Part shown: positions 1-64,000 of the stretch, one piece after another
Position numbering within the stretch: position 1 is the first letter of the stretch
Layout of the letters: each line of letters begins with the position of its first letter
Source: Cytophagales bacterium
GTDB taxonomy: Bacteria; Bacteroidota; Bacteroidia; Cytophagales; Spirosomataceae
DNA: 64,000 nucleotides
Direction: 5' to 3'
Assembly (NCBI GenBank): GCA_013298125.1
Contig: JAAFJP010000011.1
Coordinates: 62,001 to 126,000 of the forward strand
The notes under the pieces: generated by a model
Told to the model about the DNA's origin: nothing
Databases searched by the model: none
Seen by the model: only the letters and a program-made list of their open reading frames with translations
Made by a program: the position numbers and the translations under genes

Positions 1-2003
1 AGTGTTTCAGATTTTGATTTGCCATTGTTAAAATCAAAGGCTCTGAAATATCGCAAACGCTCTTTCAAATCGGTCTTGGTGTCAGTAGCTAAACTTGCCA
101 AAAACTTCACCGATTCGTTGGTTCTTGCTCGCCACACGATGTCCCTACTCGCCGAGGTTTGAGTTGGGTCGCTTACTTTTTTCAAATAAGCCGCAAAAAA
201 AGCATCCCAATTTTCGGAAGCCCCAATGCCCAAAGCCTCCAAATACCAACGGTCTTTGCCGTCGTGTTGCGTTGCCAAAGTTGCCCACAATTCAGCGGCT
301 TCGGGCGATTTATTTCCGTGTAACGCCACCGCACATTCACGGCGTACTTGTGGGTCAGTATCTTTTACCAACGTTTTCAAATAAGACACAACATCCAATT
401 TCAATTGACGAGCCGCTCTAATTCCTGCAATTCTGATGTCTGGATTAGCGTCTGCCAAAGCCAATTCAGTATATTTTTTACCATCAATCATTTTGCACAA
501 AGCCCAAAATGCTCGTGCTTTCATGCGTGGATTTTCAGAACCCCAAAGTTTAACTAACTCAGCCTCAGAGGCTTTGCCAAATTTCATCAAGGCTTCCCAA
601 GCCAAATAACGAGTTGCCAAATTAGGACTTTGCAAAGAAGCCACAGCCCCCGCAGGAGTCGACAAATCCATCGTAGGGACTTTGTAAGGCGTGTTTGCAG
701 GAGCAATTCTGTACACACGTCCACGCACTTGGTCGCCCGCTTGGTGTCCGCCCACGCCTGGGTCGTACCAGTCCGCCACAATCAGCGAACCATCGGGAGC
801 AACGCACACATCGGCAGGACGAAACCATTGGTCTTTTTCCTGTTTCATAATGTTCACAATCTCAGCAGAATAACCCGCCCCAGCTTTCTGAACGGGGTAG
901 GAGCGAACTACATTATGCCCCGGCTCACAGTGAATCATTTGTCCTTGAAAAACCTTTGGCAAAAGGCTTCCTTCGTACACAATCATACCCGTGGGCGAGC
1001 CAGAGCCTGTTTGTAGGAGATTAGGCATCGTGCCAGGGTCATTCAAATGCCAGTGACGTTTCGGAATTTCCTCTTCTATATTGGTACGACTCACATCCCA
1101 CGAAGCACGGGTCAATTGGTCTTTGTAACCATAACTTCCGTATTCCATTACGTAGTTAATTCGCACGCCTTTGTTGCCATCATCATCATTATCCGACTGC
1201 CACATTGTTCCGTAAGAATCCACGGCAACTTCATAATTATTTCTAAAATCATCACCCAAACATTCCACCTCAGAACCGTCCATATTGCAACGGAAAACCA
1301 TGCCTTCTTGATAATTTTTAGGAGAAATTTCTTTGCCAAATTGGTCTTTTACCACATTTCCTGTGGCATCTTTCAAGATTTCTCCTGCATTACCAAAATT
1401 GAAATATAGTTTACCATCTGGTCCAAAAACAAAGGCGTGCATTCCGTGGTCGTGCTGTTCGCCTTTCATGCCTTGGAAAAGAATCTCCTTTTTATCGGCT
1501 TTATCGTCCCCGTTGGTATCGGTAAATTTCCAAACGTAGGGACTTTGCGAAACAATGACTACATTTCCCAAAACTGAAATCCCCAAAGGAGCATTGATTT
1601 CAGGTCCTTGGTAGAAGATTTTGCTTTCGTCGGCTTTACCGTCACCGTCTTTATCTTCCAAGATCATGATTCTATCACCCTCTTTTTTCTCAGGATTTCC
1701 CGTGATGGCAGGGCGATAATTGTAGGCTTCCAAAACCCACACACGCCCACGAGCATCAACTTCAATATCCGTTGGGTTCATAAGCATAGGCTCAGTAGCG
1801 AAGGTTTTTGCTTCCAAACCATCGGCTACTTTGATGCCTACGAGAGCATTTTCAGGCAAGCGTTTTTGGGCTTCCGTCATCACAGAATCTATGTAATGAT
1901 TAACAAAACGACTTGTGGAAGTATTTTGATAAGCCGTTGAGAATAAGACAATTCCGAGAAAAGTTACAGGAATTCCGAAGCGTAATGTTTTTGATAATTT
2001 CAT
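1..2003 (-). CDS. PVC-type membrane-bound dehydrogenase, 3' end beyond window (partial)
   Basis: An uninterrupted minus-strand frame starts at ATG 2003 and runs off the left edge, giving about 667 residues. The N-terminus has a short hydrophobic segment (signal peptide or anchor). A six-bladed propeller-like region follows, with the motifs MNPTDIEVDARGRVWV, LEDKDGDGKAD and WFRPADVCVAPDGSLIVADW, then HEAT-like helical repeats rich in VRRECAVALHG-type units. These are the hallmarks of the 'putative membrane-bound dehydrogenase' family (TIGR02604 type) known from Planctomycetes and Cytophagales, probably exported and acting on sugars or related alcohols. A TAAATTTG box at 2028-2035, 25 nt upstream of the start, fits a Bacteroidota -7 element. 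The protein is a clear paralogue of the gene at 28177-31071, whose C-terminus carries a c-heme motif; whether this copy has one cannot be seen. The substrate is unknown. Confidence 0.85.
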   Translation of the reverse strand, partial: MKLSKTLRFGIPVTFLGIVLFSTAYQNTSTSRFVNHYIDSVMTEAQKRLPENALVGIKVADGLEAKTFATEPMLMNPTDIEVDARGRVWVLEAYNYRPAITGNPEKKEGDRIMILEDKDGDGKADESKIFYQGPEINAPLGISVLGNVVIVSQSPYVWKFTDTNGDDKADKKEILFQGMKGEQHDHGMHAFVFGPDGKLYFNFGNAGEILKDATGNVVKDQFGKEISPKNYQEGMVFRCNMDGSEVECLGDDFRNNYEVAVDSYGTMWQSDNDDDGNKGVRINYVMEYGSYGYKDQLTRASWDVSRTNIEEEIPKRHWHLNDPGTMPNLLQTGSGSPTGMIVYEGSLLPKVFQGQMIHCEPGHNVVRSYPVQKAGAGYSAEIVNIMKQEKDQWFRPADVCVAPDGSLIVADWYDPGVGGHQAGDQVRGRVYRIAPANTPYKVPTMDLSTPAGAVASLQSPNLATRYLAWEALMKFGKASEAELVKLWGSENPRMKARAFWALCKMIDGKKYTELALADANPDIRIAGIRAARQLKLDVVSYLKTLVKDTDPQVRRECAVALHGNKSPEAAELWATLATQHDGKDRWYLEALGIGASENWDAFFAAYLKKVSDPTQTSASRDIVWRARTNESVKFLASLATDTKTDLKERLRYFRAFDFNNGKSKSET

Positions 2004-2108
2004 GGAAAATATTGAATTATGATAGTTCAAATTTAGAAAGAGAAAAACAACAGTTTTATAATCGGATGTTTATAAAATTTGTTTACAAAATTTGTTTACA
2101 AAATACAA

Positions 2109-2150
2109 AAAAATCCCTGATAGATTTATACTTTTCTATCAGGGATTTTT
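2109..2150 (-). terminator. Rho-independent terminator after the SDR gene
   Basis: A 15-bp perfect inverted repeat (2109-2123 with 2136-2150, stem core ATCCCTGATAG) is followed on the minus strand by a U-rich run. It lies 19 nt beyond the stop of the SDR gene. Confidence 0.85.
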
Positions 2151-2168
2151 ATTGTAAGTTCTTTATGT

Positions 2169-3083
2169 TCAATTCAAGCCCACTAACTCCAAACTATCCT
2201 CCCACAAATCTGAGGCAATTTTAGTATCATAAGACTGTTTAGAGGATTGTTTTTCTTCTAAAATCTGAAAATATTTTCCAGACACTCCTTCTAATTTTTC
2301 ATCTAATAACAGTCTCGCAATTGCTCCACCCGAAACATCAGGTGTACTACTGACAACGCCTAATAGTTTGAAAAATCCCGTTGAGGCTCTTAGCATCCAT
2401 CTGGCAAATGGATTTTTGATACTTTGTACTAAATTGGTTGCGGGTACGTAGGCAGGGTCATAAGCGTTGACCGTGATATTTTTCCCCTTCAATTTTCTGT
2501 CTAATTCATACGCAAAAAATAAATTGGCTAATTTGGAAGTTGCATATCGTTGAATACCAGTCATTTCCTTTTCGTTTGCCATGGTGGCTAATTGCTTTGC
2601 TCCCAAAAATAAAGGCTTATTAAATTTTCCTTCAATCGTATCAGGGTCGTGTGTACCACTACTTACTACCACGATTCGGGCAGGAGTTTGGAGATTTTCG
2701 AGTAATAAATTGGTTAGTAAAAAATGCCCTAAATGATTTGTTCCAAAAGCAATTTCGTAACCGTCTTTGGTATATTCCAAACCACTCAAAACTTGCATTC
2801 CTGCATTATTAATGAGCCCGTGAAGAGGAGGGAGAATTGATTTTTGAAAAATTGAAACAAAATCTCTGACCGATTGCAGAGAAGCCAAATCAAGCTCCAT
2901 TACGCTGATTGCTTGATTTAGGGTTTCAGCTATTAATTTCTGACGGGCTTCTTCGCCTTTATTTGTATTTCTACAAGCCAGAATAATATGCCATCCCTGA
3001 TTGGCTTTGGCAATGGTTTTAGCGCATTCAAACCCCAATCCTGAATTTGCTCCTGTGATGATTACTGTTTTATTGATTGTCAT
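2169..3083 (-). CDS. SDR-family oxidoreductase (retinol dehydrogenase/protochlorophyllide reductase-like)
   Basis: A 304-residue short-chain dehydrogenase. It shows the NAD(P) Rossmann motif TGANSGLG (residues 10-17), NNAG (92-95), the catalytic Ser near 141-142 (VVVSSGT) and the Y180-x3-K184 active-site pair (RYATSKLANLFF). The length and the GTNHLGHFLLTNLL segment match the classical/atypical SDR branch that includes retinol dehydrogenase and light-dependent protochlorophyllide reductase relatives; the substrate cannot be told. The frame extends six codons further to a GTG at 3101, but the ATG at 3083 places the Rossmann strand at the usual distance from the N-terminus, so I chose it. Downstream of a Crp/Fnr-type regulator in the same orientation, with a palindromic element in between. 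Confidence 0.9.
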   Translation of the reverse strand: MTINKTVIITGANSGLGFECAKTIAKANQGWHIILACRNTNKGEEARQKLIAETLNQAISVMELDLASLQSVRDFVSIFQKSILPPLHGLINNAGMQVLSGLEYTKDGYEIAFGTNHLGHFLLTNLLLENLQTPARIVVVSSGTHDPDTIEGKFNKPLFLGAKQLATMANEKEMTGIQRYATSKLANLFFAYELDRKLKGKNITVNAYDPAYVPATNLVQSIKNPFARWMLRASTGFFKLLGVVSSTPDVSGGAIARLLLDEKLEGVSGKYFQILEEKQSSKQSYDTKIASDLWEDSLELVGLN

Positions 3084-3145
3084 TTTCTGAATAATTTTCA
3101 CAAAATTCAGAAGTAACTTTTTGAAAGTATTTTACAATTGTTAAA

Positions 3146-3271
3146 AAATCATTTTTGCCCTCTGATTTATACGAAAAATGATTTGTTTATCAACGTCGTG
3201 AAGGTTCAAAACCTTCACGACGTTAATTTTCGTATAGATTATAGAAGGGGGCAAAATCATTTTTGCCCTCT
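3146..3271. repeat. Nested palindrome between 18-bp direct repeats, next to the Crp-like gene
   Basis: A 15-bp perfect hairpin (3192-3206 with 3210-3224, core GAAGGTTCAAAACCTTC) lies inside an outer inverted pair TATACGAAAA/TTTTCGTATA (3168-3177, 3227-3236). The whole is flanked by an exact 18-bp direct repeat, AAATCATTTTTGCCCTCT, at 3146-3163 and 3254-3271. The second direct repeat spans the stop codon of the Crp/Fnr-like gene (RGQK-stop). This resembles insertion of a palindromic unit with duplication of its target. Confidence 0.7.
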
Positions 3272-3809
3272 AATTCTACTCAAAGTAACCTGCGTAATAC
3301 CTAAGAATGAAGCAATATGACCTAACGAGACCCGCTGAATAATACTCGGACTTGATTCGATTAAATCATTGTATCGTTGGGTTGCCGTCCGAAACTGAAT
3401 GGCAAAGAGTCGATCTTGCATTGTCAAAAAAGCTCCAACGGACAATAATCTTCCTACTCTTTCGAGGTCGTGATGTTTGGCAAAGAGATTTTCGAGGTCG
3501 TCAAAAGAAATGGCTAATAATTTACTGGCTTCAAGGGTTTCAATAATTTTATTACTTGGTTTTCTGGAAAAAAAGCTATCAATTCCTCCAATTAAGCTAT
3601 TTTCTGTGGCAAAATAATCTGAAATGTCTTTTCCTTCTTGAAAATAAAACAGACGTAAAAGCCCTTTTTCTACGAAATAAAGATAATTACAAACTTGCCC
3701 TTGTTTGAGAATGATGTGATTTTTAGGTCTTGACACTATTTTCTAAATCTTGCTTTGTTTCGTCTGAGAGAGGTGAAACGGCGTTTAAATAGTTAGTAAA
3801 ATTGGTCAT
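3257..3809 (-). pseudogene. Crp/Fnr-family transcriptional regulator with a +1 frameshift
   Basis: The main frame (3257-3736) encodes a cyclic-nucleotide-binding fold (LKQGQVCNYLYFVEKGLLRL) and a C-terminal helix-turn-helix-like end (SLGHIASFLGITQVTLSRIR), as in the small Crp/Fnr regulators common in Bacteroidota. Its only in-frame start is a GTG at 3736, which would cut off the N-terminal helix. The missing N-terminus lies just upstream in another frame: ATG 3809 begins MTNFTNYLNAVSPLSDETKQ and reaches a TAA at 3723-3725. Skipping the one T of that TAA joins the frames as SVKT-KNHIILKQG, giving 183 residues, close to the usual family length (about 190). It is a pseudogene, a sequencing error, a +1 recoding site, or a truncated GTG-started protein. 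It may have regulated the downstream SDR gene. Confidence 0.7.
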
Positions 3810-3828
3810 AAAATTGAGGATTAAAATA

Positions 3829-5181
3829 TTACAAATCCATTCGCTTTACCTTATTGTAGAAACGCCAACTCAATAATGATGCTGAGGCAAATAGTGCAAG
3901 CGTAAGTCCGATCCAGATACCTATGTGTTTCATTTCATAATGAAATCCTAATACATAACTCATTGGCAAGCCAACACCCCAATAGGCAAAAACTGTTATT
4001 AAGGTTGGAATGTTTACATCTTGAATCCCTCTTAAAATCCCCAGACTAACTGCCTGAATACCATCAAAAAGTTGGAAAAAACCTCCCCAAATGATGAGTT
4101 CAGCCGCTAAGATAATGACTTGTTCATCTTTGACGTAGCTGGCAAATTCTACATTGAAAATCAATAAAAAGAACGTACAAATTGCCATAAAGACAAATCC
4201 AATTCCCAAGGCGGTTGTTCCAGCTTTCAAAATATTAGCCCTATTTTTCTCTCCCAAACTCGCCCCAACTCTTATTCCGCCCGCCGAAGCGATGCCCGTT
4301 GCTGCCATGTACGTGAGTGCTACATAATTGATGGCGACTAAATGGGCAGCTTTGTGTTGAATGCTTATCCAACCCATCATCACGACAGCCCCATAGAAGG
4401 CTGCAATTTCAAAAAAACCTTGAAATCCGCTCGTAATGCCTATTTTCAGAATATTCTTAACCAAATTATTGACGTTTCCAATCGGTTCTTTGATTTGTAG
4501 ATAGACTTTAAAAGTATCAGTTTTGAAAGTAAAATATGCTAACATCAAAGCCATGTAGGTTCTCGCAATCAGGGTTGCAACTCCCGCCCCGTTCAATCCC
4601 CATGCAGGAAAAAACCAGATGCCATGAATAAAACAATGGTTGAGAATCACGTTCAGAATCAATGCCGAAAGCGTGATTTTCATGGATAAATTGGCGAAAC
4701 CAAGCCCATCCGTAAAACTTTTGATGGAAGTAAAAACAAACGATGGAATGGTTGAGATGATAATAATCCAAAGGTACTCTTTGGTGAGTGTTCTGATTTC
4801 GGCAGGTTGTTTCGTTATTTCAAGATTGAAACTAACAAATAACAAAATCAAAGAGCAAACCAAACTCATCAAAAATGAGACTGTGATATTTGCTTTTAAT
4901 AGGCGTTTACATTCTACAAAATCATTCCCAGCCTGAGCTTTTGAGACCATCGGGGCAACTATTTGTAAACAGATATAACCGATTATGGCAATATTTACAG
5001 TCATGCCGTTAGCATCGGCGGAGGCAGCAAGGGCTTCAACAGCCCCTTTGTCCATGCGTCCCACCTGTACGGTATCGGCAAAGCCCATGAGCATAATACC
5101 CAATTGCCCCGCAATGATTGGAAGGGCTAATTGATAGGTAGCAATGATGTCTGTCTTGTAATTAAGTAGTAATTTTTTCAA
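3829..5181 (-). CDS. MATE-family multidrug/Na+ efflux transporter
   Basis: A 450-residue polytopic inner-membrane protein with about 12 hydrophobic segments in two similar halves. The N-terminal pattern (LALPIIAGQLGIMLMGFADTVQVGR) and PMVSKAQAGN are typical of NorM/DinF-like MATE exporters that use Na+ or H+ gradients to expel cationic drugs. The start is a TTG at 5181: an in-frame stop lies shortly upstream, no ATG exists before the first membrane segment, and MKKLLLNYKTD is a plausible N-terminus. It lies 19 nt upstream of the Crp-like gene's recoverable start and could share a transcript with it. The substrate is unknown. Confidence 0.92.
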   Translation of the reverse strand: MKKLLLNYKTDIIATYQLALPIIAGQLGIMLMGFADTVQVGRMDKGAVEALAASADANGMTVNIAIIGYICLQIVAPMVSKAQAGNDFVECKRLLKANITVSFLMSLVCSLILLFVSFNLEITKQPAEIRTLTKEYLWIIIISTIPSFVFTSIKSFTDGLGFANLSMKITLSALILNVILNHCFIHGIWFFPAWGLNGAGVATLIARTYMALMLAYFTFKTDTFKVYLQIKEPIGNVNNLVKNILKIGITSGFQGFFEIAAFYGAVVMMGWISIQHKAAHLVAINYVALTYMAATGIASAGGIRVGASLGEKNRANILKAGTTALGIGFVFMAICTFFLLIFNVEFASYVKDEQVIILAAELIIWGGFFQLFDGIQAVSLGILRGIQDVNIPTLITVFAYWGVGLPMSYVLGFHYEMKHIGIWIGLTLALFASASLLSWRFYNKVKRMDL

Positions 5182-5201
5182 AAGATTGTTGATTATTAAT
5201 T

Positions 5202-5320
5202 AGTTGGCAGTAATATAGTTTGCAGTATGCAGTCAAGCCAAAACTATGCAATTATCTGATTAATAGCAATTTACTTGAAACGGAGTTTACTGCCTACTGC
5301 AAACTATTTACTGCCAACTT
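5202..5320. repeat. Inverted repeat of the AGTTGGCAGTA family
   Basis: Two arms of about 31 bp (5202-5233 and 5289-5319) are inverted copies with few differences (motif AGTTGGCAGTA, then TAGTTTGCAGTA). Related pieces occur at about 18582-18612, 18826-18876, 26620-26650 and 26700-26722, always between genes. Located between guaA and the MATE gene. Confidence 0.75.
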
Positions 5321-5342
5321 AAATCAGGCTCTTCCGTTAATT

Positions 5343-6875
5343 TTATTCCCACTCAATGGTTGCAGGTGGTTTTGAAGAAATATCATAGACAACTCTATTC
5401 ACACCTTTTACTTTATTGATAATTTCGTTGGAAATATCCGCTAAAAAATCATAAGGTAAATGACACCAATCCGCCGTCATACCGTCCACGGATGAGACTG
5501 CCCGCAAGGCTACCACACGCTCATAGGTACGCTCATCGCCCATGACTCCCACCGACTGAATTGGTAAAAGCATTGCTCCCGCTTGCCAAACGCCGTCGTA
5601 TAAACCTCTGGTTTTTAAGCCATTAATAAATATGTAATCGACTTCTTGAAGAATCTGCACTTTTTCAGCTGTAATATCTCCCAAAATTCTGATACCTAAA
5701 CCTGGACCAGGAAAGGGATGACGACCTAAAATAAATTGTGGAATTTCGAGAGTTTTACCTACCAAACGAACTTCGTCTTTGAATAAAGTTTTCAAAGGTT
5801 CAACCACTTGCAATTTCATGTAGTCAGGCAATCCACCTACGTTATGGTGTGATTTAATGGTCTGCGAAGGTCCACCACTCACCGAAACGGATTCAATAAT
5901 ATCTGGATAAATTGTCCCCTGTCCCAACCATTTTACATTCTCAATCAAATGAGATTCTTGGTCAAAAACATCAATAAATGCCTTTCCGATGGCTTTTCGC
6001 TTGGCTTCGGGGTCAGTTAATCCTTCTAAGGCTTTGTAGAAAATATCCTTTGAATTTACGCCTTTTACGTTCAGTCCTAAATTTTTATAAGACTCTAAAA
6101 CATCCTCAAATTCATTCTTTCTCAGTAAACCATTATCTACAAAAATGCAGTAAAGATTTTTACCAATGGCTTTATGAATCAAAACTGCCGCAACCGAACT
6201 ATCAACGCCTCCTGAAAGCCCTAAAACCACTTTATCGTCACCCAATTGAGCTTTTAGAGCCGCCACTGTTGAATCTACAAACGAGTCAGCTGTCCAGTCT
6301 TGTGAGCATTTACAGACATCCAAAACGAAGTTTTTAATCATCGTTTTGCCTTCTAATGAGTGCGTAACTTCTGGGTGAAACTGAATACCAAACGTTTCTT
6401 CGCCTTTGATGTGAAAAGCGGCATATTTCACATCATCCGTCGAACCAATCACTTCAAAATCATCGGGCAAAGACATAATCGTATCTCCATGCGACATCCA
6501 AACTTGTGTTCCTTCTGAAACTCCCGAAAAGATTGCCGATTGCTGATTGCTGATTGCTAATTTTGCTCGTCCGTACTCACGATGTCCAGAATTATAAACT
6601 TCACCACCACCCATAAATGCCAACAGTTGAGCACCATAACAAATCCCCAAAACGGGCAATTTTCCTCTAAAAAGGCTCAAATCAACTCGTGGAGAATCTT
6701 CGTCACGCACAGAACACGGACTGCCCGAAAGGATAATTCCCTTTACAGATTCATCAATGACAGGGATTTTATTGAAAGGGTGGATTTCGCAATAAATATT
6801 TTGTTCACGAACTCGACGGGCGATTAATTGTGTAACCTGTGAACCAAAATCAAGAATGATTATTTTTTCGGACAT
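5343..6875 (-). CDS. guaA: GMP synthase (glutamine-hydrolysing)
   Basis: A 510-residue cytosolic enzyme converting XMP to GMP with ATP and glutamine, the last step of guanine nucleotide synthesis. Domains in order: a class I glutamine amidotransferase with the triad C79 (GICYGAQ), H167 and E169 (FHPEV); an ATP pyrophosphatase with the PP-loop SGGVDSS (221-227); and the C-terminal dimerisation domain with [14 protein letters not shown], ending in the characteristic PPATIEWE. The length agrees with the family (about 510-525). The ATG at 6875 gives the canonical N-terminus ([13 protein letters not shown]). A terminator at 6959-6993 separates it from the upstream glycosidase gene, so it is transcribed on its own or with what follows. 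Confidence 0.98.
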
Positions 6876-6958
6876 TGCTGTTTGGGGATTGGGGAATTTG
6901 ATAATTAGTGAATGGAATGATATGTTTGCAATACTCTAATTATCTGCCCTCTAAAAAA

Positions 6959-6993
6959 TTAAACCGCAAATTTCGGGAAAATTTGCGGTTTAA
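6959..6993 (-). terminator. Rho-independent terminator of the GH5 gene
   Basis: A 15-bp stem (6959-6973 with 6979-6993, core AAACCGCAAAT) is followed on the minus strand by a run of six T. It lies beyond the stop of the GH5 gene and before guaA. Confidence 0.85.
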
Positions 6994-7125
6994 AGGAATA
7001 AAAAGTCATAAAAAGTAGTGAGTAAAATTTAGTTGGCGGTTGGCAATGAAAAATATCTTGACAATTACTTAATTATTAACAAGTTATGGCATTTTCAAGC
7101 CTAATTGTTACCCACTTTATTATCA

Positions 7126-8874
7126 CTATTTCTTTACAAATTTCTTTACTAATCTTCCTAACGTTGTATTGATTTCGAGTAAATAAACACCCTCTCTCAG
7201 ATTTTCGATATCAAGTGATAAAATATCTCCATCAAAACGATTTGTAACAGATTGCGTGATACCTTGGTTATTTTGAACATTGAAAGTACGTATCAATCGG
7301 GCATTATTTACTTGTAACAACTTATTACTTGGGTTTGGAAATACTGTAAATTTATTTTCTAACTCAGGGTCATTACCCAAAACGGTAACCGCTACACTTT
7401 CAGGTAAAATCTCATCTACTTTTACACTATGAATCGTCACTTTGGCTACTGATTTAGCCATATCAAAAGCAATTCTGGCATTCGCATCTGTGGCATCACT
7501 CATACTGAATGTATTATAATAATTTCGTTTTTCTGTATCCAAATCCAGACCTACATACCCTGAATACGCCTTGAAATCCCCTGAGTTTTTTCCTGCATAA
7601 TTAGTAATAGTAGCTGGTTGGTTGGCAGAAGCATTGATAGTAATTTGATACTTTTTGCCATTGACAAAATTAAAATTACTTTTATTCAATTGTACTTGCC
7701 AAGTAGATGCCGAGGCTTTGGTAACATCAACGATTAAAGTATTACTCTCACGACTAAGTTGTGCAGTAGCTGGGGAATTCACCGACATTGTCCAACCGTC
7801 ATTTCCAGAAGCATAATTACTCTGATATAACTCCTTGGTATTCAGCTTTTTAGCAACAGGCATTGGGTTTTTCAATAATGCGTCTGATAACGAAGTTACA
7901 TAAGAGTCATTTTTAGGATTAAAAATTCCGAAACCTGCACTCCATTCCCAATATGCCCAACTAAATCCTTGCTCTTCAAACCAACGAGCTAAAAAGGTTG
8001 TCCAACGGTTGCGACTGTCAATATCAGCCTTACTGTAAGCTCCAAATTCTCCTATCTGAACAGCAAGGTTTTTTTGTTTTGCTAATGTGGTCAAATATTC
8101 AAACTCACTTTTTACCTGATTGCGTTCTTGTTCATAATCTTCCCACTTGGTACCAAGCCACGCATTGGCATTTGTCCCAATCCATTCAGCTCCTTGATGC
8201 GTAAAATTAAAGGGATTGTAATAGTGAATCGAAATAATCAAATTAGCATCATTCGGAATCACTAATTGACGCATCGCTGAAAGTCCATTATAATCTCCTG
8301 GACCAATCACAACGCCACGAGTAGGATTCGTTTTACGGATTTCGTTGAGGGCATCTTTCAAATAAACATTCCAAAGCTCAGGTGTGAGTTTATCATGGGG
8401 TTCGTTCATTATTTCAAAAAGGAGTTTTTGATTATATCCCTTAAAAAAAGTCGCAATTTGTCCCCACTGACTCAGAAATCGGGCTTTTGTTCCCTCTGGA
8501 TTTGAAAAAATTTCTTCGTGATGGTGCATATTAATTACCACATAAAGATTATTTGCAAGGGCATCATCAACAACTTGCTTGATGCGGGCTAAAAACGTTG
8601 CGTTGAGTGTGTATGGGGCTGTTTGTAACCCACGGGCTGGTGTGTCCCAACGAATAGGAATACGTACGTGTTTAAAACCGAGAGTGGAGATTTTTTTGAA
8701 ATAATCATCTCTCCACGGATTTCCCCATTCTGTTTCGGTTGGAGCTTCAAACATATTACCCATGTTCATTCCCCGCCCCATGTTTTTATTGAGTTCCTGA
8801 ATCGTTAAGTTATTTTGGCTAAAAAGCTCAAACGTTCCGAATATTATCAGAACTAAAATAATTATCTTTTTCAT
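7126..8874 (-). CDS. Secreted GH5 glycosidase (endoglucanase/mannanase-like) with T9SS sorting domain
   Basis: A 582-residue exported enzyme. The N-terminus is a signal peptide (MKKIIILVLIIFGTFELFSQ). Residues about 30-330 form a GH5 TIM barrel with RGMNMGNMFEAP, HHHEE, the acid/base E158 in EIMNEPH and the nucleophile E276 in QIGEFG. Residues about 345-500 look like a beta-sandwich carbohydrate-binding module. The last about 75 residues form a type A T9SS sorting domain (FTVFPNPSN, GVYLLEIN, ending LVKKFVKK), so the protein should be exported through type IX secretion to the surface or medium. A likely target is beta-1,4-glucan or mannan, but the subfamily cannot be settled by eye. A palindrome over the -7 box suggests regulation. 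Confidence 0.93.
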   Translation of the reverse strand: MKKIIILVLIIFGTFELFSQNNLTIQELNKNMGRGMNMGNMFEAPTETEWGNPWRDDYFKKISTLGFKHVRIPIRWDTPARGLQTAPYTLNATFLARIKQVVDDALANNLYVVINMHHHEEIFSNPEGTKARFLSQWGQIATFFKGYNQKLLFEIMNEPHDKLTPELWNVYLKDALNEIRKTNPTRGVVIGPGDYNGLSAMRQLVIPNDANLIISIHYYNPFNFTHQGAEWIGTNANAWLGTKWEDYEQERNQVKSEFEYLTTLAKQKNLAVQIGEFGAYSKADIDSRNRWTTFLARWFEEQGFSWAYWEWSAGFGIFNPKNDSYVTSLSDALLKNPMPVAKKLNTKELYQSNYASGNDGWTMSVNSPATAQLSRESNTLIVDVTKASASTWQVQLNKSNFNFVNGKKYQITINASANQPATITNYAGKNSGDFKAYSGYVGLDLDTEKRNYYNTFSMSDATDANARIAFDMAKSVAKVTIHSVKVDEILPESVAVTVLGNDPELENKFTVFPNPSNKLLQVNNARLIRTFNVQNNQGITQSVTNRFDGDILSLDIENLREGVYLLEINTTLGRLVKKFVKK

Positions 8875-8889
8875 AAGAGTCTTTGTTTG

Positions 8890-8916
8890 TTGATTGTTAC
8901 AAATTTAAACAATCAA
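8890..8916 (-). promoter_or_regulatory. -7 box inside a 9-bp palindrome upstream of the GH5 gene
   Basis: TTGATTGTT (8890-8898) and AACAATCAA (8908-8916) form a perfect inverted repeat around TAAATTTG (minus strand, 8900-8907), a match to the Bacteroidota -7 consensus TAnnTTTG. It lies 16 nt upstream of the GH5 start. An operator role is inference. Confidence 0.4.
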
Positions 8917-9224
8917 CCTTGGTAATCTATCCTTATTAGTTCCTTTTTATGCTAATTTTAAGCAAAAATGGTTTCCCATGAATAATAAAAAACGCTTAAA
9001 ATACAGATAATTGCATTATTCTAAGGATGTTACTACCTGAGAGGTTATCCCACTATTAGTCGTTTTGATTTTTCAAAGAATATGAATTTAACATTAGGAT
9101 AATACAAAAATAATCTGTAAGTTTAATTAAGAAAACGCCCAAAACTTAGAAAACCTCGTTCCGATCAAGCAAGGTTTTTCTAAAAAATCGGAGAGTTCTT
9201 TGACATTCATTTGATATTCCTTGT
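8917..9224. other. Non-coding spacer between the GH5 gene and hpf
   Basis: No credible gene is seen in this AT-rich spacer between divergent genes. It contains one weak hairpin near 9148-9180 (AGAAAACCT with AGGTTTTTCT) and otherwise no obvious structure. Confidence 0.5.
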
Positions 9225-9258
9225 TTTGTGTTTCCTATTTAGGAGCATTGTACTTTTG
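9225..9258 (+). promoter_or_regulatory. Candidate promoter of hpf with a long leader
   Basis: TTTG (9225-9228) and TACTTTTG (9251-9258) resemble the Bacteroidota -33 and -7 boxes with a slightly long spacer of 22 nt. Transcription would begin near 9265 and give a leader of about 120 nt before the hpf start. Confidence 0.45.
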
Positions 9259-9385
9259 TAAATCTGAGAGAATGATTGTTCGTAAATATCTAAGCAAGAA
9301 ATAAGAAATCGCTTATGAAACAAGGAACTGCTCCAAAGGGCAAGTTTTTGTTAAATAATCTGTTCAACTTAAACAAAGAGTGCGT

Positions 9386-9739
9386 ATGAAATTACAAGTG
9401 CATTCAATTCACTTTGACGCTGACATGAAGCTGTTAGAGTTTATCCAATCTAAACTCAATAAATTGGATATGTTTTATGACCGAATTACTGGTGGAGAGG
9501 TTTTTCTGAAAGTAGATAAAGGAGATACCAAAAAGGTCAGGAGCAAAATGTTAGAAGTGAAGATTAGTTTACCAGGGGCAACACTTTTTGTAAAAGAAAC
9601 CGCCTCATCTTTTGAAGAAGCAATGGATATAGCCATTGAAGCCTTGAAAGTTCAATTAAAAAAGTTCAAAGACAGAGTTCAAGAAAAACTCAACCCAACC
9701 CGAGATGTATTAACAATGTCGATGGCTATGGAGAGTTAA
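9386..9739 (+). CDS. hpf: Short ribosome hibernation promoting factor (HPF/RaiA family)
   Basis: A 117-residue protein with the beta-alpha-beta-beta-beta-alpha sigma-54 modulation/S30EA fold. Recognisable parts are VHSIHFDADMKLLEFIQSKL (helix 1), the KVDKGDTKKVRSKMLEVKISLPG strands (cited in part) and SSFEEAMDIAIEALKVQLKK (helix 2). Such proteins bind the 30S subunit at the tRNA/mRNA channel and inactivate or protect ribosomes in stationary phase. It lacks the C-terminal dimerisation domain of long HPF, so it is the short form. I chose the ATG at 9386; a GTG two codons upstream (9380) is also in frame. It stands alone with its own terminator (9772-9806). Confidence 0.92.
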   Translation: MKLQVHSIHFDADMKLLEFIQSKLNKLDMFYDRITGGEVFLKVDKGDTKKVRSKMLEVKISLPGATLFVKETASSFEEAMDIAIEALKVQLKKFKDRVQEKLNPTRDVLTMSMAMES

Positions 9740-9771
9740 TTTAGGAGAAGTATTTTTCTCTAACATACCTA

Positions 9772-9806
9772 AAAAGGGTTGCCTTCTCACGAAAGCAACC
9801 CTTTTT
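9772..9806 (+). terminator. Rho-independent terminator of hpf
   Basis: Stem AAAAGGGTTGC (9772-9782) with GCAACCCTTTTT (9795-9806), ending in a T run. Confidence 0.9.
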
Positions 9807-9839
9807 TATTTGGTTTGTAAGTAAAATTTTAATTATATG

Positions 9840-9980
9840 AAATGTTAATCTTACAAAATATTTTTTCTACTTTTTGCACAGACAAATCAATACATTTTGA
9901 AATTAATTCATTAGATACGCTATTTTCAGTTAATCATATAATAGCTTTCTTCTTCTCTAATTCTATCTACAATAGTCATG
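9840..9980 (-). pseudogene. Decayed copy of the 3' end of the Rpn nuclease gene
   Basis: On the minus strand this stretch encodes pieces such as MTIVDRIREEE and ELISKCIDLSVQKVEKI, clearly related to the last about 50 codons of the adjacent gene (MTIADRIREEE, ELISKSFGLSIQKIEEI). They are split between frames and interrupted by stops. It looks like an old tandem duplication of the gene's end, or the remnant of a second copy. Confidence 0.65.
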
Positions 9981-9986
9981 TCAATA

Positions 9987-10880
9987 TTAATTCAGAGAAA
10001 ATTTGATTTTTTGAACTATCTCTTCAATTTTTTGGATAGACAAACCGAATGATTTTGAAATCAATTCAATAGATACTCCATTTTGAAGCAATCCTTTAAT
10101 ATTATTTGTTCTTTCTTCTTCTCTAATTCTATCTGCAATAGTCATGGCAATGTCGTTTACGTTGGTTGAAACTTCTGTAAATATAGGAGTTAAATCTTCT
10201 TGTGTCAAGTTTAAGGCGGTTTCTATGTAAAGAAAAACTGTCTTGATAAATTCTAATTGTTTGTCTGCATCCAGACGGTTGAGTTTCTCAGCCCAAAAAG
10301 ATGATAATTTCATGAACTCATCTTCTTTGTCATGACTGTGTTTCAACAACATCGTAGTCATACTCAATAACAAATTCTGAAAATTTGCTATTTGATTATC
10401 GTCAATTTTATCAAACGTAAAAAGTAAATAATCAAAATCTGGAATAAATCTGTCGAGAGAGGGATGTAAGCCTTTGAAATAGCTTTTCATGGATTTATAT
10501 TTCCAGATGCCCTCACCATGATGAATGATGATGGGAATTACGACTGATAATTTCTTTCTTTGTTTACGTTCTTCTTTCCAAACATTCAAAATATACTGCA
10601 AAAGTTGTAAATGAGGATATTTTTGAACGTAAGATTTATGCTCAAACAAAAGCGTAACCAACGTTTTCTGCCCTGCGTATTCAGTTTGATATACAATATC
10701 TGCCAAATGTTCTTCCAATTCAGCATCGGTGAAAGAATCATTCACCCGTTTGAGAGCAGACAAATTAAGTCTTTCCAGTAAATCAGGAGGAAATACTTCT
10801 TCAATAAAACTTTATGCGACTTCCAAACGAGAAAACGTTTCCTTGAAAAACTTATCGTGTGGATTGTTGAGTTGATTCAT
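9987..10880 (-). pseudogene. Rpn/YhgA-like recombination-promoting nuclease with an in-frame stop
   Basis: From ATG 10880 the frame reads MNQLNNPHDKFFKETFSRLEVA, then TAA (10812-10814), then continues in the same frame SFIEEVFPPDLLERLNLSAL and on for 275 codons to 9987. With the stop read through, the product is a complete Rpn family protein (YhgA-like, PF04754 type): NPHDKFFKE start, DIVYQTEY and TLLFEHKSY in the PD-(D/E)XK core, and a C-terminal helix-turn-helix-like end. These proteins are DNase-like and promote recA-independent recombination. A single base change (for example CAA to TAA) explains the interruption. A truncated protein from an internal start at 10763 (GTG) or later would lack the first part of the fold. 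A decayed partial copy lies downstream; an intact relative of another subtype is at 44260-45108. Confidence 0.8.
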
Positions 10881-10934
10881 ATTGTGGTTTTTAAAAATAT
10901 CAAGTTCTAAATTTAATACAAAAAAATGTCACAA

Positions 10935-10969
10935 AAAAGGGCTGTCTTCGATAAGAAAACAACCCTTTT
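10935..10969 (-). terminator. Terminator of metK
   Basis: AAAAGGG/CCCTTTT arms (10935-10941, 10963-10969) with a further partly paired stem inside; a T run follows on the minus strand, 22 nt after the metK stop. Confidence 0.8.
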
Positions 10970-10990
10970 AATATATTCAAATCTAAATTC

Positions 10991-12268
10991 TTACAATCCA
11001 AACTTATCCTTTACTGCATCCACAAAGTCTAATTTCTCCCAAGTGAATAGCTCAACTTCTACTTGCTTCACTGTTCCGTCTGGGCTTTTGAAAGTTTTAG
11101 TTACAACTTCGTTCTTGCGTCCCATGTGTCCGTAAGCCGCTGTTTCTGAATAGATTGGGTTACGTAACTTCAATCGTTGTTCGATAGCATAAGGACGCAT
11201 ATCGAATACTTCTTCTAATTTACGAGCAATCTCACCGTCTGTCAAACCAACCTTAGCCGTTCCGTAAGTATTCACGAACAAACCACATGGTTTGGCAACA
11301 CCAATGGCATAAGAAACTTGTACCAAAATCTCATCACAAAGACCTGCCGCAACTGCATTTTTCGCTACGTGACGAGTAGCATAAGCCGCACTTCTATCTA
11401 CTTTCGATGGGTCTTTACCCGAGAATGCACCACCACCGTGAGCACCTTTTCCACCGTAAGTATCAACGATAATCTTACGACCTGTCAAACCTGTATCTCC
11501 GTGTGGTCCACCGATTACAAATTTACCAGTTGGGTTGATGTGGTAAGTGATTGAGTCATTGAAAAGAGCCTGTAATTCAGGTTTTGCTTTTGCTTTTACT
11601 CTTGGAATCACGATATTGATAATGTCAGCCTTAATTTTTGCTAACATCGCCTCATCTGCATCAAAATCATCATGTTGTGTCGAAACAACGATGGTGTCAA
11701 TACGTTGAGGAACGTTATCATCAGAATATTCGATAGTTACCTGAGATTTTGCATCTGGACGAAGGTATCCGATTAAGTCAGGCTCGTTGTTACGAATTTC
11801 TGACATTTCTTTCAAGATAGTATGAGCCAAATCCAACGCCAAAGGCATATAGTTATCAGTCTCACGAGTAGCGTAACCAAACATCATGCCTTGGTCACCA
11901 GCACCTTGTGCATTAGCTTTTGATTCAAAATCATCGGCAGTTACTCTATCAACTCCTTGGTTAATATCGTCAGATTGGTCGTGAATCGCTGAGATAATTC
12001 CGCAAGAATTTGCCTCAAACATATATTCTGATTTGGTATAACCGATTTTACGGATAACCTCACGAGCAATCGCCTGAACGTCAAGATAAGTTTTTGTTTT
12101 TACCTCACCTGCCAACACCACTAAACCCGTTGTTACAAGGGTCTCGCAAGCTACTTTTGAAGATGGGTCAAACGCCATGAAGTTGTCAATCAATGCGTCC
12201 GAGATTTGGTCTGATACTTTGTCTGGGTGTCCTTCCGATACCGACTCAGAGGTGAAAAGATATGCCAT
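10991..12268 (-). CDS. metK: S-adenosylmethionine synthetase
   Basis: A 425-residue cytosolic enzyme making S-adenosylmethionine from ATP and methionine. Family signatures are present: GHPDK (13-17), [25 protein letters not shown] with IIVDTYGG, and [19 protein letters not shown]. It is slightly longer than the E. coli enzyme (384), as usual in Bacteroidota. The ATG at 12268 gives the standard N-terminus [18 protein letters not shown] good promoter lies at 12308-12338; no SAM riboswitch fold was recognised in the short leader (about 30-40 nt, too short for one). Confidence 0.98.
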
Positions 12269-12307
12269 TATATTTAATTTATGAAATATGAAAAATCTAA
12301 TAATTCA

Positions 12308-12338
12308 CAAATTTAAAAGGAATATTTTGAAATGACAA
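12308..12338 (-). promoter_or_regulatory. Bacteroidota-type promoter of metK
   Basis: On the minus strand TTG (12338-12336), a 20-nt spacer, then TAAATTTG (12315-12308), matching the TTG/TAnnTTTG promoter of this phylum. The predicted transcription start is about 35 nt before the metK ATG. Confidence 0.65.
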
Positions 12339-12517
12339 TTTGGCTTGTGGAATGGCAATTTTATGGATAATTTATCTATTACAACAAACAATTAGGATAT
12401 AATATCTAATAAAATAGAATTATTTTGAAATTTACTCTATTTGAGGATTTATTATAAACGTAACTATTCTGTGTAATATTTAACGGAACTATCTACTATT
12501 TGCCGCATAATTAAAGT

Positions 12518-12612
12518 ACCCCTATCCCAACCCTTTCCCCTTTATGGGAAAGGGCTTTACCTCCTCGTGCGGGAAGTCCTTCCCTTCAAGGGGAAGGATT
12601 TAGGATGGGGTG
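12518..12612. repeat. Palindromic repeat, CCTCACCCC-like GC-rich family
   Basis: An imperfect inverted repeat with the left arm ACCCCTATCCCAACCCTTTC near 12518 and a right arm of the type GGATTTAGGATGGGGT ending near 12612; the interior contains a second stem, TTCCCCTTTATGGGAA. It belongs with the more regular elements at 19854, 26116 and 38916. It occupies most of the spacer between metK and crtY that is not promoter; the rest (12339-12517) holds nothing I recognise. Confidence 0.7.
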
Positions 12613-12646
12613 CAACAAATACGATATTTAAACATCTTTTTTAAAC

Positions 12647-13837
12647 TCAAAACATTTTTTTTACCAGAACATCCCATGCTGCACGAATGAATGGCGGTTT
12701 TGGAACGGTATTGATAAACATAATATCTTCAAAGACAGAAGTATCTTCATCCAAAAACTTCAAGACCTTTGAAGCTTTGTTATATTTAAAAAAACTGGTA
12801 AAAACTGAATCTTGCGGAGTACGATGATGGAGCATCACGTTCAACAAAACGGTATCTAAAAAGCCCTTCCATCGGTTTAACTGCATCCCATTTTTTTCTA
12901 CTTTATTATGCTCTAAAGACTTTACTAAATTTTGCAAATAACGTTGGCTTCGTTGAAAAGTATAACCCGTAGAGGCTTTCACATACCCGCCAGACGTACC
13001 TATACGTATGACTTTGGGTGAAGGTGAGGCTTCGTGTGGTTCGTCTGACATGGGGATAATACCAAACTCGGTTTCAGATATTTGATATTCTTCTGGTTTT
13101 ATTTGATATTCGCCCGCTTTTAGGGTTTCCTCAATGTATTTTTTGAGATAAAATTCGTACTCTTCTTGACTGATGAGATTATCCGAAAAAATAGTAAATT
13201 CAATTAATGCTTTTGTTTCCGAATGAGGCAATACATACACAAAACGAAGTTCATCTTTTTGTTCGGTTCTGAAATCAAATAAAATCGGTTCATCTATTTT
13301 AAAAACGGGTTTTGTGGTCTCGATTACCCATCCTTTAAAATGTTGAAGCATATTGTGGTGCTTCGGATTATTGTATTTTGAACGATAACAACTATCAAAT
13401 ACATACTCAGAAGCATCAAAATCGCCTTTATTGGTTTTGACGGTTTCAGCAACTTCCAAAATATCCGCCTGTAAAAAAGTAATATTGGAATTCTGTTTCA
13501 AGATTGGAATAATGTATTCGTAAAAATCAATTCCACGAATCATTTTATAGACATAATCCTGTAAATCAAGGAATTGTGAGAAATTTTCAGTTCCATGAAA
13601 CCAAACGCCTTTCCATTTTTGAGCAATGATTTCTTCAAAAGGAGAAGTTCCCGTTTCCCAAAAACACCACGTATGGTCATTGACGTTTTTCTCCTCACGG
13701 TCAATAATCAATATTTTTTTATCTTTAAAATAAGGATTTTGATTAAGATAAAAAGCCAAAGAAAGCCCCGCCATGCCTCCGCCTGCGATGATGTAATGGT
13801 AAGTATTTTTAGGTAAATTTTGGTTTTCAGAAAGCAT
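12647..13837 (-). CDS. crtY: Lycopene cyclase (carotenoid biosynthesis)
   Basis: A 396-residue FAD/NAD(P)-dependent cyclase that converts the ends of lycopene into beta-ionone rings, giving beta-carotene on the way to the pigments of these bacteria. Evidence: an N-terminal dinucleotide-binding GGGMAGLSLAFYL motif, then the CrtY signature VNDHTWCFWE, later FDSCYRS and TSGGYVKASTGYTFQRSQ. Length fits the family (about 380-400). The frame reaches a TTG at 13858, but the ATG at 13837 (MLSENQNLPKNTYHYIIAGG) is preferred. No other carotenoid genes are visible here, so the pathway genes must lie elsewhere. Confidence 0.92.
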   Translation of the reverse strand: MLSENQNLPKNTYHYIIAGGGMAGLSLAFYLNQNPYFKDKKILIIDREEKNVNDHTWCFWETGTSPFEEIIAQKWKGVWFHGTENFSQFLDLQDYVYKMIRGIDFYEYIIPILKQNSNITFLQADILEVAETVKTNKGDFDASEYVFDSCYRSKYNNPKHHNMLQHFKGWVIETTKPVFKIDEPILFDFRTEQKDELRFVYVLPHSETKALIEFTIFSDNLISQEEYEFYLKKYIEETLKAGEYQIKPEEYQISETEFGIIPMSDEPHEASPSPKVIRIGTSGGYVKASTGYTFQRSQRYLQNLVKSLEHNKVEKNGMQLNRWKGFLDTVLLNVMLHHRTPQDSVFTSFFKYNKASKVLKFLDEDTSVFEDIMFINTVPKPPFIRAAWDVLVKKMF

Positions 13838-13902
13838 TTTTTGAGTATTGAGATACAAACGGTAACGGAATAAACTTGACTAACTAAATCAGATAACAAA
13901 TG

Positions 13903-13935
13903 AAAATCCCGTAAGTTTTTAATCTTACGGGATTT
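13903..13935 (-). terminator. Terminator downstream of lipA
   Basis: AAATCCCGTAAG with CTTACGGGATTT (arms about 13904-13915 and 13924-13935), followed by TTTT on the minus strand. It is the second hairpin after the lipA stop and lies before crtY. Confidence 0.75.
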
Positions 13936-13962
13936 CTAAAATTACTGAAAAATCTTTATACT

Positions 13963-13995
13963 AAACCTATAAGGTTTTAAAAACCTTATAGGTTT
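13963..13995. repeat. Palindrome AAACCTATAAGGTTTT family, doubling as a terminator
   Basis: Perfect arms AAACCTATAAGGTTT / AAACCTTATAGGTTT with almost no loop, just after the lipA stop codon. The same half-site, AAACCTATAAGG, forms the convergent terminator at 23804-23836. Confidence 0.7.
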
Positions 13996-14006
13996 CTCGA
14001 AATTTT

Positions 14007-14882
14007 CTAAATATGCTTCTCAGCATGATAACTACTTCTCACCAAAGCTCCTGATTCTACGTAGTTCAATCCACGTTTTAAACCTTCTTCTTTATACATC
14101 GCAAAAGTATCAGGATGAATCCACTCAATAACTTCATGGTGCATTTTGGTTGGTTGAAGATATTGCCCCAAAGTCAAAACGTCTAAGCCATGTTCTACCA
14201 AATCATCCATTGCTTTGAAAACTTCATCCTGTGTTTCGCCCAAGCCGAGCATAATGCCCGATTTTGTACGTTTTCCGAATTCTTTGGTACGTTTGGTTTG
14301 CTCCAAACTACGAGCATATTTTGCTTGCGGACGTACATTTCTGTACAATCTCTCCACGGTTTCCATATTGTGTGAAACAACTTCCTGCCCCCCTTCAATC
14401 ATTCTAATCAGAGCATCCCAATTGCCTTTTGTATCGGGAATCAATGTTTCGATGGTTGTAGTGGGTGATAATTCTTTCACTTGCACAACCGTCTGATACC
14501 AGATTTCTGCCCCTTTGTCTTTCAATTCGTCACGATTTACGGAGGTCAAAACAGCGTGTTTTACGCCCATCAATTTAATGGCTTCTGCCACACGGCGAGG
14601 TTCGTCTTCATCATACTCATTTGGGCGACCCGTTGCCACTGCACAAAAGGTACACGAGCGAGTACAAACATTCCCCAAAATCATAAAGGTAGCCGTGCCA
14701 GCTCCCCAACATTCGCCCATATTGGGGCAATTGCCTGACTGACAGATGGTGTGTAATTTATTTTCTTGAACGATGTTACGCACACGAGCATACTCTTGTC
14801 CGATGGGCAATTTTACTCTTAACCAATCGGGCTTTTTGTTGTGTTTGGTTGCTGTGGGCGTTATTACTGGTAATTCTATCAT
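14007..14882 (-). CDS. lipA: Lipoyl synthase (radical SAM)
   Basis: A 291-residue radical SAM enzyme that inserts two sulfurs into octanoyl groups on E2 and H proteins to make lipoate. The auxiliary [4Fe-4S] cluster cysteines are C47, C52 and C58 ([12 protein letters not shown]); the radical SAM cysteines are C73, C77 and C80 (CTRSCTFC). The conserved C-terminal serine motif is present ([11 protein letters not shown]). The length is that of the family. The ATG at 14882 gives [10 protein letters not shown]. No lipB adjoins it. Downstream hairpins end the transcript; upstream lies an outer-membrane-like gene with its own terminator, so lipA probably has its own promoter in 14883-14995. Confidence 0.97.
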
Positions 14883-14995
14883 TGTCTGGGTAATTAGGGA
14901 TTGGGGAAATGGGGATTAGGTATTAAACAAATTACCATTACTTTCCTTTTATCCTCTATTTTTATTCTTGCCACAAATTTAAGTCTCATTAATAT

Positions 14996-15042
14996 AAAAA
15001 CGTCAAGAAAATGAAATTGGTTTACATTTTCTCGACGTTTTT
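14996..15042 (-). terminator. Terminator of the outer-membrane-like gene
   Basis: 18-bp arms (14996-15013 with 15025-15042, core ACGTCAAGAAAATG) with a single mismatch, followed by T's. Short GGGATTGGGG / CCCAATCCCC repeats flank it at about 14889-14925 and 15090-15112. Confidence 0.85.
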
Positions 15043-15107
15043 ATCTAATCACAATTTTATAATCTCTTATCTGATTTCCTAATTCCTAATTACCCAATCC
15101 CCAGTCC

Positions 15108-15884
15108 CTATTTCTTTCCCCCAAAGAATATAGTCAAATAACCAGAGGTAAAAGTATTTCTATTCTCTGCCGTTGCCATGATGTTTACTTTTTTAGAATA
15201 TATCTCGGCTAAAAAACCAATTTCAAGACTAATATTTGATTGACGGAAAGCGTCTAATTCAAAGTTTAGGGCAGCTTTTATGCTTGCTCCTGGTATAATT
15301 TCAGCCTGATTAAGTCCTTCAAAAAAACCACCACTACCTGCAATGTTACCAAAATTGTGCTTTTTGGGGTCAAAGATTTCATCTCTTAGAATTCCTCTAC
15401 CAGCAAACACTTGAATATAATAAGGTTTCAATAATCCGATAGTAGGACCTCCCGCCAGAATAGCGTTAATATTGATACCACCCTCAGACGATTTACGAAA
15501 AATATTAATCTCTCGCCCGTATTGAGGACGGATAGCAAACAGGTAATTTTGTTTTCCGAAGACATAGCTACTACCACTTCCGTTAGAGCTGGTTGTACTT
15601 TCACGATAATGATTCACACTGACGATTTCGAGATTAATGTAATGAAACTGTTTGTGAAAGGCATTATTATCAATGGCAATTTCTTTTCGTGCGGCTATTC
15701 CACCTAAAAGCCCCGAATTGGTATTAGTAGTGAGTCCAAACGATAAAACTGATTTATAATTTTCCTCATCAACCACATCTTTGGGCGTACTCTGGGGTTT
15801 AGTATTTTTGCGTTGTGCCTCTATTGTATTAGTAATCCCTAAGAAAAGGAAAACAATAAATGAAATTTGTAATATCTTTTTCAC
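15108..15884 (-). CDS. Exported, outer-membrane-like protein of unknown function
   Basis: A 258-residue protein not assigned to a named family. It starts at GTG 15884 with a signal peptide (MKKILQISFIVFLFLGITNTIEAQ). The mature part alternates hydrophobic and polar residues in strand-like stretches (VLSFGLTTNTNSGLLGGIAA, NISLEIGFLAEIYSKK) and ends with an aromatic-containing terminus, SGYLTIFFGGKK, as beta-barrel proteins do. No catalytic motif is visible. It lies upstream of lipA in the same direction but is separated from it by a strong terminator. A small outer membrane beta-barrel is the best guess. Confidence 0.7.
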   Translation of the reverse strand: MKKILQISFIVFLFLGITNTIEAQRKNTKPQSTPKDVVDEENYKSVLSFGLTTNTNSGLLGGIAARKEIAIDNNAFHKQFHYINLEIVSVNHYRESTTSSNGSGSSYVFGKQNYLFAIRPQYGREINIFRKSSEGGININAILAGGPTIGLLKPYYIQVFAGRGILRDEIFDPKKHNFGNIAGSGGFFEGLNQAEIIPGASIKAALNFELDAFRQSNISLEIGFLAEIYSKKVNIMATAENRNTFTSGYLTIFFGGKK

Positions 15885-15994
15885 GGTAAGTTTTTTCCAA
15901 ATGGGAGATTAATTTTTATAAAAATAAGCATTAGGAGTCTATTTGTATTAATTTTAGAATAAAAATGTAGAATTAAAAATAAATTTAAAATCTC

Positions 15995-16405
15995 ATGGCA
16001 ACAGTAAAATCGACCTATTTAGGTGAACTCCGAACCACCTCAACACATTTACAATCTGGAAATCAACTAATTACGGATGCACCAACCGATAATATGGGCA
16101 AGGGTGAAGCCTTTTCTCCTACTGATTTATTGGCTACCGCTATGGGTACTTGTATTCTCACGACTATGGCAATTGTTGCTCAGCGAGATGAGATAGAATT
16201 GACTGGGTCTGACATTGAAGTAACAAAAATTATGTCTCAAACGCCTCCTCGCCGTGTTGACCGTGTTGAAATTAACTTAAAAATGAAAACAAATATTGTT
16301 TTGTCGGCAGAACAAATTAAAAAATTAGAAAATACCGCCCATAAATGTCCCGTATCATTAAGCCTTCATCCAGACGTTGAACAGGTGTTGGTTTTTGAAT
16401 GGTAA
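15995..16405 (+). CDS. OsmC-family peroxiredoxin-like protein
   Basis: A 136-residue OsmC/Ohr-superfamily protein, thiol-dependent enzymes that reduce organic hydroperoxides. The two catalytic cysteines are in the expected contexts: C53 in AMGTCILTTMAI and C118 in AHKCPVSLSLHP. GKGEAFSPTDLLATA is the usual approach to the first cysteine. The short length and sequence suit the YhfA/OsmC branch rather than Ohr. It is divergent from the preceding gene and convergent with ytxJ, which is also thiol-related. Confidence 0.93.
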   Translation: MATVKSTYLGELRTTSTHLQSGNQLITDAPTDNMGKGEAFSPTDLLATAMGTCILTTMAIVAQRDEIELTGSDIEVTKIMSQTPPRRVDRVEINLKMKTNIVLSAEQIKKLENTAHKCPVSLSLHPDVEQVLVFEW

Positions 16406-16497
16406 TTATTTTAGGAGCAAAGGAGAAAGGGGGATGTAACTTCATACCTACACTTTCTCCATTTCTCCCGTCTCCCTTCCTCCTTTTTCCTCTCCTC

Positions 16498-16833
16498 CTA
16501 AGCAATCCCTTCCAACTCCGCAAAAGAAATCTCAAAATGTGAGGCGTTATAAATACATTCGCCATTTTGGATTACTAACACTTGGGGCGATTGATGTTCT
16601 ACGTTGAACATCGTGGCTATTTCGTTGGAGATGGGTCTGTATGTGAGTAAATCCAAATAATAAGGCTTTAAATCTCCTACTTTTTCTTGCTTCCAATTTC
16701 TTTCCAAACGATTTAGGGAAGTGGCTGATATAGAGCAAGTTGTGCTATGTTTTAGCAATAACACAGGATACTTATACGACTCCGTTTTGATGTCTTCTAA
16801 TTGACTAATTTCTGTTAATATATTCCAATTCAT
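16498..16833 (-). CDS. ytxJ: YtxJ-type monothiol bacilliredoxin-like protein
   Basis: A 111-residue thioredoxin-fold protein. The motif KHSTTCSISATSLNRLER with a single active-site C33 (TCxxS type) is characteristic of the YtxJ family (DUF2847), proposed to act in bacillithiol redox chemistry; several Bacteroidota make bacillithiol. The following SPQVLVIQNG segment is the usual cis-Pro loop region. It probably lies in the cytosol. It is convergent with the OsmC gene. Confidence 0.9.
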   Translation of the reverse strand: MNWNILTEISQLEDIKTESYKYPVLLLKHSTTCSISATSLNRLERNWKQEKVGDLKPYYLDLLTYRPISNEIATMFNVEHQSPQVLVIQNGECIYNASHFEISFAELEGIA

Positions 16834-16891
16834 TTTTGATTATTTACTTGTTTTCTTCTTGACAAATTTCGTGGTCATTTAGTTTCTAATC

Positions 16892-17530
16892 CTACCACTT
16901 CTTTAAAACAAACTGAGCGGGTCGTTGTTTGGATAGCATCAATAAAATCCCTCCGTAGGTCAATCCTTCCAATAATTTCGTGGCTCGATAAGCCGAAATA
17001 TTAATCAGTTTAGCGTATTCTTTGGCAGTTATTTTGTTATTTTTTTTCAAATATGTAATCAGATATTTGACGTTGGGTTGTCCTAATAATTGTTCATCAA
17101 CTTGATTATCAGACTTATCCAAAATCTGAGTCATTTCCTTGGTGACGGGCGTAGTTTGGTCGTTGGCACGTACATACACAACGTGATGATTCTGTTCGTC
17201 AATAGCTTCGTGGGGCTTTTCTTTACTCTCTTTTACATTGATAATCAATACTTTACGCTTGCCTTCGTGAAAATAGGAGCTATATTGAATTTCTATTGGA
17301 GGAATCACCAATTCTTCGGCAGCATGAATAATTTTGGTCATTTCCTCGATTTCGGAACAGCCTTTGATGGTTTTGTCATCATCCACTCCCACGACTAATC
17401 GTCCTCCTGATGTATTGGAAAATGCAGCCAAAATGCGGGCAGCTTTGTGAGAATTTTCGATGTGCCTTTTGAACTCTAAGTTGGTAGATTCTTTTTGTTT
17501 GAGTAGTATAAGAAAATCTTTTTCGGTCAT
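16892..17530 (-). CDS. AlbA_2/Schlafen-type putative ATP/DNA-binding regulator
   Basis: A 212-residue protein. Residues about 1-120 form the Schlafen AlbA_2 domain: ESTNLEFKRHI, then ILAAFSNTSGGRLVVGVDDD, then VRANDQTTPV. The remaining C-terminal part (about 140-212) is a short winged-helix-like segment (KYLITYLKKNNKITAKEYAK, ATKLLEGLTYGGILL). Such proteins are often called ATP-binding or transcriptional regulators, with little direct proof. Upstream of ytxJ in the same orientation with a 58-nt gap. Its role is unknown. Confidence 0.85.
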   Translation of the reverse strand: MTEKDFLILLKQKESTNLEFKRHIENSHKAARILAAFSNTSGGRLVVGVDDDKTIKGCSEIEEMTKIIHAAEELVIPPIEIQYSSYFHEGKRKVLIINVKESKEKPHEAIDEQNHHVVYVRANDQTTPVTKEMTQILDKSDNQVDEQLLGQPNVKYLITYLKKNNKITAKEYAKLINISAYRATKLLEGLTYGGILLMLSKQRPAQFVLKKW

Positions 17531-17706
17531 TTAAGTAGTGATTAGTAAATAGTGATTGGTGATTAGTATTATAAACAGCTAATTATCAATTGTTTATAAA
17601 AAATAAATACATCGATTAAATTTTATATATTGCTTACACGGTTGTTTATTGAGCAAATTTACAATATTTTACTCATCTTTACGGGAAAATAAAAACCAAT
17701 CAATCT

Positions 17707-18576
17707 TTGAATTCTGAAACAAAACCAATTCCACTAAAAGCCTACTTGTTCTTACTCTTGGGTGTATTTTGTATTGCTTGGTCGGCAATTTTTGTAAAAA
17801 TGGCTGATGCCCCAGCATTGACTTCTGGGTTTTATCGTTATTTTTTTTGCTTCTTGGGAATCATTCCGATTTGGATTTACAAAAAAATAAAAATCCCAAA
17901 TCAAAAGACGCTTTTATGGATAATTTTAGGAGGGTTTTTCTTCGTCTGTGACATGGGACTTTGGAATCTTTCCATTCTCAAAACCTCCGCTTCGGTTTCA
18001 ACTTTATTGGCAAATAATGCTTCTGTTTTTGTGAGTTTGGGAGCGTTAATTTTCTTCAAACAGAAATTACCAATGATTTATTGGATTGGTCTTTTTGTGG
18101 CAATGGTAGGGGTATTTACCGTTACGGGAAGAGATTTTTTCAATAATTCAAATTTAGGCACAGGACACTTGATGGCTATCGGGGCAGCAATGTTTTATGC
18201 GGGCTACTTACTTATTACTCAGCAAGTTAGAGAAAGTGTAGATGTAGTTAATTTCATGGGGTGGTCGTTACTTTCTTGCCTATTTTTTTCATTTCTCATC
18301 TGTTGGCAACAAGATTTACAGATGCTTCATTTCGATAATCAAACGTGGTGGGCTTTCATAGCCTCTGGTTTAATTTGTCATTTGGCGGGGTGGTTATGTA
18401 TCAATTATTCGTTAGGTTTTTTACCAGCCGCAATTGTTTCTCCAACGCTTTTGATTCAACCCGTTTTGACCTCTATTATTTCCTTCTTTCTTTTACACGA
18501 AACTCTCAGAACGGAGCAAATTGTAGGGGGATTTATCGTAATTTTTGGTGTTTATTTAGTGAATAGAAAGCGGTGA
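17707..18576 (+). CDS. EamA/DMT-superfamily transporter
   Basis: A 289-residue inner-membrane protein with ten hydrophobic segments in two EamA repeats (AYLFLLLGVFCIAWSAIFVK and PAAIVSPTLLIQPVLTSIIS are the recognisable parts). It belongs to the drug/metabolite transporters; the substrate is unknown. The start is a TTG at 17707: an in-frame stop lies at 17650-17652 with no ATG between, and the first internal ATG would remove the first membrane helix. Confidence 0.9.
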   Translation: MNSETKPIPLKAYLFLLLGVFCIAWSAIFVKMADAPALTSGFYRYFFCFLGIIPIWIYKKIKIPNQKTLLWIILGGFFFVCDMGLWNLSILKTSASVSTLLANNASVFVSLGALIFFKQKLPMIYWIGLFVAMVGVFTVTGRDFFNNSNLGTGHLMAIGAAMFYAGYLLITQQVRESVDVVNFMGWSLLSCLFFSFLICWQQDLQMLHFDNQTWWAFIASGLICHLAGWLCINYSLGFLPAAIVSPTLLIQPVLTSIISFFLLHETLRTEQIVGGFIVIFGVYLVNRKR

Positions 18577-18678
18577 GTTGGCAATAAATAGTTGGCAGTA
18601 GGTAGTTTTCCAAAAACATAATTAACTACATTGCTAACTAAGTAAGTTTCTTTTTTTTCTAAAATTAATGAGTGGTGG

Positions 18679-18757
18679 ACTTCCCGAAAGTTTTTTCTAC
18701 TTTCGGGAAGTTGATATTGGAAGAACTTCCCGAAAGTAAAAAAACTTTCGGGAAGTT
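18679..18757. repeat. Two tandem hairpins of the ACTTCCCGAAAGT family
   Basis: ACTTCCCGAAAG/CTTTCGGGAAGT at 18679-18711 and AACTTCCCGAAAGT/ACTTTCGGGAAGTT at 18724-18757. The second is followed by no clear U-run. The same palindrome occurs at 61019-61051. The rest of the 18577-18879 spacer holds AGTTGGCAGTA-type repeats at both ends and nothing else recognisable. Confidence 0.85.
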
Positions 18758-18879
18758 AGAGAGACTTAATTAACACTATATTAACTATCTCATTTTTAGT
18801 TACTTAGATTTTAGACTAAAACTTCACTCACTGCCCACTGTAAACTAAATTTACTGCCTACTGCCAACTACCTACTATT

Positions 18880-19758
18880 TTACTGATGAAAACTCTTACC
18901 AATAAATTCCAAAGCTGGAATAATTCCTGAACGCCAATAGTCCCATGTATGACCTCCCTCACGCATACGGAATTCGTGTGGGACTTTCTTTTCGGTCATG
19001 GCAATGTGGAGCAAACAGTTTCCTTTTGTCAAGAAATCGTCATCGCCACAATCAATCCAATATCTTACTTTTTTCAAATCATCCGCCGACTTTGTCTCAA
19101 CCATTTTCAGAGCTGAATTATCGTACCATGACTTCGAGAGGCGGTCTTTTCCTTTCAATTCTCTTCCAAAAAGTTGTCCAAAAACACCTCCCCAACGGTC
19201 ATCAGGTACATTTGTAATTTCTGTATCATCCCAAACCGCTGCACTCAAAGGAGCTACGGCTGAGAATAATTCTGGGTATTTCAAAGCATAATTTAATGAA
19301 CCAAAACCTCCCATCGAAAGCCCCGCAATACCTCTGAATTGCTTTTTAGCCTTGATTTTATACGTTTTTTCGATATTTGGCATAAATTCTTTCACGAAAA
19401 AGTCTTCGTATTTTTCTTTTCCATCGTACGAATTCATATAGAAACTAACACCACCGTCGGGCATGACGATAATCATGGGAGGGATTGTTCCATCAGCAAT
19501 GGCTTTATCGGCAAGACGGTTGATTTCTCCGAACTGTAACCAACCCGTATCATCATCCGTATAACCATGTAAAAGATAAACCACGGGATAGGTACGCTCG
19601 GATGTTTCGTAACCTGCGGGTAGGTAAATGGTATATCGAACGTCTTTGTTCAGAATACTACTTTTGATGAGTTTTCCTTCCGAAATCTTGCCCATATTTT
19701 GAGCAAAAAGCGTTGAAGAGATTAGTGTTAATAATAAAAAGAAGGTTGTTTTTTTCAT
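18880..19758 (-). CDS. Secreted esterase, CE1/esterase D-like alpha/beta hydrolase
   Basis: A 292-residue protein with a signal peptide (MKKTTFFLLLTLISSTLFAQ). The alpha/beta hydrolase fold shows VVYLLHGYTDDDTGW (oxyanion region), the nucleophile elbow GLSMGG with S148, an acid at about D240-D242 (DCGDDDF) and H271 (GGHTWDYW). This is the putative-esterase family (PF00756) that includes feruloyl and acetylxylan esterases and S-formylglutathione hydrolase. The export signal and neighbouring glycosidases favour removal of acyl groups from plant polysaccharides, but the substrate is not shown by sequence. Confidence 0.9.
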   Translation of the reverse strand: MKKTTFFLLLTLISSTLFAQNMGKISEGKLIKSSILNKDVRYTIYLPAGYETSERTYPVVYLLHGYTDDDTGWLQFGEINRLADKAIADGTIPPMIIVMPDGGVSFYMNSYDGKEKYEDFFVKEFMPNIEKTYKIKAKKQFRGIAGLSMGGFGSLNYALKYPELFSAVAPLSAAVWDDTEITNVPDDRWGGVFGQLFGRELKGKDRLSKSWYDNSALKMVETKSADDLKKVRYWIDCGDDDFLTKGNCLLHIAMTEKKVPHEFRMREGGHTWDYWRSGIIPALEFIGKSFHQ

Positions 19759-19853
19759 GACAGATTGTTTTTAGATTCAAAAAGTAAATAACGCAATTTT
19801 TCGTTGAAATAAAAAAAGAGGTTCTATACGAGATTAGGAAAATTATAGTTTTG

Positions 19854-19962
19854 TAAGCCTCACCCCCAACCCCTCTCCTGTGGAGAGGGGAGTTTTACTT
19901 TGTCTGGTTCTCCCCTCTCCACGGGAGAGGGGTTGGGGCGACCGACGCTCGGGTGAGGCTTA
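19854..19962. repeat. CCTCACCCC-type palindrome
   Basis: Left arm CCTCACCCCCAACCCCTCTC with the right arm GAGAGGGGTTGGGG ... GGGTGAGG. The right arm carries an extra about 12 bases (CGACCGACGCTC) not present in the left arm. An inner stem, CTCTCCTGTGGAGAG, is also present. It fills most of the esterase-pyrE spacer. Confidence 0.85.
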
Positions 19963-20054
19963 ATACAATATAAATAAATCATAGAAGAATAAAAAAAGAC
20001 CTGTATGTCTTTCAACATCACAAGTCTCTTTTGTACAAAATAATCTATTTCTTC

Positions 20055-20693
20055 TTAAACACCCCACTCGGCAGGATTATGTCGCCATTCGTGGAGGGTA
20101 ATTAATTGACTTTCAGATACGTACTTCTGTTTTACAGCTTCGCCAATCAATGTATCATAATCACTTAATGTATAAAATTTAAGGTTTTTATTAGCAAAAT
20201 TTTCAGTAGAAATACCAAATCCGTAGGTAAAAATGGCTACCATTCCCAAGACATTTGCACCTGCCTCACGCAAAGCATCCACGGCTTTTAGTGAACTTCC
20301 GCCCGTCGAAACCAAGTCTTCAATCAAAACCACTTTCTGCCCTGGCTTAATATGCCCTTCAATCTGGTTGCCCATACCGTGTTTTTTGGGTTCGGGGCGA
20401 ACATAACAGAAGGGTAATTCTAACCAATCTGACACCAAAGCTCCCTGTGCGATACCCGCCGTGGCAACACCCGCAATAATATCTACATCCGCAAAATATG
20501 CCTGTACGGCTGAGGCAAGCCCATTTTTGATGGCGGTGCGGACTTTGGGATATGATAATGAAATACGATTATCACAATAAATAGGTGAGTTCCAACCTGA
20601 TGCCCATTTGTAAGGTTTGTCAGGACTCAGTCGGACGGCTTTGACTTCGAGCAACATCGAAGCCACATCTTCTGCAAGGGTACGTTGTGCCAT
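20055..20693 (-). CDS. pyrE: Orotate phosphoribosyltransferase
   Basis: A 212-residue enzyme of pyrimidine synthesis that transfers phosphoribose from PRPP to orotate. The PRPP-binding loop VVLIEDLVSTGGSS is at 121-134; the substrate regions YKWASGWNSPIYCDNR and YVRPEPKKHGMGN are also typical. Length matches the family. The ATG at 20693 gives MAQRTLAEDVASMLLE. It appears to be a single-gene unit. Confidence 0.97.
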   Translation of the reverse strand: MAQRTLAEDVASMLLEVKAVRLSPDKPYKWASGWNSPIYCDNRISLSYPKVRTAIKNGLASAVQAYFADVDIIAGVATAGIAQGALVSDWLELPFCYVRPEPKKHGMGNQIEGHIKPGQKVVLIEDLVSTGGSSLKAVDALREAGANVLGMVAIFTYGFGISTENFANKNLKFYTLSDYDTLIGEAVKQKYVSESQLITLHEWRHNPAEWGV

Positions 20694-20825
20694 TGTGTGG
20701 TTTTGTTAATTCTTTTGCAAAAATAGACAGGATGACGAAAGATTGGTTACAAATTTTAGTTTTTTGTTGATTTTGGAACAGGTAAAATAACTTATGATGA
20801 AATTAGATTAAGAATTTGTCTAAAT

Positions 20826-20896
20826 AAAACTTAGAGGTATAGAGGAATAGAGAAAAGGCAAAATATTAACTCTAATTCTCCAAACCTCTAAGTTTT
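20826..20896. repeat. Palindrome of the CTTAGAGGT family downstream of the Omp85 gene
   Basis: AAAACTTAGAGGTATAGAG (20826-20844) opposes CTCCAAACCTCTAAGTTTT (20878-20896). Related sequence occurs in tandem at 28022-28196. The position fits transcription ending after the Omp85 gene. Confidence 0.65.
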
Positions 20897-20931
20897 ATAG
20901 TCATAGGTTATTTTTAACTCATTCTCGACAC

Positions 20932-22317
20932 TTAAAACTCCCTCCCAATTCCAAATACAAAATTCTTTTGCTGACGGTCATTCATTACATAACTGAATCG
21001 AACGACTAAGTTGTAATACGTGACTAAATCAATCCCAGCACCTCCTCCGTAGAGAAGTTTATTGGCTAATTTGGTCTTATTTTCAGAAGCAAAAGGATTG
21101 TTTGAATACCCATAATCAAAGAAAACGTTTGGATAAATCCCAAAAGGAATCGTATTGAACTGTTTGATTTTCAGAAATTTGAGGAATATTTTAGTATCAA
21201 GCAATTTGAACTTCAAGTTATTTCTCATTAACAAATAAGAACTTCCATCTACTACGTACAACTCGTACCCACGTACCAAGTCCCCTCCATAACCCAACCC
21301 ACGGGTATTATAAAAAGGCTGTTTTTCGGGAAATGCAATTTTACCTTTTATGGCTAATCCATAAAAAAACTTTTTCGTCAGAGGTTTAAACCAATAATAA
21401 CTCGCCGATACATCTAATTGGTTAATATCATCACTGCCAAAGAGTCCTGATTTGGAAATAAAAAACTCGTAACGCTTTCCACGCAAGGGATACGCTACGT
21501 TATCACGGAAGTCATAATTGAAATAATAACTCAGTTGAAAATACTTTTGGCTCGTCCTTTTATCCAAAAAATAATCAGGATTGAGTTTACTAATGGTGTC
21601 GGCAATAGTCGTGTTTTGGTATCGTAATTCTAAAAAATGATTATCATAAAAACCGTATCGTTTTCTGACATTTATTGCTCCCGAAAATCGCCTTCTGAGA
21701 ACGTCAGTAGTACTTCTGAAAAAATTTAGCGTATCATTAATACTCCTGAATGCAAGATTTTTGTTTGTGATATAAGATAAACCAAAACCTATTCCTGTTT
21801 TTTGGGCTTTGTCGATATAAGGAATCCGATAACCAAAATCTATTCTCTGTACAAAGCCTGTTTCTAATCGTAGTTGGAGTTTTTCGGCTCGTCCTCTAAA
21901 ATTATTATGCAAAAAATCTACTCCGTAAGTCGTTCTACTAAAATCTGCCCCACGTTGCCACCATTCGGCATAATTTCTATCAATAATCTGAAAGACAGGA
22001 TAACCCAAAACGTACCATTGTTCTAAGAGCTTTATGTCGATAACTATTTGATTATCTGACACTTTCGTGGATTTCAAGTCAATTGTTACGAAAAGGTTTG
22101 TATTGACTAACTTCCTACGATTGAGGTCCAAACGATTTTCGATGTCATTCGCTTTGATAGAATCTCCCACTGCAATATCCAATTCCCGAAGAATGATATT
22201 TTCTTTGGTTCGTTGATTACCAACGATATTTATTTGCTTGACAATCAGAACACTATCAGCCATTTGAGGCTGAGGATTTTGAGAAAAGAGAGAAAAAAGA
22301 AATGTAAAAAGTAGCAT
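20932..22317 (-). CDS. Omp85-superfamily outer membrane protein with one POTRA domain
   Basis: A 461-residue exported protein. After a short signal sequence, residues about 25-105 form one POTRA-like domain (VKQINIVGNQRTKENIILRE, cited in full at 20 residues, then a RKLVNTNLF turn). The rest is a 16-stranded-type beta-barrel with FDYGY, NNFRGRAEKLQLRLE and RGYELYVVDGSSYLLMRNNL, ending with the outer-membrane signal NFVFGIGREF (terminal F). Compared with BamA (five POTRA) it is a short relative, as in the single-POTRA Omp85 proteins frequent in Bacteroidota. The function, possibly lipid or protein handling in the outer membrane, is not known. Confidence 0.87.
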   Translation of the reverse strand: MLLFTFLFSLFSQNPQPQMADSVLIVKQINIVGNQRTKENIILRELDIAVGDSIKANDIENRLDLNRRKLVNTNLFVTIDLKSTKVSDNQIVIDIKLLEQWYVLGYPVFQIIDRNYAEWWQRGADFSRTTYGVDFLHNNFRGRAEKLQLRLETGFVQRIDFGYRIPYIDKAQKTGIGFGLSYITNKNLAFRSINDTLNFFRSTTDVLRRRFSGAINVRKRYGFYDNHFLELRYQNTTIADTISKLNPDYFLDKRTSQKYFQLSYYFNYDFRDNVAYPLRGKRYEFFISKSGLFGSDDINQLDVSASYYWFKPLTKKFFYGLAIKGKIAFPEKQPFYNTRGLGYGGDLVRGYELYVVDGSSYLLMRNNLKFKLLDTKIFLKFLKIKQFNTIPFGIYPNVFFDYGYSNNPFASENKTKLANKLLYGGGAGIDLVTYYNLVVRFSYVMNDRQQKNFVFGIGREF

Positions 22318-22464
22318 TTACAAATTTAAGGAATTCGAGTTTAGGGAATGGTTTTTGGAGATAGATTTTTTGAAAGAGAAGAAAAATCAAAATTATTCTT
22401 CATAAAAGTCAATAATTTATTAATATTGTAGATAAAGTTAATCCATTTTTATTAATCAAAATTT

Positions 22465-23796
22465 ATGAAAAAACCACATTTAACCTTTTCCCAAATCATC
22501 AACATGAATGTCGGGTTCTTTGGCATTCAGTATAGTTTTGGGCTTCAACAGAGTGCAGTCAATCCAATTTATGACTTTTTGGGGGCAAATCCAGATGAAA
22601 TTCCATTCTTAAATTTGGCAGGACCTATGACGGGGCTTTTGGTGCAGCCTATCATCGGAGCATTGTCTGACAAAACTTGGTCGCCACGTTTTGGACGTAG
22701 AAAACCCTTCTTTTTGATTGGGGCAATCATGTGTAGTGTGGCTTTGTTGATGTACCCTTTTAGTAGTTCATTGTGGATGGCGGCAGGGCTTTTGTGGATT
22801 TTGGATGTGGGCAATAATACCGCCATGGAGCCTTACAGAGCCTTTATTGCGGATAAATTAGATAGTTCACAACAACCTACGGGCTTTCAGGCTCAGAGTT
22901 TTTTTACGGGTTTGGGGCAAACGCTTTCTAACCTTTCTCTTTTTATTTTTCCATTGATTTTTATTGGACAAACAGGTTCATTACCTACGTGGGTGTATGC
23001 GTCTTTTTTCTTGGGTTCAGTTTGTTCGATTGGTTCAATCTGGTGGAGTACCAAAACTACGCCTGAGATTCCGCCTACCCATGAGGAATTGGAAGAGATG
23101 AAGAAATCTCCATTAAATATTTTCTCTCCATTTACTGATATTTTTACTGCCATCAGAGATATGCCCAAAGTAATGTGGCAATTGGCTTTGGTATATCTAT
23201 TTCAGTGGTATGCGTTATTTTGTTATTGGCAAAATTCTTCTAAAAGTATAGCCTTGACCGTTTTTCATACCACGCCAAAGGATGATCCGAAATTATACGG
23301 AGAGGCGGTTTCTTGGACAGGTTTGGTGAACGGTTGGTATAATATCGTTATGTTCTTGGTTGCGTTTAGTTTGGTTTATTTTGCCAAAAAATATTCTCCA
23401 AAATTGGTTCATGCAGGATGTTTGGTTTTGGCGGGAATAGGTTTCTTGGCTTTTTCACAAATTGAGAATAAATACCTTCTATTTCCAGCCATTACAGGTT
23501 TTGGTATCGGTTGGGCGAGTATGATGGGGATTCCTTATTTGATGGTGGTATCATCAATTCCGAAAGAGCGTTACGGGGTTTACATGGGTATTATCAACAT
23601 GATGATTGTGATTCCGATGTTGATTCAAACTTTGACATTTGGGTATATTCTCAAAAACTTTTTGGACAACGACCCAAGCAAAGCCATTGCTTTTGGAGGT
23701 GTTCTTTTACTCATTGCCGCAGGGGCAACGATGCTGATGAAGTCAGGCAAAATGGAAGAAGGAACGGATATTGTGATGAGTGGAGGTGGGCATTAA
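22465..23796 (+). CDS. MFS transporter, SLC45-like sugar:H+ symporter
   Basis: A 443-residue membrane protein with 12 hydrophobic segments. The N-terminal [20 protein letters not shown] and the loop [19 protein letters not shown] (GxxSDxxxxRxGRRxP) are typical of the GPH/SLC45 branch of MFS permeases that take up sucrose, maltose or glucosides. It stands alone, not beside a hydrolase, but the window also holds GH13, GH31 and SusCD genes that would release such sugars. It ends at a bidirectional terminator shared with the next gene. Confidence 0.9.
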
Positions 23797-23803
23797 GATT
23801 TAA

Positions 23804-23836
23804 AATCCTTATAGGTTTCCAAAACCTATAAGGATT
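23804..23836. terminator. Bidirectional terminator between convergent genes
   Basis: Perfect 15-bp arms AATCCTTATAGGTTT / AAACCTATAAGGATT (23804-23818, 23822-23836) with a 3-nt loop, placed between the stops of the MFS gene and the SdrD_B gene. It shares its half-site with the palindrome at 13963-13995. Confidence 0.85.
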
Positions 23837-23843
23837 CAACAAG

Positions 23844-24974
23844 CTAATTCCCTTTCTTCACCATCATTGGGTTACATTTAGGTTCGGACGGACATTCAGA
23901 TTTATAAAGTCCAAAATCAATGGTTAGATTTGAGTTTTTGTCGGCATTTGTACCATTGGTTACGTCTCCATCATTTTGTGGTTCGGTATAATTTGCCAAT
24001 AAAATATAAGTCGTTCTAATCTTCTGAGGTGTAATCTGTGTACCGTTGTCATCATTATTTATATCGTCATTAGCATCTCCCGCAGGTTCGTAAATATTTG
24101 TGGTTGAGCCGTTTATGCCAATACTCGAAATATATCCAGTGGGTGCTTCAAGTTCTACAATATATGCCCCTGGGACTAAATCGGTGAATAAATATTTTCC
24201 CGTTGTTGCGTTGGTTGTAGTCGTTTGGATAGCAATTCCATCGGGATTATCCGTAGGGCTTCCACCTTCGATTTTTGCTTTGAATAATCTAACCGTAACG
24301 TTTCCCACGCCCAATTCTCCATTATTATTTAAGCCGTCGTTGTTGGTGTCGTTCCAGACTAAGTTGCCGATGCTTTGGCATTTATTGATAGTTGGAGTCA
24401 AACTTACTGTTACCACACAACCATTTTCGTAGGTTTCGGCAAGGCTATATTCTCCTAATTGTCGTAAATCTTCGGTAGTTGGGATTTCGATTCTTGCGGA
24501 GGTGGAGGTGAAATTATCTGGCCCCGTCCAGAAATAAGCAAGGGGCTGTTCGTTGGGTTCACGGAAAACAATATCTCTCAAACGCAAATTTTCACCTACG
24601 CACAAGTTTAAGTACCCACCAATGACCGCAACCTCAATGGCATTTTCCTTCACAAGCGTAGTAGCAGAGGCTGATTGTCCGCCCTGAGTTATGGTAACGG
24701 TATAAACGCCCAAACCACTTTTTTGTAAATTAGAGATGCTGGCATTTTGTACGTTGGAAGTAAATCCATTTGGACCTTTCCACGAAAAAACAGCTCCCGA
24801 GGTGGCGTTGGTAGTAGCGGTGATTTTGAAGTTTGCCCCCACGCACGTAGGAATGGTATCTTTGACAGAAACCGTAATTTGAGCCTTGATTTTGAAAGAA
24901 AATAAGAGGGAAAAGATTATCAAAAAACAAGCATATATTGCCTTTGACGGGTGGAAACGAAGATTATTGTTCAT
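23844..24974 (-). CDS. Secreted surface protein with Ig-like and SdrD_B-like domains
   Basis: A 376-residue exported protein with a long hydrophobic N-terminal segment ending near KIKAQ. Two PKD/Ig-like repeats follow (about 35-205), each with paired cysteines and a tryptophan in the pattern FSWKGPNGF or YFWTGPDNF. Residues about 205-355 form an SdrD B-like domain: SIGNLVWNDTNNDGLNNNGE, NVTVRLF, GKYLFTDLVPGAYIVELEAP. The C-terminus is Cys-rich and short (ECPSEPKCNPMMVKKGN), a tail seen in related Cytophagales surface proteins; there is no T9SS sorting domain. An adhesin or cell-surface role is inferred. It is probably a short member of a family whose other members are much longer. Confidence 0.8.
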   Translation of the reverse strand: MNNNLRFHPSKAIYACFLIIFSLLFSFKIKAQITVSVKDTIPTCVGANFKITATTNATSGAVFSWKGPNGFTSNVQNASISNLQKSGLGVYTVTITQGGQSASATTLVKENAIEVAVIGGYLNLCVGENLRLRDIVFREPNEQPLAYFWTGPDNFTSTSARIEIPTTEDLRQLGEYSLAETYENGCVVTVSLTPTINKCQSIGNLVWNDTNNDGLNNNGELGVGNVTVRLFKAKIEGGSPTDNPDGIAIQTTTTNATTGKYLFTDLVPGAYIVELEAPTGYISSIGINGSTTNIYEPAGDANDDINNDDNGTQITPQKIRTTYILLANYTEPQNDGDVTNGTNADKNSNLTIDFGLYKSECPSEPKCNPMMVKKGN

Positions 24975-25171
24975 TGACCAATAAGAGTAATTAAGCTGAA
25001 AAGAATTAATAAATTATTAAAACTTAGGCTCAACAGCAAACAAACGAAGAGGCTTCTCTACGCTAATTTACTATCTGTTTTATCAGAAATTATGACAAAA
25101 CACCTCTACTTGGCAATTAGGAAATTGTAAATTTATTAGATAATTTACAGCAAAAATGATGCCGATACAAC

Positions 25172-26140
25172 ATGAACCGAATAGACCGTCTCTCCGCAAT
25201 CCTTATTCAACTCCAATCAAAGCGAGTCGTCAAAGCCCAAGAAATTGCTGACCGTTTTGAGATTTCTCTTCGTACCATCTATCGTGATGTACGTTCATTG
25301 GAGGAGGCAGGCGTTCCCGTAGTAGGTGAGGCGGGTGTGGGTTATTGGCTCATGGAAGGCTACCGACTCCCGCCCGTGATGTTCACGAAGGAGGAGGCAA
25401 CCGCTTTTTTGATGGCTGAAAAATTTATCACCAAACTTACTGATAACACCACCGACCAACATTTCAAATCGGCGATGTACAAGGTAAAAGCCGTCCTGAA
25501 AACAACTGAGAAGGATTTTTTGGAAGATATTGATGAACGTATCGAAATAATCGGACATCCGAGTAATGTAGAAACAAAGCCCAATAACGATATTTTACAA
25601 GTGATTTTAAAGAGTATTTCGGAGAAAAGAATTCTTAATCTTCAATATTTTTCACGCAATCAAGAACAACAAACTGAACGCCACATTGAACCTATCGGGA
25701 TTTGCTACATCAATACCCATTGGCATTTGATTGCATTTTGCCAACTCCGCAACGACTATCGAGACTTTCGGATTGATAGAATTATTGAGTTATTACCCAC
25801 TTCTAAGTTATTCCGAGGGAGTCATCCATCATTACAGAGCTATTTAAAGCGAATCGAAACCCAAGAAAATTTGACTTCGATAAAGATTTTGGTTCATAAA
25901 TCTATGCTCCGACATATTCAGGAACAGAAATACTATTATGGTTTTATTAATCAGGAAGAAGTTGATAATGAGCGTGTTGCCATGTATTTTTTAGTTTCTT
26001 CACTCGAATCCTTTGTCCGTTGGATGTTGATGTTTAGTGAATATGTGGAGATTATTTCACCTGATGAATTGAAAGATAGATTGCGGGAGTTGATTAAGAG
26101 TTTGTATCAGAAGTACCTCACCCCAGCCCTCTCCTGCTGA
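25172..26140 (+). CDS. YafY-type WYL-domain transcriptional regulator
   Basis: A 322-residue cytosolic DNA-binding protein. Residues 1-60 form a DeoR/HTH_11 winged helix (MNRIDRLSAILIQLQSKRVV, then EISLRTIYRDVRSLEEAGVP); residues about 140-230 are a WYL sensor domain (NLQYFSRNQEQQTERHIEPI, THWHLIAFCQLRNDYRDFRI), followed by the WCX region. The last residues (LTPALSC) and the stop codon come from a palindromic repeat starting at 26116, so the natural C-terminus has probably been replaced. It likely controls the DoxX and GyrI-like genes that follow in the same direction. Confidence 0.93.
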   Translation: MNRIDRLSAILIQLQSKRVVKAQEIADRFEISLRTIYRDVRSLEEAGVPVVGEAGVGYWLMEGYRLPPVMFTKEEATAFLMAEKFITKLTDNTTDQHFKSAMYKVKAVLKTTEKDFLEDIDERIEIIGHPSNVETKPNNDILQVILKSISEKRILNLQYFSRNQEQQTERHIEPIGICYINTHWHLIAFCQLRNDYRDFRIDRIIELLPTSKLFRGSHPSLQSYLKRIETQENLTSIKILVHKSMLRHIQEQKYYYGFINQEEVDNERVAMYFLVSSLESFVRWMLMFSEYVEIISPDELKDRLRELIKSLYQKYLTPALSC

Positions 26141-26196
26141 GAGGGAGCAAACTGTCGTCGAATACTCCCTCTCAGCAGGAGAGGGTTGGGGTGAGG
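26116..26196. repeat. CCTCACCCC-type palindrome over the 3' end of the WYL gene
   Basis: Nearly perfect arms of 31 bp: CCTCACCCCAGCCCTCTCCT... (26116-26146) and ...AGGAGAGGGTTGGGGTGAGG (26166-26196), loop about 19 nt. The WYL stop codon (26138-26140) is inside the left arm. Confidence 0.9.
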
Positions 26197-26269
26197 TATA
26201 TTTTCCCCAAAACCCTACTGACATACTGTTGTCATTCCGTGTTTGTAATTTTGAAAAAAAACAATAAGC

Positions 26270-26617
26270 ATGGAAATCAAAACAATTATCTTCTGGGTCT
26301 TAGTAGCTCTTTTTGTTGCCCCCTCTTTTTATTTTGGATTTATCAAAATGGTCGCTCAACAAGCCAAAATTGAGCAATTTACCCGTTGGGGCTTCCCAAT
26401 GTGGTTTATGCGTGGCTTGGGTTTGTTGGAAATCGTTGCCGCCGTAGCTATTATTTTTCCAGAAACACGACTATACGGAATCATCACTTGGGCTTTTATT
26501 TTGGTAGGAGCAATCTATGTTAATCTCAAAAATCGTGAGCCTCGGGCAGAGGTAATTGTTGCCTGTGTGGTATCTGTGCAGGTTTTGTTTATCTATCTTT
26601 TAGCGTATCAATTTTAG
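26270..26617 (+). CDS. DoxX-like small membrane protein
   Basis: A 115-residue protein with four hydrophobic helices and the DoxX-like family pattern (FYFGFIKMV, then FTRWGFPMWFMRGLGLLEIV, then FPETRLYGIITWAFI, NLKNREPRAE). Members are small inner-membrane proteins, some linked to oxidative stress or thiosulfate oxidation; here the function is unknown. It lies 129 nt downstream of the WYL regulator across a palindrome and may be in its regulon, since WYL-DoxX pairs are common in Bacteroidota. Confidence 0.85.
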   Translation: MEIKTIIFWVLVALFVAPSFYFGFIKMVAQQAKIEQFTRWGFPMWFMRGLGLLEIVAAVAIIFPETRLYGIITWAFILVGAIYVNLKNREPRAEVIVACVVSVQVLFIYLLAYQF

Positions 26618-26743
26618 GAGTAGGCAGTTATTAGTAGACAGTATGCAGTTTTATATTGTAAAATATTGAAATACAATTAGCTATCGTATGATTTCGGGTG
26701 ACTGCCTACTACCTACTATTTTACTCAATACTCAAAAACTCAA

Positions 26744-27223
26744 ATGTACCTTCCAAATATCTTTAAAATCATGTCGAATCATTCAGAATCAGCTTTTAAT
26801 ATCATCGGAATTAGTGTCAGAACCAACAATAGCGTTGGTGGAAAAGATATAGGAAACCTTTGGGGAAAATTTATGGGAGAAGGAATCTTCGAGAAAATCC
26901 CTAACAAAACGTCCTACGATATCTATGGAATTTATACCGATTACGAATCCGACCACACGGGCGACTATACCGCCATAGTGGGGTGTCATGTAAGTTCGTT
27001 AGCCGATATTCCCAAAGGAATGATAGGAATAACAATTCCAGAAAGTAATTACGAAATCTTCACTGCCAAAGGGAAAATGCCAGAGTGTGTATATGGAGAG
27101 TGGGTAGGAATATGGAATAATAAAGAAATTGAACGAACTTATGTGGCTGATTTCGAGGTATATGGAACAAAATCTCAGAACCCTGCGGATGCGGAAGTGG
27201 ATATTTTTATTTCGGTTAAATGA
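26744..27223 (+). CDS. GyrI-like/AraC effector-binding domain protein
   Basis: A 159-residue stand-alone effector-binding domain of the GyrI-like (Cass2/YdeE) type, with no DNA-binding part. Recognisable: FNIIGISVRTNN (first strand), IGNLWGKFM, YDIYGIYTDYESDHTGDYTA, the YEIFTAKG strand, WVGIWN and DFEVYGTKSQNP near the end. Such domains bind small cationic molecules or interact with a regulator. Translation may start instead at the ATG at 26771 (MSNHSESAF), which fits family members better. It is probably co-regulated with the WYL and DoxX genes, and converges on an SDR gene. Confidence 0.88.
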   Translation: MYLPNIFKIMSNHSESAFNIIGISVRTNNSVGGKDIGNLWGKFMGEGIFEKIPNKTSYDIYGIYTDYESDHTGDYTAIVGCHVSSLADIPKGMIGITIPESNYEIFTAKGKMPECVYGEWVGIWNNKEIERTYVADFEVYGTKSQNPADAEVDIFISVK

Positions 27224-27242
27224 TTTTAGATTTTTAACAAAA

Positions 27243-28010
27243 CTACATCGGATGAATGGTATGTCCACCATCCAAAATCACGCCTTGCCCCGTCATGAAA
27301 TCACTATGTGAAGAAGCTAAGAAAACGGCAATTCCTTCCATTTGTTCGAGAGTACCGTTTTTCCCATTGGCTGAACGGCGGCGAGTGGCTTCTTGAAAAG
27401 CAGGAGGGGTATTAATTGACATTTCGGTTTCGATATATCCTGGCAAAACGGCATTTACTTGAATATCATATCTGCCGAGTTCTATTGCTAATGCTCTCGT
27501 AAGTCCCATTACAGCGGCCTTGGTAGCAGCATATCCTGTTGCGTAACCCATGCCTAAATGTGCTGCCACTGAGGAAGTTACGATTAGTTTTCCACCATTT
27601 TTTTGTTCAATTAGATGGTTGATTACAGGTTTATAAGTGTTTACAACGCTGTTTAGATTTAGGTCAATTACAGCATTCCAATCATTAGAACTGGTTTTGT
27701 GCAACATTCCAGCTTTACCTGAACCTCCTGCATTGGCAAAACAAAAATCGACTTTACTAAAATGAGAAAGTGTTTTTTCAAAAGTATCAATGCACTGTAT
27801 TTCATCCGTAACATCACAAATGAATGCTTCGACATCGCCCCCTAAAACTCTTAATTCTTTGAGTGCATCATTATTTTTTTCTGGATTTCGACCCCAAATT
27901 GCTACTCTTGCCCCTGACTTCACCAAGCCTTTTGCATAAGCCAAGCCAATACCACTATTTCCACCCGTTATGATGGCGACTTTACCTTCTAAATTGAATA
28001 TATTTTCCAT
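27243..28010 (-). CDS. SDR-family oxidoreductase (gluconate 5-dehydrogenase/FabG-like)
   Basis: A 255-residue classical SDR: cofactor motif TGGNSGIG (15-22), NAGG (93-96), catalytic S146, Y160 and K164 (YATGYAATKAA), and PG near YIETEM. R41 in GRNPE after the second strand suggests NADP(H). It ends with GQGVILDGGHTIHPM, the usual SDR C-terminus. The substrate is unknown; its place downstream of the sugar-isomerase/PVC-dehydrogenase pair suggests sugar or sugar-acid oxidation, but repeats of 166 nt separate it from them. Confidence 0.93.
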   Translation of the reverse strand: MENIFNLEGKVAIITGGNSGIGLAYAKGLVKSGARVAIWGRNPEKNNDALKELRVLGGDVEAFICDVTDEIQCIDTFEKTLSHFSKVDFCFANAGGSGKAGMLHKTSSNDWNAVIDLNLNSVVNTYKPVINHLIEQKNGGKLIVTSSVAAHLGMGYATGYAATKAAVMGLTRALAIELGRYDIQVNAVLPGYIETEMSINTPPAFQEATRRRSANGKNGTLEQMEGIAVFLASSHSDFMTGQGVILDGGHTIHPM

Positions 28011-28021
28011 GAATTAATTTT

Positions 28022-28196
28022 AACTTAGAGGTTTGGAGGCTTAGAGAGAGTTGTATGTAAAAACTCTAAACTTCTAAGTTTTTTTTACTTAAAGCTCAAT
28101 AAATTAATTTTAACTTGGAGATTTAGAGAGAATTATCTGTAAAAAACTCTAAATCTCTAAACTTCTAAGTTTATTTTTACTTAAAACTCAACAAAT
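28022..28196. repeat. Tandem duplication of CTTAGAG palindromes and the gene end
   Basis: Two similar units of about 88 bp lie head to tail (about 28022-28109 and 28111-28196). Each has an inverted pair of the CTTAGAG/CTCTAAG type and ends with a variant of ACTTAAAACTCAACAAAT. In the second unit that segment is the true 3' end of the PVC-type gene (its stop is at 28177-28179). So the gene end plus its terminator-like palindrome were duplicated. It occupies the spacer to the SDR gene. Confidence 0.65.
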
Positions 28197-31071
28197 AACT
28201 ACTCAAATCTGCCAATTCTTGTTCTTTTAAACCCATTGCCGTTGGGTCGGGCATGAGGGAGTTTGGCATTTTTTCTTTGGTTTTAATTTCCGAAACTTTG
28301 ATGGCGTGTTTTTCACCTGCTGCATCTTTGAGGGTAATATTTTTGCCATCATCTCCTAATAAAAAACCAAAATAATTCTTTCCTTTTTTGGTAGTAATCG
28401 ACCAACTTTCAAAACCAAAAACCATACTTGCCGATGGATTGATGATGGCATCTAAAAGACCCAATTTATCAAATTTCTTATGAATATTCGTTAAATCTGG
28501 ACCAATATCGTTGCCGTTTTCGCCGTGACGGTGGCAGGCGGTACAATAAGTGGCAAAAGTGGTTTTCCCTTTTTCCAAATCTCCGCCCATGCGTGCAACG
28601 AAATCTAATTTTAGTGGTGAGCCATTTCTTGGGAAAAACTGACTCGCCAAAATACGTACTTTACTATCTGGGTTATTGAAAATATCTTCGCTAACTGCCT
28701 CTTTAATTTTGGGGTCTCCAATGGTGTAACCTGCCACTAAATCTATCAAAATATTCCCTCCATCTGGGTCTTTTGCCATTTGTTTGGCGATTTTTATTTT
28801 TTCAGGTTGAGGTGTTTTTTCATTGAGTAAAATAGTTTTCAAACCCTCCATTTTTTTCATATTGGGTGACATAATTTCTTTGGAGACTACTTCCCAATTC
28901 ATCAAATCCGCCCAATCATTGGTCTTTCTGAAATTCACCCACCAACGGGCTTTTTCCGAGACTTCTTTTATGGGAGATTTAGACAAAGAAATCATTGCTT
29001 CGGCGGCGGTTTTATCTTTTATAAATGCCAAAGCGGTCAAAGACATTTCACGAGATTTTATGGAAATATTGGGAAGATTTATGTTGTTTCTCAAATCCGA
29101 AACGGCATTGCTTGGGTGCAAACGCCATGTTAGTAGATTCATATTTTCATTAGATAAATTTGCCGTTTTTAACAAACTATACATCTGTGATTCCTTACGG
29201 TCAGATGCTGTACCGAGGGCTTCTAAATACCATTTGTCTTTCCCATTATATTGTTTTATTAATCTGACAATCAAGTTCTTAGATTTATCAAAAGGAATAT
29301 CCCGTAAGGCAATAGCTACTTCACGTCTCACTGCCATGCTTGGGTCAGATACTACTTTTTCACACAAAGAAACCACATCATCAGACTGTCCACGCAAGGC
29401 TCTAAAAGCTACTAATCGAGTATTTTCATCTTCTGATTTTAATAAATTCTCTACTTCTATTTTTCCTACATTTCCCAATTGAGCCATCAACCAAATCGCT
29501 CTGGCACGGTGAAAAGAGTTGTCAGATTTTAATATTTCTTTTACGGCTGAAAGACTTTTTTCTCCACCATTTAATAGGGCTTCAAAACCTAAAAATCTGA
29601 CGTTTTGGGCAGGGTTTTTTAAAGCATTAATTTGTCCTTCGATAGTCGAAACATCAATTTTGGGAGTCGTTAATTTCTTTTCTTTTGGCGTTAGTCTGTA
29701 AATGCGTCCGTAACCAATTTTATCGTGCATAGCGTGACCGCCTACGATAGGGTCGTACCAATCGGCAATGAAAATTGAGCCGTCTGTTCCCGCACACACA
29801 TCCGAAGGTCTAAACCATTTAGATTTGTCTTTCCCTGTATCGTACCAGTCGTATTTTTCGCTGGCTTGTTTGCCTTGAGAACTCACTAAATCATTTCTTT
29901 GTAAGTCAAATCCAGCTCCGTTTGCTTTCGGAAAATAATTAAAAATAACATTTCTTCCAGCTTCACAACTTAGCAACATTCCACGATATTTTTCTCCAAA
30001 AGCATCGCCCTCATACACGTGGAATCCTGTCGGTGAACCAGCCCCCGTATTATCACAAGCGGGCATTACGCCTGGGTCTTCCTGATGCCAAGATGCTGTA
30101 AACATATCTTGTCCAGGGCGGCGGTCAGCTTGCCAAGCCCGAGTACCGTCGGGCGAGAAATAGCCCGCATTGCCATTTTCCATCAAAAAGCTCGTCCGAC
30201 AAGCAATTACTTGGTCGTCGTTGTCATTTTGCCACATATTGCCGTAAGAATCCATCGCCACTTCGTAGGAATTTCTGAAATTATGCCCTAAAACTTTTAA
30301 GCCTTTGCCATCTTTGCCAATCTTGAAAGCCATGCCACCAACCCAAACACGCCCATCGTCCGAAACTTGATTTCCTTGATTTTTGTCGTTGTAGGGCGTT
30401 CCTCCCGTATAAACACTACCCGAGCGGAGCGTCCAACCAGCTTTATCCGTAACCACGTGAGGACCAGCGTTCCCAACGTTAAAGAAAAATTGCCCATCAG
30501 GAGCCATTACGCCCGAATGGAGCGAATGGTCGTGGTCTTTTGTGCCAAATCCTGTTAAGAAAACCTCTCTTTTGTCAGCCTTATCGTCTCCGTTTTCATC
30601 AGTATAAACGTACAAGTGTGGTGCCGCCGAAACATAAACTTTATTTCCGACAACGGCAATTCCCAAAGGCGAAATCATTTCAATATCTTCTACAAAAACA
30701 GTTGATTTATCGGCTTTCCCGTCGTGGTCAGTATCTTCCAAAATCATCACACGCTCGCCTTTTTCGTGGTTTAGTCGTGTATCAGCTTTGTTGTTGAAAC
30801 TACGATAATTCACCGCTTCCGTTACCCAAACCCGTCCTTTGGCATCAATATCCATGTTGGTTGGGTTATAGAGCATCGGAGATTCCGCCCACAAAGTAAC
30901 TTCCATATCATCAGGACAATAGAGTTTATTAGAATCTGAATCAATGATATTTGATTTCAAAACATTAATATCTTGATGATTACCCTGAAAGGTTGGTTTG
31001 ATAAATTTTGAAGAAAATAGTCCGATTGAGATTGCGGAGATGGTTGTTAGGATAACAATTTTTGATTTCAT
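28177..31071 (-). CDS. PVC-type membrane-bound dehydrogenase with HEAT repeats and c-type heme
   Basis: A 964-residue exported protein. An N-terminal hydrophobic segment is followed by a beta-propeller region (about 50-460: MDIDAKGRVWVTEAVNYRSF, ILEDTDHDGKADK, WFRPSDVCAGTDGSIFIADW), then HEAT-like repeats (about 480-780: RAIWLMAQLGN, VRREVAIALRD) and a C-terminal cytochrome c domain with C843-x2-C846-H847 (CTACH) and MPNSLMPDP as the likely Met ligand. This is the PVC-type dehydrogenase/heme-binding family (TIGR02604 plus TIGR02603), presumed to oxidise a sugar or alcohol and pass electrons to the respiratory chain. It lies 81 nt downstream of a sugar isomerase-like gene, probably one operon. 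Paralogue of the gene at 1-2003. The natural substrate is not known. Confidence 0.92.
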   Translation of the reverse strand: MKSKIVILTTISAISIGLFSSKFIKPTFQGNHQDINVLKSNIIDSDSNKLYCPDDMEVTLWAESPMLYNPTNMDIDAKGRVWVTEAVNYRSFNNKADTRLNHEKGERVMILEDTDHDGKADKSTVFVEDIEMISPLGIAVVGNKVYVSAAPHLYVYTDENGDDKADKREVFLTGFGTKDHDHSLHSGVMAPDGQFFFNVGNAGPHVVTDKAGWTLRSGSVYTGGTPYNDKNQGNQVSDDGRVWVGGMAFKIGKDGKGLKVLGHNFRNSYEVAMDSYGNMWQNDNDDQVIACRTSFLMENGNAGYFSPDGTRAWQADRRPGQDMFTASWHQEDPGVMPACDNTGAGSPTGFHVYEGDAFGEKYRGMLLSCEAGRNVIFNYFPKANGAGFDLQRNDLVSSQGKQASEKYDWYDTGKDKSKWFRPSDVCAGTDGSIFIADWYDPIVGGHAMHDKIGYGRIYRLTPKEKKLTTPKIDVSTIEGQINALKNPAQNVRFLGFEALLNGGEKSLSAVKEILKSDNSFHRARAIWLMAQLGNVGKIEVENLLKSEDENTRLVAFRALRGQSDDVVSLCEKVVSDPSMAVRREVAIALRDIPFDKSKNLIVRLIKQYNGKDKWYLEALGTASDRKESQMYSLLKTANLSNENMNLLTWRLHPSNAVSDLRNNINLPNISIKSREMSLTALAFIKDKTAAEAMISLSKSPIKEVSEKARWWVNFRKTNDWADLMNWEVVSKEIMSPNMKKMEGLKTILLNEKTPQPEKIKIAKQMAKDPDGGNILIDLVAGYTIGDPKIKEAVSEDIFNNPDSKVRILASQFFPRNGSPLKLDFVARMGGDLEKGKTTFATYCTACHRHGENGNDIGPDLTNIHKKFDKLGLLDAIINPSASMVFGFESWSITTKKGKNYFGFLLGDDGKNITLKDAAGEKHAIKVSEIKTKEKMPNSLMPDPTAMGLKEQELADLSSYLLSFK

Positions 31072-31152
31072 TTTTGATTAATTTTAACAGTATAACTTAC
31101 CCAGTAATTGGCATCCATAGCCAACAGCCGATAGCCAAATGCCAACAGCCAC

Positions 31153-32019
31153 CTAAAACATTGATTTCATAAATTTTCTATTCTCAATATAACTGTCAAA
31201 CATTGTTTTACCCACGGGTACAGCCCCTTCCATTTGAATCCATCCTTTGTAGCTAATTTCGTCCATACATTTCTTAACTTCTTGAAAATCAATACGTCCC
31301 GAACCTAAAAGGAAGTCATTTTCTTTGGCGTGAAACTCGCAAATCATATTTTGTTTACCCAAATCACGAATTTCTTGATAAATATTATAGCCCATGTGAT
31401 TAGAGTTTGCCACATCATAATACACCTTCAAATTTGGTGATTTTACTTCGTTGATAATGTACAAATGCTCTTTGGCACTCAACCAAGATTCTATACCGAA
31501 TGTGATACCCATTTGTTCGGCTTTGGGCATTACATTTTTCAATTTTTGTATCACATTTTGAGTACCCGCTTCATCGTTTTTCAAATCATTATTTCCAAAA
31601 AAAGCTAATAGAATTGTTTTTACGCCCAAAACTTTTGCAACATCCAAAGAATCCGAAACCCACTGGTCGGTTCTATCATCTGATTTATAGGGAATTGTGT
31701 TCAACTCACCAATGGCAAGTCCACTAAATTTGATCTTATTTTTCTTGAAATTAGACAAATATGCTTGCTGAATTTTGGGGTCACGGAGGTGCATATTATT
31801 ATCAAAATTCCCTAAGTTCACTTGTACACCATCCAATCCTAATTTTGCAGCCATATCAGCGGCTTCGGGTTTATTGATATTACTAATCGACCAGTCGCAA
31901 GCTCCAATTTGGAAGCCGTCACTTTTTGATTTTTGAATGAAGGAAGAAAATGTAAATCCCGCCCCAACTAAGGCAAGTGAAGTTTGTAAAGCCTGACGGC
32001 GAGAGATGATGTTGTTCAT
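31153..32019 (-). CDS. Sugar phosphate isomerase/epimerase-like TIM-barrel protein, exported
   Basis: A 288-residue xylose isomerase-like TIM barrel (AP endonuclease 2 family). The N-terminus has a twin-arginine-like signal (SRRQALQTSLALVGAGF), so the protein is probably folded before export. Barrel and metal-site features include GVQVNLG, MGITFGIES, VYYDVANSNHMGYN, EFHAKEND and GRIDFQEV. I chose ATG 32019; the frame continues 14 codons upstream, but those residues precede the export signal. Directly upstream of the PVC-type dehydrogenase, a pairing frequent in Cytophagales and Planctomycetes, suggesting that both act on the same periplasmic sugar derivative. Confidence 0.9.
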   Translation of the reverse strand: MNNIISRRQALQTSLALVGAGFTFSSFIQKSKSDGFQIGACDWSISNINKPEAADMAAKLGLDGVQVNLGNFDNNMHLRDPKIQQAYLSNFKKNKIKFSGLAIGELNTIPYKSDDRTDQWVSDSLDVAKVLGVKTILLAFFGNNDLKNDEAGTQNVIQKLKNVMPKAEQMGITFGIESWLSAKEHLYIINEVKSPNLKVYYDVANSNHMGYNIYQEIRDLGKQNMICEFHAKENDFLLGSGRIDFQEVKKCMDEISYKGWIQMEGAVPVGKTMFDSYIENRKFMKSMF

Positions 32020-32070
32020 GGTTTTAGGAATTTCAAAATAAGGATAATTTTGATTAATCATATATCCTGA

Positions 32071-32242
32071 AAATTTGTAGGGGCGTATCGCATACCAATG
32101 CTGTCAACTTAAGGATTTACTTTTGTCAAAATATATTTAATAACCCCGTTTGAACGCTGGTAGGGTTTTGAACCCTACCAGCGTTAGTCGAACAAATTTC
32201 TTAAATTGACAGCATTGGTATGCGATACGCCCCTACAAATTT
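32071..32242. repeat. 172-bp two-level inverted repeat
   Basis: Outer arms of 42 bp (32071-32112 and 32201-32242) differ at one position and contain GTAGGGGCGTATCGCATACC. Inside is a separate perfect 15-bp hairpin, AACGCTGGTAGGGTT/AACCCTACCAGCGTT (32153-32167, 32171-32185). There is no coding potential. It fills most of the 32020-32371 spacer. Confidence 0.9.
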
Positions 32243-32318
32243 TTAATAATATTCTTAAACGTAATTTACAAATAAAAATGACTCCATTTACACTGATTTA
32301 TATTGTTCCCCAATAAAA

Positions 32319-32345
32319 AAGCTAAACCCGAATTGAGTTTAGCTT
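32319..32345 (-). terminator. Terminator of the T9SS-protein gene
   Basis: AAGCTAAAC (32319-32327) pairs with GTTTAGCTT (32337-32345); a T-rich run follows on the minus strand. Confidence 0.8.
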
Positions 32346-32371
32346 AGAGAATCATAAAATCTTGATTGATG

Positions 32372-33427
32372 CTATCGTTTCACTAATATTTTCATAAACT
32401 TAGTTGCGGTCTCATCTTGAATTTTTACAAAATATACACCTTCTGTAAGGCTCAGCAGTGTAATAGTATTATCTTTTGACGTAACTATTTTCTCAATTTT
32501 CTGAATCCCTGAAATATCATAAATCGACACGTTAGCATCTTCATTGATACCTGAGAATCTCAAAATCTCCGTTGTTGGATTTGGGAAAAGAACAATGTCT
32601 GGATTAACTTCCAAAATAGCACTTTGGATGCGTGGATATTCGCTACGTGTACCATCCTTATCTACCTGTGTGAGTCGATAATAATTTGCTCCTTTTCTCG
32701 CTGAAAAATCTGTTACGGTATAATTTTGAGCTATTTTTGAATTTTCAGCCGCTGATTTCTGAATAATACTTTCCCAAATCTTTGCATCATTACTACGTTC
32801 AATTTCAAAATAATTGTTGTTGATTTCTTGGGCTGTACTCCAATTCAATTTGACCGTTTTGCCTTCGGGAATTGCGTTGAAGGACGTGAAAATTACGGGT
32901 AATGGAGCTTGAACTGTGTAAAGTAAGCTAAAATTGTTACTTGAATTACTTTGGAAAAAAGTATCAGTACATGAGCTACTATTCGAGTTACTACCTGTTG
33001 CTCTATAAAAAAAATCAATTCTATAATTTCCAGCTGAGGTATTGGGTAAGGCTACATTTGCACTTGAAGTTCCCCATGATTGGTTGTTGTTACCACCATC
33101 ATTACTCACAAATGGTAAATTAATATCTGTAAAAGCGGGTGGTGTATCTCCTACTTTGTAAACTCTATAAGCTAATGTTCCAGAACAAATATTGCCTGTA
33201 TTGTTATCTTTGAAGGTTTTATTGAATCCACCAACTAAGGTTATGGGAGCACCATTTGCAAACGGAGAACCTGAGATAGTTGAGCCATTTGTGGGTTGTA
33301 CAGCACCATTATCATACATCACTAAATTTGTGCCGTTAATATTTATTTCTGTACGAAAAATTCCCGCTCCTGCAAAAGCAGCAATAGAGGTGATGACTAA
33401 TAAAAAAGTCAATAAAATTCTGTTCAT
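32372..33427 (-). CDS. Secreted protein with T9SS type A sorting domain, function unknown
   Basis: A 351-residue exported protein. Signal peptide MNRILLTFLLVITSIAAFAG; a mature N-terminal region of about 150 residues rich in Ser, Asn and Gly with two or three cysteines (NICSGTLAYRVY, SSSCTDTFF); a fibronectin-III-like segment (about 180-275: FTSFNAIPEGKTVKLNWSTA, FEIERSNDAKIWESI, NYYRLTQVDKDG); and a C-terminal T9SS sorting domain (VLFPNPTTEILRF, GVYFVKIQDE, ending KILVKR). The first part is not one I recognise. It should be delivered to the cell surface. It follows the GH13 amylase in the same direction (54-nt gap) and may be co-transcribed, which hints at, but does not show, a role with starch. 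Confidence 0.85.
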   Translation of the reverse strand: MNRILLTFLLVITSIAAFAGAGIFRTEININGTNLVMYDNGAVQPTNGSTISGSPFANGAPITLVGGFNKTFKDNNTGNICSGTLAYRVYKVGDTPPAFTDINLPFVSNDGGNNNQSWGTSSANVALPNTSAGNYRIDFFYRATGSNSNSSSCTDTFFQSNSSNNFSLLYTVQAPLPVIFTSFNAIPEGKTVKLNWSTAQEINNNYFEIERSNDAKIWESIIQKSAAENSKIAQNYTVTDFSARKGANYYRLTQVDKDGTRSEYPRIQSAILEVNPDIVLFPNPTTEILRFSGINEDANVSIYDISGIQKIEKIVTSKDNTITLLSLTEGVYFVKIQDETATKFMKILVKR

Positions 33428-33481
33428 TTTATCTGTATGTTAATGGATTCACGCTAAAATTATCACATTATTAACTAAAAA

Positions 33482-36154
33482 TCAAGGGTTTAGGTTTACA
33501 GAACCGCCAGAAATGAAATTTATTTTCCCATTTCCTAAATATTCTACCTTTTTTGCCTGTTCCGAGGTTCTTACATTCACCACATGATTACCTTTGATTG
33601 TTACGGTATCGGTCATTTTGGGAACTCGTCCACACGCCCATGTGAGAGGGTCTGTCCACTCGCCCGAAGCGATGGTTTCTACTGTGTTGGTCGCACAAGT
33701 TTCTTGTACCCAAATGGCATAACTTTTGGCGGGCAATGAAATAAAAATTCTACCTAATTCATCCGTAACTGCCTGACTGAAAGAGGATTTACGTAGAATG
33801 TCATTGAATTTTGTCCCAGCAATATTTACCGTATTATTTCGCCTCTGAATGCCGTTGCGAGTGTCCGTAATTTTATGATCAACTTTCAAAGAATCCGTCC
33901 CAAAATTAATGGCAACAATTATCTCTTTTCCACCTTTTGAGCCTGTGGCACTCAACTGATAAATCATCGCTTTATTGGCTGAACCTTTGATATAATTGTT
34001 GGGTGCTGGTACGGTGTTTCCATAATTATTCAAATAATCCACGCTTTGCGAACCGTTGATGTAGGTTTTTGAAATTTGCAATAATTTATCAATCTGAGTT
34101 TTGTAGGCGGGTTTTCCTTGTGGATAATAGTCGTAATAAAGGGTATCTGTGCCTATTACAAAAATCTTGCGGGGTTGTCCGTTAATGGTTGCCGTTTGAG
34201 CTTGCGGATAACCGTAATAATCTGGATAAAAAATCGTGGGAACACCTAACTGGTTGTTAGTCAGCAAGAAAGTATATCCCAAAATAGCATTATTGAAAAC
34301 CAAAGCATCCCAATCGTTGGGATTATTGGAACGAAAATCGTGGTTATTCAAAAACGGAACGATGTTAAAACCACTCACGCCATTGGCTTTGAGATTTCCT
34401 CCGAAAGCATCTCTGGGGTCGGCGTTATTGTCGAGAGCCGCCTTCAATTTATCTCGTACCAAAAAGTCAAAAACTTTGGGTTGAATAGCCGCTCGTGCAT
34501 TTACATTCATGCGGGCATTGACGGCATTAAGCCAATTTTTCTGACCATTAACATCCGCCCCGTACCATTCTCCAACAACCATATCAGGAATTTTATTATC
34601 GGCGTGCATCGCATTCAATAAATCTCCCACAAAATCTGGCGTAAAGTGCTTGATGGCATCCATTCTGAGTCCTCTTACCCCAATATCCCACGACCATTTT
34701 GTCCACGCAATGAGCGTATCACGGGTTTGGGGTTGAAATTGGTCGTAGTCATAAAAGAAAAGCATCGAATCCCAATCACCACTCAAAAAAGTAGTTGAAG
34801 CATTGGCAGAATTGGGCTTGAAAGCCTCAAAATTCATTCCTCCACGTCCACTCGGGAGGTTGTTGAAATTGGTATAAGTTTGGTACTGCAACTGATTCAC
34901 CACATCCCCAGCGGCAGGCATTCCAGAAGTATTGGTTCTAAAAATTCCATAAATTCGATGGTCAGAATATCCACCATTTCCTGTATTGGTCAGATAGATA
35001 GTAATAGTATCTCCCGAAGCGTTAAAGTCTGATGCTGAGAGGTTTAACTGAAATTCATCGACATTACAACTCACTGCACCCGCTTCTACGGTGGCATTCA
35101 TGGTTCTGCCCAAAGTTATTAATGTGCTTGCAGAACTTGGCGAACAATTTGCTCCTCCGTTGGGTTCAACTTCATTTTGGTCAGGTAAATTTAGATTACT
35201 TCTGACGTTGGTTTCAGCATAAAATTTGTAAGTTTTTCCATTAAATCCGCCATCATTAGTTTTGGAAGCAACTTTGAAAAAATATGTACCTACCCCATTG
35301 CCCGAAGCACCACCCACGGGCAAAATACAACGAACTCTGTCAGAAGGAAATGGAGCTTTTCCGACTGCCATGTGCGTAGTAATGTAAGCCTTTACGGCAG
35401 AATTATTCTCCGCTTTTCCGCCGTCTCGATGGTTATAAATCATATCTCCCACAGGCTTAATCCCTTGATTAGCAAACTCTTGCATCATGGCATTAAACTT
35501 TGGGCGAGTACCCAAGCCCGTTGTGGTATTACCCATAAATAAATCTTTGGGGTCATAACCATTCGACTTATTGCCAAAACTCGCAGGTACGTGCGGAGGA
35601 AACCAAATATGTGAAATTCCCGCCGATTTCATATCAGCCGTTTTTATCCGCAAAGTATCTGCCCACGATGCCCCATGACCCGTTTTTGGATAATCCCAAT
35701 ACCAGGCTTGCATCATCACTTGCGGGTCGGGCAAAGACACGGACACGCAAGGCGTTGGGCGAGTAGTGGAAAAAGTAACCGCAATTGTAGTTCCCGTAGT
35801 GGAATTTGGAACGGCAAAACGAGAGGCACTTTGAGCCAATAAATCAACGGTTTGATTACCCGCACCGTCCGTAAAAATGACGTTGATACTGTTTACACCC
35901 ATGAAGGTATATTTGTACCAATCACCACAATCTTGGGTCATGTTTACGCCTGGGAAGGTAGTCGAATAGCCACCCGCTGGCAAGGGATTCCAGAAGTAAA
36001 TCTTAGCATTCGCCCACGTAGAGGGCTTTTTGAAGTACATTGTGAATTCTTGTTGAGCGAAAGAATCGAAAGAAAATAAGCCTAAACAGAAGACAAGTAG
36101 GGAATACTTTTTCAGTAATTTTGAAAAAGAGAAGGCGGTATTTTTTTTGTTCAT
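33482..36154 (-). CDS. Secreted GH13 alpha-amylase with N-terminal starch-binding-like module
   Basis: An 890-residue exported enzyme cleaving alpha-1,4-glucan. After a signal region (to about 34) comes a CBM26-like module (FTMYFKKPSTWANAKIYFWN). The GH13 conserved regions are I D237-x3-NH (DMIYNHRDG), II GLRMDAIKH with nucleophile D499, III VVGEWYG with E529 and IV FLNNHDF with D606. A domain-B region of about 200 residues between regions I and II is unusually large and looks like an inserted beta-sandwich (FFKVASKTNDGGFNGKTYKF, cited at 20 residues). The C-terminal domain is followed by a CATNTVETIASGEWTDPLTW segment (SGxWxDPxTWxCGRVP type) found in other Cytophagales surface proteins. No T9SS domain is seen at the end. 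Confidence 0.94.
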   Translation of the reverse strand: MNKKNTAFSFSKLLKKYSLLVFCLGLFSFDSFAQQEFTMYFKKPSTWANAKIYFWNPLPAGGYSTTFPGVNMTQDCGDWYKYTFMGVNSINVIFTDGAGNQTVDLLAQSASRFAVPNSTTGTTIAVTFSTTRPTPCVSVSLPDPQVMMQAWYWDYPKTGHGASWADTLRIKTADMKSAGISHIWFPPHVPASFGNKSNGYDPKDLFMGNTTTGLGTRPKFNAMMQEFANQGIKPVGDMIYNHRDGGKAENNSAVKAYITTHMAVGKAPFPSDRVRCILPVGGASGNGVGTYFFKVASKTNDGGFNGKTYKFYAETNVRSNLNLPDQNEVEPNGGANCSPSSASTLITLGRTMNATVEAGAVSCNVDEFQLNLSASDFNASGDTITIYLTNTGNGGYSDHRIYGIFRTNTSGMPAAGDVVNQLQYQTYTNFNNLPSGRGGMNFEAFKPNSANASTTFLSGDWDSMLFFYDYDQFQPQTRDTLIAWTKWSWDIGVRGLRMDAIKHFTPDFVGDLLNAMHADNKIPDMVVGEWYGADVNGQKNWLNAVNARMNVNARAAIQPKVFDFLVRDKLKAALDNNADPRDAFGGNLKANGVSGFNIVPFLNNHDFRSNNPNDWDALVFNNAILGYTFLLTNNQLGVPTIFYPDYYGYPQAQTATINGQPRKIFVIGTDTLYYDYYPQGKPAYKTQIDKLLQISKTYINGSQSVDYLNNYGNTVPAPNNYIKGSANKAMIYQLSATGSKGGKEIIVAINFGTDSLKVDHKITDTRNGIQRRNNTVNIAGTKFNDILRKSSFSQAVTDELGRIFISLPAKSYAIWVQETCATNTVETIASGEWTDPLTWACGRVPKMTDTVTIKGNHVVNVRTSEQAKKVEYLGNGKINFISGGSVNLNP

Positions 36155-36298
36155 GTTTATAAAAATGGGCTAATGGTATCCCTAAAAAAGATTCAAATTT
36201 ATCTAAAAAAAAGGAGATTAAAAAGGTGAAAAATTAATTGGCAGTTATAATTTTATCAATCCTAATTTTTACCGTAAATTGCTCAAAAATAAACAATT

Positions 36299-37312
36299 AT
36301 GACCATAGAATTAAGAAGTGACACTTTCACAAAACCGAGTAAAGCCATGTTGGAAGCCATGTTTTCGGCAGAAGTTGGAGACGATGTTTTTGAAGAAGAT
36401 TATACCGTAAAAGCACTTGAAGAAAAGACCGCAAAGATGTTTGGTTACGAAGCTGGACTTTTTTGTACATCAGGTACAATGACTAACCAAATTGCGATAA
36501 ATGTTCATGTAAATCAGGGTGATGAAGTGATTTGTGATGCCCTCTCGCACGTATATCTGTATGAGGGTGGAGGCATTGCAGCAAACTCATCGGCTTCGGT
36601 GAATTTACTACATGGCAATCGTGGAAGATTAACGGCTGAACAAATCTCGGAAGCCATCCACGATGACAATGTTCATCATCCAGTTTCAAGGTTAGTCTCT
36701 TTGGAAAATACCGTCAATAAAGGCGGAGGATGTTATTATCAACTATCTGAAATTCAAAAGATTAAACAAGTTTGTCAAGAAAAGAATATGGCTTTGCATT
36801 TAGACGGGGCAAGACTTTTTAATGCTTTGGTAGAAACTAATGATGCTCCTTTGGAATATGGAAAAGCCTTTGATTCTATTTCAATTTGTTTGTCAAAGGG
36901 CTTAGGAATTCCAGTAGGTTCGGTGCTTTTGGGAACGACAGATTTCATCAAAAAAGCCCGAAGAGTTCGTAAGCGTTGGGGAGGTGGTTGGCGACAAGCG
37001 GGCTACTTAGCCGCCGCTGGAATTTATGCTTTGGATAATAACATCGAAAGACTAAAAGACGACCATGCAAGAGCCAGAGAAATTGGTAAAATCATGGAAG
37101 GTATTTCGGAAGTTGAGGAGATTTATCCAGTCGATACCAACATCGTGATTTTTAGATTAAATAACAAAATCTTAGCCTCAGATTATGTTAGAAAAATAGA
37201 AGAAAAAGGAATAAAAGCCTCTCCTTTTGGAAAACATTTGGTTCGTTTTGTAACGCATTTGGACTTTACGGATGAGCATTTAGGGGCGTTTCGTGAGAGG
37301 ATGGCTATGTAA
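36299..37312 (+). CDS. ltaE: Low-specificity L-threonine aldolase
   Basis: A 337-residue PLP enzyme splitting L-threonine or L-allo-threonine into glycine and acetaldehyde. Signatures: MTIELRSDTFTKPSKAMLEA, GDDVFEEDYTV, CTSGTMTNQIA, HLDGARLFNA and the PLP lysine K200 in SICLSKGLGIPVGS. Length is typical. It is divergent from the amylase gene and not in an obvious operon. Confidence 0.95.
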   Translation: MTIELRSDTFTKPSKAMLEAMFSAEVGDDVFEEDYTVKALEEKTAKMFGYEAGLFCTSGTMTNQIAINVHVNQGDEVICDALSHVYLYEGGGIAANSSASVNLLHGNRGRLTAEQISEAIHDDNVHHPVSRLVSLENTVNKGGGCYYQLSEIQKIKQVCQEKNMALHLDGARLFNALVETNDAPLEYGKAFDSISICLSKGLGIPVGSVLLGTTDFIKKARRVRKRWGGGWRQAGYLAAAGIYALDNNIERLKDDHARAREIGKIMEGISEVEEIYPVDTNIVIFRLNNKILASDYVRKIEEKGIKASPFGKHLVRFVTHLDFTDEHLGAFRERMAM

Positions 37313-37343
37313 CCATTTAAATATCTGAGACTTTCCTTAATTT

Positions 37344-38327
37344 TCACTTTTTCTCAATACCCAAAATTTTCTTTATTTTTAAGAGAAAAACAATTACTCC
37401 TACACCAGAGGCAAAGAAATAATAAATCCCAAGCATATATACAAAGTCATTGTTAAGAAATTGTGCTAATTTGAACAGAAGATAAGTTAAGGCTATGTAA
37501 CCGTAGATTGTCCCCATCAATAAAAAAATATACGACTTTGTTTTGCGAGCGTATAAAAACAGGCATACACACAAGGCAACCGTAATTGTAGCATACACAA
37601 TCCCGTAGCCTTCGTGATTAAATGTCCCAGTCAAAGCCGCAATCAAAGTCAAATTACTTCCCAACAAAAGATAGGTAAACGAAAAGTGTTTTTTGAGATT
37701 TTTGAATTCTGAAACCAAGCCAATTGCCGATAAACCTAAGCCCAAAAGTATAGCTGTATTCAGGAAATTAGGAGCATAAAAATCATTGGCAGAAAGTACC
37801 GAAAGCGGAGCAATAGACACACCTACCCAGGAAGCAAAAGCCGTAATTGCCATTGAAAGTACGCCTCGATGGTCGAAGAAATAAGCACAGGAAAAGAACA
37901 AGATTGCTGGAATAAACGTAACTAAGCCATATTTTAACCCAAACAAATCATATTGAAATTGTAAATATCCTTCTAAAATCAGAAATAATGTACAACCTAA
38001 TAAAAGAACAAAATCTGCAAACTGACTTAGGTTTTTGACCTCCTCCCAAGTAAATTTTTGCCTTTTTAAATACGAAAACACAAAGCAAGCAATCGTGGCA
38101 AGGGCAATTAGAGCTACAATGACACCGTGTCCAATAGTATCAATATTTTGGTAAATCAAAATACCCAAACCACTCGTGAGCAAGGTGATTCCTAAATATA
38201 AAAATGTCCTTAACTCGTAATGAAGCGAAAAAGGCTTTGTCTTTTCATATTCCGAAACGACATTACTTTGTTCAGAAGAAAGTAAGCCTTTTTCTTGGAG
38301 ATTTTGGAGGATAGTTTGGGGTTTCAT
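37344..38327 (-). CDS. DUF2157-family multi-spanning membrane protein
   Basis: A 327-residue protein with a soluble N-terminal part of about 35 residues (MKPQTILQNLQEKGLLSSEQ) and nine or ten hydrophobic helices, the layout of DUF2157 proteins (LRTFLYLGITLLTSGLGILI). The function of the family is unknown. It converges with ltaE (31 nt apart) and diverges from the FAN1-like gene. Confidence 0.8.
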   Translation of the reverse strand: MKPQTILQNLQEKGLLSSEQSNVVSEYEKTKPFSLHYELRTFLYLGITLLTSGLGILIYQNIDTIGHGVIVALIALATIACFVFSYLKRQKFTWEEVKNLSQFADFVLLLGCTLFLILEGYLQFQYDLFGLKYGLVTFIPAILFFSCAYFFDHRGVLSMAITAFASWVGVSIAPLSVLSANDFYAPNFLNTAILLGLGLSAIGLVSEFKNLKKHFSFTYLLLGSNLTLIAALTGTFNHEGYGIVYATITVALCVCLFLYARKTKSYIFLLMGTIYGYIALTYLLFKLAQFLNNDFVYMLGIYYFFASGVGVIVFLLKIKKILGIEKK

Positions 38328-38451
38328 GGATTATTTTTGGGCAAGATTAAATCTTTTTCTTTTGTGAAGATACTGAAAAAAATATTCTCCTTCAAATATC
38401 ATCTTTCTGTGGTAAATTTGAGAAATCATCAAATAATTATTCGCTCAAAAA

Positions 38452-40224
38452 ATGCCCCCAGAAAAAATAGAACTTCCGCCAAAATATTACTTGACCTATT
38501 TTCAGTATCTCATTGATTTTGTCAAGAAGAAATATCAACATATTCTCAACGAAACTGAACAGCAATTTCTCTCAGATTTTGAGGCTTTGACGGAGGATGA
38601 AAAATGCCTTTTTATTCGTTTTTGTAACCGTACAGGCTCTTTTTTTAGAACGGAGAAATTGAAATATGCTGAAATAGAAAACATCCCAGAATCACTTAAT
38701 GACTTGATTGACAAAGGTTTCGTTGAACCACTTTCCGAAAATCATCTCACAGAAGCGGCGGATGTTTTGGATATTTTTAGTAAAGCTGAATTGATTGAAT
38801 TAGCCAAAATGCTCAACCTCGAAACCCGTGGAAAGGCATCTTTGAAGAAGGAAGAAGTCTTGGATTGGCTTTTGATGATTACTGATTGGCAAGAAATTGT
38901 AGATTGGATAGCCGAAGCCCCCCCCGCCCCCAGAGGGGGAGCTTTCGACCCCGAGTCAGGCGAGTTCAAAAACTCCCCCTCTGGGGGTTGGGGGGCTGTC
39001 GTGCGAGTGCAGAAAGAAACGGAAGTTCAGATGCTCAAATTCCTTTTCTTTGGCTCTCGGCATGGCGATATGACCGAATTTGTAACCCGTGATTTGGGTT
39101 TTCAGTCCTACGAAAAATTTGATGAAGACAAGATGGTGGCGTACTTCCAAACTCGTCAGGAAGTGGAGGATAAATTGAAAGTAAGCCTCGCTCGTGAGGA
39201 TTTTTATTTGATGCAACAAGCTGAAATTGAGATACTTGATATTTATAATTGGTTCATGGATTGGACAGAAAAGCACCGAAAGGAACTATCAGAAATCGCT
39301 ATCTCAACCTATGGAACGTTCTCGCTGAAAGTGGCTTTGTACTTAGAAAAAAAGAAAGCCTTAGACGAAGCCCTCACGGTTTTCAGACTCACCGAAGAAT
39401 CGCCCTCACGAGAGCGACAAGTCAGGATTTTGGATAAACAAAAGAATCAAGAAGAAGCAAAAGCTCTCTGTGAACTCATTTTAGCCGAACCCAAAAACGC
39501 CACGGAACAGTTTTTTGCCGAAGATTATTTGAATCGGATTGAGGCACAATTACTAAAAAAGAAGTCCAAAAAAGCCGTAACGCAACAATTACACAATTCA
39601 GAATCCATCACAATTCCAGCATCATGGAAACGACAGGTCGAATTTGGCGTGATTGATTATTACCAAAACAGAAATATGAAGGCTGAATTTACCGAAAATC
39701 ACCTTTGGCGGAGTCTGTTTGGTTTGCTGTTTTGGGACATTATTTTTGATACCGATTCCTTAGCGATTCATCACCCTTTGCAACGTTCACCTTCGGATTT
39801 ATTCAAGCCCACTTTCTTTGAAAAACGCAAAGAGAAAATGGAAGAACGCCTTAAAATGTTGGAAGATGAAGATGCCACAACGGTTTATATGAATCGTATT
39901 TTCTTTGAAAAATTTGGACTGACAAATCCGCTTGTGGAGTGGTACGGAGGGCTTTTTCCTTTGATTTTGACTGTTTTAGAAAAACTTTCTCCTGAACAAA
40001 TCACGCTAATTACCTTGGAAATGGCAAAGAATTTACGTCAAAACCTAAGAGGATTTCCAGACCTTTTCATCTGGGCGGATGGAGAATACAGTTTTATTGA
40101 AGTAAAATCTCCAACGGATAGTCTTTCTAATCAACAGCTTTTTTGGTTGCGGTTTTTTGAGAGTATTAATGTGAGGTCGAAGGTTTTGCGGGTGGAGTGG
40201 GCTGTTGAATTGTCTGAACTATGA
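38452..40224 (+). CDS. FAN1-like VRR-NUC structure-specific nuclease with palindrome-derived insert
   Basis: A 590-residue bacterial relative of Fanconi-associated nuclease 1. An N-terminal HTH-like region (ELPPKYYLTYFQYLIDFVKK) precedes a SAP-like helical part, TPR-like helices (about 275-370) and the C-terminal VRR-NUC domain of the PD-(D/E)XK fold: GFPDLF with D537, then FIEVKSPTD with E550 and K552, then Q561. The family removes branched DNA flaps and interstrand cross-links. Two oddities: residues about 155-182 (EAPPAPRGGAFDPESGEF and on) are translated from a GC-rich palindrome at 38916-38997, and the last four residues plus stop (LSEL) come from another palindrome beginning at 40210. 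Both are rich in repeats unlike the surrounding coding sequence, yet the frame stays open. Confidence 0.88.
   Translation: MPPEKIELPPKYYLTYFQYLIDFVKKKYQHILNETEQQFLSDFEALTEDEKCLFIRFCNRTGSFFRTEKLKYAEIENIPESLNDLIDKGFVEPLSENHLTEAADVLDIFSKAELIELAKMLNLETRGKASLKKEEVLDWLLMITDWQEIVDWIAEAPPAPRGGAFDPESGEFKNSPSGGWGAVVRVQKETEVQMLKFLFFGSRHGDMTEFVTRDLGFQSYEKFDEDKMVAYFQTRQEVEDKLKVSLAREDFYLMQQAEIEILDIYNWFMDWTEKHRKELSEIAISTYGTFSLKVALYLEKKKALDEALTVFRLTEESPSRERQVRILDKQKNQEEAKALCELILAEPKNATEQFFAEDYLNRIEAQLLKKKSKKAVTQQLHNSESITIPASWKRQVEFGVIDYYQNRNMKAEFTENHLWRSLFGLLFWDIIFDTDSLAIHHPLQRSPSDLFKPTFFEKRKEKMEERLKMLEDEDATTVYMNRIFFEKFGLTNPLVEWYGGLFPLILTVLEKLSPEQITLITLEMAKNLRQNLRGFPDLFIWADGEYSFIEVKSPTDSLSNQQLFWLRFFESINVRSKVLRVEWAVELSEL
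38916..38997. repeat. GC-rich palindrome inserted in frame in the FAN1-like gene
   Basis: Arms AGCCCCCCCCGCCCCCAGAG.. (38916-38941) and ..CTGGGGGTTGGGGGGCT (38973-38997) are inverted copies differing by a substitution and a one-base length difference. It is of the same general type as the CCTCACCCC palindromes elsewhere in the window, but here inside a coding region. Confidence 0.9.
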
Positions 40225-40322
40225 TTTATGGGATTACAAGATTTTAAGATTGTAGAGATAGAGTTTCGATGTTGTTTTTAATCCTAAAATCCTTTAATCT
40301 TGAAAATCATGGTTCAGACAGT
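40210..40322. repeat. TGTCTGAACTATGATT palindrome between convergent genes
   Basis: Left arm from 40210 (TGTCTGAACTATGATT, then GGATT, GATTTTAAGATT) and right arm ending at 40322 (AATCATGGTTCAGACA) are inverted copies of about 43 bp with several differences. It contains the FAN1-like gene's stop codon and ends 3 nt before the next gene's stop codon. Confidence 0.88.
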
Positions 40323-40324
40323 TT

Positions 40325-40966
40325 TCAAGCAAAAGCCTTTTCAATCTGTTCTTTATTTTTCAACAAAATAGAAGCCACGTCAAAAATATCATCTTCGGAA
40401 GAATCGAATGATTGACTCACACAATAAGTTTGATTAAAGTAAACCACAAAAAACCAGAAACGCCCAACCACATAACAACCATAAATTGGATGATTTTCTT
40501 GATTGAGAGAATGTGCAGTTACCATCGCAATCAATAATTGTCCGAGAGGGTCATTATCTCTTTTCAGTTCTTGTTTATACTCGTGAAGAAAGAAAAAAGG
40601 CTGTTTGGGAGCTGATTTACCCGTTGCGACCATAAAATCTACTTCCCCCGAAAGAAGCATCCCTTCGTATTCAGAAGATAATTTTCGATTCAAAAACGTA
40701 CGATATTTTCCAAAATCATCAAACCCAATTGCATCTAATAACGGGATGAGATAATGAGCTTTCAATTCGTCTTCGTTGAGGTATTCTATTTTACGACTTA
40801 ATTCATTTTTAAAATAAACCAATTTCTCTCTCAGTGGGTCTGAAATGACATTTTTACTGCCTAACCAGTCTTTCATCAAATCGAATTCATACACACGATT
40901 GACCGCAAAAGTATTTTCTACTTCTTCCGATGTCCAATATTTGAATGATTTTGTTTTCTTTAACAT
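40325..40966 (-). CDS. Hypothetical protein with PD-(D/E)XK nuclease-like core
   Basis: A 213-residue protein I do not recognise as a named family, though it resembles uncharacterised proteins of Bacteroidota. Helical N-terminus (about 1-75), then an alpha/beta core with SSEYEGMLLSGEVDFMVATG followed by PFFFLHEYKQELKRDNDPLG: this D ... E-x-K spacing is like the core of restriction endonuclease-like folds (for example HsdR N-terminal domains). The following GQLLIAMVTAH and YGCYVVGRFWFFVVYF would be the helix and strand after the active site. The catalytic assignment is inference. It converges with the FAN1-like gene, with a palindrome between. Confidence 0.65.
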   Translation of the reverse strand: MLKKTKSFKYWTSEEVENTFAVNRVYEFDLMKDWLGSKNVISDPLREKLVYFKNELSRKIEYLNEDELKAHYLIPLLDAIGFDDFGKYRTFLNRKLSSEYEGMLLSGEVDFMVATGKSAPKQPFFFLHEYKQELKRDNDPLGQLLIAMVTAHSLNQENHPIYGCYVVGRFWFFVVYFNQTYCVSQSFDSSEDDIFDVASILLKNKEQIEKAFA

Positions 40967-41038
40967 GATTAAGATTTTTTACAAAAATAAGAAAATTGAC
41001 TCAAAAATTGAAAAATAATTTCAAATCGAAATCATAAA

Positions 41039-41087
41039 AAACTGGTTATTAATTACAAGGAAATCCCCAATAACTAATAACCAGTTT
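41039..41087 (-). terminator. Terminator of the DUF2723 gene
   Basis: AAACTGGTTATT (41039-41050) pairs with AATAACCAGTTT (41076-41087), T-run on the minus strand; 14 nt after the stop. The loop and downstream bases contain further copies of the ATAACCAGT words. Confidence 0.75.
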
Positions 41088-41101
41088 CTAATAACCAATC
41101 C

Positions 41102-44071
41102 CTACGTATTCGCTTTATCCACTTGTCTCTGCATCATCGCTCTATACTTCGCTGCCTCTGGGAGTTTTGCATTTTCCAGACCTTCCACGATAATATTCAT
41201 CTCATAAAGTGCCGATTGAATATCACGGCTATCGCTATTTCTTCTATCATTTAAGTAATAATCCAAAGATTTATTATTTCGATTCATCATTATGTCCGCA
41301 ATTTTCAAAGCACTTTTTGTATCTCCTGCACCTGCGTATAGGGCTACAAAATTGGCGGATAATTGGTCGTAAGGAATTACGTTATCAGGCATTTTTGCAA
41401 TACAGAAATCCAAGGCAGCTTTGGCTTTGTCCATTTTACCCTCACGGATTAATTGGTCAGTAAGACGTAAGAAACTCAAACGTGCCGTTACGATAGGCAC
41501 TTGCAAATAGAAATCTGAATGATAATACACTTTTGGATTATCTAAATTTTTCCAGAACATCTTTTTCGTCAAATTCTCAAACATAATATCCGAATTCGTA
41601 AAACCATCTTTTGCTCCTGGTACTTTTACAGGCAATAAACGATAAGCATATCCTTCTAACTGCATATATTCTTTCAGATTCAAGTAACTTGCTGTTGGTA
41701 AGGTACTTGCAAAATAAATAGGGCGTTTCCAACCTTGGGCAGCATTCTGAGCAATCATGTCTAATTGTGCTAATTCAGGTTTCATGATTCCACCTTTCCC
41801 AGCTGACCAAGACATTTGTTCTGTCAAAAATGGCTCTAAATCTTTTGAAACAAAACCTGCCTTTTTGATTGCTTCCACGTTCACGGGCAAGAAAAGATTT
41901 TCGGTAGGTAATGTATTGATCATCGAACCGTCTTGCAAAGGCACTTTGATGGCTTCGCTACCGTCGCTAATCAATTTCATGTACTCTTGAAGATTGATAC
42001 CATCTTTTACATTCGGATTTTCGTAGAACATAATTTGCTCGTTCAATCCTTCTCTCAAAATCTCTTTCGGCAATGACATCGGTAAAGGTTGCGACTCATA
42101 CGTTTTGCGTTTCATTTGGTCGATGTACCAATCTGTACCCAACAATGAAAGGTTACATACACGAACGTCTGTACGGTAGCCCTCAACCTCCTGCACGTAC
42201 CACAATGGGAAAGTATCATTATCGCCCCCAGTAAACAGAATGGCATTTTTTGCACAAGAATTTAATAAATTTTTCGCAAAATCCACTTGGTGATAACGGT
42301 CACTACGGTCATGATCGTCATAATTTTGTTGTATCAAAATGGCTGGTACTACGGCAGTTACTACCGTTGCAACCGCACCCGTTACTACAGAATTTGAAAT
42401 AAATTTGCCTAATAATTCCGCAATTTGCATAACACCCAATCCAATCCACAAGCCAAAGAAATAAAACGAACCTACGTAGATATAATCACGTTCACGGGGT
42501 TCTGAGGGTGGCGAGTTCAAGAATACAACCAAGGCTAAACCCGTCAAAAGGAACATTAAAGTAGTAGTCAAAAAGTCTTTTTCCCCTTTACGAACCAAGA
42601 GGATAAATCCTAAAAGTCCCAAAATTAAGGGCAACCAGAAGTAATTATTATGTGCTTTATTTTTGGCTAATAATTCGGGCAATTCTCCTTTGCGAGTATA
42701 ATCAATCACGCCCGCATCCTGCACATCACTTTCACGACCTACAAAATTCCAGAGGAAATAACGCATATACATATGTCCCATCTGATGTTTGAACATAAAC
42801 ATCAGGTTATCACCAAAACTTGGTTTCTCGCCCGCTGCCAAGCCTAACATTTCCTCGTACAATTGAATATGTTGAGGTGTACCACTATACACACGAGGCA
42901 ATAACATTTGCCCGTCTTTTGCATATTTCACTTTTTGCTTATAGTCATAAATCTCATATCTACCATCCTTCATTTTATAAACAGGAGCACCATTTTCTAC
43001 ATCCTCAGCCGTTGCAGTATAAATTGGACCATATAATAATGAACGCTCACCGTATTGTTCACGCTTCAAATATTTTACGTAATTCAAGATATTACTTGGG
43101 TCATTTTCGTTGATGGGCGTATTGTAAGTTGAACGAACCAAAGCCAAAGTATAGCCCAAATATCCAATCAAAACGAAGACTAAGGAAAGTAAAGCAATGT
43201 TTAAATTAACTTTTCCTTTTTGAATAGAATGACGAATTCCGAAAAAGAGCGAACCAATCAAAAGAACCAAGAAAACGGTTACACCCGCACCATAAGGTAA
43301 TCCAAGACCATTGGTGAAAATTAATTCAAACTGAAAAGCGATGGAAGGAATCCCTGGAATAATCAACGAGTTAATGATTCCTAAGATTAAAAAACCTGCA
43401 AAGAGGGCAATAAAACCGCCTTTGTAAGTTGGCTTTGCATTTTTCTTGAAATAATAAATCAACGCCAAAGCTGGCACCGTCACCAAATTCAATAAGTGGA
43501 CACCGATTGATAGTCCAACGATATAGGCAATCAAAATCAACCAACGATTTGCCGCTCCTTCGTCCTCAATTAATTCCCATTTGAAAGCCGCCCAAACGAC
43601 CAAAGCCGTAAAGAAAGACGACATGGCATAAACCTCCGCCTCAACCGCCGAGAACCAAAAAGTATCTGAAAAGGCATACGCCAACGAACCGATAACACCC
43701 GCACCCAAAAGCGTAAGTGATTGCCCCATTGAGAGTTCTGAGAAAGTTTTGTTATAAATTTTACGTCCAATCATTACAATCGTCCAGTGCATAAACAGAA
43801 TCGTGAAAGCACTCGAAAGCACCGACATCATGTTTACCCAAAAGGCAACCTTCGTAACATCCGACCCCGCCAAAAGTGAGAACATACGTCCCAAAAGCAA
43901 GAAAATAGGAGCCCCAGGAGGGTGTGGAACTTGGAGTTTGTAAGCACAGGCGATAAACTCACCACAGTCCCAAAAGGAAGCAGTTGGTTCGACAGTAGCC
44001 GTAAAAACAAATAAGGAAATGGCAAAAACGACCCAACCCGTAAGGTCATTGATTTTTTTAAAATTATTCAT
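41102..44071 (-). CDS. DUF2723 membrane protein, probable protein O-mannosyltransferase
   Basis: A 989-residue protein. The N-terminal half has about 12-13 membrane helices and begins with the DUF2723 signature TASFWDCGEFIACAYKLQVP followed by HPPGAPIFLLLGRMF; the acidic D/E pair just after the first helix is where GT-C glycosyltransferases bind their lipid-linked donor. A large soluble C-terminal part follows (about 560-989), ending with TPR-like helices (AKAALDFCIAKMPDNVIPYD). Relatives include TMEM260 and bacterial GTs of the Bacteroidota general O-glycosylation system, which modify exported proteins. That role is known for the family; here it is inferred. There are no glycan genes next to it. 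Confidence 0.88.
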   Translation of the reverse strand: MNNFKKINDLTGWVVFAISLFVFTATVEPTASFWDCGEFIACAYKLQVPHPPGAPIFLLLGRMFSLLAGSDVTKVAFWVNMMSVLSSAFTILFMHWTIVMIGRKIYNKTFSELSMGQSLTLLGAGVIGSLAYAFSDTFWFSAVEAEVYAMSSFFTALVVWAAFKWELIEDEGAANRWLILIAYIVGLSIGVHLLNLVTVPALALIYYFKKNAKPTYKGGFIALFAGFLILGIINSLIIPGIPSIAFQFELIFTNGLGLPYGAGVTVFLVLLIGSLFFGIRHSIQKGKVNLNIALLSLVFVLIGYLGYTLALVRSTYNTPINENDPSNILNYVKYLKREQYGERSLLYGPIYTATAEDVENGAPVYKMKDGRYEIYDYKQKVKYAKDGQMLLPRVYSGTPQHIQLYEEMLGLAAGEKPSFGDNLMFMFKHQMGHMYMRYFLWNFVGRESDVQDAGVIDYTRKGELPELLAKNKAHNNYFWLPLILGLLGFILLVRKGEKDFLTTTLMFLLTGLALVVFLNSPPSEPRERDYIYVGSFYFFGLWIGLGVMQIAELLGKFISNSVVTGAVATVVTAVVPAILIQQNYDDHDRSDRYHQVDFAKNLLNSCAKNAILFTGGDNDTFPLWYVQEVEGYRTDVRVCNLSLLGTDWYIDQMKRKTYESQPLPMSLPKEILREGLNEQIMFYENPNVKDGINLQEYMKLISDGSEAIKVPLQDGSMINTLPTENLFLPVNVEAIKKAGFVSKDLEPFLTEQMSWSAGKGGIMKPELAQLDMIAQNAAQGWKRPIYFASTLPTASYLNLKEYMQLEGYAYRLLPVKVPGAKDGFTNSDIMFENLTKKMFWKNLDNPKVYYHSDFYLQVPIVTARLSFLRLTDQLIREGKMDKAKAALDFCIAKMPDNVIPYDQLSANFVALYAGAGDTKSALKIADIMMNRNNKSLDYYLNDRRNSDSRDIQSALYEMNIIVEGLENAKLPEAAKYRAMMQRQVDKANT

Positions 44072-44208
44072 TGAGGATTTGTTTGCTGTTAATTAGCTAT
44101 GTGGCAATAATATTACCAAAAATACAAAATATGATTGGCTTGTGAAGAATTAGAAAGTTAAAATGTGTTAATTAGCACTGTTTTTAACATTTTGTAATGA
44201 AAAGAAAA

Positions 44209-44232
44209 CACCTCACAGTATTAAGTGAGGTG
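44209..44232 (-). terminator. Terminator of the Rpn nuclease gene
   Basis: CACCTCAC (44209-44216) pairs with GTGAGGTG (44225-44232), with a T-rich run on the minus strand. Confidence 0.75.
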
Positions 44233-44259
44233 CTTGAAAGAATGTCTTTTTTGAAAATA

Positions 44260-45108
44260 TTATTTAGTAGCAAGTCTAATTGACTCAATTTGCTCGATAC
44301 TTATATCAGTAATTTTTGAAATAAAACTATTATCAGCCCCTTCATATATCAACTTTTTAACGATTTCAATGTTTCTATTCATCATGGCTTCTTCTACTGC
44401 GGTGTCCATAACATTCTTTAAATCACGATAATATTTTACAGAATCTTGATAAGCCCTTTGCTCATTATCATCGTATTTTGCTATTTCTGCAACTTCAAAA
44501 AGTCTTAAAAATAAATCCTCCTTTAATTTATCAGGTATTCGATCCAATTTTGGAAGATTTTTTAATACGTACAACCATTTATCATAATGAGTTTCGAGTT
44601 CATCAATAGTTTTATTAAACTTGGGCATTTCAAGATAAATAAACTTTAATTTGTCATAAAATAGTTCTTTTGTTTCTATATCTAACAACTGAATGTCGTG
44701 ACGAAGTTTATCCTTATGAAATTGATTTTCATCGAATTCAAAATCCATAATTGAAATTGTATAAACTGCATTTAGTTTATAATCCCAATCCCCCTTTGAT
44801 GCTTGTTCTTGAATAGGAAATGTAGAATAATAAATACTCCTATCTTTGAAAAACTTTTGCTTTGCTTTTTGTAACTCTACAATAAATTTCTCTCCTTTTG
44901 AATTTTGACAATATAAATCAAAAATAGCTTTTCTATCGGCTTCGGTAGCTCCTAATTGTTCAGATTTAATAAAAGTTAAATCTGTCAATCCACCTCTATC
45001 TTCCAATAATCCATTCAAGAAGTCAATTAATAAATCCTTATTAGCTTCTTCCCCGAAAAGTTTTTTAAACCCAAAATCGGTAAATGGATTAATATATTTT
45101 TCTTTCAT
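44260..45108 (-). CDS. Rpn/PDDEXK-family putative nuclease-transposase (intact)
   Basis: A 282-residue protein of the PD-(D/E)XK 'transposase' family (PF12784-like), opening with KYINPFTDFGFKKLFG and containing the core D64 (AIFDLYCQNSKGEKF) and E78-x-Q80 (IVELQKA), followed by RSIYYSTFPIQEQ. The C-terminal part has a helix typical of the family (NRNIEIVKKLIYEGADNSFI) and an HTH-like end. These are Rpn-related proteins that cut DNA and promote recombination; they are mostly single genes in many copies per genome. It differs in subtype from the pseudogene at 9987-10880. It seems functional. Confidence 0.88.
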   Translation of the reverse strand: MKEKYINPFTDFGFKKLFGEEANKDLLIDFLNGLLEDRGGLTDLTFIKSEQLGATEADRKAIFDLYCQNSKGEKFIVELQKAKQKFFKDRSIYYSTFPIQEQASKGDWDYKLNAVYTISIMDFEFDENQFHKDKLRHDIQLLDIETKELFYDKLKFIYLEMPKFNKTIDELETHYDKWLYVLKNLPKLDRIPDKLKEDLFLRLFEVAEIAKYDDNEQRAYQDSVKYYRDLKNVMDTAVEEAMMNRNIEIVKKLIYEGADNSFISKITDISIEQIESIRLATK

Positions 45109-45170
45109 GATTATTTCTATTGTGAATTATCACTCTTCAAAATATTAATATTTATTTGGCTTTATCAAAA

Positions 45171-46208
45171 TTACAATCCCTCAAACTGACGTAAAAAACG
45201 TACATCATTTTCAGTAAATAATCGCAAATCTTTGATTTGATATTTCAACATCGTGATACGCTCAATACCCATTCCGAAGGCAAAACCAGTGTATTCCTTT
45301 GAGTCTATTCCGCACTGTTCCAATACGTTAGGATCTACCATACCAGACCCTGCAATTTCGACCCATCCCGAATATTTACAAACATTACACCCTTTTCCTT
45401 TACAGATTAAACAGGTAATATCAATTTCCGCCGAAGGTTCAGTAAATGGAAAATACGAAGGACGATAACGCACTTTGGTATCTTGTCCAAACATCTCTTT
45501 GGCGAAATAATAAAGCGTGTCTTTCAAATCCTTAAATCCTACATTTTTATCCACATAAAGCCCTTCTACTTGATGAAAAAGGCAATGAGCTCTGGCTGAA
45601 ATTGCCTCATTACGATACACACGCCCAGGCATGATGGAACGTAAAGGCGGTTTTTGATTTTGCATCAAACGAATCTGCACGTTTGATGTATGCGTTCTCA
45701 AAAGAATATCGTCCGCTACTTCTCCACCTTTCTTTTCGATGAAAAAAGTGTCCTGCATCTCACGGGCAGGGTGGTTTTCGGCAAAATTTAGAGCCGTAAA
45801 ATTATAAAAATCCGATTCGATTTCAGGTCCATCTGACACATTGAAACCCATCTTTGCAAAGATTTCAATGATTCTCGCACGTACCAAGGTCAAGGGATGA
45901 ATTGTTCCGTTTTCGTAGGGAATATTGGGAAGAGTCAAATCAAATTCAATCGCAACGGATTTATCCTGAGACGATTCCATCAAGGTTTGAAACTCGTTGA
46001 ATTTGTTTTGAGCTAAATCTTTCAAAGCGTTCAACTCTTGTCCAACGGCACGGCGGTCATCTTGTGGGACATTTTTTAATCCATCAAAAAGGTCTCCAAT
46101 TACGCCCTTACGCCCTACATAAGCAATACGGAATGCTTCGAGTTGCTCTTTATTGTCAATCTGAAAATCAGCGATTTGCTGTTGTATTTCTTTAATCTTG
46201 TCTTGCAT
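45171..46208 (-). CDS. pheS: Phenylalanine-tRNA ligase alpha subunit
   Basis: A 345-residue class II aminoacyl-tRNA synthetase subunit that charges tRNA-Phe together with PheT (not in the window). N-terminal coiled coil (1-90), then class II motifs: FNVSDGPEIESDFYNF, HPAREMQDTFF, VYRNEAISARAHCLFHQVEG (motif 2) and GFAFGMGIERITMLKYQI (motif 3). A CLICKGKGCNVC cysteine set suggests a bound zinc, seen in many PheS. The ATG at 46208 gives MQDKIKEIQQ. A terminator separates it from the upstream Uma2 gene. Confidence 0.97.
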   Translation of the reverse strand: MQDKIKEIQQQIADFQIDNKEQLEAFRIAYVGRKGVIGDLFDGLKNVPQDDRRAVGQELNALKDLAQNKFNEFQTLMESSQDKSVAIEFDLTLPNIPYENGTIHPLTLVRARIIEIFAKMGFNVSDGPEIESDFYNFTALNFAENHPAREMQDTFFIEKKGGEVADDILLRTHTSNVQIRLMQNQKPPLRSIMPGRVYRNEAISARAHCLFHQVEGLYVDKNVGFKDLKDTLYYFAKEMFGQDTKVRYRPSYFPFTEPSAEIDITCLICKGKGCNVCKYSGWVEIAGSGMVDPNVLEQCGIDSKEYTGFAFGMGIERITMLKYQIKDLRLFTENDVRFLRQFEGL

Positions 46209-46267
46209 AGTGCAAAATTAGTAATTAGTGATTAGATTTTTTACAGATTATTCTATTCAAATAAAAA

Positions 46268-46292
46268 AAGGTGAGCCAATTTGACTCACCTT
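46268..46292 (-). terminator. Terminator of the Uma2 gene
   Basis: AAGGTGAG (46268-46275) pairs with CTCACCTT (46285-46292); a run of A's before it reads as U's on the minus strand. Confidence 0.8.
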
Positions 46293-46295
46293 CCT

Positions 46296-46925
46296 CTATT
46301 TCACTACAATTTTTTTCTTCAATAAAAACGCTGGAATATTAATCGTCAGCCCTTCTAAAATCTCTATATCTTTATTCCAATCTTGCACAATCCATGATTC
46401 TAATTTATCATCAGCAATTAGAATTGTTTTAGTTGCTGTGTTAATCCAAATGACCCTTTCAACGCCAAAATCGAGTAATTTTCTAACTTTTTTGTAAACA
46501 TAAGTATCTACTCCACCAATATCAGAAGTATCTGCCGTTACATCAACTTCGATAGCAATTTTGGCTGGAACATCCGCATAATGTTCATCAATATCACTTC
46601 CAGGCAATGTTTCTGTATCAAAAACTAAAACATCTCCTGCTAAATTATTGGATTTATCTAAATGAATACCTGCCTCATGTCCGAGTACCGTAAATAATTC
46701 TTCATCTAAAAAATTAATCAATATAGTGGTTAAATATGTAACAATATAACTCTGTAATTTACTACTACCCATTATTTCTTCTGCTTGTTTTTTGCCTGAT
46801 AATACGTCTCTGAATCCTTTGTAATAGATGGGTTGCCCATCCATTATTTCGTAAATGAGATAATCAGGCACATTTCGAGGCTTTGGGCGATGCCTCATGT
46901 ATGGAGCTATTTTAGATGCTATCAT
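46296..46925 (-). CDS. Uma2-family (DUF820) putative endonuclease
   Basis: A 209-residue protein with the PD-(D/E)XK-like Uma2 fold: LIYEIMDGQPIYYKGF, then a D in LAGDVLVFDTE, then AKIAIEVDVTADTSDIG and YKKVRKLLDFGVERVIWIN, the usual order in DUF820. The family is abundant in cyanobacteria and Bacteroidota; its role is unknown. The E-V-D in place of E-x-K is common among members. I took the ATG at 46925; the frame extends eight codons to a TTG at 46949. It follows the ATP-grasp gene by 36 nt, perhaps on one transcript. Confidence 0.87.
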   Translation of the reverse strand: MIASKIAPYMRHRPKPRNVPDYLIYEIMDGQPIYYKGFRDVLSGKKQAEEIMGSSKLQSYIVTYLTTILINFLDEELFTVLGHEAGIHLDKSNNLAGDVLVFDTETLPGSDIDEHYADVPAKIAIEVDVTADTSDIGGVDTYVYKKVRKLLDFGVERVIWINTATKTILIADDKLESWIVQDWNKDIEILEGLTINIPAFLLKKKIVVK

Positions 46926-46961
46926 CGTATTTTCTATTTTCAAAACCAAAGATATAAATTT

Positions 46962-48392
46962 TCAATATAAAACCCAAGTATCCTTAGAACCTCCCCCTTG
47001 TGAAGAATTTACAACTAACGACCCTTTCCGCAAAGCTACACGAGTAAGCCCCCCAGGAATCACCTCAACGCCATTTCCATAGAGAATGTACGGACGTAAA
47101 TCCACATGGCGACCTTCGGCGTGGTCATCAATCAGACAGGGAACTCTTGATAAAGAAATCGTTGGTTGAGCAATATAATTTCGTGGATTTGCCTTGATTC
47201 TTGCCTTGAAAATCTCTTGTTCTTCTTTGGTCGATTTTGGACCAATCAACATTCCATAACCGCCCGCTTCGTTGGCTTCTTTCACCACTAATTTTTCAAT
47301 ATTTTCTAAAACATATTTACAGTCATCTTCTTCTCCACAGATATAGGTTTCGACATTTGGCAAAATGGCATCTTCACCCAGATAGTATTTGATGATACGA
47401 GGAACATAGGCATAAATCACCTTATCGTCCGCAACACCCGTACCTGGGGCATTGGCAAGGGCGATTCTACCTTTTTTATACACCTCAAAAATCCCAGGAA
47501 TGCCAATCATCGAGCGTGGATTGAAGGCGGTTGGGTCGAGGAAAGTATCATCAATCCTTCGGTAAATCGTATCTACAATCTGAAAGCCTTTGGTCGTCCT
47601 CATTTTTACGTAACCATCGTGTACTACCAAATCACGAGCATCGACCAACTCAACACCCATTTGTTGTGCCAAATACGAATGCTCAAAATAGGCAGAATTA
47701 TAAATCCCAGGGGTTAAAACACACACCGTTGGATTGGGTCTGCCTGAGATATGCTGCAACATTTGGAGCAATTTATTTGGATAATCAGAGATGGATTGCA
47801 CACGAGTTTTACCCAAAACCTCTGGAAAAGTTCGCTTCAATAATTCCCGATTTTCGAGCATATACGACACGCCCGACGGGCAACGAAGATTGTCTTCCAA
47901 AACCATAAATTTACCATCATCACCCCGAATCAAATCCGTGCCTGTGATGTGTATATAGATGCCCTTGGGCGGACGAATGCCTATGCAAGGACGAAGGAAA
48001 TCTTTGGAAGTTTCAATCAATTCACGGGGAACTATGCCGTCTTTCAGAATCTTTTGGTCGTGATAAATATCGTCCAAAAACATATTTAAAGCCTGAATAC
48101 GTTGAATCAGCCCACGTTCTGTCCGTTTCCAGTCCTCAGCTTCGATGACTCTCGGGATTATATCAACGGGCATGATTCTTTCCGTACCTTCGTTTTCGGA
48201 ATAGACATTAAAAGTAATTCCCATTGCCATCAAAGAGCGTTCTGCGGCTTGATGTCGGCGGATAAATTCCTCTATTTTGAGTTGCTCCGTACGTTCCTTA
48301 AATGCCTCATAGCCCATACGGACATTGCCGTTTTCATCAAACATTTCATCGAAGAATCCTTCGGTATTATAATTGTCGTAACTGAAATTCAT
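46962..48392 (-). CDS. Circularly permuted ATP-grasp protein
   Basis: A 476-residue protein of the circularly permuted ATP-grasp family (DUF404/DUF407, CP_ATPgrasp_2 type). Landmarks: GFFDEMFDENGNVR at the start, IIPRVIEAEDWKRTERGLIQ, IRPPKGIYIHITGTDLIRG, EDNLRCPSGVSYMLENRELL and, at the end, RVPCLIDDHAEGRHVDLRPY and SSQGGGSKDTWVL. It probably forms a peptide-like bond by carboxylate-amine ligation, with an unknown product. In many bacteria such genes sit next to an alpha-E protein and a transglutaminase-like protease; those are absent here, at least immediately. It is divergent from tRNA-Arg. Confidence 0.92.
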   Translation of the reverse strand: MNFSYDNYNTEGFFDEMFDENGNVRMGYEAFKERTEQLKIEEFIRRHQAAERSLMAMGITFNVYSENEGTERIMPVDIIPRVIEAEDWKRTERGLIQRIQALNMFLDDIYHDQKILKDGIVPRELIETSKDFLRPCIGIRPPKGIYIHITGTDLIRGDDGKFMVLEDNLRCPSGVSYMLENRELLKRTFPEVLGKTRVQSISDYPNKLLQMLQHISGRPNPTVCVLTPGIYNSAYFEHSYLAQQMGVELVDARDLVVHDGYVKMRTTKGFQIVDTIYRRIDDTFLDPTAFNPRSMIGIPGIFEVYKKGRIALANAPGTGVADDKVIYAYVPRIIKYYLGEDAILPNVETYICGEEDDCKYVLENIEKLVVKEANEAGGYGMLIGPKSTKEEQEIFKARIKANPRNYIAQPTISLSRVPCLIDDHAEGRHVDLRPYILYGNGVEVIPGGLTRVALRKGSLVVNSSQGGGSKDTWVLY

Positions 48393-48581
48393 AGGTTCTA
48401 ATTTTCTTGTTTCTCTAATTTAGTAGATTTGTGGTGTTTTTCAAAATTTAATGTTTGGCGGAGGGTGAATTGAGGATAAATACTTAGAGATTGGCTACAC
48501 AGATAAGGCAGATTTTATCCGTGACAGGTGTCTTCACTTGTCAAATGAAACAAGAATAAAATGTTTTACATAAAATTCTAA
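48393..48581. other. Spacer upstream of the tRNA; no gene recognised
   Basis: No open frame of worth. It holds a TAGATTTG (48424-48431) that resembles a -7 box on the plus strand, without a well-spaced -33 box, and a small hairpin, GACAGGTG/CACTTGTC, near 48520-48540. Together with the hairpin at 48582-48616 these could form a short RNA gene, but support is weak. Confidence 0.3.
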
Positions 48582-48616
48582 AAATCAGTCAGTTGTAGAA
48601 CTGGCTGATTTTTTTT
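48582..48616 (+). terminator. Terminator-like hairpin with no obvious upstream gene
   Basis: AATCAGTCAGTT pairs with AACTGGCTGATT (one G-U pair), followed by eight T's on the plus strand (to 48616). The nearest upstream plus-strand gene is not seen within the preceding kilobases. It may protect the tRNA promoter from readthrough. Confidence 0.6.
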
Positions 48617-48637
48617 GTAATATTTTAAGGATTGGGA

Positions 48638-48668
48638 TTGGGATTTTAAAAATAAAGCCTTAATTTTG
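48638..48668 (+). promoter_or_regulatory. Promoter of tRNA-Arg
   Basis: TTG (48638-48640), a 20-nt spacer, TAATTTTG (48661-48668): a good match to the Bacteroidota promoter. The expected start is near 48675, 15 nt before the tRNA. Confidence 0.65.
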
Positions 48669-48689
48669 CAGTCCGAAATAACGGAAAAT

Positions 48690-48763
48690 GGTTTCGTAGC
48701 TCAATTGGATAGAGCATCTCACTACGGATGAGAAGGTTTGGGGTTCGAATCCCTACGAGATCA
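48690..48763 (+). tRNA. tRNA-Arg (anticodon ACG)
   Basis: A 74-nt cloverleaf. The acceptor stem GGTTTCG pairs with CGAGATC (with G-U pairs), discriminator A; D arm GCTC/GAGC; anticodon stem TCTCA/TGAGA around the loop CTACGGA, giving anticodon ACG; T arm TGGGG/CCCTA around TTCGAAT. No CCA is encoded. ACG is expected to be deaminated to ICG and read CGU, CGC and CGA. Confidence 0.93.
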
Positions 48764-48768
48764 CACTT

Positions 48769-48802
48769 AACCCTTCATACACTGTGTATGAAGGGTTTTT
48801 TA
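48769..48802 (+). terminator. Terminator of tRNA-Arg
   Basis: AACCCTTCATACAC / GTGTATGAAGGGTT (48769-48782 with 48784-48797) then a T run. Confidence 0.9.
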
Positions 48803-48819
48803 TTGAAATGGTGAGTAAG

Positions 48820-48878
48820 TGGGATAGTGAAAAATATTTTGAAAAAATCGAAAATATTTTTCACTATCCCATTTTTTT
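48820..48878 (+). terminator. Second, longer hairpin after the tRNA
   Basis: A perfect 21-bp stem (48820-48840 with 48851-48871, beginning TGGGATAGTG) with a 10-nt loop and seven T's. It lies beyond the tRNA terminator and before hsdM. The rest of the spacer to 49063 has no recognisable gene. Confidence 0.8.
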
Positions 48879-49063
48879 CTGAAATTGTAAGTAAATTTTA
48901 CTAATCTACCGAATTGTCTGAAAGATGATTCCTATCAAAACCATGAAATTAATAGACTCTTGTTCACCTTTGCCTCATTGCTTTTCTGATACTTTCCGTA
49001 TCAATTCTTAATTAATCAACTCATTTTTTATTTAAAATCATAGCGTGAAAGCACGCAAAGCGT

Positions 49064-50524
49064 ATGTTTGAACAAACTTTTAAAAATATTGACGACCTTC
49101 TTTACAAAGATTCAGGAGCGGATAGTGAATTGGATTATATCGGGCAGACTTCTTGGGTGATGTTTTTGCGATACCTTGACGAACTGGAACAGGACAAAGC
49201 TGACCAAGCTGAATTGGAAGGCAAAGAATACACGTATATCCTTGATGAAGAATACCGTTGGGGTACTTGGGCAATGCCTAAAAACGAAGACGGTAAATTA
49301 GATATTCATAAAGCTATGACGGGCGTTGATTTGGTGCAATTTGTGGATTTGAAATTGTTTCCTTACTTGGCTGGGTTCAAGTTGAAAAACATGGATAATC
49401 CTCAGACGATTCAGTATAAAATCGGTGAGATTTTCTCTGAACTCAAAAATAAAATTCAAAGTGGTTATAACCTCCGTGAGATTTTGGGTTATGCCGATGA
49501 ATTGCCTTTTCGGAGTAATACCGATAAGCACGAATTGAGTCATTTGTACGAAACGAAAATCAAAAATATGGGTAATGCAGGGCGTAATGGTGGACAATAC
49601 TACACGCCACGACCCCTTATCCGTGCGATGATTGCGGTGATTAAACCCAAAATTGGCGAGCGTATTTATGATGGTGCTGTCGGTTCGGCTGGCTTCCTTT
49701 GTGAGGCTTATGAATATTTGACCCGTGACCGTGAAAGCCTGACGACTACCGATTTGGAAACCCTCCAAACCAAGACTTTTTACGGAAAAGAGAAAAAGAA
49801 TTTGGCGTATATCATCGGGATTATGAACATGATTTTGCATGGTATTGAAGCCCCTAACATCATCCATACCAATACGTTGTCTGAAAATATTTCTCAGATT
49901 CAAGAGAAAGACCGTTACCATGTAATCTTCGCCAATCCTCCCTTTGGTGGAAAAGAACGCCCCGAAGTGCAACAGAATTTTGATATAAAAACGGGTGAAA
50001 CGGCTTTCCTTTTCTTACAACATTTTATCAAAAACTTGAAAGCGGGTGGTAGGGCTGCCATTGTGATTAAGAATACCTTTTTGAGTAATTCAGACAATGC
50101 TTCGGTATCGCTCAGAAAGCATTTATTAGAAACCTGTAACCTCCATACCGTGTTGGATATGCCCGCAGGTACGTTTACGGGTGCGGGTGTGAAAACGGTA
50201 ACGCTATTTTTTACCAAAGGAGAACCTACGCAAAGTGTTTGGTACTATCAGTTTGATGCAGGGCGAAGCATGGGTAAAACCAATGCTTTGAACGATGTGG
50301 ATATGCAGGAGTTTATTACGCTCCAAGCAACGAAACCCAACACAGAAAAAAGTTGGAGCATCAAGATTGCCGATGTACAAACGCATAACTACGACCTCAG
50401 CGTAAAGAACCCAAACACGCCCGAAGAAGCACCGCTAAGAAGCCCAATGGATATTTTGACAGAAATGCAAAGCCTTGATGTTGAGACAAATGAGATTTTA
50501 TTGACGATTAAAAATTTGATTTGA
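49064..50524 (+). CDS. hsdM: Type I restriction-modification DNA methyltransferase subunit
   Basis: A 486-residue N6-adenine methyltransferase. An N-terminal HsdM_N helical domain (about 1-140: MFEQTFKNIDDLLYKDSGAD, SWVMFLRYLDELE) is followed by the catalytic domain with motif I D203-GAVGSAGFL and motif IV N291-PPF (IFANPPFGGKERP). It works with HsdS and HsdR, which follow; two HsdM and one HsdS form the methylating enzyme that protects host DNA. First gene of the island, just downstream of tRNA-Arg and its terminators; the leader contains no clear promoter match. The gap to the next gene holds a hairpin. Confidence 0.97.
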   Translation: MFEQTFKNIDDLLYKDSGADSELDYIGQTSWVMFLRYLDELEQDKADQAELEGKEYTYILDEEYRWGTWAMPKNEDGKLDIHKAMTGVDLVQFVDLKLFPYLAGFKLKNMDNPQTIQYKIGEIFSELKNKIQSGYNLREILGYADELPFRSNTDKHELSHLYETKIKNMGNAGRNGGQYYTPRPLIRAMIAVIKPKIGERIYDGAVGSAGFLCEAYEYLTRDRESLTTTDLETLQTKTFYGKEKKNLAYIIGIMNMILHGIEAPNIIHTNTLSENISQIQEKDRYHVIFANPPFGGKERPEVQQNFDIKTGETAFLFLQHFIKNLKAGGRAAIVIKNTFLSNSDNASVSLRKHLLETCNLHTVLDMPAGTFTGAGVKTVTLFFTKGEPTQSVWYYQFDAGRSMGKTNALNDVDMQEFITLQATKPNTEKSWSIKIADVQTHNYDLSVKNPNTPEEAPLRSPMDILTEMQSLDVETNEILLTIKNLI

Positions 50525-50532
50525 TGCTGATT

Positions 50533-50568
50533 GGACAAATTGTGCAACGCACCGTTGCACATTTGTCC
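50533..50568. repeat. Hairpin between hsdM and yhcG
   Basis: GGACAAATTGTGCAACG (50533-50549) pairs with CGTTGCACATTTGTCC (50553-50568), one bulge, with outer GCTGATT/GATTAGC partly continuing the stem. There is no U-run, so it is not an obvious terminator. Confidence 0.75.
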
Positions 50569-50593
50569 TGATTAGCTTGACAAGAAATAGCAA

Positions 50594-51613
50594 ATGGAAA
50601 ACAAACCCACTTTACAAAATAATCTTTTACTCACTGACGTACTGGCTATTTTGCAAACAGCCAGACAAAAAGCATACAGTGCCGTCAATACGGCTATGGT
50701 GCAAGCCTATTGGTTGATGGGCAAACGGATTGTGGAAGAAGAACAAAAAGGAGAGCAAAAGGCTGTTTATGGAGAGGCATTACTTAAAAATCTGTCAGTA
50801 GCATTAACGGCTGAATTGGGAAAAGGATTTTCGTATGCCAATCTTAGAAATTTTAGACAATTCTATCTCACTTATCCTGATGCTGAGATTTGCTACGCAG
50901 TGTGTAGCAAATTGACATGGAGTCATAATCGCCTGATAATGAGAGTAGAAAATCCTGATGCAAGAAATTATTATTTGGAAGAATGTGCCAATCAAAATTG
51001 GAGTACACGCACCTTAGAACGAAATATCAATACTTTTTACTACCAAAGGTTATTGTCTTCGCAACAAAAACAGGATATACAAACGCCCGAAAAAACGGAC
51101 GTAAATGATTTTATCAAAGACCCTTACGTTTTTGAGTTTTTGAATATCCCCGAACCTTTTGCTACCTTAGAAAAAGACATAGAAAGTGCCTTGATTGAAA
51201 ATTTGCAGGCTTTTTTGTTGGAATTGGGTAAAGGCTTTTCGTTTGTGGGAAGACAATTTAGAATTTCTACCGAAACGAGCCACTACTTTATTGACCTTGT
51301 TTTTTATAATTATTTACTCAAATGTTTTGTGCTTTTTGACCTAAAAACAACCAAACTGAGCCACCAAGATACGGGGCAAATGGATATGTATATCCGTATG
51401 TTTGACGACCTCAAAAAACAAGATAACGACAACCCTACCATTGGGATAATACTCTGTGCCGAAAAAGATGAAACCGTTGTGAAATACAGTATTTTGAAAG
51501 AACACAAGCAACTATTTGCTACTAAATATATGCCCTATTTGCCCACAGAAGAAGAACTAATTGCGGAAATAGCCCGTGAAAAACGATTGATTCAAGAAAA
51601 AAATGACAAATAA
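50594..51613 (+). CDS. YhcG/DUF1016-family PDDEXK nuclease
   Basis: A 339-residue protein with an N-terminal DUF1016_N helical domain (TAMVQAYWLMGKRIVEEEQK, ELGKGFSYANLRNFRQFYL, LTWSHNRLIMRVENPDARNY) and a C-terminal nuclease domain (about 200-320): SHYFIDLVFYNYLLKC, then FVLFDLKTTKLSHQDTGQMD, with D and D-x-K as the likely catalytic set. YhcG proteins are frequent passengers in type I restriction loci. Their activity is mostly unproven; a defence or DNA-repair role is inferred. It overlaps the start of hsdS by 11 nt, so they are translationally coupled. Confidence 0.93.
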   Translation: MENKPTLQNNLLLTDVLAILQTARQKAYSAVNTAMVQAYWLMGKRIVEEEQKGEQKAVYGEALLKNLSVALTAELGKGFSYANLRNFRQFYLTYPDAEICYAVCSKLTWSHNRLIMRVENPDARNYYLEECANQNWSTRTLERNINTFYYQRLLSSQQKQDIQTPEKTDVNDFIKDPYVFEFLNIPEPFATLEKDIESALIENLQAFLLELGKGFSFVGRQFRISTETSHYFIDLVFYNYLLKCFVLFDLKTTKLSHQDTGQMDMYIRMFDDLKKQDNDNPTIGIILCAEKDETVVKYSILKEHKQLFATKYMPYLPTEEELIAEIAREKRLIQEKNDK

Positions 51614-52823
51614 CATGAGAAAAGGATGGGAAATAAAAAGGCTAAAAGAAGTTTGTGAAAAAATTACAGATGGTACTCATCAAACGCCTACATATTTTGA
51701 TAGTGGATATATTTTCCTATCATCAGGAAATGTAACAAGTGGAATAATCAATTGGGATAAAATCAAATACATAGATGAACAGCAACATTTAGAAATGCAA
51801 AAGAGGGTATCTCCTAAAATTAATGACATCCTTTTAGCTAAAAATGGGACTACTGGGGTTGCTGCAATGGTTGATAGAGATGTAGATTTTGACATATACG
51901 TTAGCCTTGCATTATTACGACCAATAAAGGTTATAACTCCGCATTATTTACTGTATTTTATCAACTCACCACTGGCAAAAGCACAATTTAATAGTAGGCT
52001 AAAAGGTGCAGGAGTACCAAATCTTCATTTAAACGAGATTAGGGAGGTTGAAATTCCTTTTCCAAATGACAAAAAAGAACAACAACGCATTGTCTCTATT
52101 TTAGATGAAGCCTTTTCTTCTATTGAGCAAGCCAAAGAGAATTTGCAACGCAATTTGCAAAATGCCAAAGAGCTTTTTCAGAGTGAAATGAATAGTATTT
52201 TTACGAATAAAGGTGAGGGGTGGGAAGAGAAAAAGTTGGGAGAAGTTTGTGAAACAATTTCTGATGGAGACCATCAACCACCTCCAAAAACAGAAGAAGG
52301 AGTACCTTTTATAACAATTTCCAATATTAACAAAGAAACAAATCGAATTGATTTCTCACATACATATAATGTTTCGACAGAATATTTTGAAAAGATAAAA
52401 CCGAATAGAAAGCCTCAAAAAGGGGATGTTTTATATACGGTAACAGGCTCATACGGTATTCCAGTTTTAATAGACTTTGAAAAAAATTTTTGTTTCCAAC
52501 GCCACATTGGTTTAATACGTCCAAGTAATAAACTTGATAAACAATTTCTATTTTACTGGATTTTATCTCCAAATTGTTTTAGGCAAGCTCACGACACTGC
52601 CACAGGGACAGCACAAAAAACGGTATCACTTAATTCTTTGAGAAGTTTTAAAATAAGTGTTCCAAACCTCGAAACCCAACAAAAAATTGTCCAACAACTC
52701 GACAAATTATCAACCGAGACGAAGCGATTAGAGGCGATGTATCAGCAGAAATTGGATGCTTTGGAGGAATTGAAGAAGAGTATTTTGCAGAAGGCTTTTA
52801 GTGGGGAGTTGTCTGAACGGTGA
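51603..52823 (+). CDS. hsdS: Type I restriction-modification specificity subunit
   Basis: A 406-residue protein with two target recognition domains. Each opens with a similar signature: GWEIKRLKEVCEKITDGTHQ (near residue 8) and GWEEKKLGEVCETISDGDHQ (near 206). Each ends in a long coiled-coil spacer (NDKKEQQRIVSILDEAFSSI and ETQQKIVQQLDKLSTETKRL). The TRDs read the two halves of the bipartite recognition site, which cannot be deduced here. The last residues (LSER) and stop codon come from the TGTCTGAAC palindrome family. The start could also be MRKGWE, four codons later. Confidence 0.95.
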   Translation: MTNNMRKGWEIKRLKEVCEKITDGTHQTPTYFDSGYIFLSSGNVTSGIINWDKIKYIDEQQHLEMQKRVSPKINDILLAKNGTTGVAAMVDRDVDFDIYVSLALLRPIKVITPHYLLYFINSPLAKAQFNSRLKGAGVPNLHLNEIREVEIPFPNDKKEQQRIVSILDEAFSSIEQAKENLQRNLQNAKELFQSEMNSIFTNKGEGWEEKKLGEVCETISDGDHQPPPKTEEGVPFITISNINKETNRIDFSHTYNVSTEYFEKIKPNRKPQKGDVLYTVTGSYGIPVLIDFEKNFCFQRHIGLIRPSNKLDKQFLFYWILSPNCFRQAHDTATGTAQKTVSLNSLRSFKISVPNLETQQKIVQQLDKLSTETKRLEAMYQQKLDALEELKKSILQKAFSGELSER

Positions 52824-53050
52824 TTCGTTGTGAAATTGTCTGAACTGTGATTTTTTTGATTTTTTTGATTACTATGTTTGAATCAAAAAAATCACATAAA
52901 TCACAAGAATCACAGTTAAGACAGAAATCAGAAAAATCACGGAAATCACAAGAATCACAGTTAAGACAGAAATCAGAAAAAAGTCACATAAATCATACAA
53001 ATCATAACGGTGCGACGTTTCGCAATCACAGTTAAGACAGAAATCACAAT
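52808..53050. repeat. TGTCTGAACTGTGATT repeat cluster before the GxxExxY gene
   Basis: Two left arms (TGTCTGAACGGTGATT at 52810 and TGTCTGAACTGTGATT at 52837) are followed by three right-arm ends, AATCACAGTTAAGACAG (near 52908, 52954 and 53024), spaced by AAATCA/AAATCAC words. The first left arm overlaps the hsdS stop codon. A small open frame (52847-53035) inside is only a translation of the repeat. Confidence 0.85.
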
Positions 53051-53065
53051 TTAAAAAGAAACAAA

Positions 53066-53473
53066 ATGATAAACGAGCAGTACAAATATTCGGAACTGAC
53101 TTCCAAGATTATCGGTTGTGCCATGACGGTTCATAAAGCGTTAGGAAATGGCTTTCAAGAGGTTATTTATCAAAGAGCATTGGCAATTGAAATGCGTTTG
53201 GCAGGAATTACGTTTAACCGAGAGTTTGAAATGCCCATTTTTTATCGAGAAGAACATATAGGCACAAGGCGTGTCGATTTTTTAGTAGAAGGGGTAATTT
53301 CTGTTGAATTAAAAGCAATCTTTAAGTTAGAGGATGTACATTACGCCCAAGCCATTAATTATTTAGAAGCCTATAATCTTGAAATTGGACAGCTAATAAA
53401 TTTCGGAGGAACAAGCCTGGATTTTAAAAGACTTACCAATAAAAAATATAAACCATTGATTGTAAGTAATTGA
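53066..53473 (+). CDS. GxxExxY-family putative nuclease
   Basis: A 135-residue protein with the family hallmark GNGFQEVIY (G-x2-E-x2-Y) preceded by IIGCAMTVHKAL, and with a PD-(D/E)XK-like core: VDFLVEGVISVELKAI (D ... E-x-K), then HYAQAINYLEAYNLEIGQLI and the FGGTSLDFKRL end. The family (TIGR04256) is common in Bacteroidota and has no proven function; the fold suggests a nuclease. Here it lies inside the type I restriction operon and is bracketed by inverted copies of one palindrome family (left arms before 53050, a right arm at 53533-53549), so it may have arrived as cargo and not as part of the restriction system. Confidence 0.9.
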   Translation: MINEQYKYSELTSKIIGCAMTVHKALGNGFQEVIYQRALAIEMRLAGITFNREFEMPIFYREEHIGTRRVDFLVEGVISVELKAIFKLEDVHYAQAINYLEAYNLEIGQLINFGGTSLDFKRLTNKKYKPLIVSN

Positions 53474-53506
53474 TAATCAAAATATTAAATTGTTAATACA
53501 CTATTT

Positions 53507-53549
53507 TCATAGTAATCAAAAGAATCAAATAAATCATAGTTCAGACAAT
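53507..53549. repeat. Right arm of the TGTCTGAACTATGATT palindrome at the start of hsdR
   Basis: AATCAAAAGAATCAAATAAATC.. (words only) leading to ATCATAGTTCAGACAATT, ending just before the hsdR start codon at 53551. It is the inverse of the left arms at 52810 and 52837, on the other side of the GxxExxY gene. Confidence 0.85.
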
Positions 53550-53550
53550 T

Positions 53551-56304
53551 ATGAACGAAACCGAAACACGAGCCGAACTAATAGACCCCGCCTTAACATT
53601 AGCTGGATGGGGTGTGGTGGAGGGTAGTAAAGTCCGCAGAGAATTTCCGATTTCAAAAGGTCGGTTAATCGGTCATGGACAAAGGACAAAACCCGATAAA
53701 GCGGATTATGTACTGCAATATCGTAATCGGAATATAGGGATTATCGAAGCCAAAAAGCGGGATTCTCACTATACCGAAGGCGTTGCTCAGGCAAAAGACT
53801 ACGCAGGTCGTTTGCAAGTTCGTTTCACGTTCAGTACCAATGGGTTAAGGATTTATGAAATTGATATGGACGAAGGACAGGAAAGGGATGTAAATTCCTT
53901 TCCAAGTCCCGATGAATTATGGACGATGGCTTTTGGAGCGTATCAACTCGAAAAGCCTGACAGCCAAGCACTTATCAGGAGCTTTGATGCCATACCTTTT
54001 GAAACGAAAAGTGGCGAAAAACCGCCAAGATATTACCAAGAGAATGCCGTCAATAATGTGCTTGAAAGCATTGCAGAAGGCAAAAAAAGAATACTTTTGA
54101 CCCTTGCCACAGGTACTGGCAAAACAGCAGTTGCCTTTCAGATTGCGTGGAAATTGTTTAAAGCCAAATGGAACATCAATGGCGATGGACAACGTAGCCC
54201 AAGAATATTGTTTTTAGCGGATAGAAACATCTTAGCCAATCAAGCATACAGTTCGTTCAATGAATATAATGCCTTTGAAGAAGACAGTTTCAAGCGAATT
54301 ACACCAGCCGAAATCACCAAGACAGGCAAAGTTCCGACTAACGCCAATGTATTTTTTACCATCTTCCAGAGCTTTGCGGCTTCGACAAGCTCAGCCACCC
54401 AAAAAGCAATTGACAAAAATGTTTCGATTGAAATAGATGAGGTGAGTTCAATTGATTTTGCAAAAGGTTATATGTATATTTTAAAATGTGTAGATGATAG
54501 TTTTTATGTAGGAAGTACAAAAGACTTAGTAAGAAGACTTCAACAACATAAAAACGGAGATGGAGAAGGGGCAAAGCATACAAAGAGTCGTTTACCTGTT
54601 AAACTCGTCTATTATGAAGGTTTTGAAAGAATAGACGAAGCATTCAATAGAGAGAAACAAGTTCAAGGATGGAGTAGAGCAAAGAAAATAGCACTTATTA
54701 AGGGAGATATGAAATCTCTTCAAGAGTTATCCAAAAGTAAAAAGTCCCCTGAGCTTGTCGAAGGGAATTTCGGACAATATCCCAAAGATTTTTTTGATTT
54801 TATTATCATAGATGAATGTCACCGAGGCGGAGCAAATGACGAAAGCAGTTGGCGGGACATCATGGAATATTTTTCTCCTGCCATGCAGTTGGGACTCACC
54901 GCCACGCCCAAACGAAAATTCAACAAAGACACCTACAAATATTTCGGTGAACCCGTTTATGTGTATTCATTGAAACAAGGAATCAACGATGGATTTTTAA
55001 CGCCCTTCAAAGTAAAACAGATTGCGACAACGGGTGATGATTACATCTATACCTCTGACGATGAAGTGATTGAGGGTGAAATTGAGCAAGGAAAAGTCTA
55101 TGACATAGACGAACAAAACAAGGTAATTGAACTGATGGACATAGAGGCATTCCGTGTGCGAACCTTTATGGAAATGATTGACCAAAACCAAAAAACCTTG
55201 GTATTTTGTGCTACACAGGCTCATGCGTTGGCGGTCAGGAATCTTATCAATCAAATGGCTATCAGTAAAAACCCAAACTATTGCCACCGAGTAACGGCAG
55301 ATGATGGCAAATTGGGCGAGCAACATTTGAGAGATTTTCAAGACAATGAAAAGAGCATTCCAACCATTCTGACGACTTCTCAAAAGTTGAGTACGGGCGT
55401 GGATGCACCCGAAATCAGGAATATCGTTTTGCTCCGTCCTGTGAAGCAACTCATTGAATTTAAGCAGATTGTGGGCAGAGGCACACGGCTTTTTGATGGA
55501 AAAGATTACTTCACGATTTATGATTTTGTGAAAGCCTACAAAAATTTCAGCGACCCTGACTGGGACGGAGAACCCGAAGACCCAGAGCCACCGATTGAAA
55601 GACCAACGCCCCCACCAAAACTATGTACTACTTGCGGACAAAGACCTTGTATCTGTTTGAAAGAACCTGAGCCACCATGTTTAGTATGTCAGCAATCGCC
55701 TTGTGTGTGTCCATCCAGACAGATGATAAGAGTAAAATTGAGTGATGGAAAAGTGAGAGATTTGCAAAAAATGGTCAGCACCTCTTTCTGGAATCCAGAT
55801 GGCAAGCCCATTTCTGCCGAAGAATTTTTAGAGAACTTGTTTGGTGAATTACCTGCATTTTTCAAGAATGAAGAAGAACTAATTGAAATTTGGCGTAAAC
55901 CAGATACCAGAAAAAAACTCTTGGACGAACTCAAAGAAAAGGGCTTTGCCAAAGAGCAATTAGAGGAATTCCAAAGGGTATTGAATGCCCAAAATAGTGA
56001 TTTATATGATGTGTTGGCATACGTAGCGTTTCATTCCACCATTGTAGAAAGAACCACCAGAGCAGAAAAAGCGAAGATATACCTCCATAATTACGATGCT
56101 AAACAGCAGGATTTTTTAAATTTTGTCTTGAAGCAATACATCAATTCGGGGGTTTATGAGTTGGATGAAGAAAAACTTTCACCTCTTTTGTTGCTGAAAT
56201 ACAATGCCATCAATGATGCGAAAAAGGCGTTGGGGGATATTGCTACGATACGGAAGACATTTATTGGGTTTCAGGGGTATTTGTATGGTGGGGTTGCGGT
56301 TTAA
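53551..56304 (+). CDS. hsdR: Type I restriction subunit with an inserted GIY-YIG nuclease domain
   Basis: A 917-residue motor-endonuclease of the type I system. Domains in order: an HsdR_N PD-(D/E)XK nuclease (about 10-110: KADYVLQYRNRNIGIIEAKK); superfamily 2 helicase domain 1 with Walker A LATGTGKT (about 184-192) and the DEAD-type motif IIIDECHRGG (D421); helicase domain 2 (LVFCATQAHALAV, QKLSTGVDAPEI, QIVGRGTRLF); a short Cys-rich linker (CTTCGQRPCICL, CLVCQQSPCVC); and a helical C-terminal domain. Between FTIFQSFAA (to about 277) and FGQYPKDFFDFIII lies an insert of about 128 residues. It contains a full GIY-YIG domain (about 308-395: YMYILKC, FYVGSTKDLVRRLQQH, NREKQVQGWSRAKKIALI), bracketed by inverted palindromes translated as STSSAT and SPELVEG. 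The frame is open throughout. Whether restriction still works is unknown. Confidence 0.95.
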   Translation: MNETETRAELIDPALTLAGWGVVEGSKVRREFPISKGRLIGHGQRTKPDKADYVLQYRNRNIGIIEAKKRDSHYTEGVAQAKDYAGRLQVRFTFSTNGLRIYEIDMDEGQERDVNSFPSPDELWTMAFGAYQLEKPDSQALIRSFDAIPFETKSGEKPPRYYQENAVNNVLESIAEGKKRILLTLATGTGKTAVAFQIAWKLFKAKWNINGDGQRSPRILFLADRNILANQAYSSFNEYNAFEEDSFKRITPAEITKTGKVPTNANVFFTIFQSFAASTSSATQKAIDKNVSIEIDEVSSIDFAKGYMYILKCVDDSFYVGSTKDLVRRLQQHKNGDGEGAKHTKSRLPVKLVYYEGFERIDEAFNREKQVQGWSRAKKIALIKGDMKSLQELSKSKKSPELVEGNFGQYPKDFFDFIIIDECHRGGANDESSWRDIMEYFSPAMQLGLTATPKRKFNKDTYKYFGEPVYVYSLKQGINDGFLTPFKVKQIATTGDDYIYTSDDEVIEGEIEQGKVYDIDEQNKVIELMDIEAFRVRTFMEMIDQNQKTLVFCATQAHALAVRNLINQMAISKNPNYCHRVTADDGKLGEQHLRDFQDNEKSIPTILTTSQKLSTGVDAPEIRNIVLLRPVKQLIEFKQIVGRGTRLFDGKDYFTIYDFVKAYKNFSDPDWDGEPEDPEPPIERPTPPPKLCTTCGQRPCICLKEPEPPCLVCQQSPCVCPSRQMIRVKLSDGKVRDLQKMVSTSFWNPDGKPISAEEFLENLFGELPAFFKNEEELIEIWRKPDTRKKLLDELKEKGFAKEQLEEFQRVLNAQNSDLYDVLAYVAFHSTIVERTTRAEKAKIYLHNYDAKQQDFLNFVLKQYINSGVYELDEEKLSPLLLLKYNAINDAKKALGDIATIRKTFIGFQGYLYGGVAV
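54380..54763. mobile_element. Putative palindrome-bounded GIY-YIG unit inside hsdR
   Basis: The perfect 15-bp inverted repeats CTTCGACAAGCTCAG (54380-54394) and CTGAGCTTGTCGAAG (54749-54763) delimit a 384-bp segment (128 codons) containing the GIY-YIG coding region, which has a possible own start at ATG 54472. The repeat is of the common TTCGACAAGCTCAG palindromic type seen in many genomes. Calling it a mobile unit is inference. Confidence 0.6.
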
Positions 56305-56328
56305 GGGCAATGACGGTGTGGAATGTCG

Positions 56329-56534
56329 TTCCTTGGTCGGTAGAACCACTCCGTCCCTTGGTACGGTGTCCTCACCTGACATCGTCCGAAAGCCATAGGA
56401 CGAATAGTTTTTAATGTCTATTTTATTTATAACTACTTGATAATCAGGTACTAATTTACTTGAAATATTGCTTTCGCCAGATGTAAGGTGAGGATACCGT
56501 GCCACGGGACGGAGTGGTTCTACCTACCAAGGAA
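56329..56534. repeat. 206-bp inverted repeat after hsdR
   Basis: Two 55-bp arms (56329-56383, 56480-56534; shared words GGTAGAACCACTCCGTCCC) with about six differences. A small hairpin, CGTCC/GGACG, lies in the 96-bp interior. It begins 25 nt after the hsdR stop codon and marks the end of the island. Confidence 0.88.
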
Positions 56535-56568
56535 ATACAAAAACGTTCTCAATTACTGAAAACTCGCA

Positions 56569-58218
56569 TTATTGAATTGTTATTTTTTTGAGATAATTAC
56601 CTTTTGGGTCAATCTGAGGGGCATAAGCACTACTAACCACAATACCTTCGGCTGGAATAATTGTTTGAGTGATTTTACCATCAGTCATAATATCAAAAGG
56701 CAGTGGCATAAAGAAATTATTGATCTTTATTTGATATTTCTGATAACCAATTTCCTTTACATTTACGTCCATTACATTGGTTGTTCGTAAATAAAAATCA
56801 AAAAATGGTTTGAGATTTTTGCCCGAAGCCTCACTGAATAATTTTTCTACATCATCAGTTGTTACAACATTATCATAGGTATATTTTGGGTCGGTTGCTA
56901 ATTTTTTGAGAGTTGGGAAAAATACCCCATCGCCAACCAAGTACCGCAAACTGTGCATAAAAAATGAGCCTTTTCCATAAATATCGCCGCCCGAATAAAC
57001 TTCTTCCTCCGTAATTTCTTCTCCCAAAACCATTGCTTTCTTGTTTCTCACATTCCTTCTATGACCATCAATTATGGTGTTGTAGGCAGGTTCTCCACCG
57101 ATTTCTAACATCGCCAGAGCCTCTGCATACGTTGCAATTCCTTCCTGAATCCACATATGAGCCCAATCTTTATTAGTAACCTTATTTGCCCACCACTCAT
57201 GTGCGTATTCATGGAAAAGATTGTCGGAATATTCCTGTCCGTTAATGGTTTTGTATTTGAATTTATTATCGAAAGTAATCATCGTTTGATGTTCCATACC
57301 CGAATTTGGCACTTCTGCAATTCCGATTTTCTCTTTTGCCCAAGGGTATTCTCCAAAGTATTTTTCCAAGATTTTTGAATCCCGTTTTTTCATCTCAATC
57401 ACCTTTTTGGCTTGTGCAGTATCAGCTTCCAAAACATAATATTCGATTGGTACTTTATTGCCCTCAATCGTTGTATAGCTATCTTTTACAACTTTATATT
57501 TGCCGATATTGAACAAAATACAATAGTTACTTATCGTATAATTGGTCTTCCAATGATAAGTTGATTTACCTTTTTTTGTAGTAACATTTTGCAACAAACC
57601 TGGTCCTGCCACTATCAAATTTGAAGGAATCGTAATCTTCAAATCCGCCCCTTCATTGGGTTCGTCAGACGGATGGTCTTTGCATGGAAAATACATTTTA
57701 CCGCCCTCACCCTGAATATTTATTGACATCCAATCATTGCCAGCTACATCTTTTACCCAAGTAAATCCGCCATCCCAAGGTGGTTTGATGGCTACGGGTG
57801 GAATACCATTGTACTCAATTTTAACTTTCTGATTTCCAGCTTCAAAGCCTGTCGGAGAGGTGATGATTATTTGGTCGTCTTTTTGAGTAAATACAGCCAT
57901 TTTACCATTGACTTTTACATTCGTTACTTTATATAAATGAATCAAATCAAGCAAAATAGTTTCTGTTTTTTGAGATAAATTCAAACTCACTTCGGTAAAT
58001 CCAGCGATTGATTGTTTGGTAATATCAACATCCAATTCTATCGAATAATGCCTTATATCCATGATTGCTTGCAATGGATTTAGTTTCCCTCCCGATGTCA
58101 AATAAAGTATATCTCTACTATTTATATCATTTTTATTTTGGCTTTTACTGACAAAACCAATCAATAAAAATGTAATTAGAATAAATGATTTTAGTAAATG
58201 CTTAGAGTGATTTTCCAT
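56569..58218 (-). CDS. Secreted M1-family zinc aminopeptidase-like protein
   Basis: A 549-residue protein with a signal peptide (to about 26). A beta-rich N-terminal domain (DIRHYSIELDVDITKQSIAG) precedes the gluzincin catalytic domain: the GAMEN-like NSGMEH (305-310), the zinc site H336-E-x2-H340 (HEYAHEWW) and E359 (WIQEGIATYAEA), with the third zinc ligand 19 residues after the second His, as in the family. Shorter than full M1 enzymes (about 850), as are many Bacteroidota secreted members that lack the C-terminal HEAT domain. No T9SS domain is seen. It lies downstream of the GH31 gene across a terminator. Confidence 0.93.
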   Translation of the reverse strand: MENHSKHLLKSFILITFLLIGFVSKSQNKNDINSRDILYLTSGGKLNPLQAIMDIRHYSIELDVDITKQSIAGFTEVSLNLSQKTETILLDLIHLYKVTNVKVNGKMAVFTQKDDQIIITSPTGFEAGNQKVKIEYNGIPPVAIKPPWDGGFTWVKDVAGNDWMSINIQGEGGKMYFPCKDHPSDEPNEGADLKITIPSNLIVAGPGLLQNVTTKKGKSTYHWKTNYTISNYCILFNIGKYKVVKDSYTTIEGNKVPIEYYVLEADTAQAKKVIEMKKRDSKILEKYFGEYPWAKEKIGIAEVPNSGMEHQTMITFDNKFKYKTINGQEYSDNLFHEYAHEWWANKVTNKDWAHMWIQEGIATYAEALAMLEIGGEPAYNTIIDGHRRNVRNKKAMVLGEEITEEEVYSGGDIYGKGSFFMHSLRYLVGDGVFFPTLKKLATDPKYTYDNVVTTDDVEKLFSEASGKNLKPFFDFYLRTTNVMDVNVKEIGYQKYQIKINNFFMPLPFDIMTDGKITQTIIPAEGIVVSSAYAPQIDPKGNYLKKITIQ

Positions 58219-58282
58219 AGTTTCTGAAATTTTATCTGAAAATGATTAGCAACTTTTTATAATTCTATAAATATAGCAAAAA

Positions 58283-58311
58283 AGGCTACCTAAATAAAAA
58301 TTAGATAGCCT
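58283..58311 (-). terminator. Terminator of the GH31 gene
   Basis: AGGCTACCTAA pairs with TTAGATAGCCT (one mismatch), with a T run on the minus strand. Confidence 0.8.
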
Positions 58312-58418
58312 ATTTTCCGCAAAACCGTTCACCTTTTACCGTTCTCCGTGAACCGTATTTTATACTCACAATCCGTTTGGACACCACAATTACCTGCTTA
58401 ATTTCTTTCCCTTCCAAC

Positions 58419-60902
58419 CTACCACTGAATTATGAAATCTTGATTCCCAAAATCGGTGGTAAAAGTAATTTGGGGTTTCATTTTTTCAACTAATTTCAAG
58501 GTGTTGTAATAATTTTTATCAAAATAAACATCTTCTAAATCCAAAATAGGGTCGATTAACTTTACGGTCTCCATATTTGTCGATACTGCTTTCTGATTAA
58601 TCGAAAGGTTCAAAGTGTTATTGAACCCATGCAGAATAATTTTCATTTTTGTAAAATGAGTGGTAAAATCACCCACGGGTTTATCAAATCTGATTTGTCT
58701 TGCAGTAGGGTTAAAAGTAATATTTCTTTGGTAAAATTTCCCCTTTTTATAGTCCATCGTTGAGCCATCGTCTTCATAATAAGTGAAAGTATTTTCTTTT
58801 TCTCCTTCATAAATATGAACAAACAGTGTGTCAGAAGGCATTTCTTTGGTGCTTTGTGTTAATGATTGCATAGGAATAATTGAAGATTCCTTTACATAAA
58901 GTGGCAGATTGTAGATGGGATAATCTTTCGTGATTTCCCTTCCGCCCGTCATGATTTCGTCGGTGTAAATATTATACCATTTTCCTTGTGGCAAGTAAAC
59001 TGCTTTCGTTTTTTCCTTACTCGTCAGCGGAGCAATTAACAAGGCATCGCCAAATAAAAATTGATATTGGTAATTGATATTGTAAACCTGGGGTTCAAAG
59101 GGATTGTCTAAACACAAACTGCGGGCAATGGGAATACCCGTCTGTGAAGTCTCAAAAAATTTAGCGTACAGATAAGGAAGCAATTTGTAGCGAAACGAAA
59201 TGTACGTTTTTGAAATAGCTTCTGCCTCTTCGCCATACGCCCAAGGTTCATTAGCAGCGGCAAATTGCTCTCGATGGTTGCGTAAGAATGGTGAAAATAC
59301 CCCCATCTCAACCCAGCGTTTATATAAATCTTTGTTTCCATCACCAATGTACCCGCCTAAATCTGGACCCACAAAAGGGATTCCTGAAAGCCCCAGCGTA
59401 TTATTCAGCAAAGACCCCAAGAGAATATGCTCATCTTTGGCTTGGTTGTCGCCGCTCCAAACAGTAGCATAACGCTGCACACCCGCAAAAGCCGAACGAG
59501 TCATTACGAAAGGACGTTTATTCCCTCCGTATTTTTTAAAAGATTCAAAAGAGGAACGAGCCATCAAAAAACCGTATAAATTATGAGCCTCAGCTTGAGA
59601 CCTTTTGAGTCCATCAAAATCAAATACCACGTTGTCGGGCATGGCTTGTCCGTTGATGGCGGGTTCATTCATGTCGTTCCAGTAGCCATTAATTCCCAAA
59701 TCTTGATAAATTTTCATCTGGTCAATCCACCAATTTCGGGCTTTGGAGCTGGTGAAATCCACATAATGGTTCATATTGGGGTATATTTCAGTTTTGTAGA
59801 GTTCTCCGTCTTCATACCTCAAAAAGATATTATTTTTCAATCCATCGTGGTAGGCATCGTAGGAAGAATCTATCTTAATGCCAGGATTTACCGAGGCAGT
59901 TAGTTCGATTCCCTTTGCTTGGAGGCGTTTTGCCATCGCTTTCATGTCAGGAAAACGGCGAATATTTATTCTAAACGGCTCATAATCTTGCAGGTAGTCA
60001 GCATCTAATACGATACAATCAAGCGGGATTTTTTTATTCCGAAAGGTCTCGGCAATAAAATTTACTTGCTCTTCGGGGTAATACGAGCATCGAGATTGAT
60101 GGTAGCCAATACTCCATTTGGGCGGCAAGGGCATCCTCCCTGTTAGGGTGGTATAGTGACTCAGAATTTTGGACATGGAAGTGTCATGGATAAAGAAATA
60201 ATCCATTTCTCCACCCTCAAAACTCACCGAAGAGAAACGAGTGTTGGACGTACCAAAATTAAATGTTCCCTTGAAAGAATTGTCGTAATATATTCCATAC
60301 ACTTTGTTTTGGGTAATTCCCATGAAAAAAGGAATACTGATATACATCGGAATTCTGGGGTCATCGTATTTATAGTTGTCTGTATTCCAAGTGGTTACGA
60401 TGCTGTTGGCTCTGTCTAAATTTCCCAAAGATTCGCCCATGCCCACAAAGCGTTCACCTGCTTGAAGTTTTCGATAAGTGGTAACTTTATGACCCTCAAA
60501 AACGGTTGCCATACCCTTCCCTGACATATCTTCACTGATGATATTGCCTTGGGAATCTTTGAAGATAAGTCTCAAAAAAGGTTCTTTCTCAACCTCAACT
60601 TGGAGTGAAGCCGTGGTGATGATAATTTGTTTGCCTTTATCAGTAACTGAAAAATTTTTATAATTGGGAATTGCATTATCCTGCAAGGCATAAGAAAAAT
60701 TATCAACTGACTGATTCTTAGTGATTTGTACTCTAATGGTGTGTTCGTTATATACAGAAATCACAAAAGCCCCTTGATTGGTTTTTCCTGCCAATCCGTG
60801 AATAGTTTTTTCATAAGTATTAACTTTCCCTACGTTTTGTAATTGACCAAATGATTGGAAAATAACGAAGCAAATAAGCAATATCAAAAGTTTTAATTTC
60901 AT
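58419..60902 (-). CDS. Secreted GH31 alpha-glucosidase
   Basis: An 827-residue exported enzyme. Signal peptide (MKLKLLILLICFVIFQSFGQ), N-terminal beta-sandwich (about 25-240), then the GH31 barrel with the nucleophile D410 in YWNDMNEPAI and the probable acid/base D485 in WSGDNQAK; GYHQSRCSYYPEEQV and HRDRF-like FLRNHREQF further support the family. C-terminal beta domains end at IQW. It would cut alpha-glucosides from non-reducing ends, fitting with the SusCD pair upstream and the GH13 amylase elsewhere in the window; alpha-xylosidase is another possibility within GH31. Confidence 0.95.
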   Translation of the reverse strand: MKLKLLILLICFVIFQSFGQLQNVGKVNTYEKTIHGLAGKTNQGAFVISVYNEHTIRVQITKNQSVDNFSYALQDNAIPNYKNFSVTDKGKQIIITTASLQVEVEKEPFLRLIFKDSQGNIISEDMSGKGMATVFEGHKVTTYRKLQAGERFVGMGESLGNLDRANSIVTTWNTDNYKYDDPRIPMYISIPFFMGITQNKVYGIYYDNSFKGTFNFGTSNTRFSSVSFEGGEMDYFFIHDTSMSKILSHYTTLTGRMPLPPKWSIGYHQSRCSYYPEEQVNFIAETFRNKKIPLDCIVLDADYLQDYEPFRINIRRFPDMKAMAKRLQAKGIELTASVNPGIKIDSSYDAYHDGLKNNIFLRYEDGELYKTEIYPNMNHYVDFTSSKARNWWIDQMKIYQDLGINGYWNDMNEPAINGQAMPDNVVFDFDGLKRSQAEAHNLYGFLMARSSFESFKKYGGNKRPFVMTRSAFAGVQRYATVWSGDNQAKDEHILLGSLLNNTLGLSGIPFVGPDLGGYIGDGNKDLYKRWVEMGVFSPFLRNHREQFAAANEPWAYGEEAEAISKTYISFRYKLLPYLYAKFFETSQTGIPIARSLCLDNPFEPQVYNINYQYQFLFGDALLIAPLTSKEKTKAVYLPQGKWYNIYTDEIMTGGREITKDYPIYNLPLYVKESSIIPMQSLTQSTKEMPSDTLFVHIYEGEKENTFTYYEDDGSTMDYKKGKFYQRNITFNPTARQIRFDKPVGDFTTHFTKMKIILHGFNNTLNLSINQKAVSTNMETVKLIDPILDLEDVYFDKNYYNTLKLVEKMKPQITFTTDFGNQDFIIQW

Positions 60903-60957
60903 AATTATTTAGAAAGTGTTTAATAAGTTATTGAATGAATTTTAATTCTCTGAAAGA

Positions 60958-61051
60958 ACTTCTCGAAACAGCTCCACTGCGGGTAAGGAACTTTCGAGAA
61001 GTATAAAATTCCGACTACACTTCCCGAAAGTTATTTTTACTTTCGGGAAGT
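60958..61051. repeat. Two hairpins of the ACTTCTCGAAA and ACTTCCCGAAAGT type
   Basis: ACTTCTCGAAA/TTTCGAGAAGT at 60958-61002, then ACTTCCCGAAAGT/ACTTTCGGGAAGT at 61019-61051, the same unit found twice at 18679-18757. It lies between GH31 and susD. Confidence 0.8.
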
Positions 61052-61102
61052 TCCGACAAACTAATTAAACAGTGTATTTAGATGAATTTTAATGACACAA
61101 AG

Positions 61103-61134
61103 AAGCCACCACAAACAGCCCGTTGTGATGGCTT
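61103..61134. terminator. Hairpin between susD and GH31
   Basis: AAGCCACCACAA pairs with TTGTGATGGCTT (one mismatch). The U-run is weak on the minus strand, so it may only attenuate transcription from susD into GH31. Confidence 0.5.
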
Positions 61135-61169
61135 TTAATTGAAATAAACTCTGTACTAATCTATAATAG

Positions 61170-61361
61170 GGCTTACGTAAAAAAGCCCCATCGGGGTGAC
61201 AGTCTGGTAAAAGAGATAACAGTAGTGAATGAAAGCCCCATCGGGGCGACACTTTAATAACGTCAAAATTTTAAGTAAAGTGTCGCCCCAATGGGGCTTT
61301 TTTAGGACGTATTTTAATCATTTCTACCATAGTATCGCCCCGATGGGGCTTTTTCGTAAGT
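61170..61361. repeat. Nested palindrome of GCCCCATCGGGG units downstream of susD
   Basis: Four copies of a unit like AAAGCCCCATCGGGGCGAC: two forward (61181, 61231) and two inverted (61277-61301, 61331-61354), arranged as an outer and an inner inverted pair. The outer pair also shares CTTACG. A related element lies upstream of susD at 62849-63033. Confidence 0.88.
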
Positions 61362-61371
61362 CATCTATAAT

Positions 61372-62805
61372 CTAATATCCAGGATTTTGTGTTAAAATTC
61401 CTCTGCTCAACGTAATTTCAGAATCAGGAATTGGGTATAATTCGTTTTTCCCTTTCTTGAAGCCTTTGGGACCTAATACTCTTTCGGCATCTCCCGTTCT
61501 GACTAAATCAAGAAAACGGTCCCACTCCATCGCTAACTCAACACGACGTTCTTGTTTGATGGCGGTTCTCATGGCATCTTGGGAAGTGGCAGTGGTGTTG
61601 GGCAACCCTGCTCTTTTACGCAATCTGTTGATAGAAATAGCGGCAGTAGCGGGGTTTCCCAATTCATTGTTTGCCTCAGCATTCATCAATAATATTTCCG
61701 CAAAACGTATCAATCGGATATTTTGATTTCCTTGCCAAGAACCCACATTGGGTTGTAATGCCATCGGTACATAGACTTTGAAGTTATAGTAAGGATTATC
61801 GCCTTCTTTTTCAATAAAATCTCCCTCGGGTGTGGTGGTGCCTCGGTATAAAATGGTAGCATCTTTTCGCTTATCACCTTTCTCGAAGGCATTGATTAAA
61901 CTCTCGGATGGGATTCCGAACCCCCAACCAAACATCCCTCTAACGCCTTGAACCTCACCATATTGACTATAATTCACAACATCTAAATTATTATCTCCTC
62001 CGCACTGAACTTCTAAGATAGATTCAACGCTATTTTCATTTTCAATCCTAAACATTTTATAATAATCAGGGAAGAGGTCATAGCCCATCGTCATGACGGT
62101 CTCGGTGGTTTCTTTTACTTTTGCCCAATTTTTTTGATATAAATATGTTTTTGCCAGTAACGATAAAGCGGCTCCCTTGGTGGCTCTTCCTGTTTCTTCG
62201 GTACTATATTTTTGGGGTAAGATTGCCGAAGATTCCAATAAATCTTTTTGGATAAAAGCATAAACTTCTTCCACTGTGTTGCGGGGTTGATTATAGTTTC
62301 CATCAGTCCGCAAACCATTAAAAATAGGAACTCCCCCAAAGGTTCTCACCAAGTTGAAATAGTGATAGGCTCTAAAAAACTTAGCCTCGGCTATCAGTCT
62401 ATTTTTTAGTGCTTCGTCCATCTTTATTTGTGGAACATTGGATATAACCTGATTGCATAGATTTACACCCCCAAACTGACCGCCCCAATAAGTCCCAATT
62501 TGTCCTTCGGTAGAGGTATATTTAAAAAATTCATAGTCATTCATAAAAGAAGCATCCGCAGGGGCACTTCCTTTCTCAACATCGTCGGAAGCAATATTTA
62601 GCAATGCCAAAGGTGCAAATGCTGCCAAACCCCACTCTCTTAAATTGGTATAAATCTGGTTTGTTGCAGATACAGCATCCGCTGGATTTTTGAAAAACTG
62701 ACTTGATAATATTTTATTTTCTGGGGTCAAGTCCAGAACATTGTCGCTACATGAAGACACTGTCAGCACGGCAACTAAACTCATACTTATAATTGACTTT
62801 TTCAT
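61372..62805 (-). CDS. SusD/RagB-family nutrient-binding outer-membrane lipoprotein
   Basis: A 477-residue surface lipoprotein that binds oligosaccharides and passes them to its SusC partner. The signal peptide with lipobox (VLTVSSCSDN, C19 as lipidated residue) begins at ATG 62805. The frame is open further upstream to 63009, but that part only translates a palindromic repeat, so I reject the longer start. SusD features: DAVSATNQIYTNLREWG, LIAEAKFFRAYHYFNLVRTF, GGVPIF, the RKRAGLP helix and RRVELAMEWDRFLDLVRTGD. It lies downstream of susC and upstream of GH31, as in polysaccharide utilisation loci. The glycan is unknown, but alpha-glucan is a fair guess. Confidence 0.95.
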   Translation of the reverse strand: MKKSIISMSLVAVLTVSSCSDNVLDLTPENKILSSQFFKNPADAVSATNQIYTNLREWGLAAFAPLALLNIASDDVEKGSAPADASFMNDYEFFKYTSTEGQIGTYWGGQFGGVNLCNQVISNVPQIKMDEALKNRLIAEAKFFRAYHYFNLVRTFGGVPIFNGLRTDGNYNQPRNTVEEVYAFIQKDLLESSAILPQKYSTEETGRATKGAALSLLAKTYLYQKNWAKVKETTETVMTMGYDLFPDYYKMFRIENENSVESILEVQCGGDNNLDVVNYSQYGEVQGVRGMFGWGFGIPSESLINAFEKGDKRKDATILYRGTTTPEGDFIEKEGDNPYYNFKVYVPMALQPNVGSWQGNQNIRLIRFAEILLMNAEANNELGNPATAAISINRLRKRAGLPNTTATSQDAMRTAIKQERRVELAMEWDRFLDLVRTGDAERVLGPKGFKKGKNELYPIPDSEITLSRGILTQNPGY

Positions 62806-62848
62806 ACTTTTATTATTTATGCGAATATTTGGTTGAAAATATAATTTT

Positions 62849-63033
62849 AGCCTCAGAGAGGCGATATTTTGACGGTCCGACGGTCTAGCCGCTGCGGTAA
62901 TAGAATCACCAAGACTTCTACAAAGCCCCATCTGGGCAACACTTTCATTTAAAATATCGCCCCGATGGGGCTTTATAGAATGGATATTTAAACATTTCAC
63001 TACTACCAAAATATCGCCTCTATGAGGCTTTTT
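62849..63033. repeat. Nested palindrome of GCCCCATCGGGG-type units between susC and susD
   Basis: The outer pair AGCCTCAGAGAGGCGATATTTT (words) near 62849 and AAAATATCGCCTCTATGAGG near 63008 encloses an inner pair, AAAGCCCCATCTGGGCAAC (62922) and ATCGCCCCGATGGGGCTTT (62955-62974). Same design as the element at 61170-61361, with substitutions that keep pairing. It interrupts the susC-susD spacer, about 16 nt after the susC stop codon. Confidence 0.85.
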
Positions 63034-63061
63034 AACCCTGATTCGACTTTGTTGAATATAT

Positions 63062-64000
63062 TTAGAATGACATATTTACACCGAAATTATAAGTGGCATA
63101 GATAGGAGTGATACCCGCATCTATTCCTCTTTCCCAAACACCGTTGGAAGTATTTACAATTTCAGGAGAAAACCCTTTGTATTTTGAAAATGTTACCAAA
63201 TTTTGTCCATTGGCAAAAACTCTCACTCTATTCAATCTCTTGCCCAAAACAGCTTTTGGTATGGTATATCCCAACTGCAAACCCCTGATTCTGAAATACG
63301 AACCATCTTCTACAAAATAACTACTGGCGGCTAATTGATTACTCTGGCTGGAACTGGCAGATGGACTGGTTGTGCTGGTGCCTTCTCCGTTCCATCTACT
63401 GTTATAGAAATCGAGGGTAAAGTTCTCGGCATCGTATCTAACTTGTCGGTTTTTGTTGTAGATTTGATTGCCTCCAACGCCTTGAAAATCAATAGATAAA
63501 TCAAAATTTCCTATATCCAAATGCCCCCCAAAACCAAAGGTGAATGTTGGAATTGGACTGCCTAATTCTTTTTTATCTCGTTCGTCATACTGTCCATCAT
63601 TATTCAAATCTTCAAAAATAAATGCCCCCGTTTTTTGATTTACTCCCGTTACCTGATATCCCCAATACGACCCAATCTGTGAGCCTTCTCGCATCACGAC
63701 CAGATTATGGTTATAGATTCCTCCCAAATATTGATCTGAATTACCTTTCACTTTCGTTACGATGTTAGCATTGGTCGAGAAGTTACCATAAAAACCGTAA
63801 CCAAGATTTTCTTTGATTCTGTTTTCCCATTTAATATCCACTTCCAAGCCCTGATTGACAAAATCGGCAGCGTTGGTGGTGTAAGTATTTCCAGTACCTG
63901 CAATTTGCAATAATCTAATGTTTGCCACGGCATCACGGGTAGTTTTGTGATAATACCCCACATCAACCGAGAGCTTGTTTTTGAACCATTTGGTTTCAAT
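63062..64000 (-). CDS. SusC/RagA-family TonB-dependent transporter, 5' part beyond window (partial)
   Basis: The C-terminal 312 residues of an outer-membrane barrel, open to the right edge. Strands and signature pieces of SusC C-termini are clear: WFKNKLSVDVGYYHKTTRD, the QGLEVDIKWENRI strand, FEDLNNDGQYDERDKKELG (a Ca-binding-like loop present in most SusC), PTFTFGFGGHLDIGNFDLSI, YFRIRGLQLGYTIPKA and RVFANGQNLVTFSKYKGF, ending at the barrel terminus YNFGVNMSF. It imports oligosaccharides with SusD using TonB energy. The plug and N-terminal domain lie outside. Confidence 0.95.
   Translation of the reverse strand: METKWFKNKLSVDVGYYHKTTRDAVANIRLLQIAGTGNTYTTNAADFVNQGLEVDIKWENRIKENLGYGFYGNFSTNANIVTKVKGNSDQYLGGIYNHNLVVMREGSQIGSYWGYQVTGVNQKTGAFIFEDLNNDGQYDERDKKELGSPIPTFTFGFGGHLDIGNFDLSIDFQGVGGNQIYNKNRQVRYDAENFTLDFYNSRWNGEGTSTTSPSASSSQSNQLAASSYFVEDGSYFRIRGLQLGYTIPKAVLGKRLNRVRVFANGQNLVTFSKYKGFSPEIVNTSNGVWERGIDAGITPIYATYNFGVNMSF

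Follow-up and report, generated by a model that had tools for sequence, protein, structure and literature searches.

How did a GIY-YIG nuclease domain come to lie in frame within the helicase core of a type I restriction subunit, between two inverted repeats, and is it a working part of the enzyme or a mobile element lodged in it? The question is raised by one hsdR gene in a 64,000-nucleotide stretch of Cytophagales DNA, hereafter called the window. The first-pass annotation of this sequence had offered two readings, a restriction enzyme with two unrelated nuclease domains or a homing-type element hosted by a defence gene, and the latter has proved the better of the two. We consider it probable that the insert is one copy of a palindrome-bounded, homing-like mobile element specialised on hsdR. 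A moving element is supported by the single site, the preserved reading frame, the one nuclease lineage, the scattered hosts, the palindromes kept at the DNA level, and a nuclease-less remnant.

An interrupted restriction gene

The gene lies downstream of hsdM and hsdS, as the following coordinates in the window indicate.

49064 to 50524, + strand: hsdM, same type I system as the interrupted hsdR (Pfam)
51603 to 52823, + strand: hsdS, same type I system as the interrupted hsdR (Pfam)
53551 to 56304, + strand: hsdR, EcoAI-family type I restriction subunit, interrupted in frame (open reading frame, Pfam, NCBIfam)

The open reading frame at 53551-56304 encodes 917 amino acids, and its frame runs uninterrupted across the insert. 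The protein was assigned to the EcoAI/FtnUII family of HsdR subunits by an NCBIfam match (NF046051, 772 bits against a cut-off of 550), and the PD-ExK, Walker A, TATP, and motif VI patterns were all found in it. A GIY-YIG domain was recognised by Pfam within the helicase core (PF01541, 64.9 bits, residues 305-379), which confirms its placement by the first-pass annotation; that annotation had also allowed that a frame break might have killed the gene, and the frame is open through the insert.

An AlphaFold2 model of the protein, made with 29 sequences, reached a mean pLDDT of 71.8 and a pTM of 0.48. Block means were 77-94 over residues 301-390 and fell below 50 at residues 277-282, 286-290, and 398-404, and the second helicase domain was largely predicted poorly. 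The best PDB match of the model was 3h1t, a fragment of HsdR.

Anatomy of the cassette

The inserted segment stands between FQSF and FGQYPKDFFDFIIIDECH of the window HsdR and can be divided as follows.

54376 to 54768, + strand: in-frame segment of 393 bp (131 codons) replacing the native loop that separates FQSF from FGQYP
54380 to 54394, + strand: left palindrome arm CTTCGACAAGCTCAG, translated STSSA
54412 to 54462, + strand: linker before the nuclease domain (alignment of inserted forms)
54463 to 54687, + strand: GIY-YIG domain (Pfam stretch) with conserved catalytic-type residues (Pfam, alignment, AlphaFold2)
54749 to 54763, - strand: right palindrome arm CTGAGCTTGTCGAAG, exact reverse complement of the left, translated PELVEG

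The two arms form an inverted repeat that is exact over 15 bp, as had been read from the sequence initially (54380-54394 and 54749-54763), and pairing ends immediately on either side. When up to two mismatches were allowed, the 14-mer TTCGACAAGCTCAG matched twice in the window, both times at the cassette arms. Shuffled windows gave a mean of 0.23 matches, and at least two matches occurred in only 2 of 100 shuffles.

Two details of the earlier description need amendment. It had counted about 128 extra residues; the loop has 131 residues and the native loop is short, so the net gain in the window HsdR is about 120. The ATG at 54472, which had been suggested as a start for separate expression, does exist as a codon. 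Because the frame continues from the domain into the remainder of HsdR without a stop codon, this ATG could start only a fusion of GIY-YIG with the C-terminal part of HsdR.

From its profile matches, the inserted domain is a member of the GIY-YIG superfamily and of the UPF0213 type. The closest solved structures by sequence are the UPF0213 proteins 1zg2 (E = 1.4e-18) and 1ywl (E = 4e-14). Residues Y22, Y32, G34, R42, and E81 of A2 are invariant in the 13 aligned inserted domains, and a glutamate of the linker (A2 position 10) is likewise invariant in 13 of 13. Such a conserved linker would fit adaptation to residence within HsdR. No separate DNA-binding module was recognisable in the GIY-YIG domain.

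Recurrence at one site in hsdR

Only comparison with other genomes, not the window alone, showed that the cassette recurs at one site, that its nucleases are of a single lineage, and that it replaces a native loop. In a scan of contigs with an HsdR alignment, the best 80 of 536 confirmed relatives were kept as loci. A GIY-YIG domain lies between FQTF and FG.YP in 12 of these 80 (L092-L102 and L104), a fraction that overstates the frequency of the insert because the score used to rank loci is itself raised by it. The inserted form was also searched against 1339 genomes from five phyla, which yielded 45 matches. Seven of them fall in open reading frames of at least 750 amino acids, and all seven are hsdR genes: five were already known seeds (the window, L093, L096, L101, and L102) and two, L173 and L207, were new. 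The other 38 matches are in open reading frames of at most 223 amino acids.

The total is 15 insert-bearing hsdR genes, the window included. By record label their hosts belong to the Bacteroidota, Verrucomicrobiota, Chloroflexota, Thermodesulfobacteriota, Pseudomonadota, and Nitrospirota, and L099 carries no phylum label. Among 390 genomes of the window's own order, searched at E values up to 1e-18, the hsdR of the window alone had the insert in a long open reading frame. The cassette is rare yet widespread.

Its placement is precise. All 15 inserts are situated between FQ[TS]F and FG.YP, each of the 15 loops has a length divisible by three, none of them contains a stop codon, and in every gene the left and right arms share one frame. 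Eleven genes have a left arm that begins 5 nt into the loop; in three (L092, L099, and L173) it begins 11 nt in, with the native MSG retained, and in L096 it begins 2 nt in. Between the end of the right arm and FG lie 6 nt in ten genes, 3 nt in four, and 15 nt in one.

It had been supposed that HsdR proteins otherwise run almost directly from FTIFQSF to the DECH motif. This did not hold: among 70 insert-free relatives, 50 carry a short MSG-type loop, 18 have a loop that is longer or of another kind, and in 2 the loop is derived from the palindrome. The short loops have at most 16 residues, and the examples displayed mostly have 9 or 13. Because insert-free relatives mostly have this short loop at the very site, the cassette replaces a native loop. 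No target duplication was visible in the junctions displayed.

Filled and empty forms of the site can be found in close relatives. The Nitrospira-labelled loci L102 and L148 show 92-98% identity per 50-nt block in the 150 nt that adjoin the loop on either side; L102 is filled, with a cassette loop of 453 bp, and L148 is empty, with a 13-codon loop of 39 bp. In the HsdR gene at L130, the left arm and the right end occupy the same junctions but enclose no nuclease, and this arrangement looks like an in-frame deletion remnant of the cassette.

Helicase motifs are present in insert-bearing HsdRs wherever the fetched sequence reaches, and the HsdR nuclease-domain pattern is found in 13 of 15, L102 being truncated there and L095 giving no pattern match. 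The frame of L092 is broken downstream of the insert. In the fetched flanks of insert loci, hsdS adjoins in 8 of 12 and hsdM in 5 of 12.

Consensus across the 240 bases upstream of the loop peaks (0.873) in the 24-base window that ends at the first loop codon. This peak and the tolerant loop are features that would be expected of a homing target. The same hsdR loop holds an unrelated repeat-like segment in L133 and, in L164, a palindrome pair in the opposite order; the genome of L164 holds 110 repeat copies.

Histories of the host gene and the nuclease

When presence was mapped on a loop-free HsdR tree of 85 rows, the 15 hosts required 15 changes, 11 of them forced by well supported branches, although gain and loss are indistinguishable in such counts. 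Shuffled labels gave 14.1 changes on average, and a single clade of insert-bearing HsdRs was rejected (AU p = 3.9e-48). The first HsdR tree (84 rows, 13 hosts) had likewise required 13 changes. L008, a long branch, was dropped from the second tree, and L092 (frame broken downstream) and L102 (contig end) entered the trees as partial sequences. With flanking DNA of 60 codons (180 nt) per side there were 14 changes, only 4 of them forced, though one clade was again rejected (p = 1.6e-4), and with 120 codons per side and 14 hosts the one-clade p was 6.6e-8. Presence differs between the near relatives L102/L148, L104/L159, and L095/L144. The nearest HsdR found for the window, L103, is 76% identical and has no insert; with insert-bearing HsdRs scattered in the sampled tree and arms in 15 of 15 genes, the refuting outcome named in the first-pass annotation, an old family feature without palindromes, did not arise.

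The inserted nucleases behave differently from their hosts. In a tree with 47 stand-alone forms, 13 inserted GIY-YIG domains formed one group (support 97/95). Because those forms had been drawn solely from the order of the window and groups close to it, the tree was rebuilt with forms from five phylum searches, leaving out identical stand-alone matches and those of fewer than 80 columns. All 15 inserted domains again formed one group against 57 stand-alone forms (92/87), in a tree of 88 columns whose bootstrap had not settled and in which the group is supported but not starred. L092 and L173 share 83% of GIY-YIG residues and 63% of HsdR residues over the stretch compared.

The two histories are also partly congruent. 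Distances between HsdRs and between GIY-YIG domains correlate with a Mantel r of 0.36, a value reached in 58 of 5000 permutations, and identity in GIY-YIG DNA exceeds that in HsdR DNA in only 41 of 105 pairs. In 13 of 15 genes the cassette has a lower GC3 than the host HsdR, yet its GC3 tracks that of the host. The Mantel congruence, the 41 of 105 pairs, and the partly host-adjusted GC3 together indicate that the distribution is in large part ancient or due to descent within lineages, some copies being long resident. The two marks of a homing element, a conserved site and a nuclease tree unlike that of the host gene, were both found, the Mantel test being partly congruent. From these comparisons, the cassette has very probably moved between hsdR genes.

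Palindromes as parts of the cassette

Palindrome arms are present in all 15 insert-bearing genes; the pairs are exact in 6 and have 1 to 4 mismatches per 14 bases in the others. In the window's genome the 14-mer has three copies, two of which are the cassette ends. The third is in another open reading frame, on contig C28, and resembles ordinary coding sequence. The pattern TTCGRCARGCTCAG was searched in 14 of the 15 insert-bearing genomes. Its matches are confined to the cassette in three (2 of 2 in G762, 3 of 3 in G754, and 1 of 1 in G525), and the remaining genomes have 2 to 25 matches each, some of them outside the cassette. It had no match in two insert-free genomes, G766 and G767. In other genomes the palindrome word occurs as a dispersed repeat, frequently as inverted pairs, with at least one copy in 28 of 98 relatives and the most in G015 (45 + 42).

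Arms pair better within loci than between them (17 mismatches against 23.3, sd 2.5; 42 of 5000 shuffles as low). The serine codons of the left arm are TCG and TCA in 15 of 15 genes. Because hosts use these for only 17% and 13% of serine codons, the arms are conserved as a DNA word beyond the peptide they encode. A search of relatives for palindrome-flanked GIY-YIG genes found inverted repeats of at least 14 bp around stand-alone forms at 19 of 65 loci, against 0 of 65 when shuffled; in this count short-flank loci were left out and at least two places were counted twice. On the evidence of these patterns, the palindromes are parts of the cassette and travel with it, and the initial view that a palindrome-bounded nuclease cassette had entered a restriction gene without breaking its frame has been upheld.

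Known element classes and possible sources

Several familiar explanations for such an insert were tried and rejected. An intein was dismissed because no splicing domain is among the Pfam hits of the 917-residue protein, and a group I or group II intron because positions 53400-56400 gave no Rfam match at E values up to 0.1. A transposon or insertion sequence does not suit an insert in which GIY-YIG is the sole domain, the native loop is replaced, and no duplication appears at the displayed junctions. The window's genome has three copies of the 14-mer, compared with up to 87 and 110 in other genomes, which speaks against a REP or REPIN; the same three copies set aside a general genome repeat as the source of the cassette there. 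A match in a long open reading frame at L045 of G008 proved to be the distant GIY-YIG-like end of a 2159-residue protein and was classed as a different element.

Sources outside chromosomes were also sought. Viral contigs gave 32 pattern matches for the cassette, none of which was confirmed. The GIY-YIG part was matched in 23 phage records, with the best place below 60% identity in each, and the linker plus GIY-YIG in 29 plasmid records, all below 60% identity. The whole HsdR was matched by 337 plasmid records. Among the 20 listed, ten cover at least 80% of it, some of them 84-85%, which is the value expected without the insert.

Competing explanations

The GIY-YIG domain might instead be a working part of its host, a putative second nuclease activity that aids defence and has been spread by selection and ordinary recombination, with the palindromes as passengers. 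The conserved linker and the invariant catalytic-type residues of the inserted forms suit such an account, as do the frame intact in all 15 genes, the helicase motifs present where sequence covers them, the HsdR nuclease-domain pattern in 13 of 15, the neighbouring hsdS (8 of 12 insert loci) and hsdM (5 of 12), and the partial adjustment of cassette GC3 to the host. It is harder to reconcile with presence that flips within each of the near-relative pairs L102/L148, L104/L159, and L095/L144, with the rarity of the insert (two new cases and five seeds in 1339 genomes), and with arms preserved as DNA beyond the peptide (TCG and TCA in 15 of 15). We regard it as unlikely, though deserving of serious attention. 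Were palindrome-ended GIY-YIG genes simply to insert everywhere, this loop might be one of the few sites within genes at which an in-frame copy can persist, without any specialisation on hsdR. The variable loop does take other inserts (L164 and L133), and inverted repeats surround many stand-alone relatives (19 of 65 loci, and none of 65 when shuffled), but the inserted nucleases cluster rather than mix with stand-alone forms, the junctions are identical to the base in most cases, and none of the 45 matches in 1339 genomes is a long-frame insertion outside hsdR, all of which renders this account improbable.

A single entry into an ancestral hsdR followed by many losses would agree with the one group formed by the inserted nucleases, with the Mantel r of 0.36, and with the resemblance of L130 to a deletion remnant. 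It would have to accommodate 15 changes, of which gains and losses are not told apart, and the rejection of one clade at an AU p of 3.9e-48, and each loss must restore the native-type short loop seen in 50 of 70 insert-free relatives; we judge it very improbable. That the pattern reflects assembly artefact or chance is scarcely credible. Many loci come from metagenome bins and L092 has a frame break downstream of its insert, but the site, the arms, and the nuclease lineage are common to independent records from six phyla by label.

A proposed mechanism

The favoured reading, a homing-like element specialised on hsdR, can be given as a series of steps. The element would be a UPF0213-type GIY-YIG nuclease flanked by two inverted TTCGACARGCTCAG-type arms, one lineage of which would have specialised on EcoAI-type hsdR, at the variable loop directly before helicase motif II. 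The cassette substitutes for this loop and holds the frame, has no start or stop of its own, and would be made as a domain of HsdR. Since the loop is replaced in frame and the cassette translated as part of HsdR, it would be expressed and the host gene would not be lost, much as with an intein but with no splicing. The nuclease within HsdR might then cut empty hsdR copies, or palindromes in single-stranded DNA, after which repair or recombination through the conserved flanks could copy the cassette into hsdR. That movement is driven in this homing-like manner by the cassette's own putative nuclease seems to us marginally the safer assumption.

More tentatively, and short of what we would call likely, the cassette may stand for a splicing-free, intein-like class of elements, composed of GIY-YIG and palindromic ends, that would home to a single site, defined at the codon level, in the type I restriction genes of different phyla, survive as a tolerated translated domain, and perhaps use the DNA translocation of HsdR to reach targets. 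If true, a selfish nuclease needs neither intron nor intein to inhabit a protein domain that looks essential, an in-frame landing in a tolerant loop being enough, and a restriction gene directed against invading DNA can permanently house one. The natural pairs of empty and filled sites offer a ready system for asking if small GIY-YIG proteins linked to palindromes mobilise DNA. For annotation, peptides such as STSSAT and PELVEG within a protein can be read as signs of these palindromes.

Comparison with known systems

Ssn proteins are GIY-YIG nucleases of Neisseria and others that cut single-stranded DNA at sequences repeated in the genome. They resemble the cassette as small GIY-YIG proteins with associated repeats and differ in that the cassette sits in hsdR. 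In a partial search of the literature, neither recurrent GIY-YIG cassettes in hsdR nor GIY-YIG genes with REP-like palindromes were found, and their absence is unproven.

The nearest precedent is a GIY-YIG domain inserted in the Methylococcus capsulatus HsdR MCA0838 at about position 800, described by Dunin-Horkawicz et al. 2006 (PMC1564403). As recounted there, a relative 80% identical lacks the domain, the insertion was called unique, and its authors suspected a recent, functionless event and raised the idea of a parasite (PMC1564403). The window HsdR likewise holds a GIY-YIG domain, at residue 275 instead of about 800. Its cassette is bounded by palindromes, which a word search of that text found unmentioned (PMC1564403). 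Recurrence at one hsdR site, a single nuclease lineage, and palindromic ends did not appear in our literature search.

Selfish nuclease genes in frame with a host protein gene are also exemplified by LAGLIDADG homing endonuclease genes fused with fungal mitochondrial rps3, according to PMC7902536, which cites Sethuraman 2009. Those fusions involve LAGLIDADG enzymes and a group I intron locus, whereas the cassette has GIY-YIG, an internal loop of a defence enzyme, palindromic ends, and hosts in several phyla. Palindromes in frame within genes were already known, and Xanthomonas recB carries REPs at about the same site, as related in PMC3733652. Like the cassette, REP/RAYT, REPIN, and Rickettsia palindromic elements have short palindromes arranged as inverted pairs, and some of these lie in frame within genes (PMC3733652). 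Unlike REP/RAYT and REPIN, the cassette has GIY-YIG and no tyrosine transposase, and a single pair is present in the window's genome.

Inteins and intron-borne homing endonucleases are matched in the conserved site, the conserved gene, the scattered distribution, and the internal nuclease. Unlike them, the cassette has no Rfam match or intein domain, and its nuclease domain stays in the protein as far as can be judged from the sequence. The cassette may thus be classed as a variant of the homing-type element, in which homing is putative.

Genes and repeats around hsdR

The hsdM, hsdS, and hsdR genes of the type I system in the window are interspersed with two further nuclease-related genes, and a palindromic element lies beyond hsdR:

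50594-51613, YhcG/DUF1016 nuclease gene (PADLOC PDC-S02)
53066-53473, PDDEXK_3 (GxxExxY-type) gene
56337-56525, imperfect long inverted repeat 3' of hsdR, with arms of ~45 nt (GGTAGAACCACTCCGTCCC... and its complement)

The last of these is unlike the palindromic element of the cassette, the GIY-YIG nuclease domain carried in frame within hsdR. The nearest relative of this cassette from Chitinophagaceae (L092) resides in an hsdR whose frame is broken downstream from the insert; that locus also has transposase-like ORFs, located inside its hsdS region as well as upstream of its hsdR.

Palindromes in hsdR and other proteins

The hsdR loop that hosts the cassette, located just before helicase motif II, can have other occupants. 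At L164 (6275-6433), it holds a palindrome pair in reversed order (PEPVEG ... LRQAQ) and no nuclease; 110 copies of the repeat are present in the genome carrying this locus. The loop at L133 (2153-2305), from a record labeled Planctomyces, contains a repeat-like segment of another kind, PHPNPLPRSTGGEGA. Tandem palindromes also read through as protein sequence, as PELVDSV repeats within the insert-bearing hsdR at L173, as PEPVEG/STSSAT tails at L067, and as SAQPP/SEVEG at L208.

GIY-YIG genes outside hsdR

A GIY-YIG ORF at L064, 264 aa long, continues into sequence that appears DprA/SLOG-like, and a 2159-aa protein has a distant GIY-YIG-like motif close to its C terminus (L045, ~3872-3967; G008:C6). 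Stand-alone GIY-YIG genes at L022, L049, and L043/L068 are flanked on either side by an inverted palindrome pair, with spellings other than that of the cassette (CTTCGACTCCGCTCAG, CCTTCGACAGGCTCAGGG, and CTTCGGCTTCGCTCAGG). Palindrome type and nuclease type may therefore co-vary.
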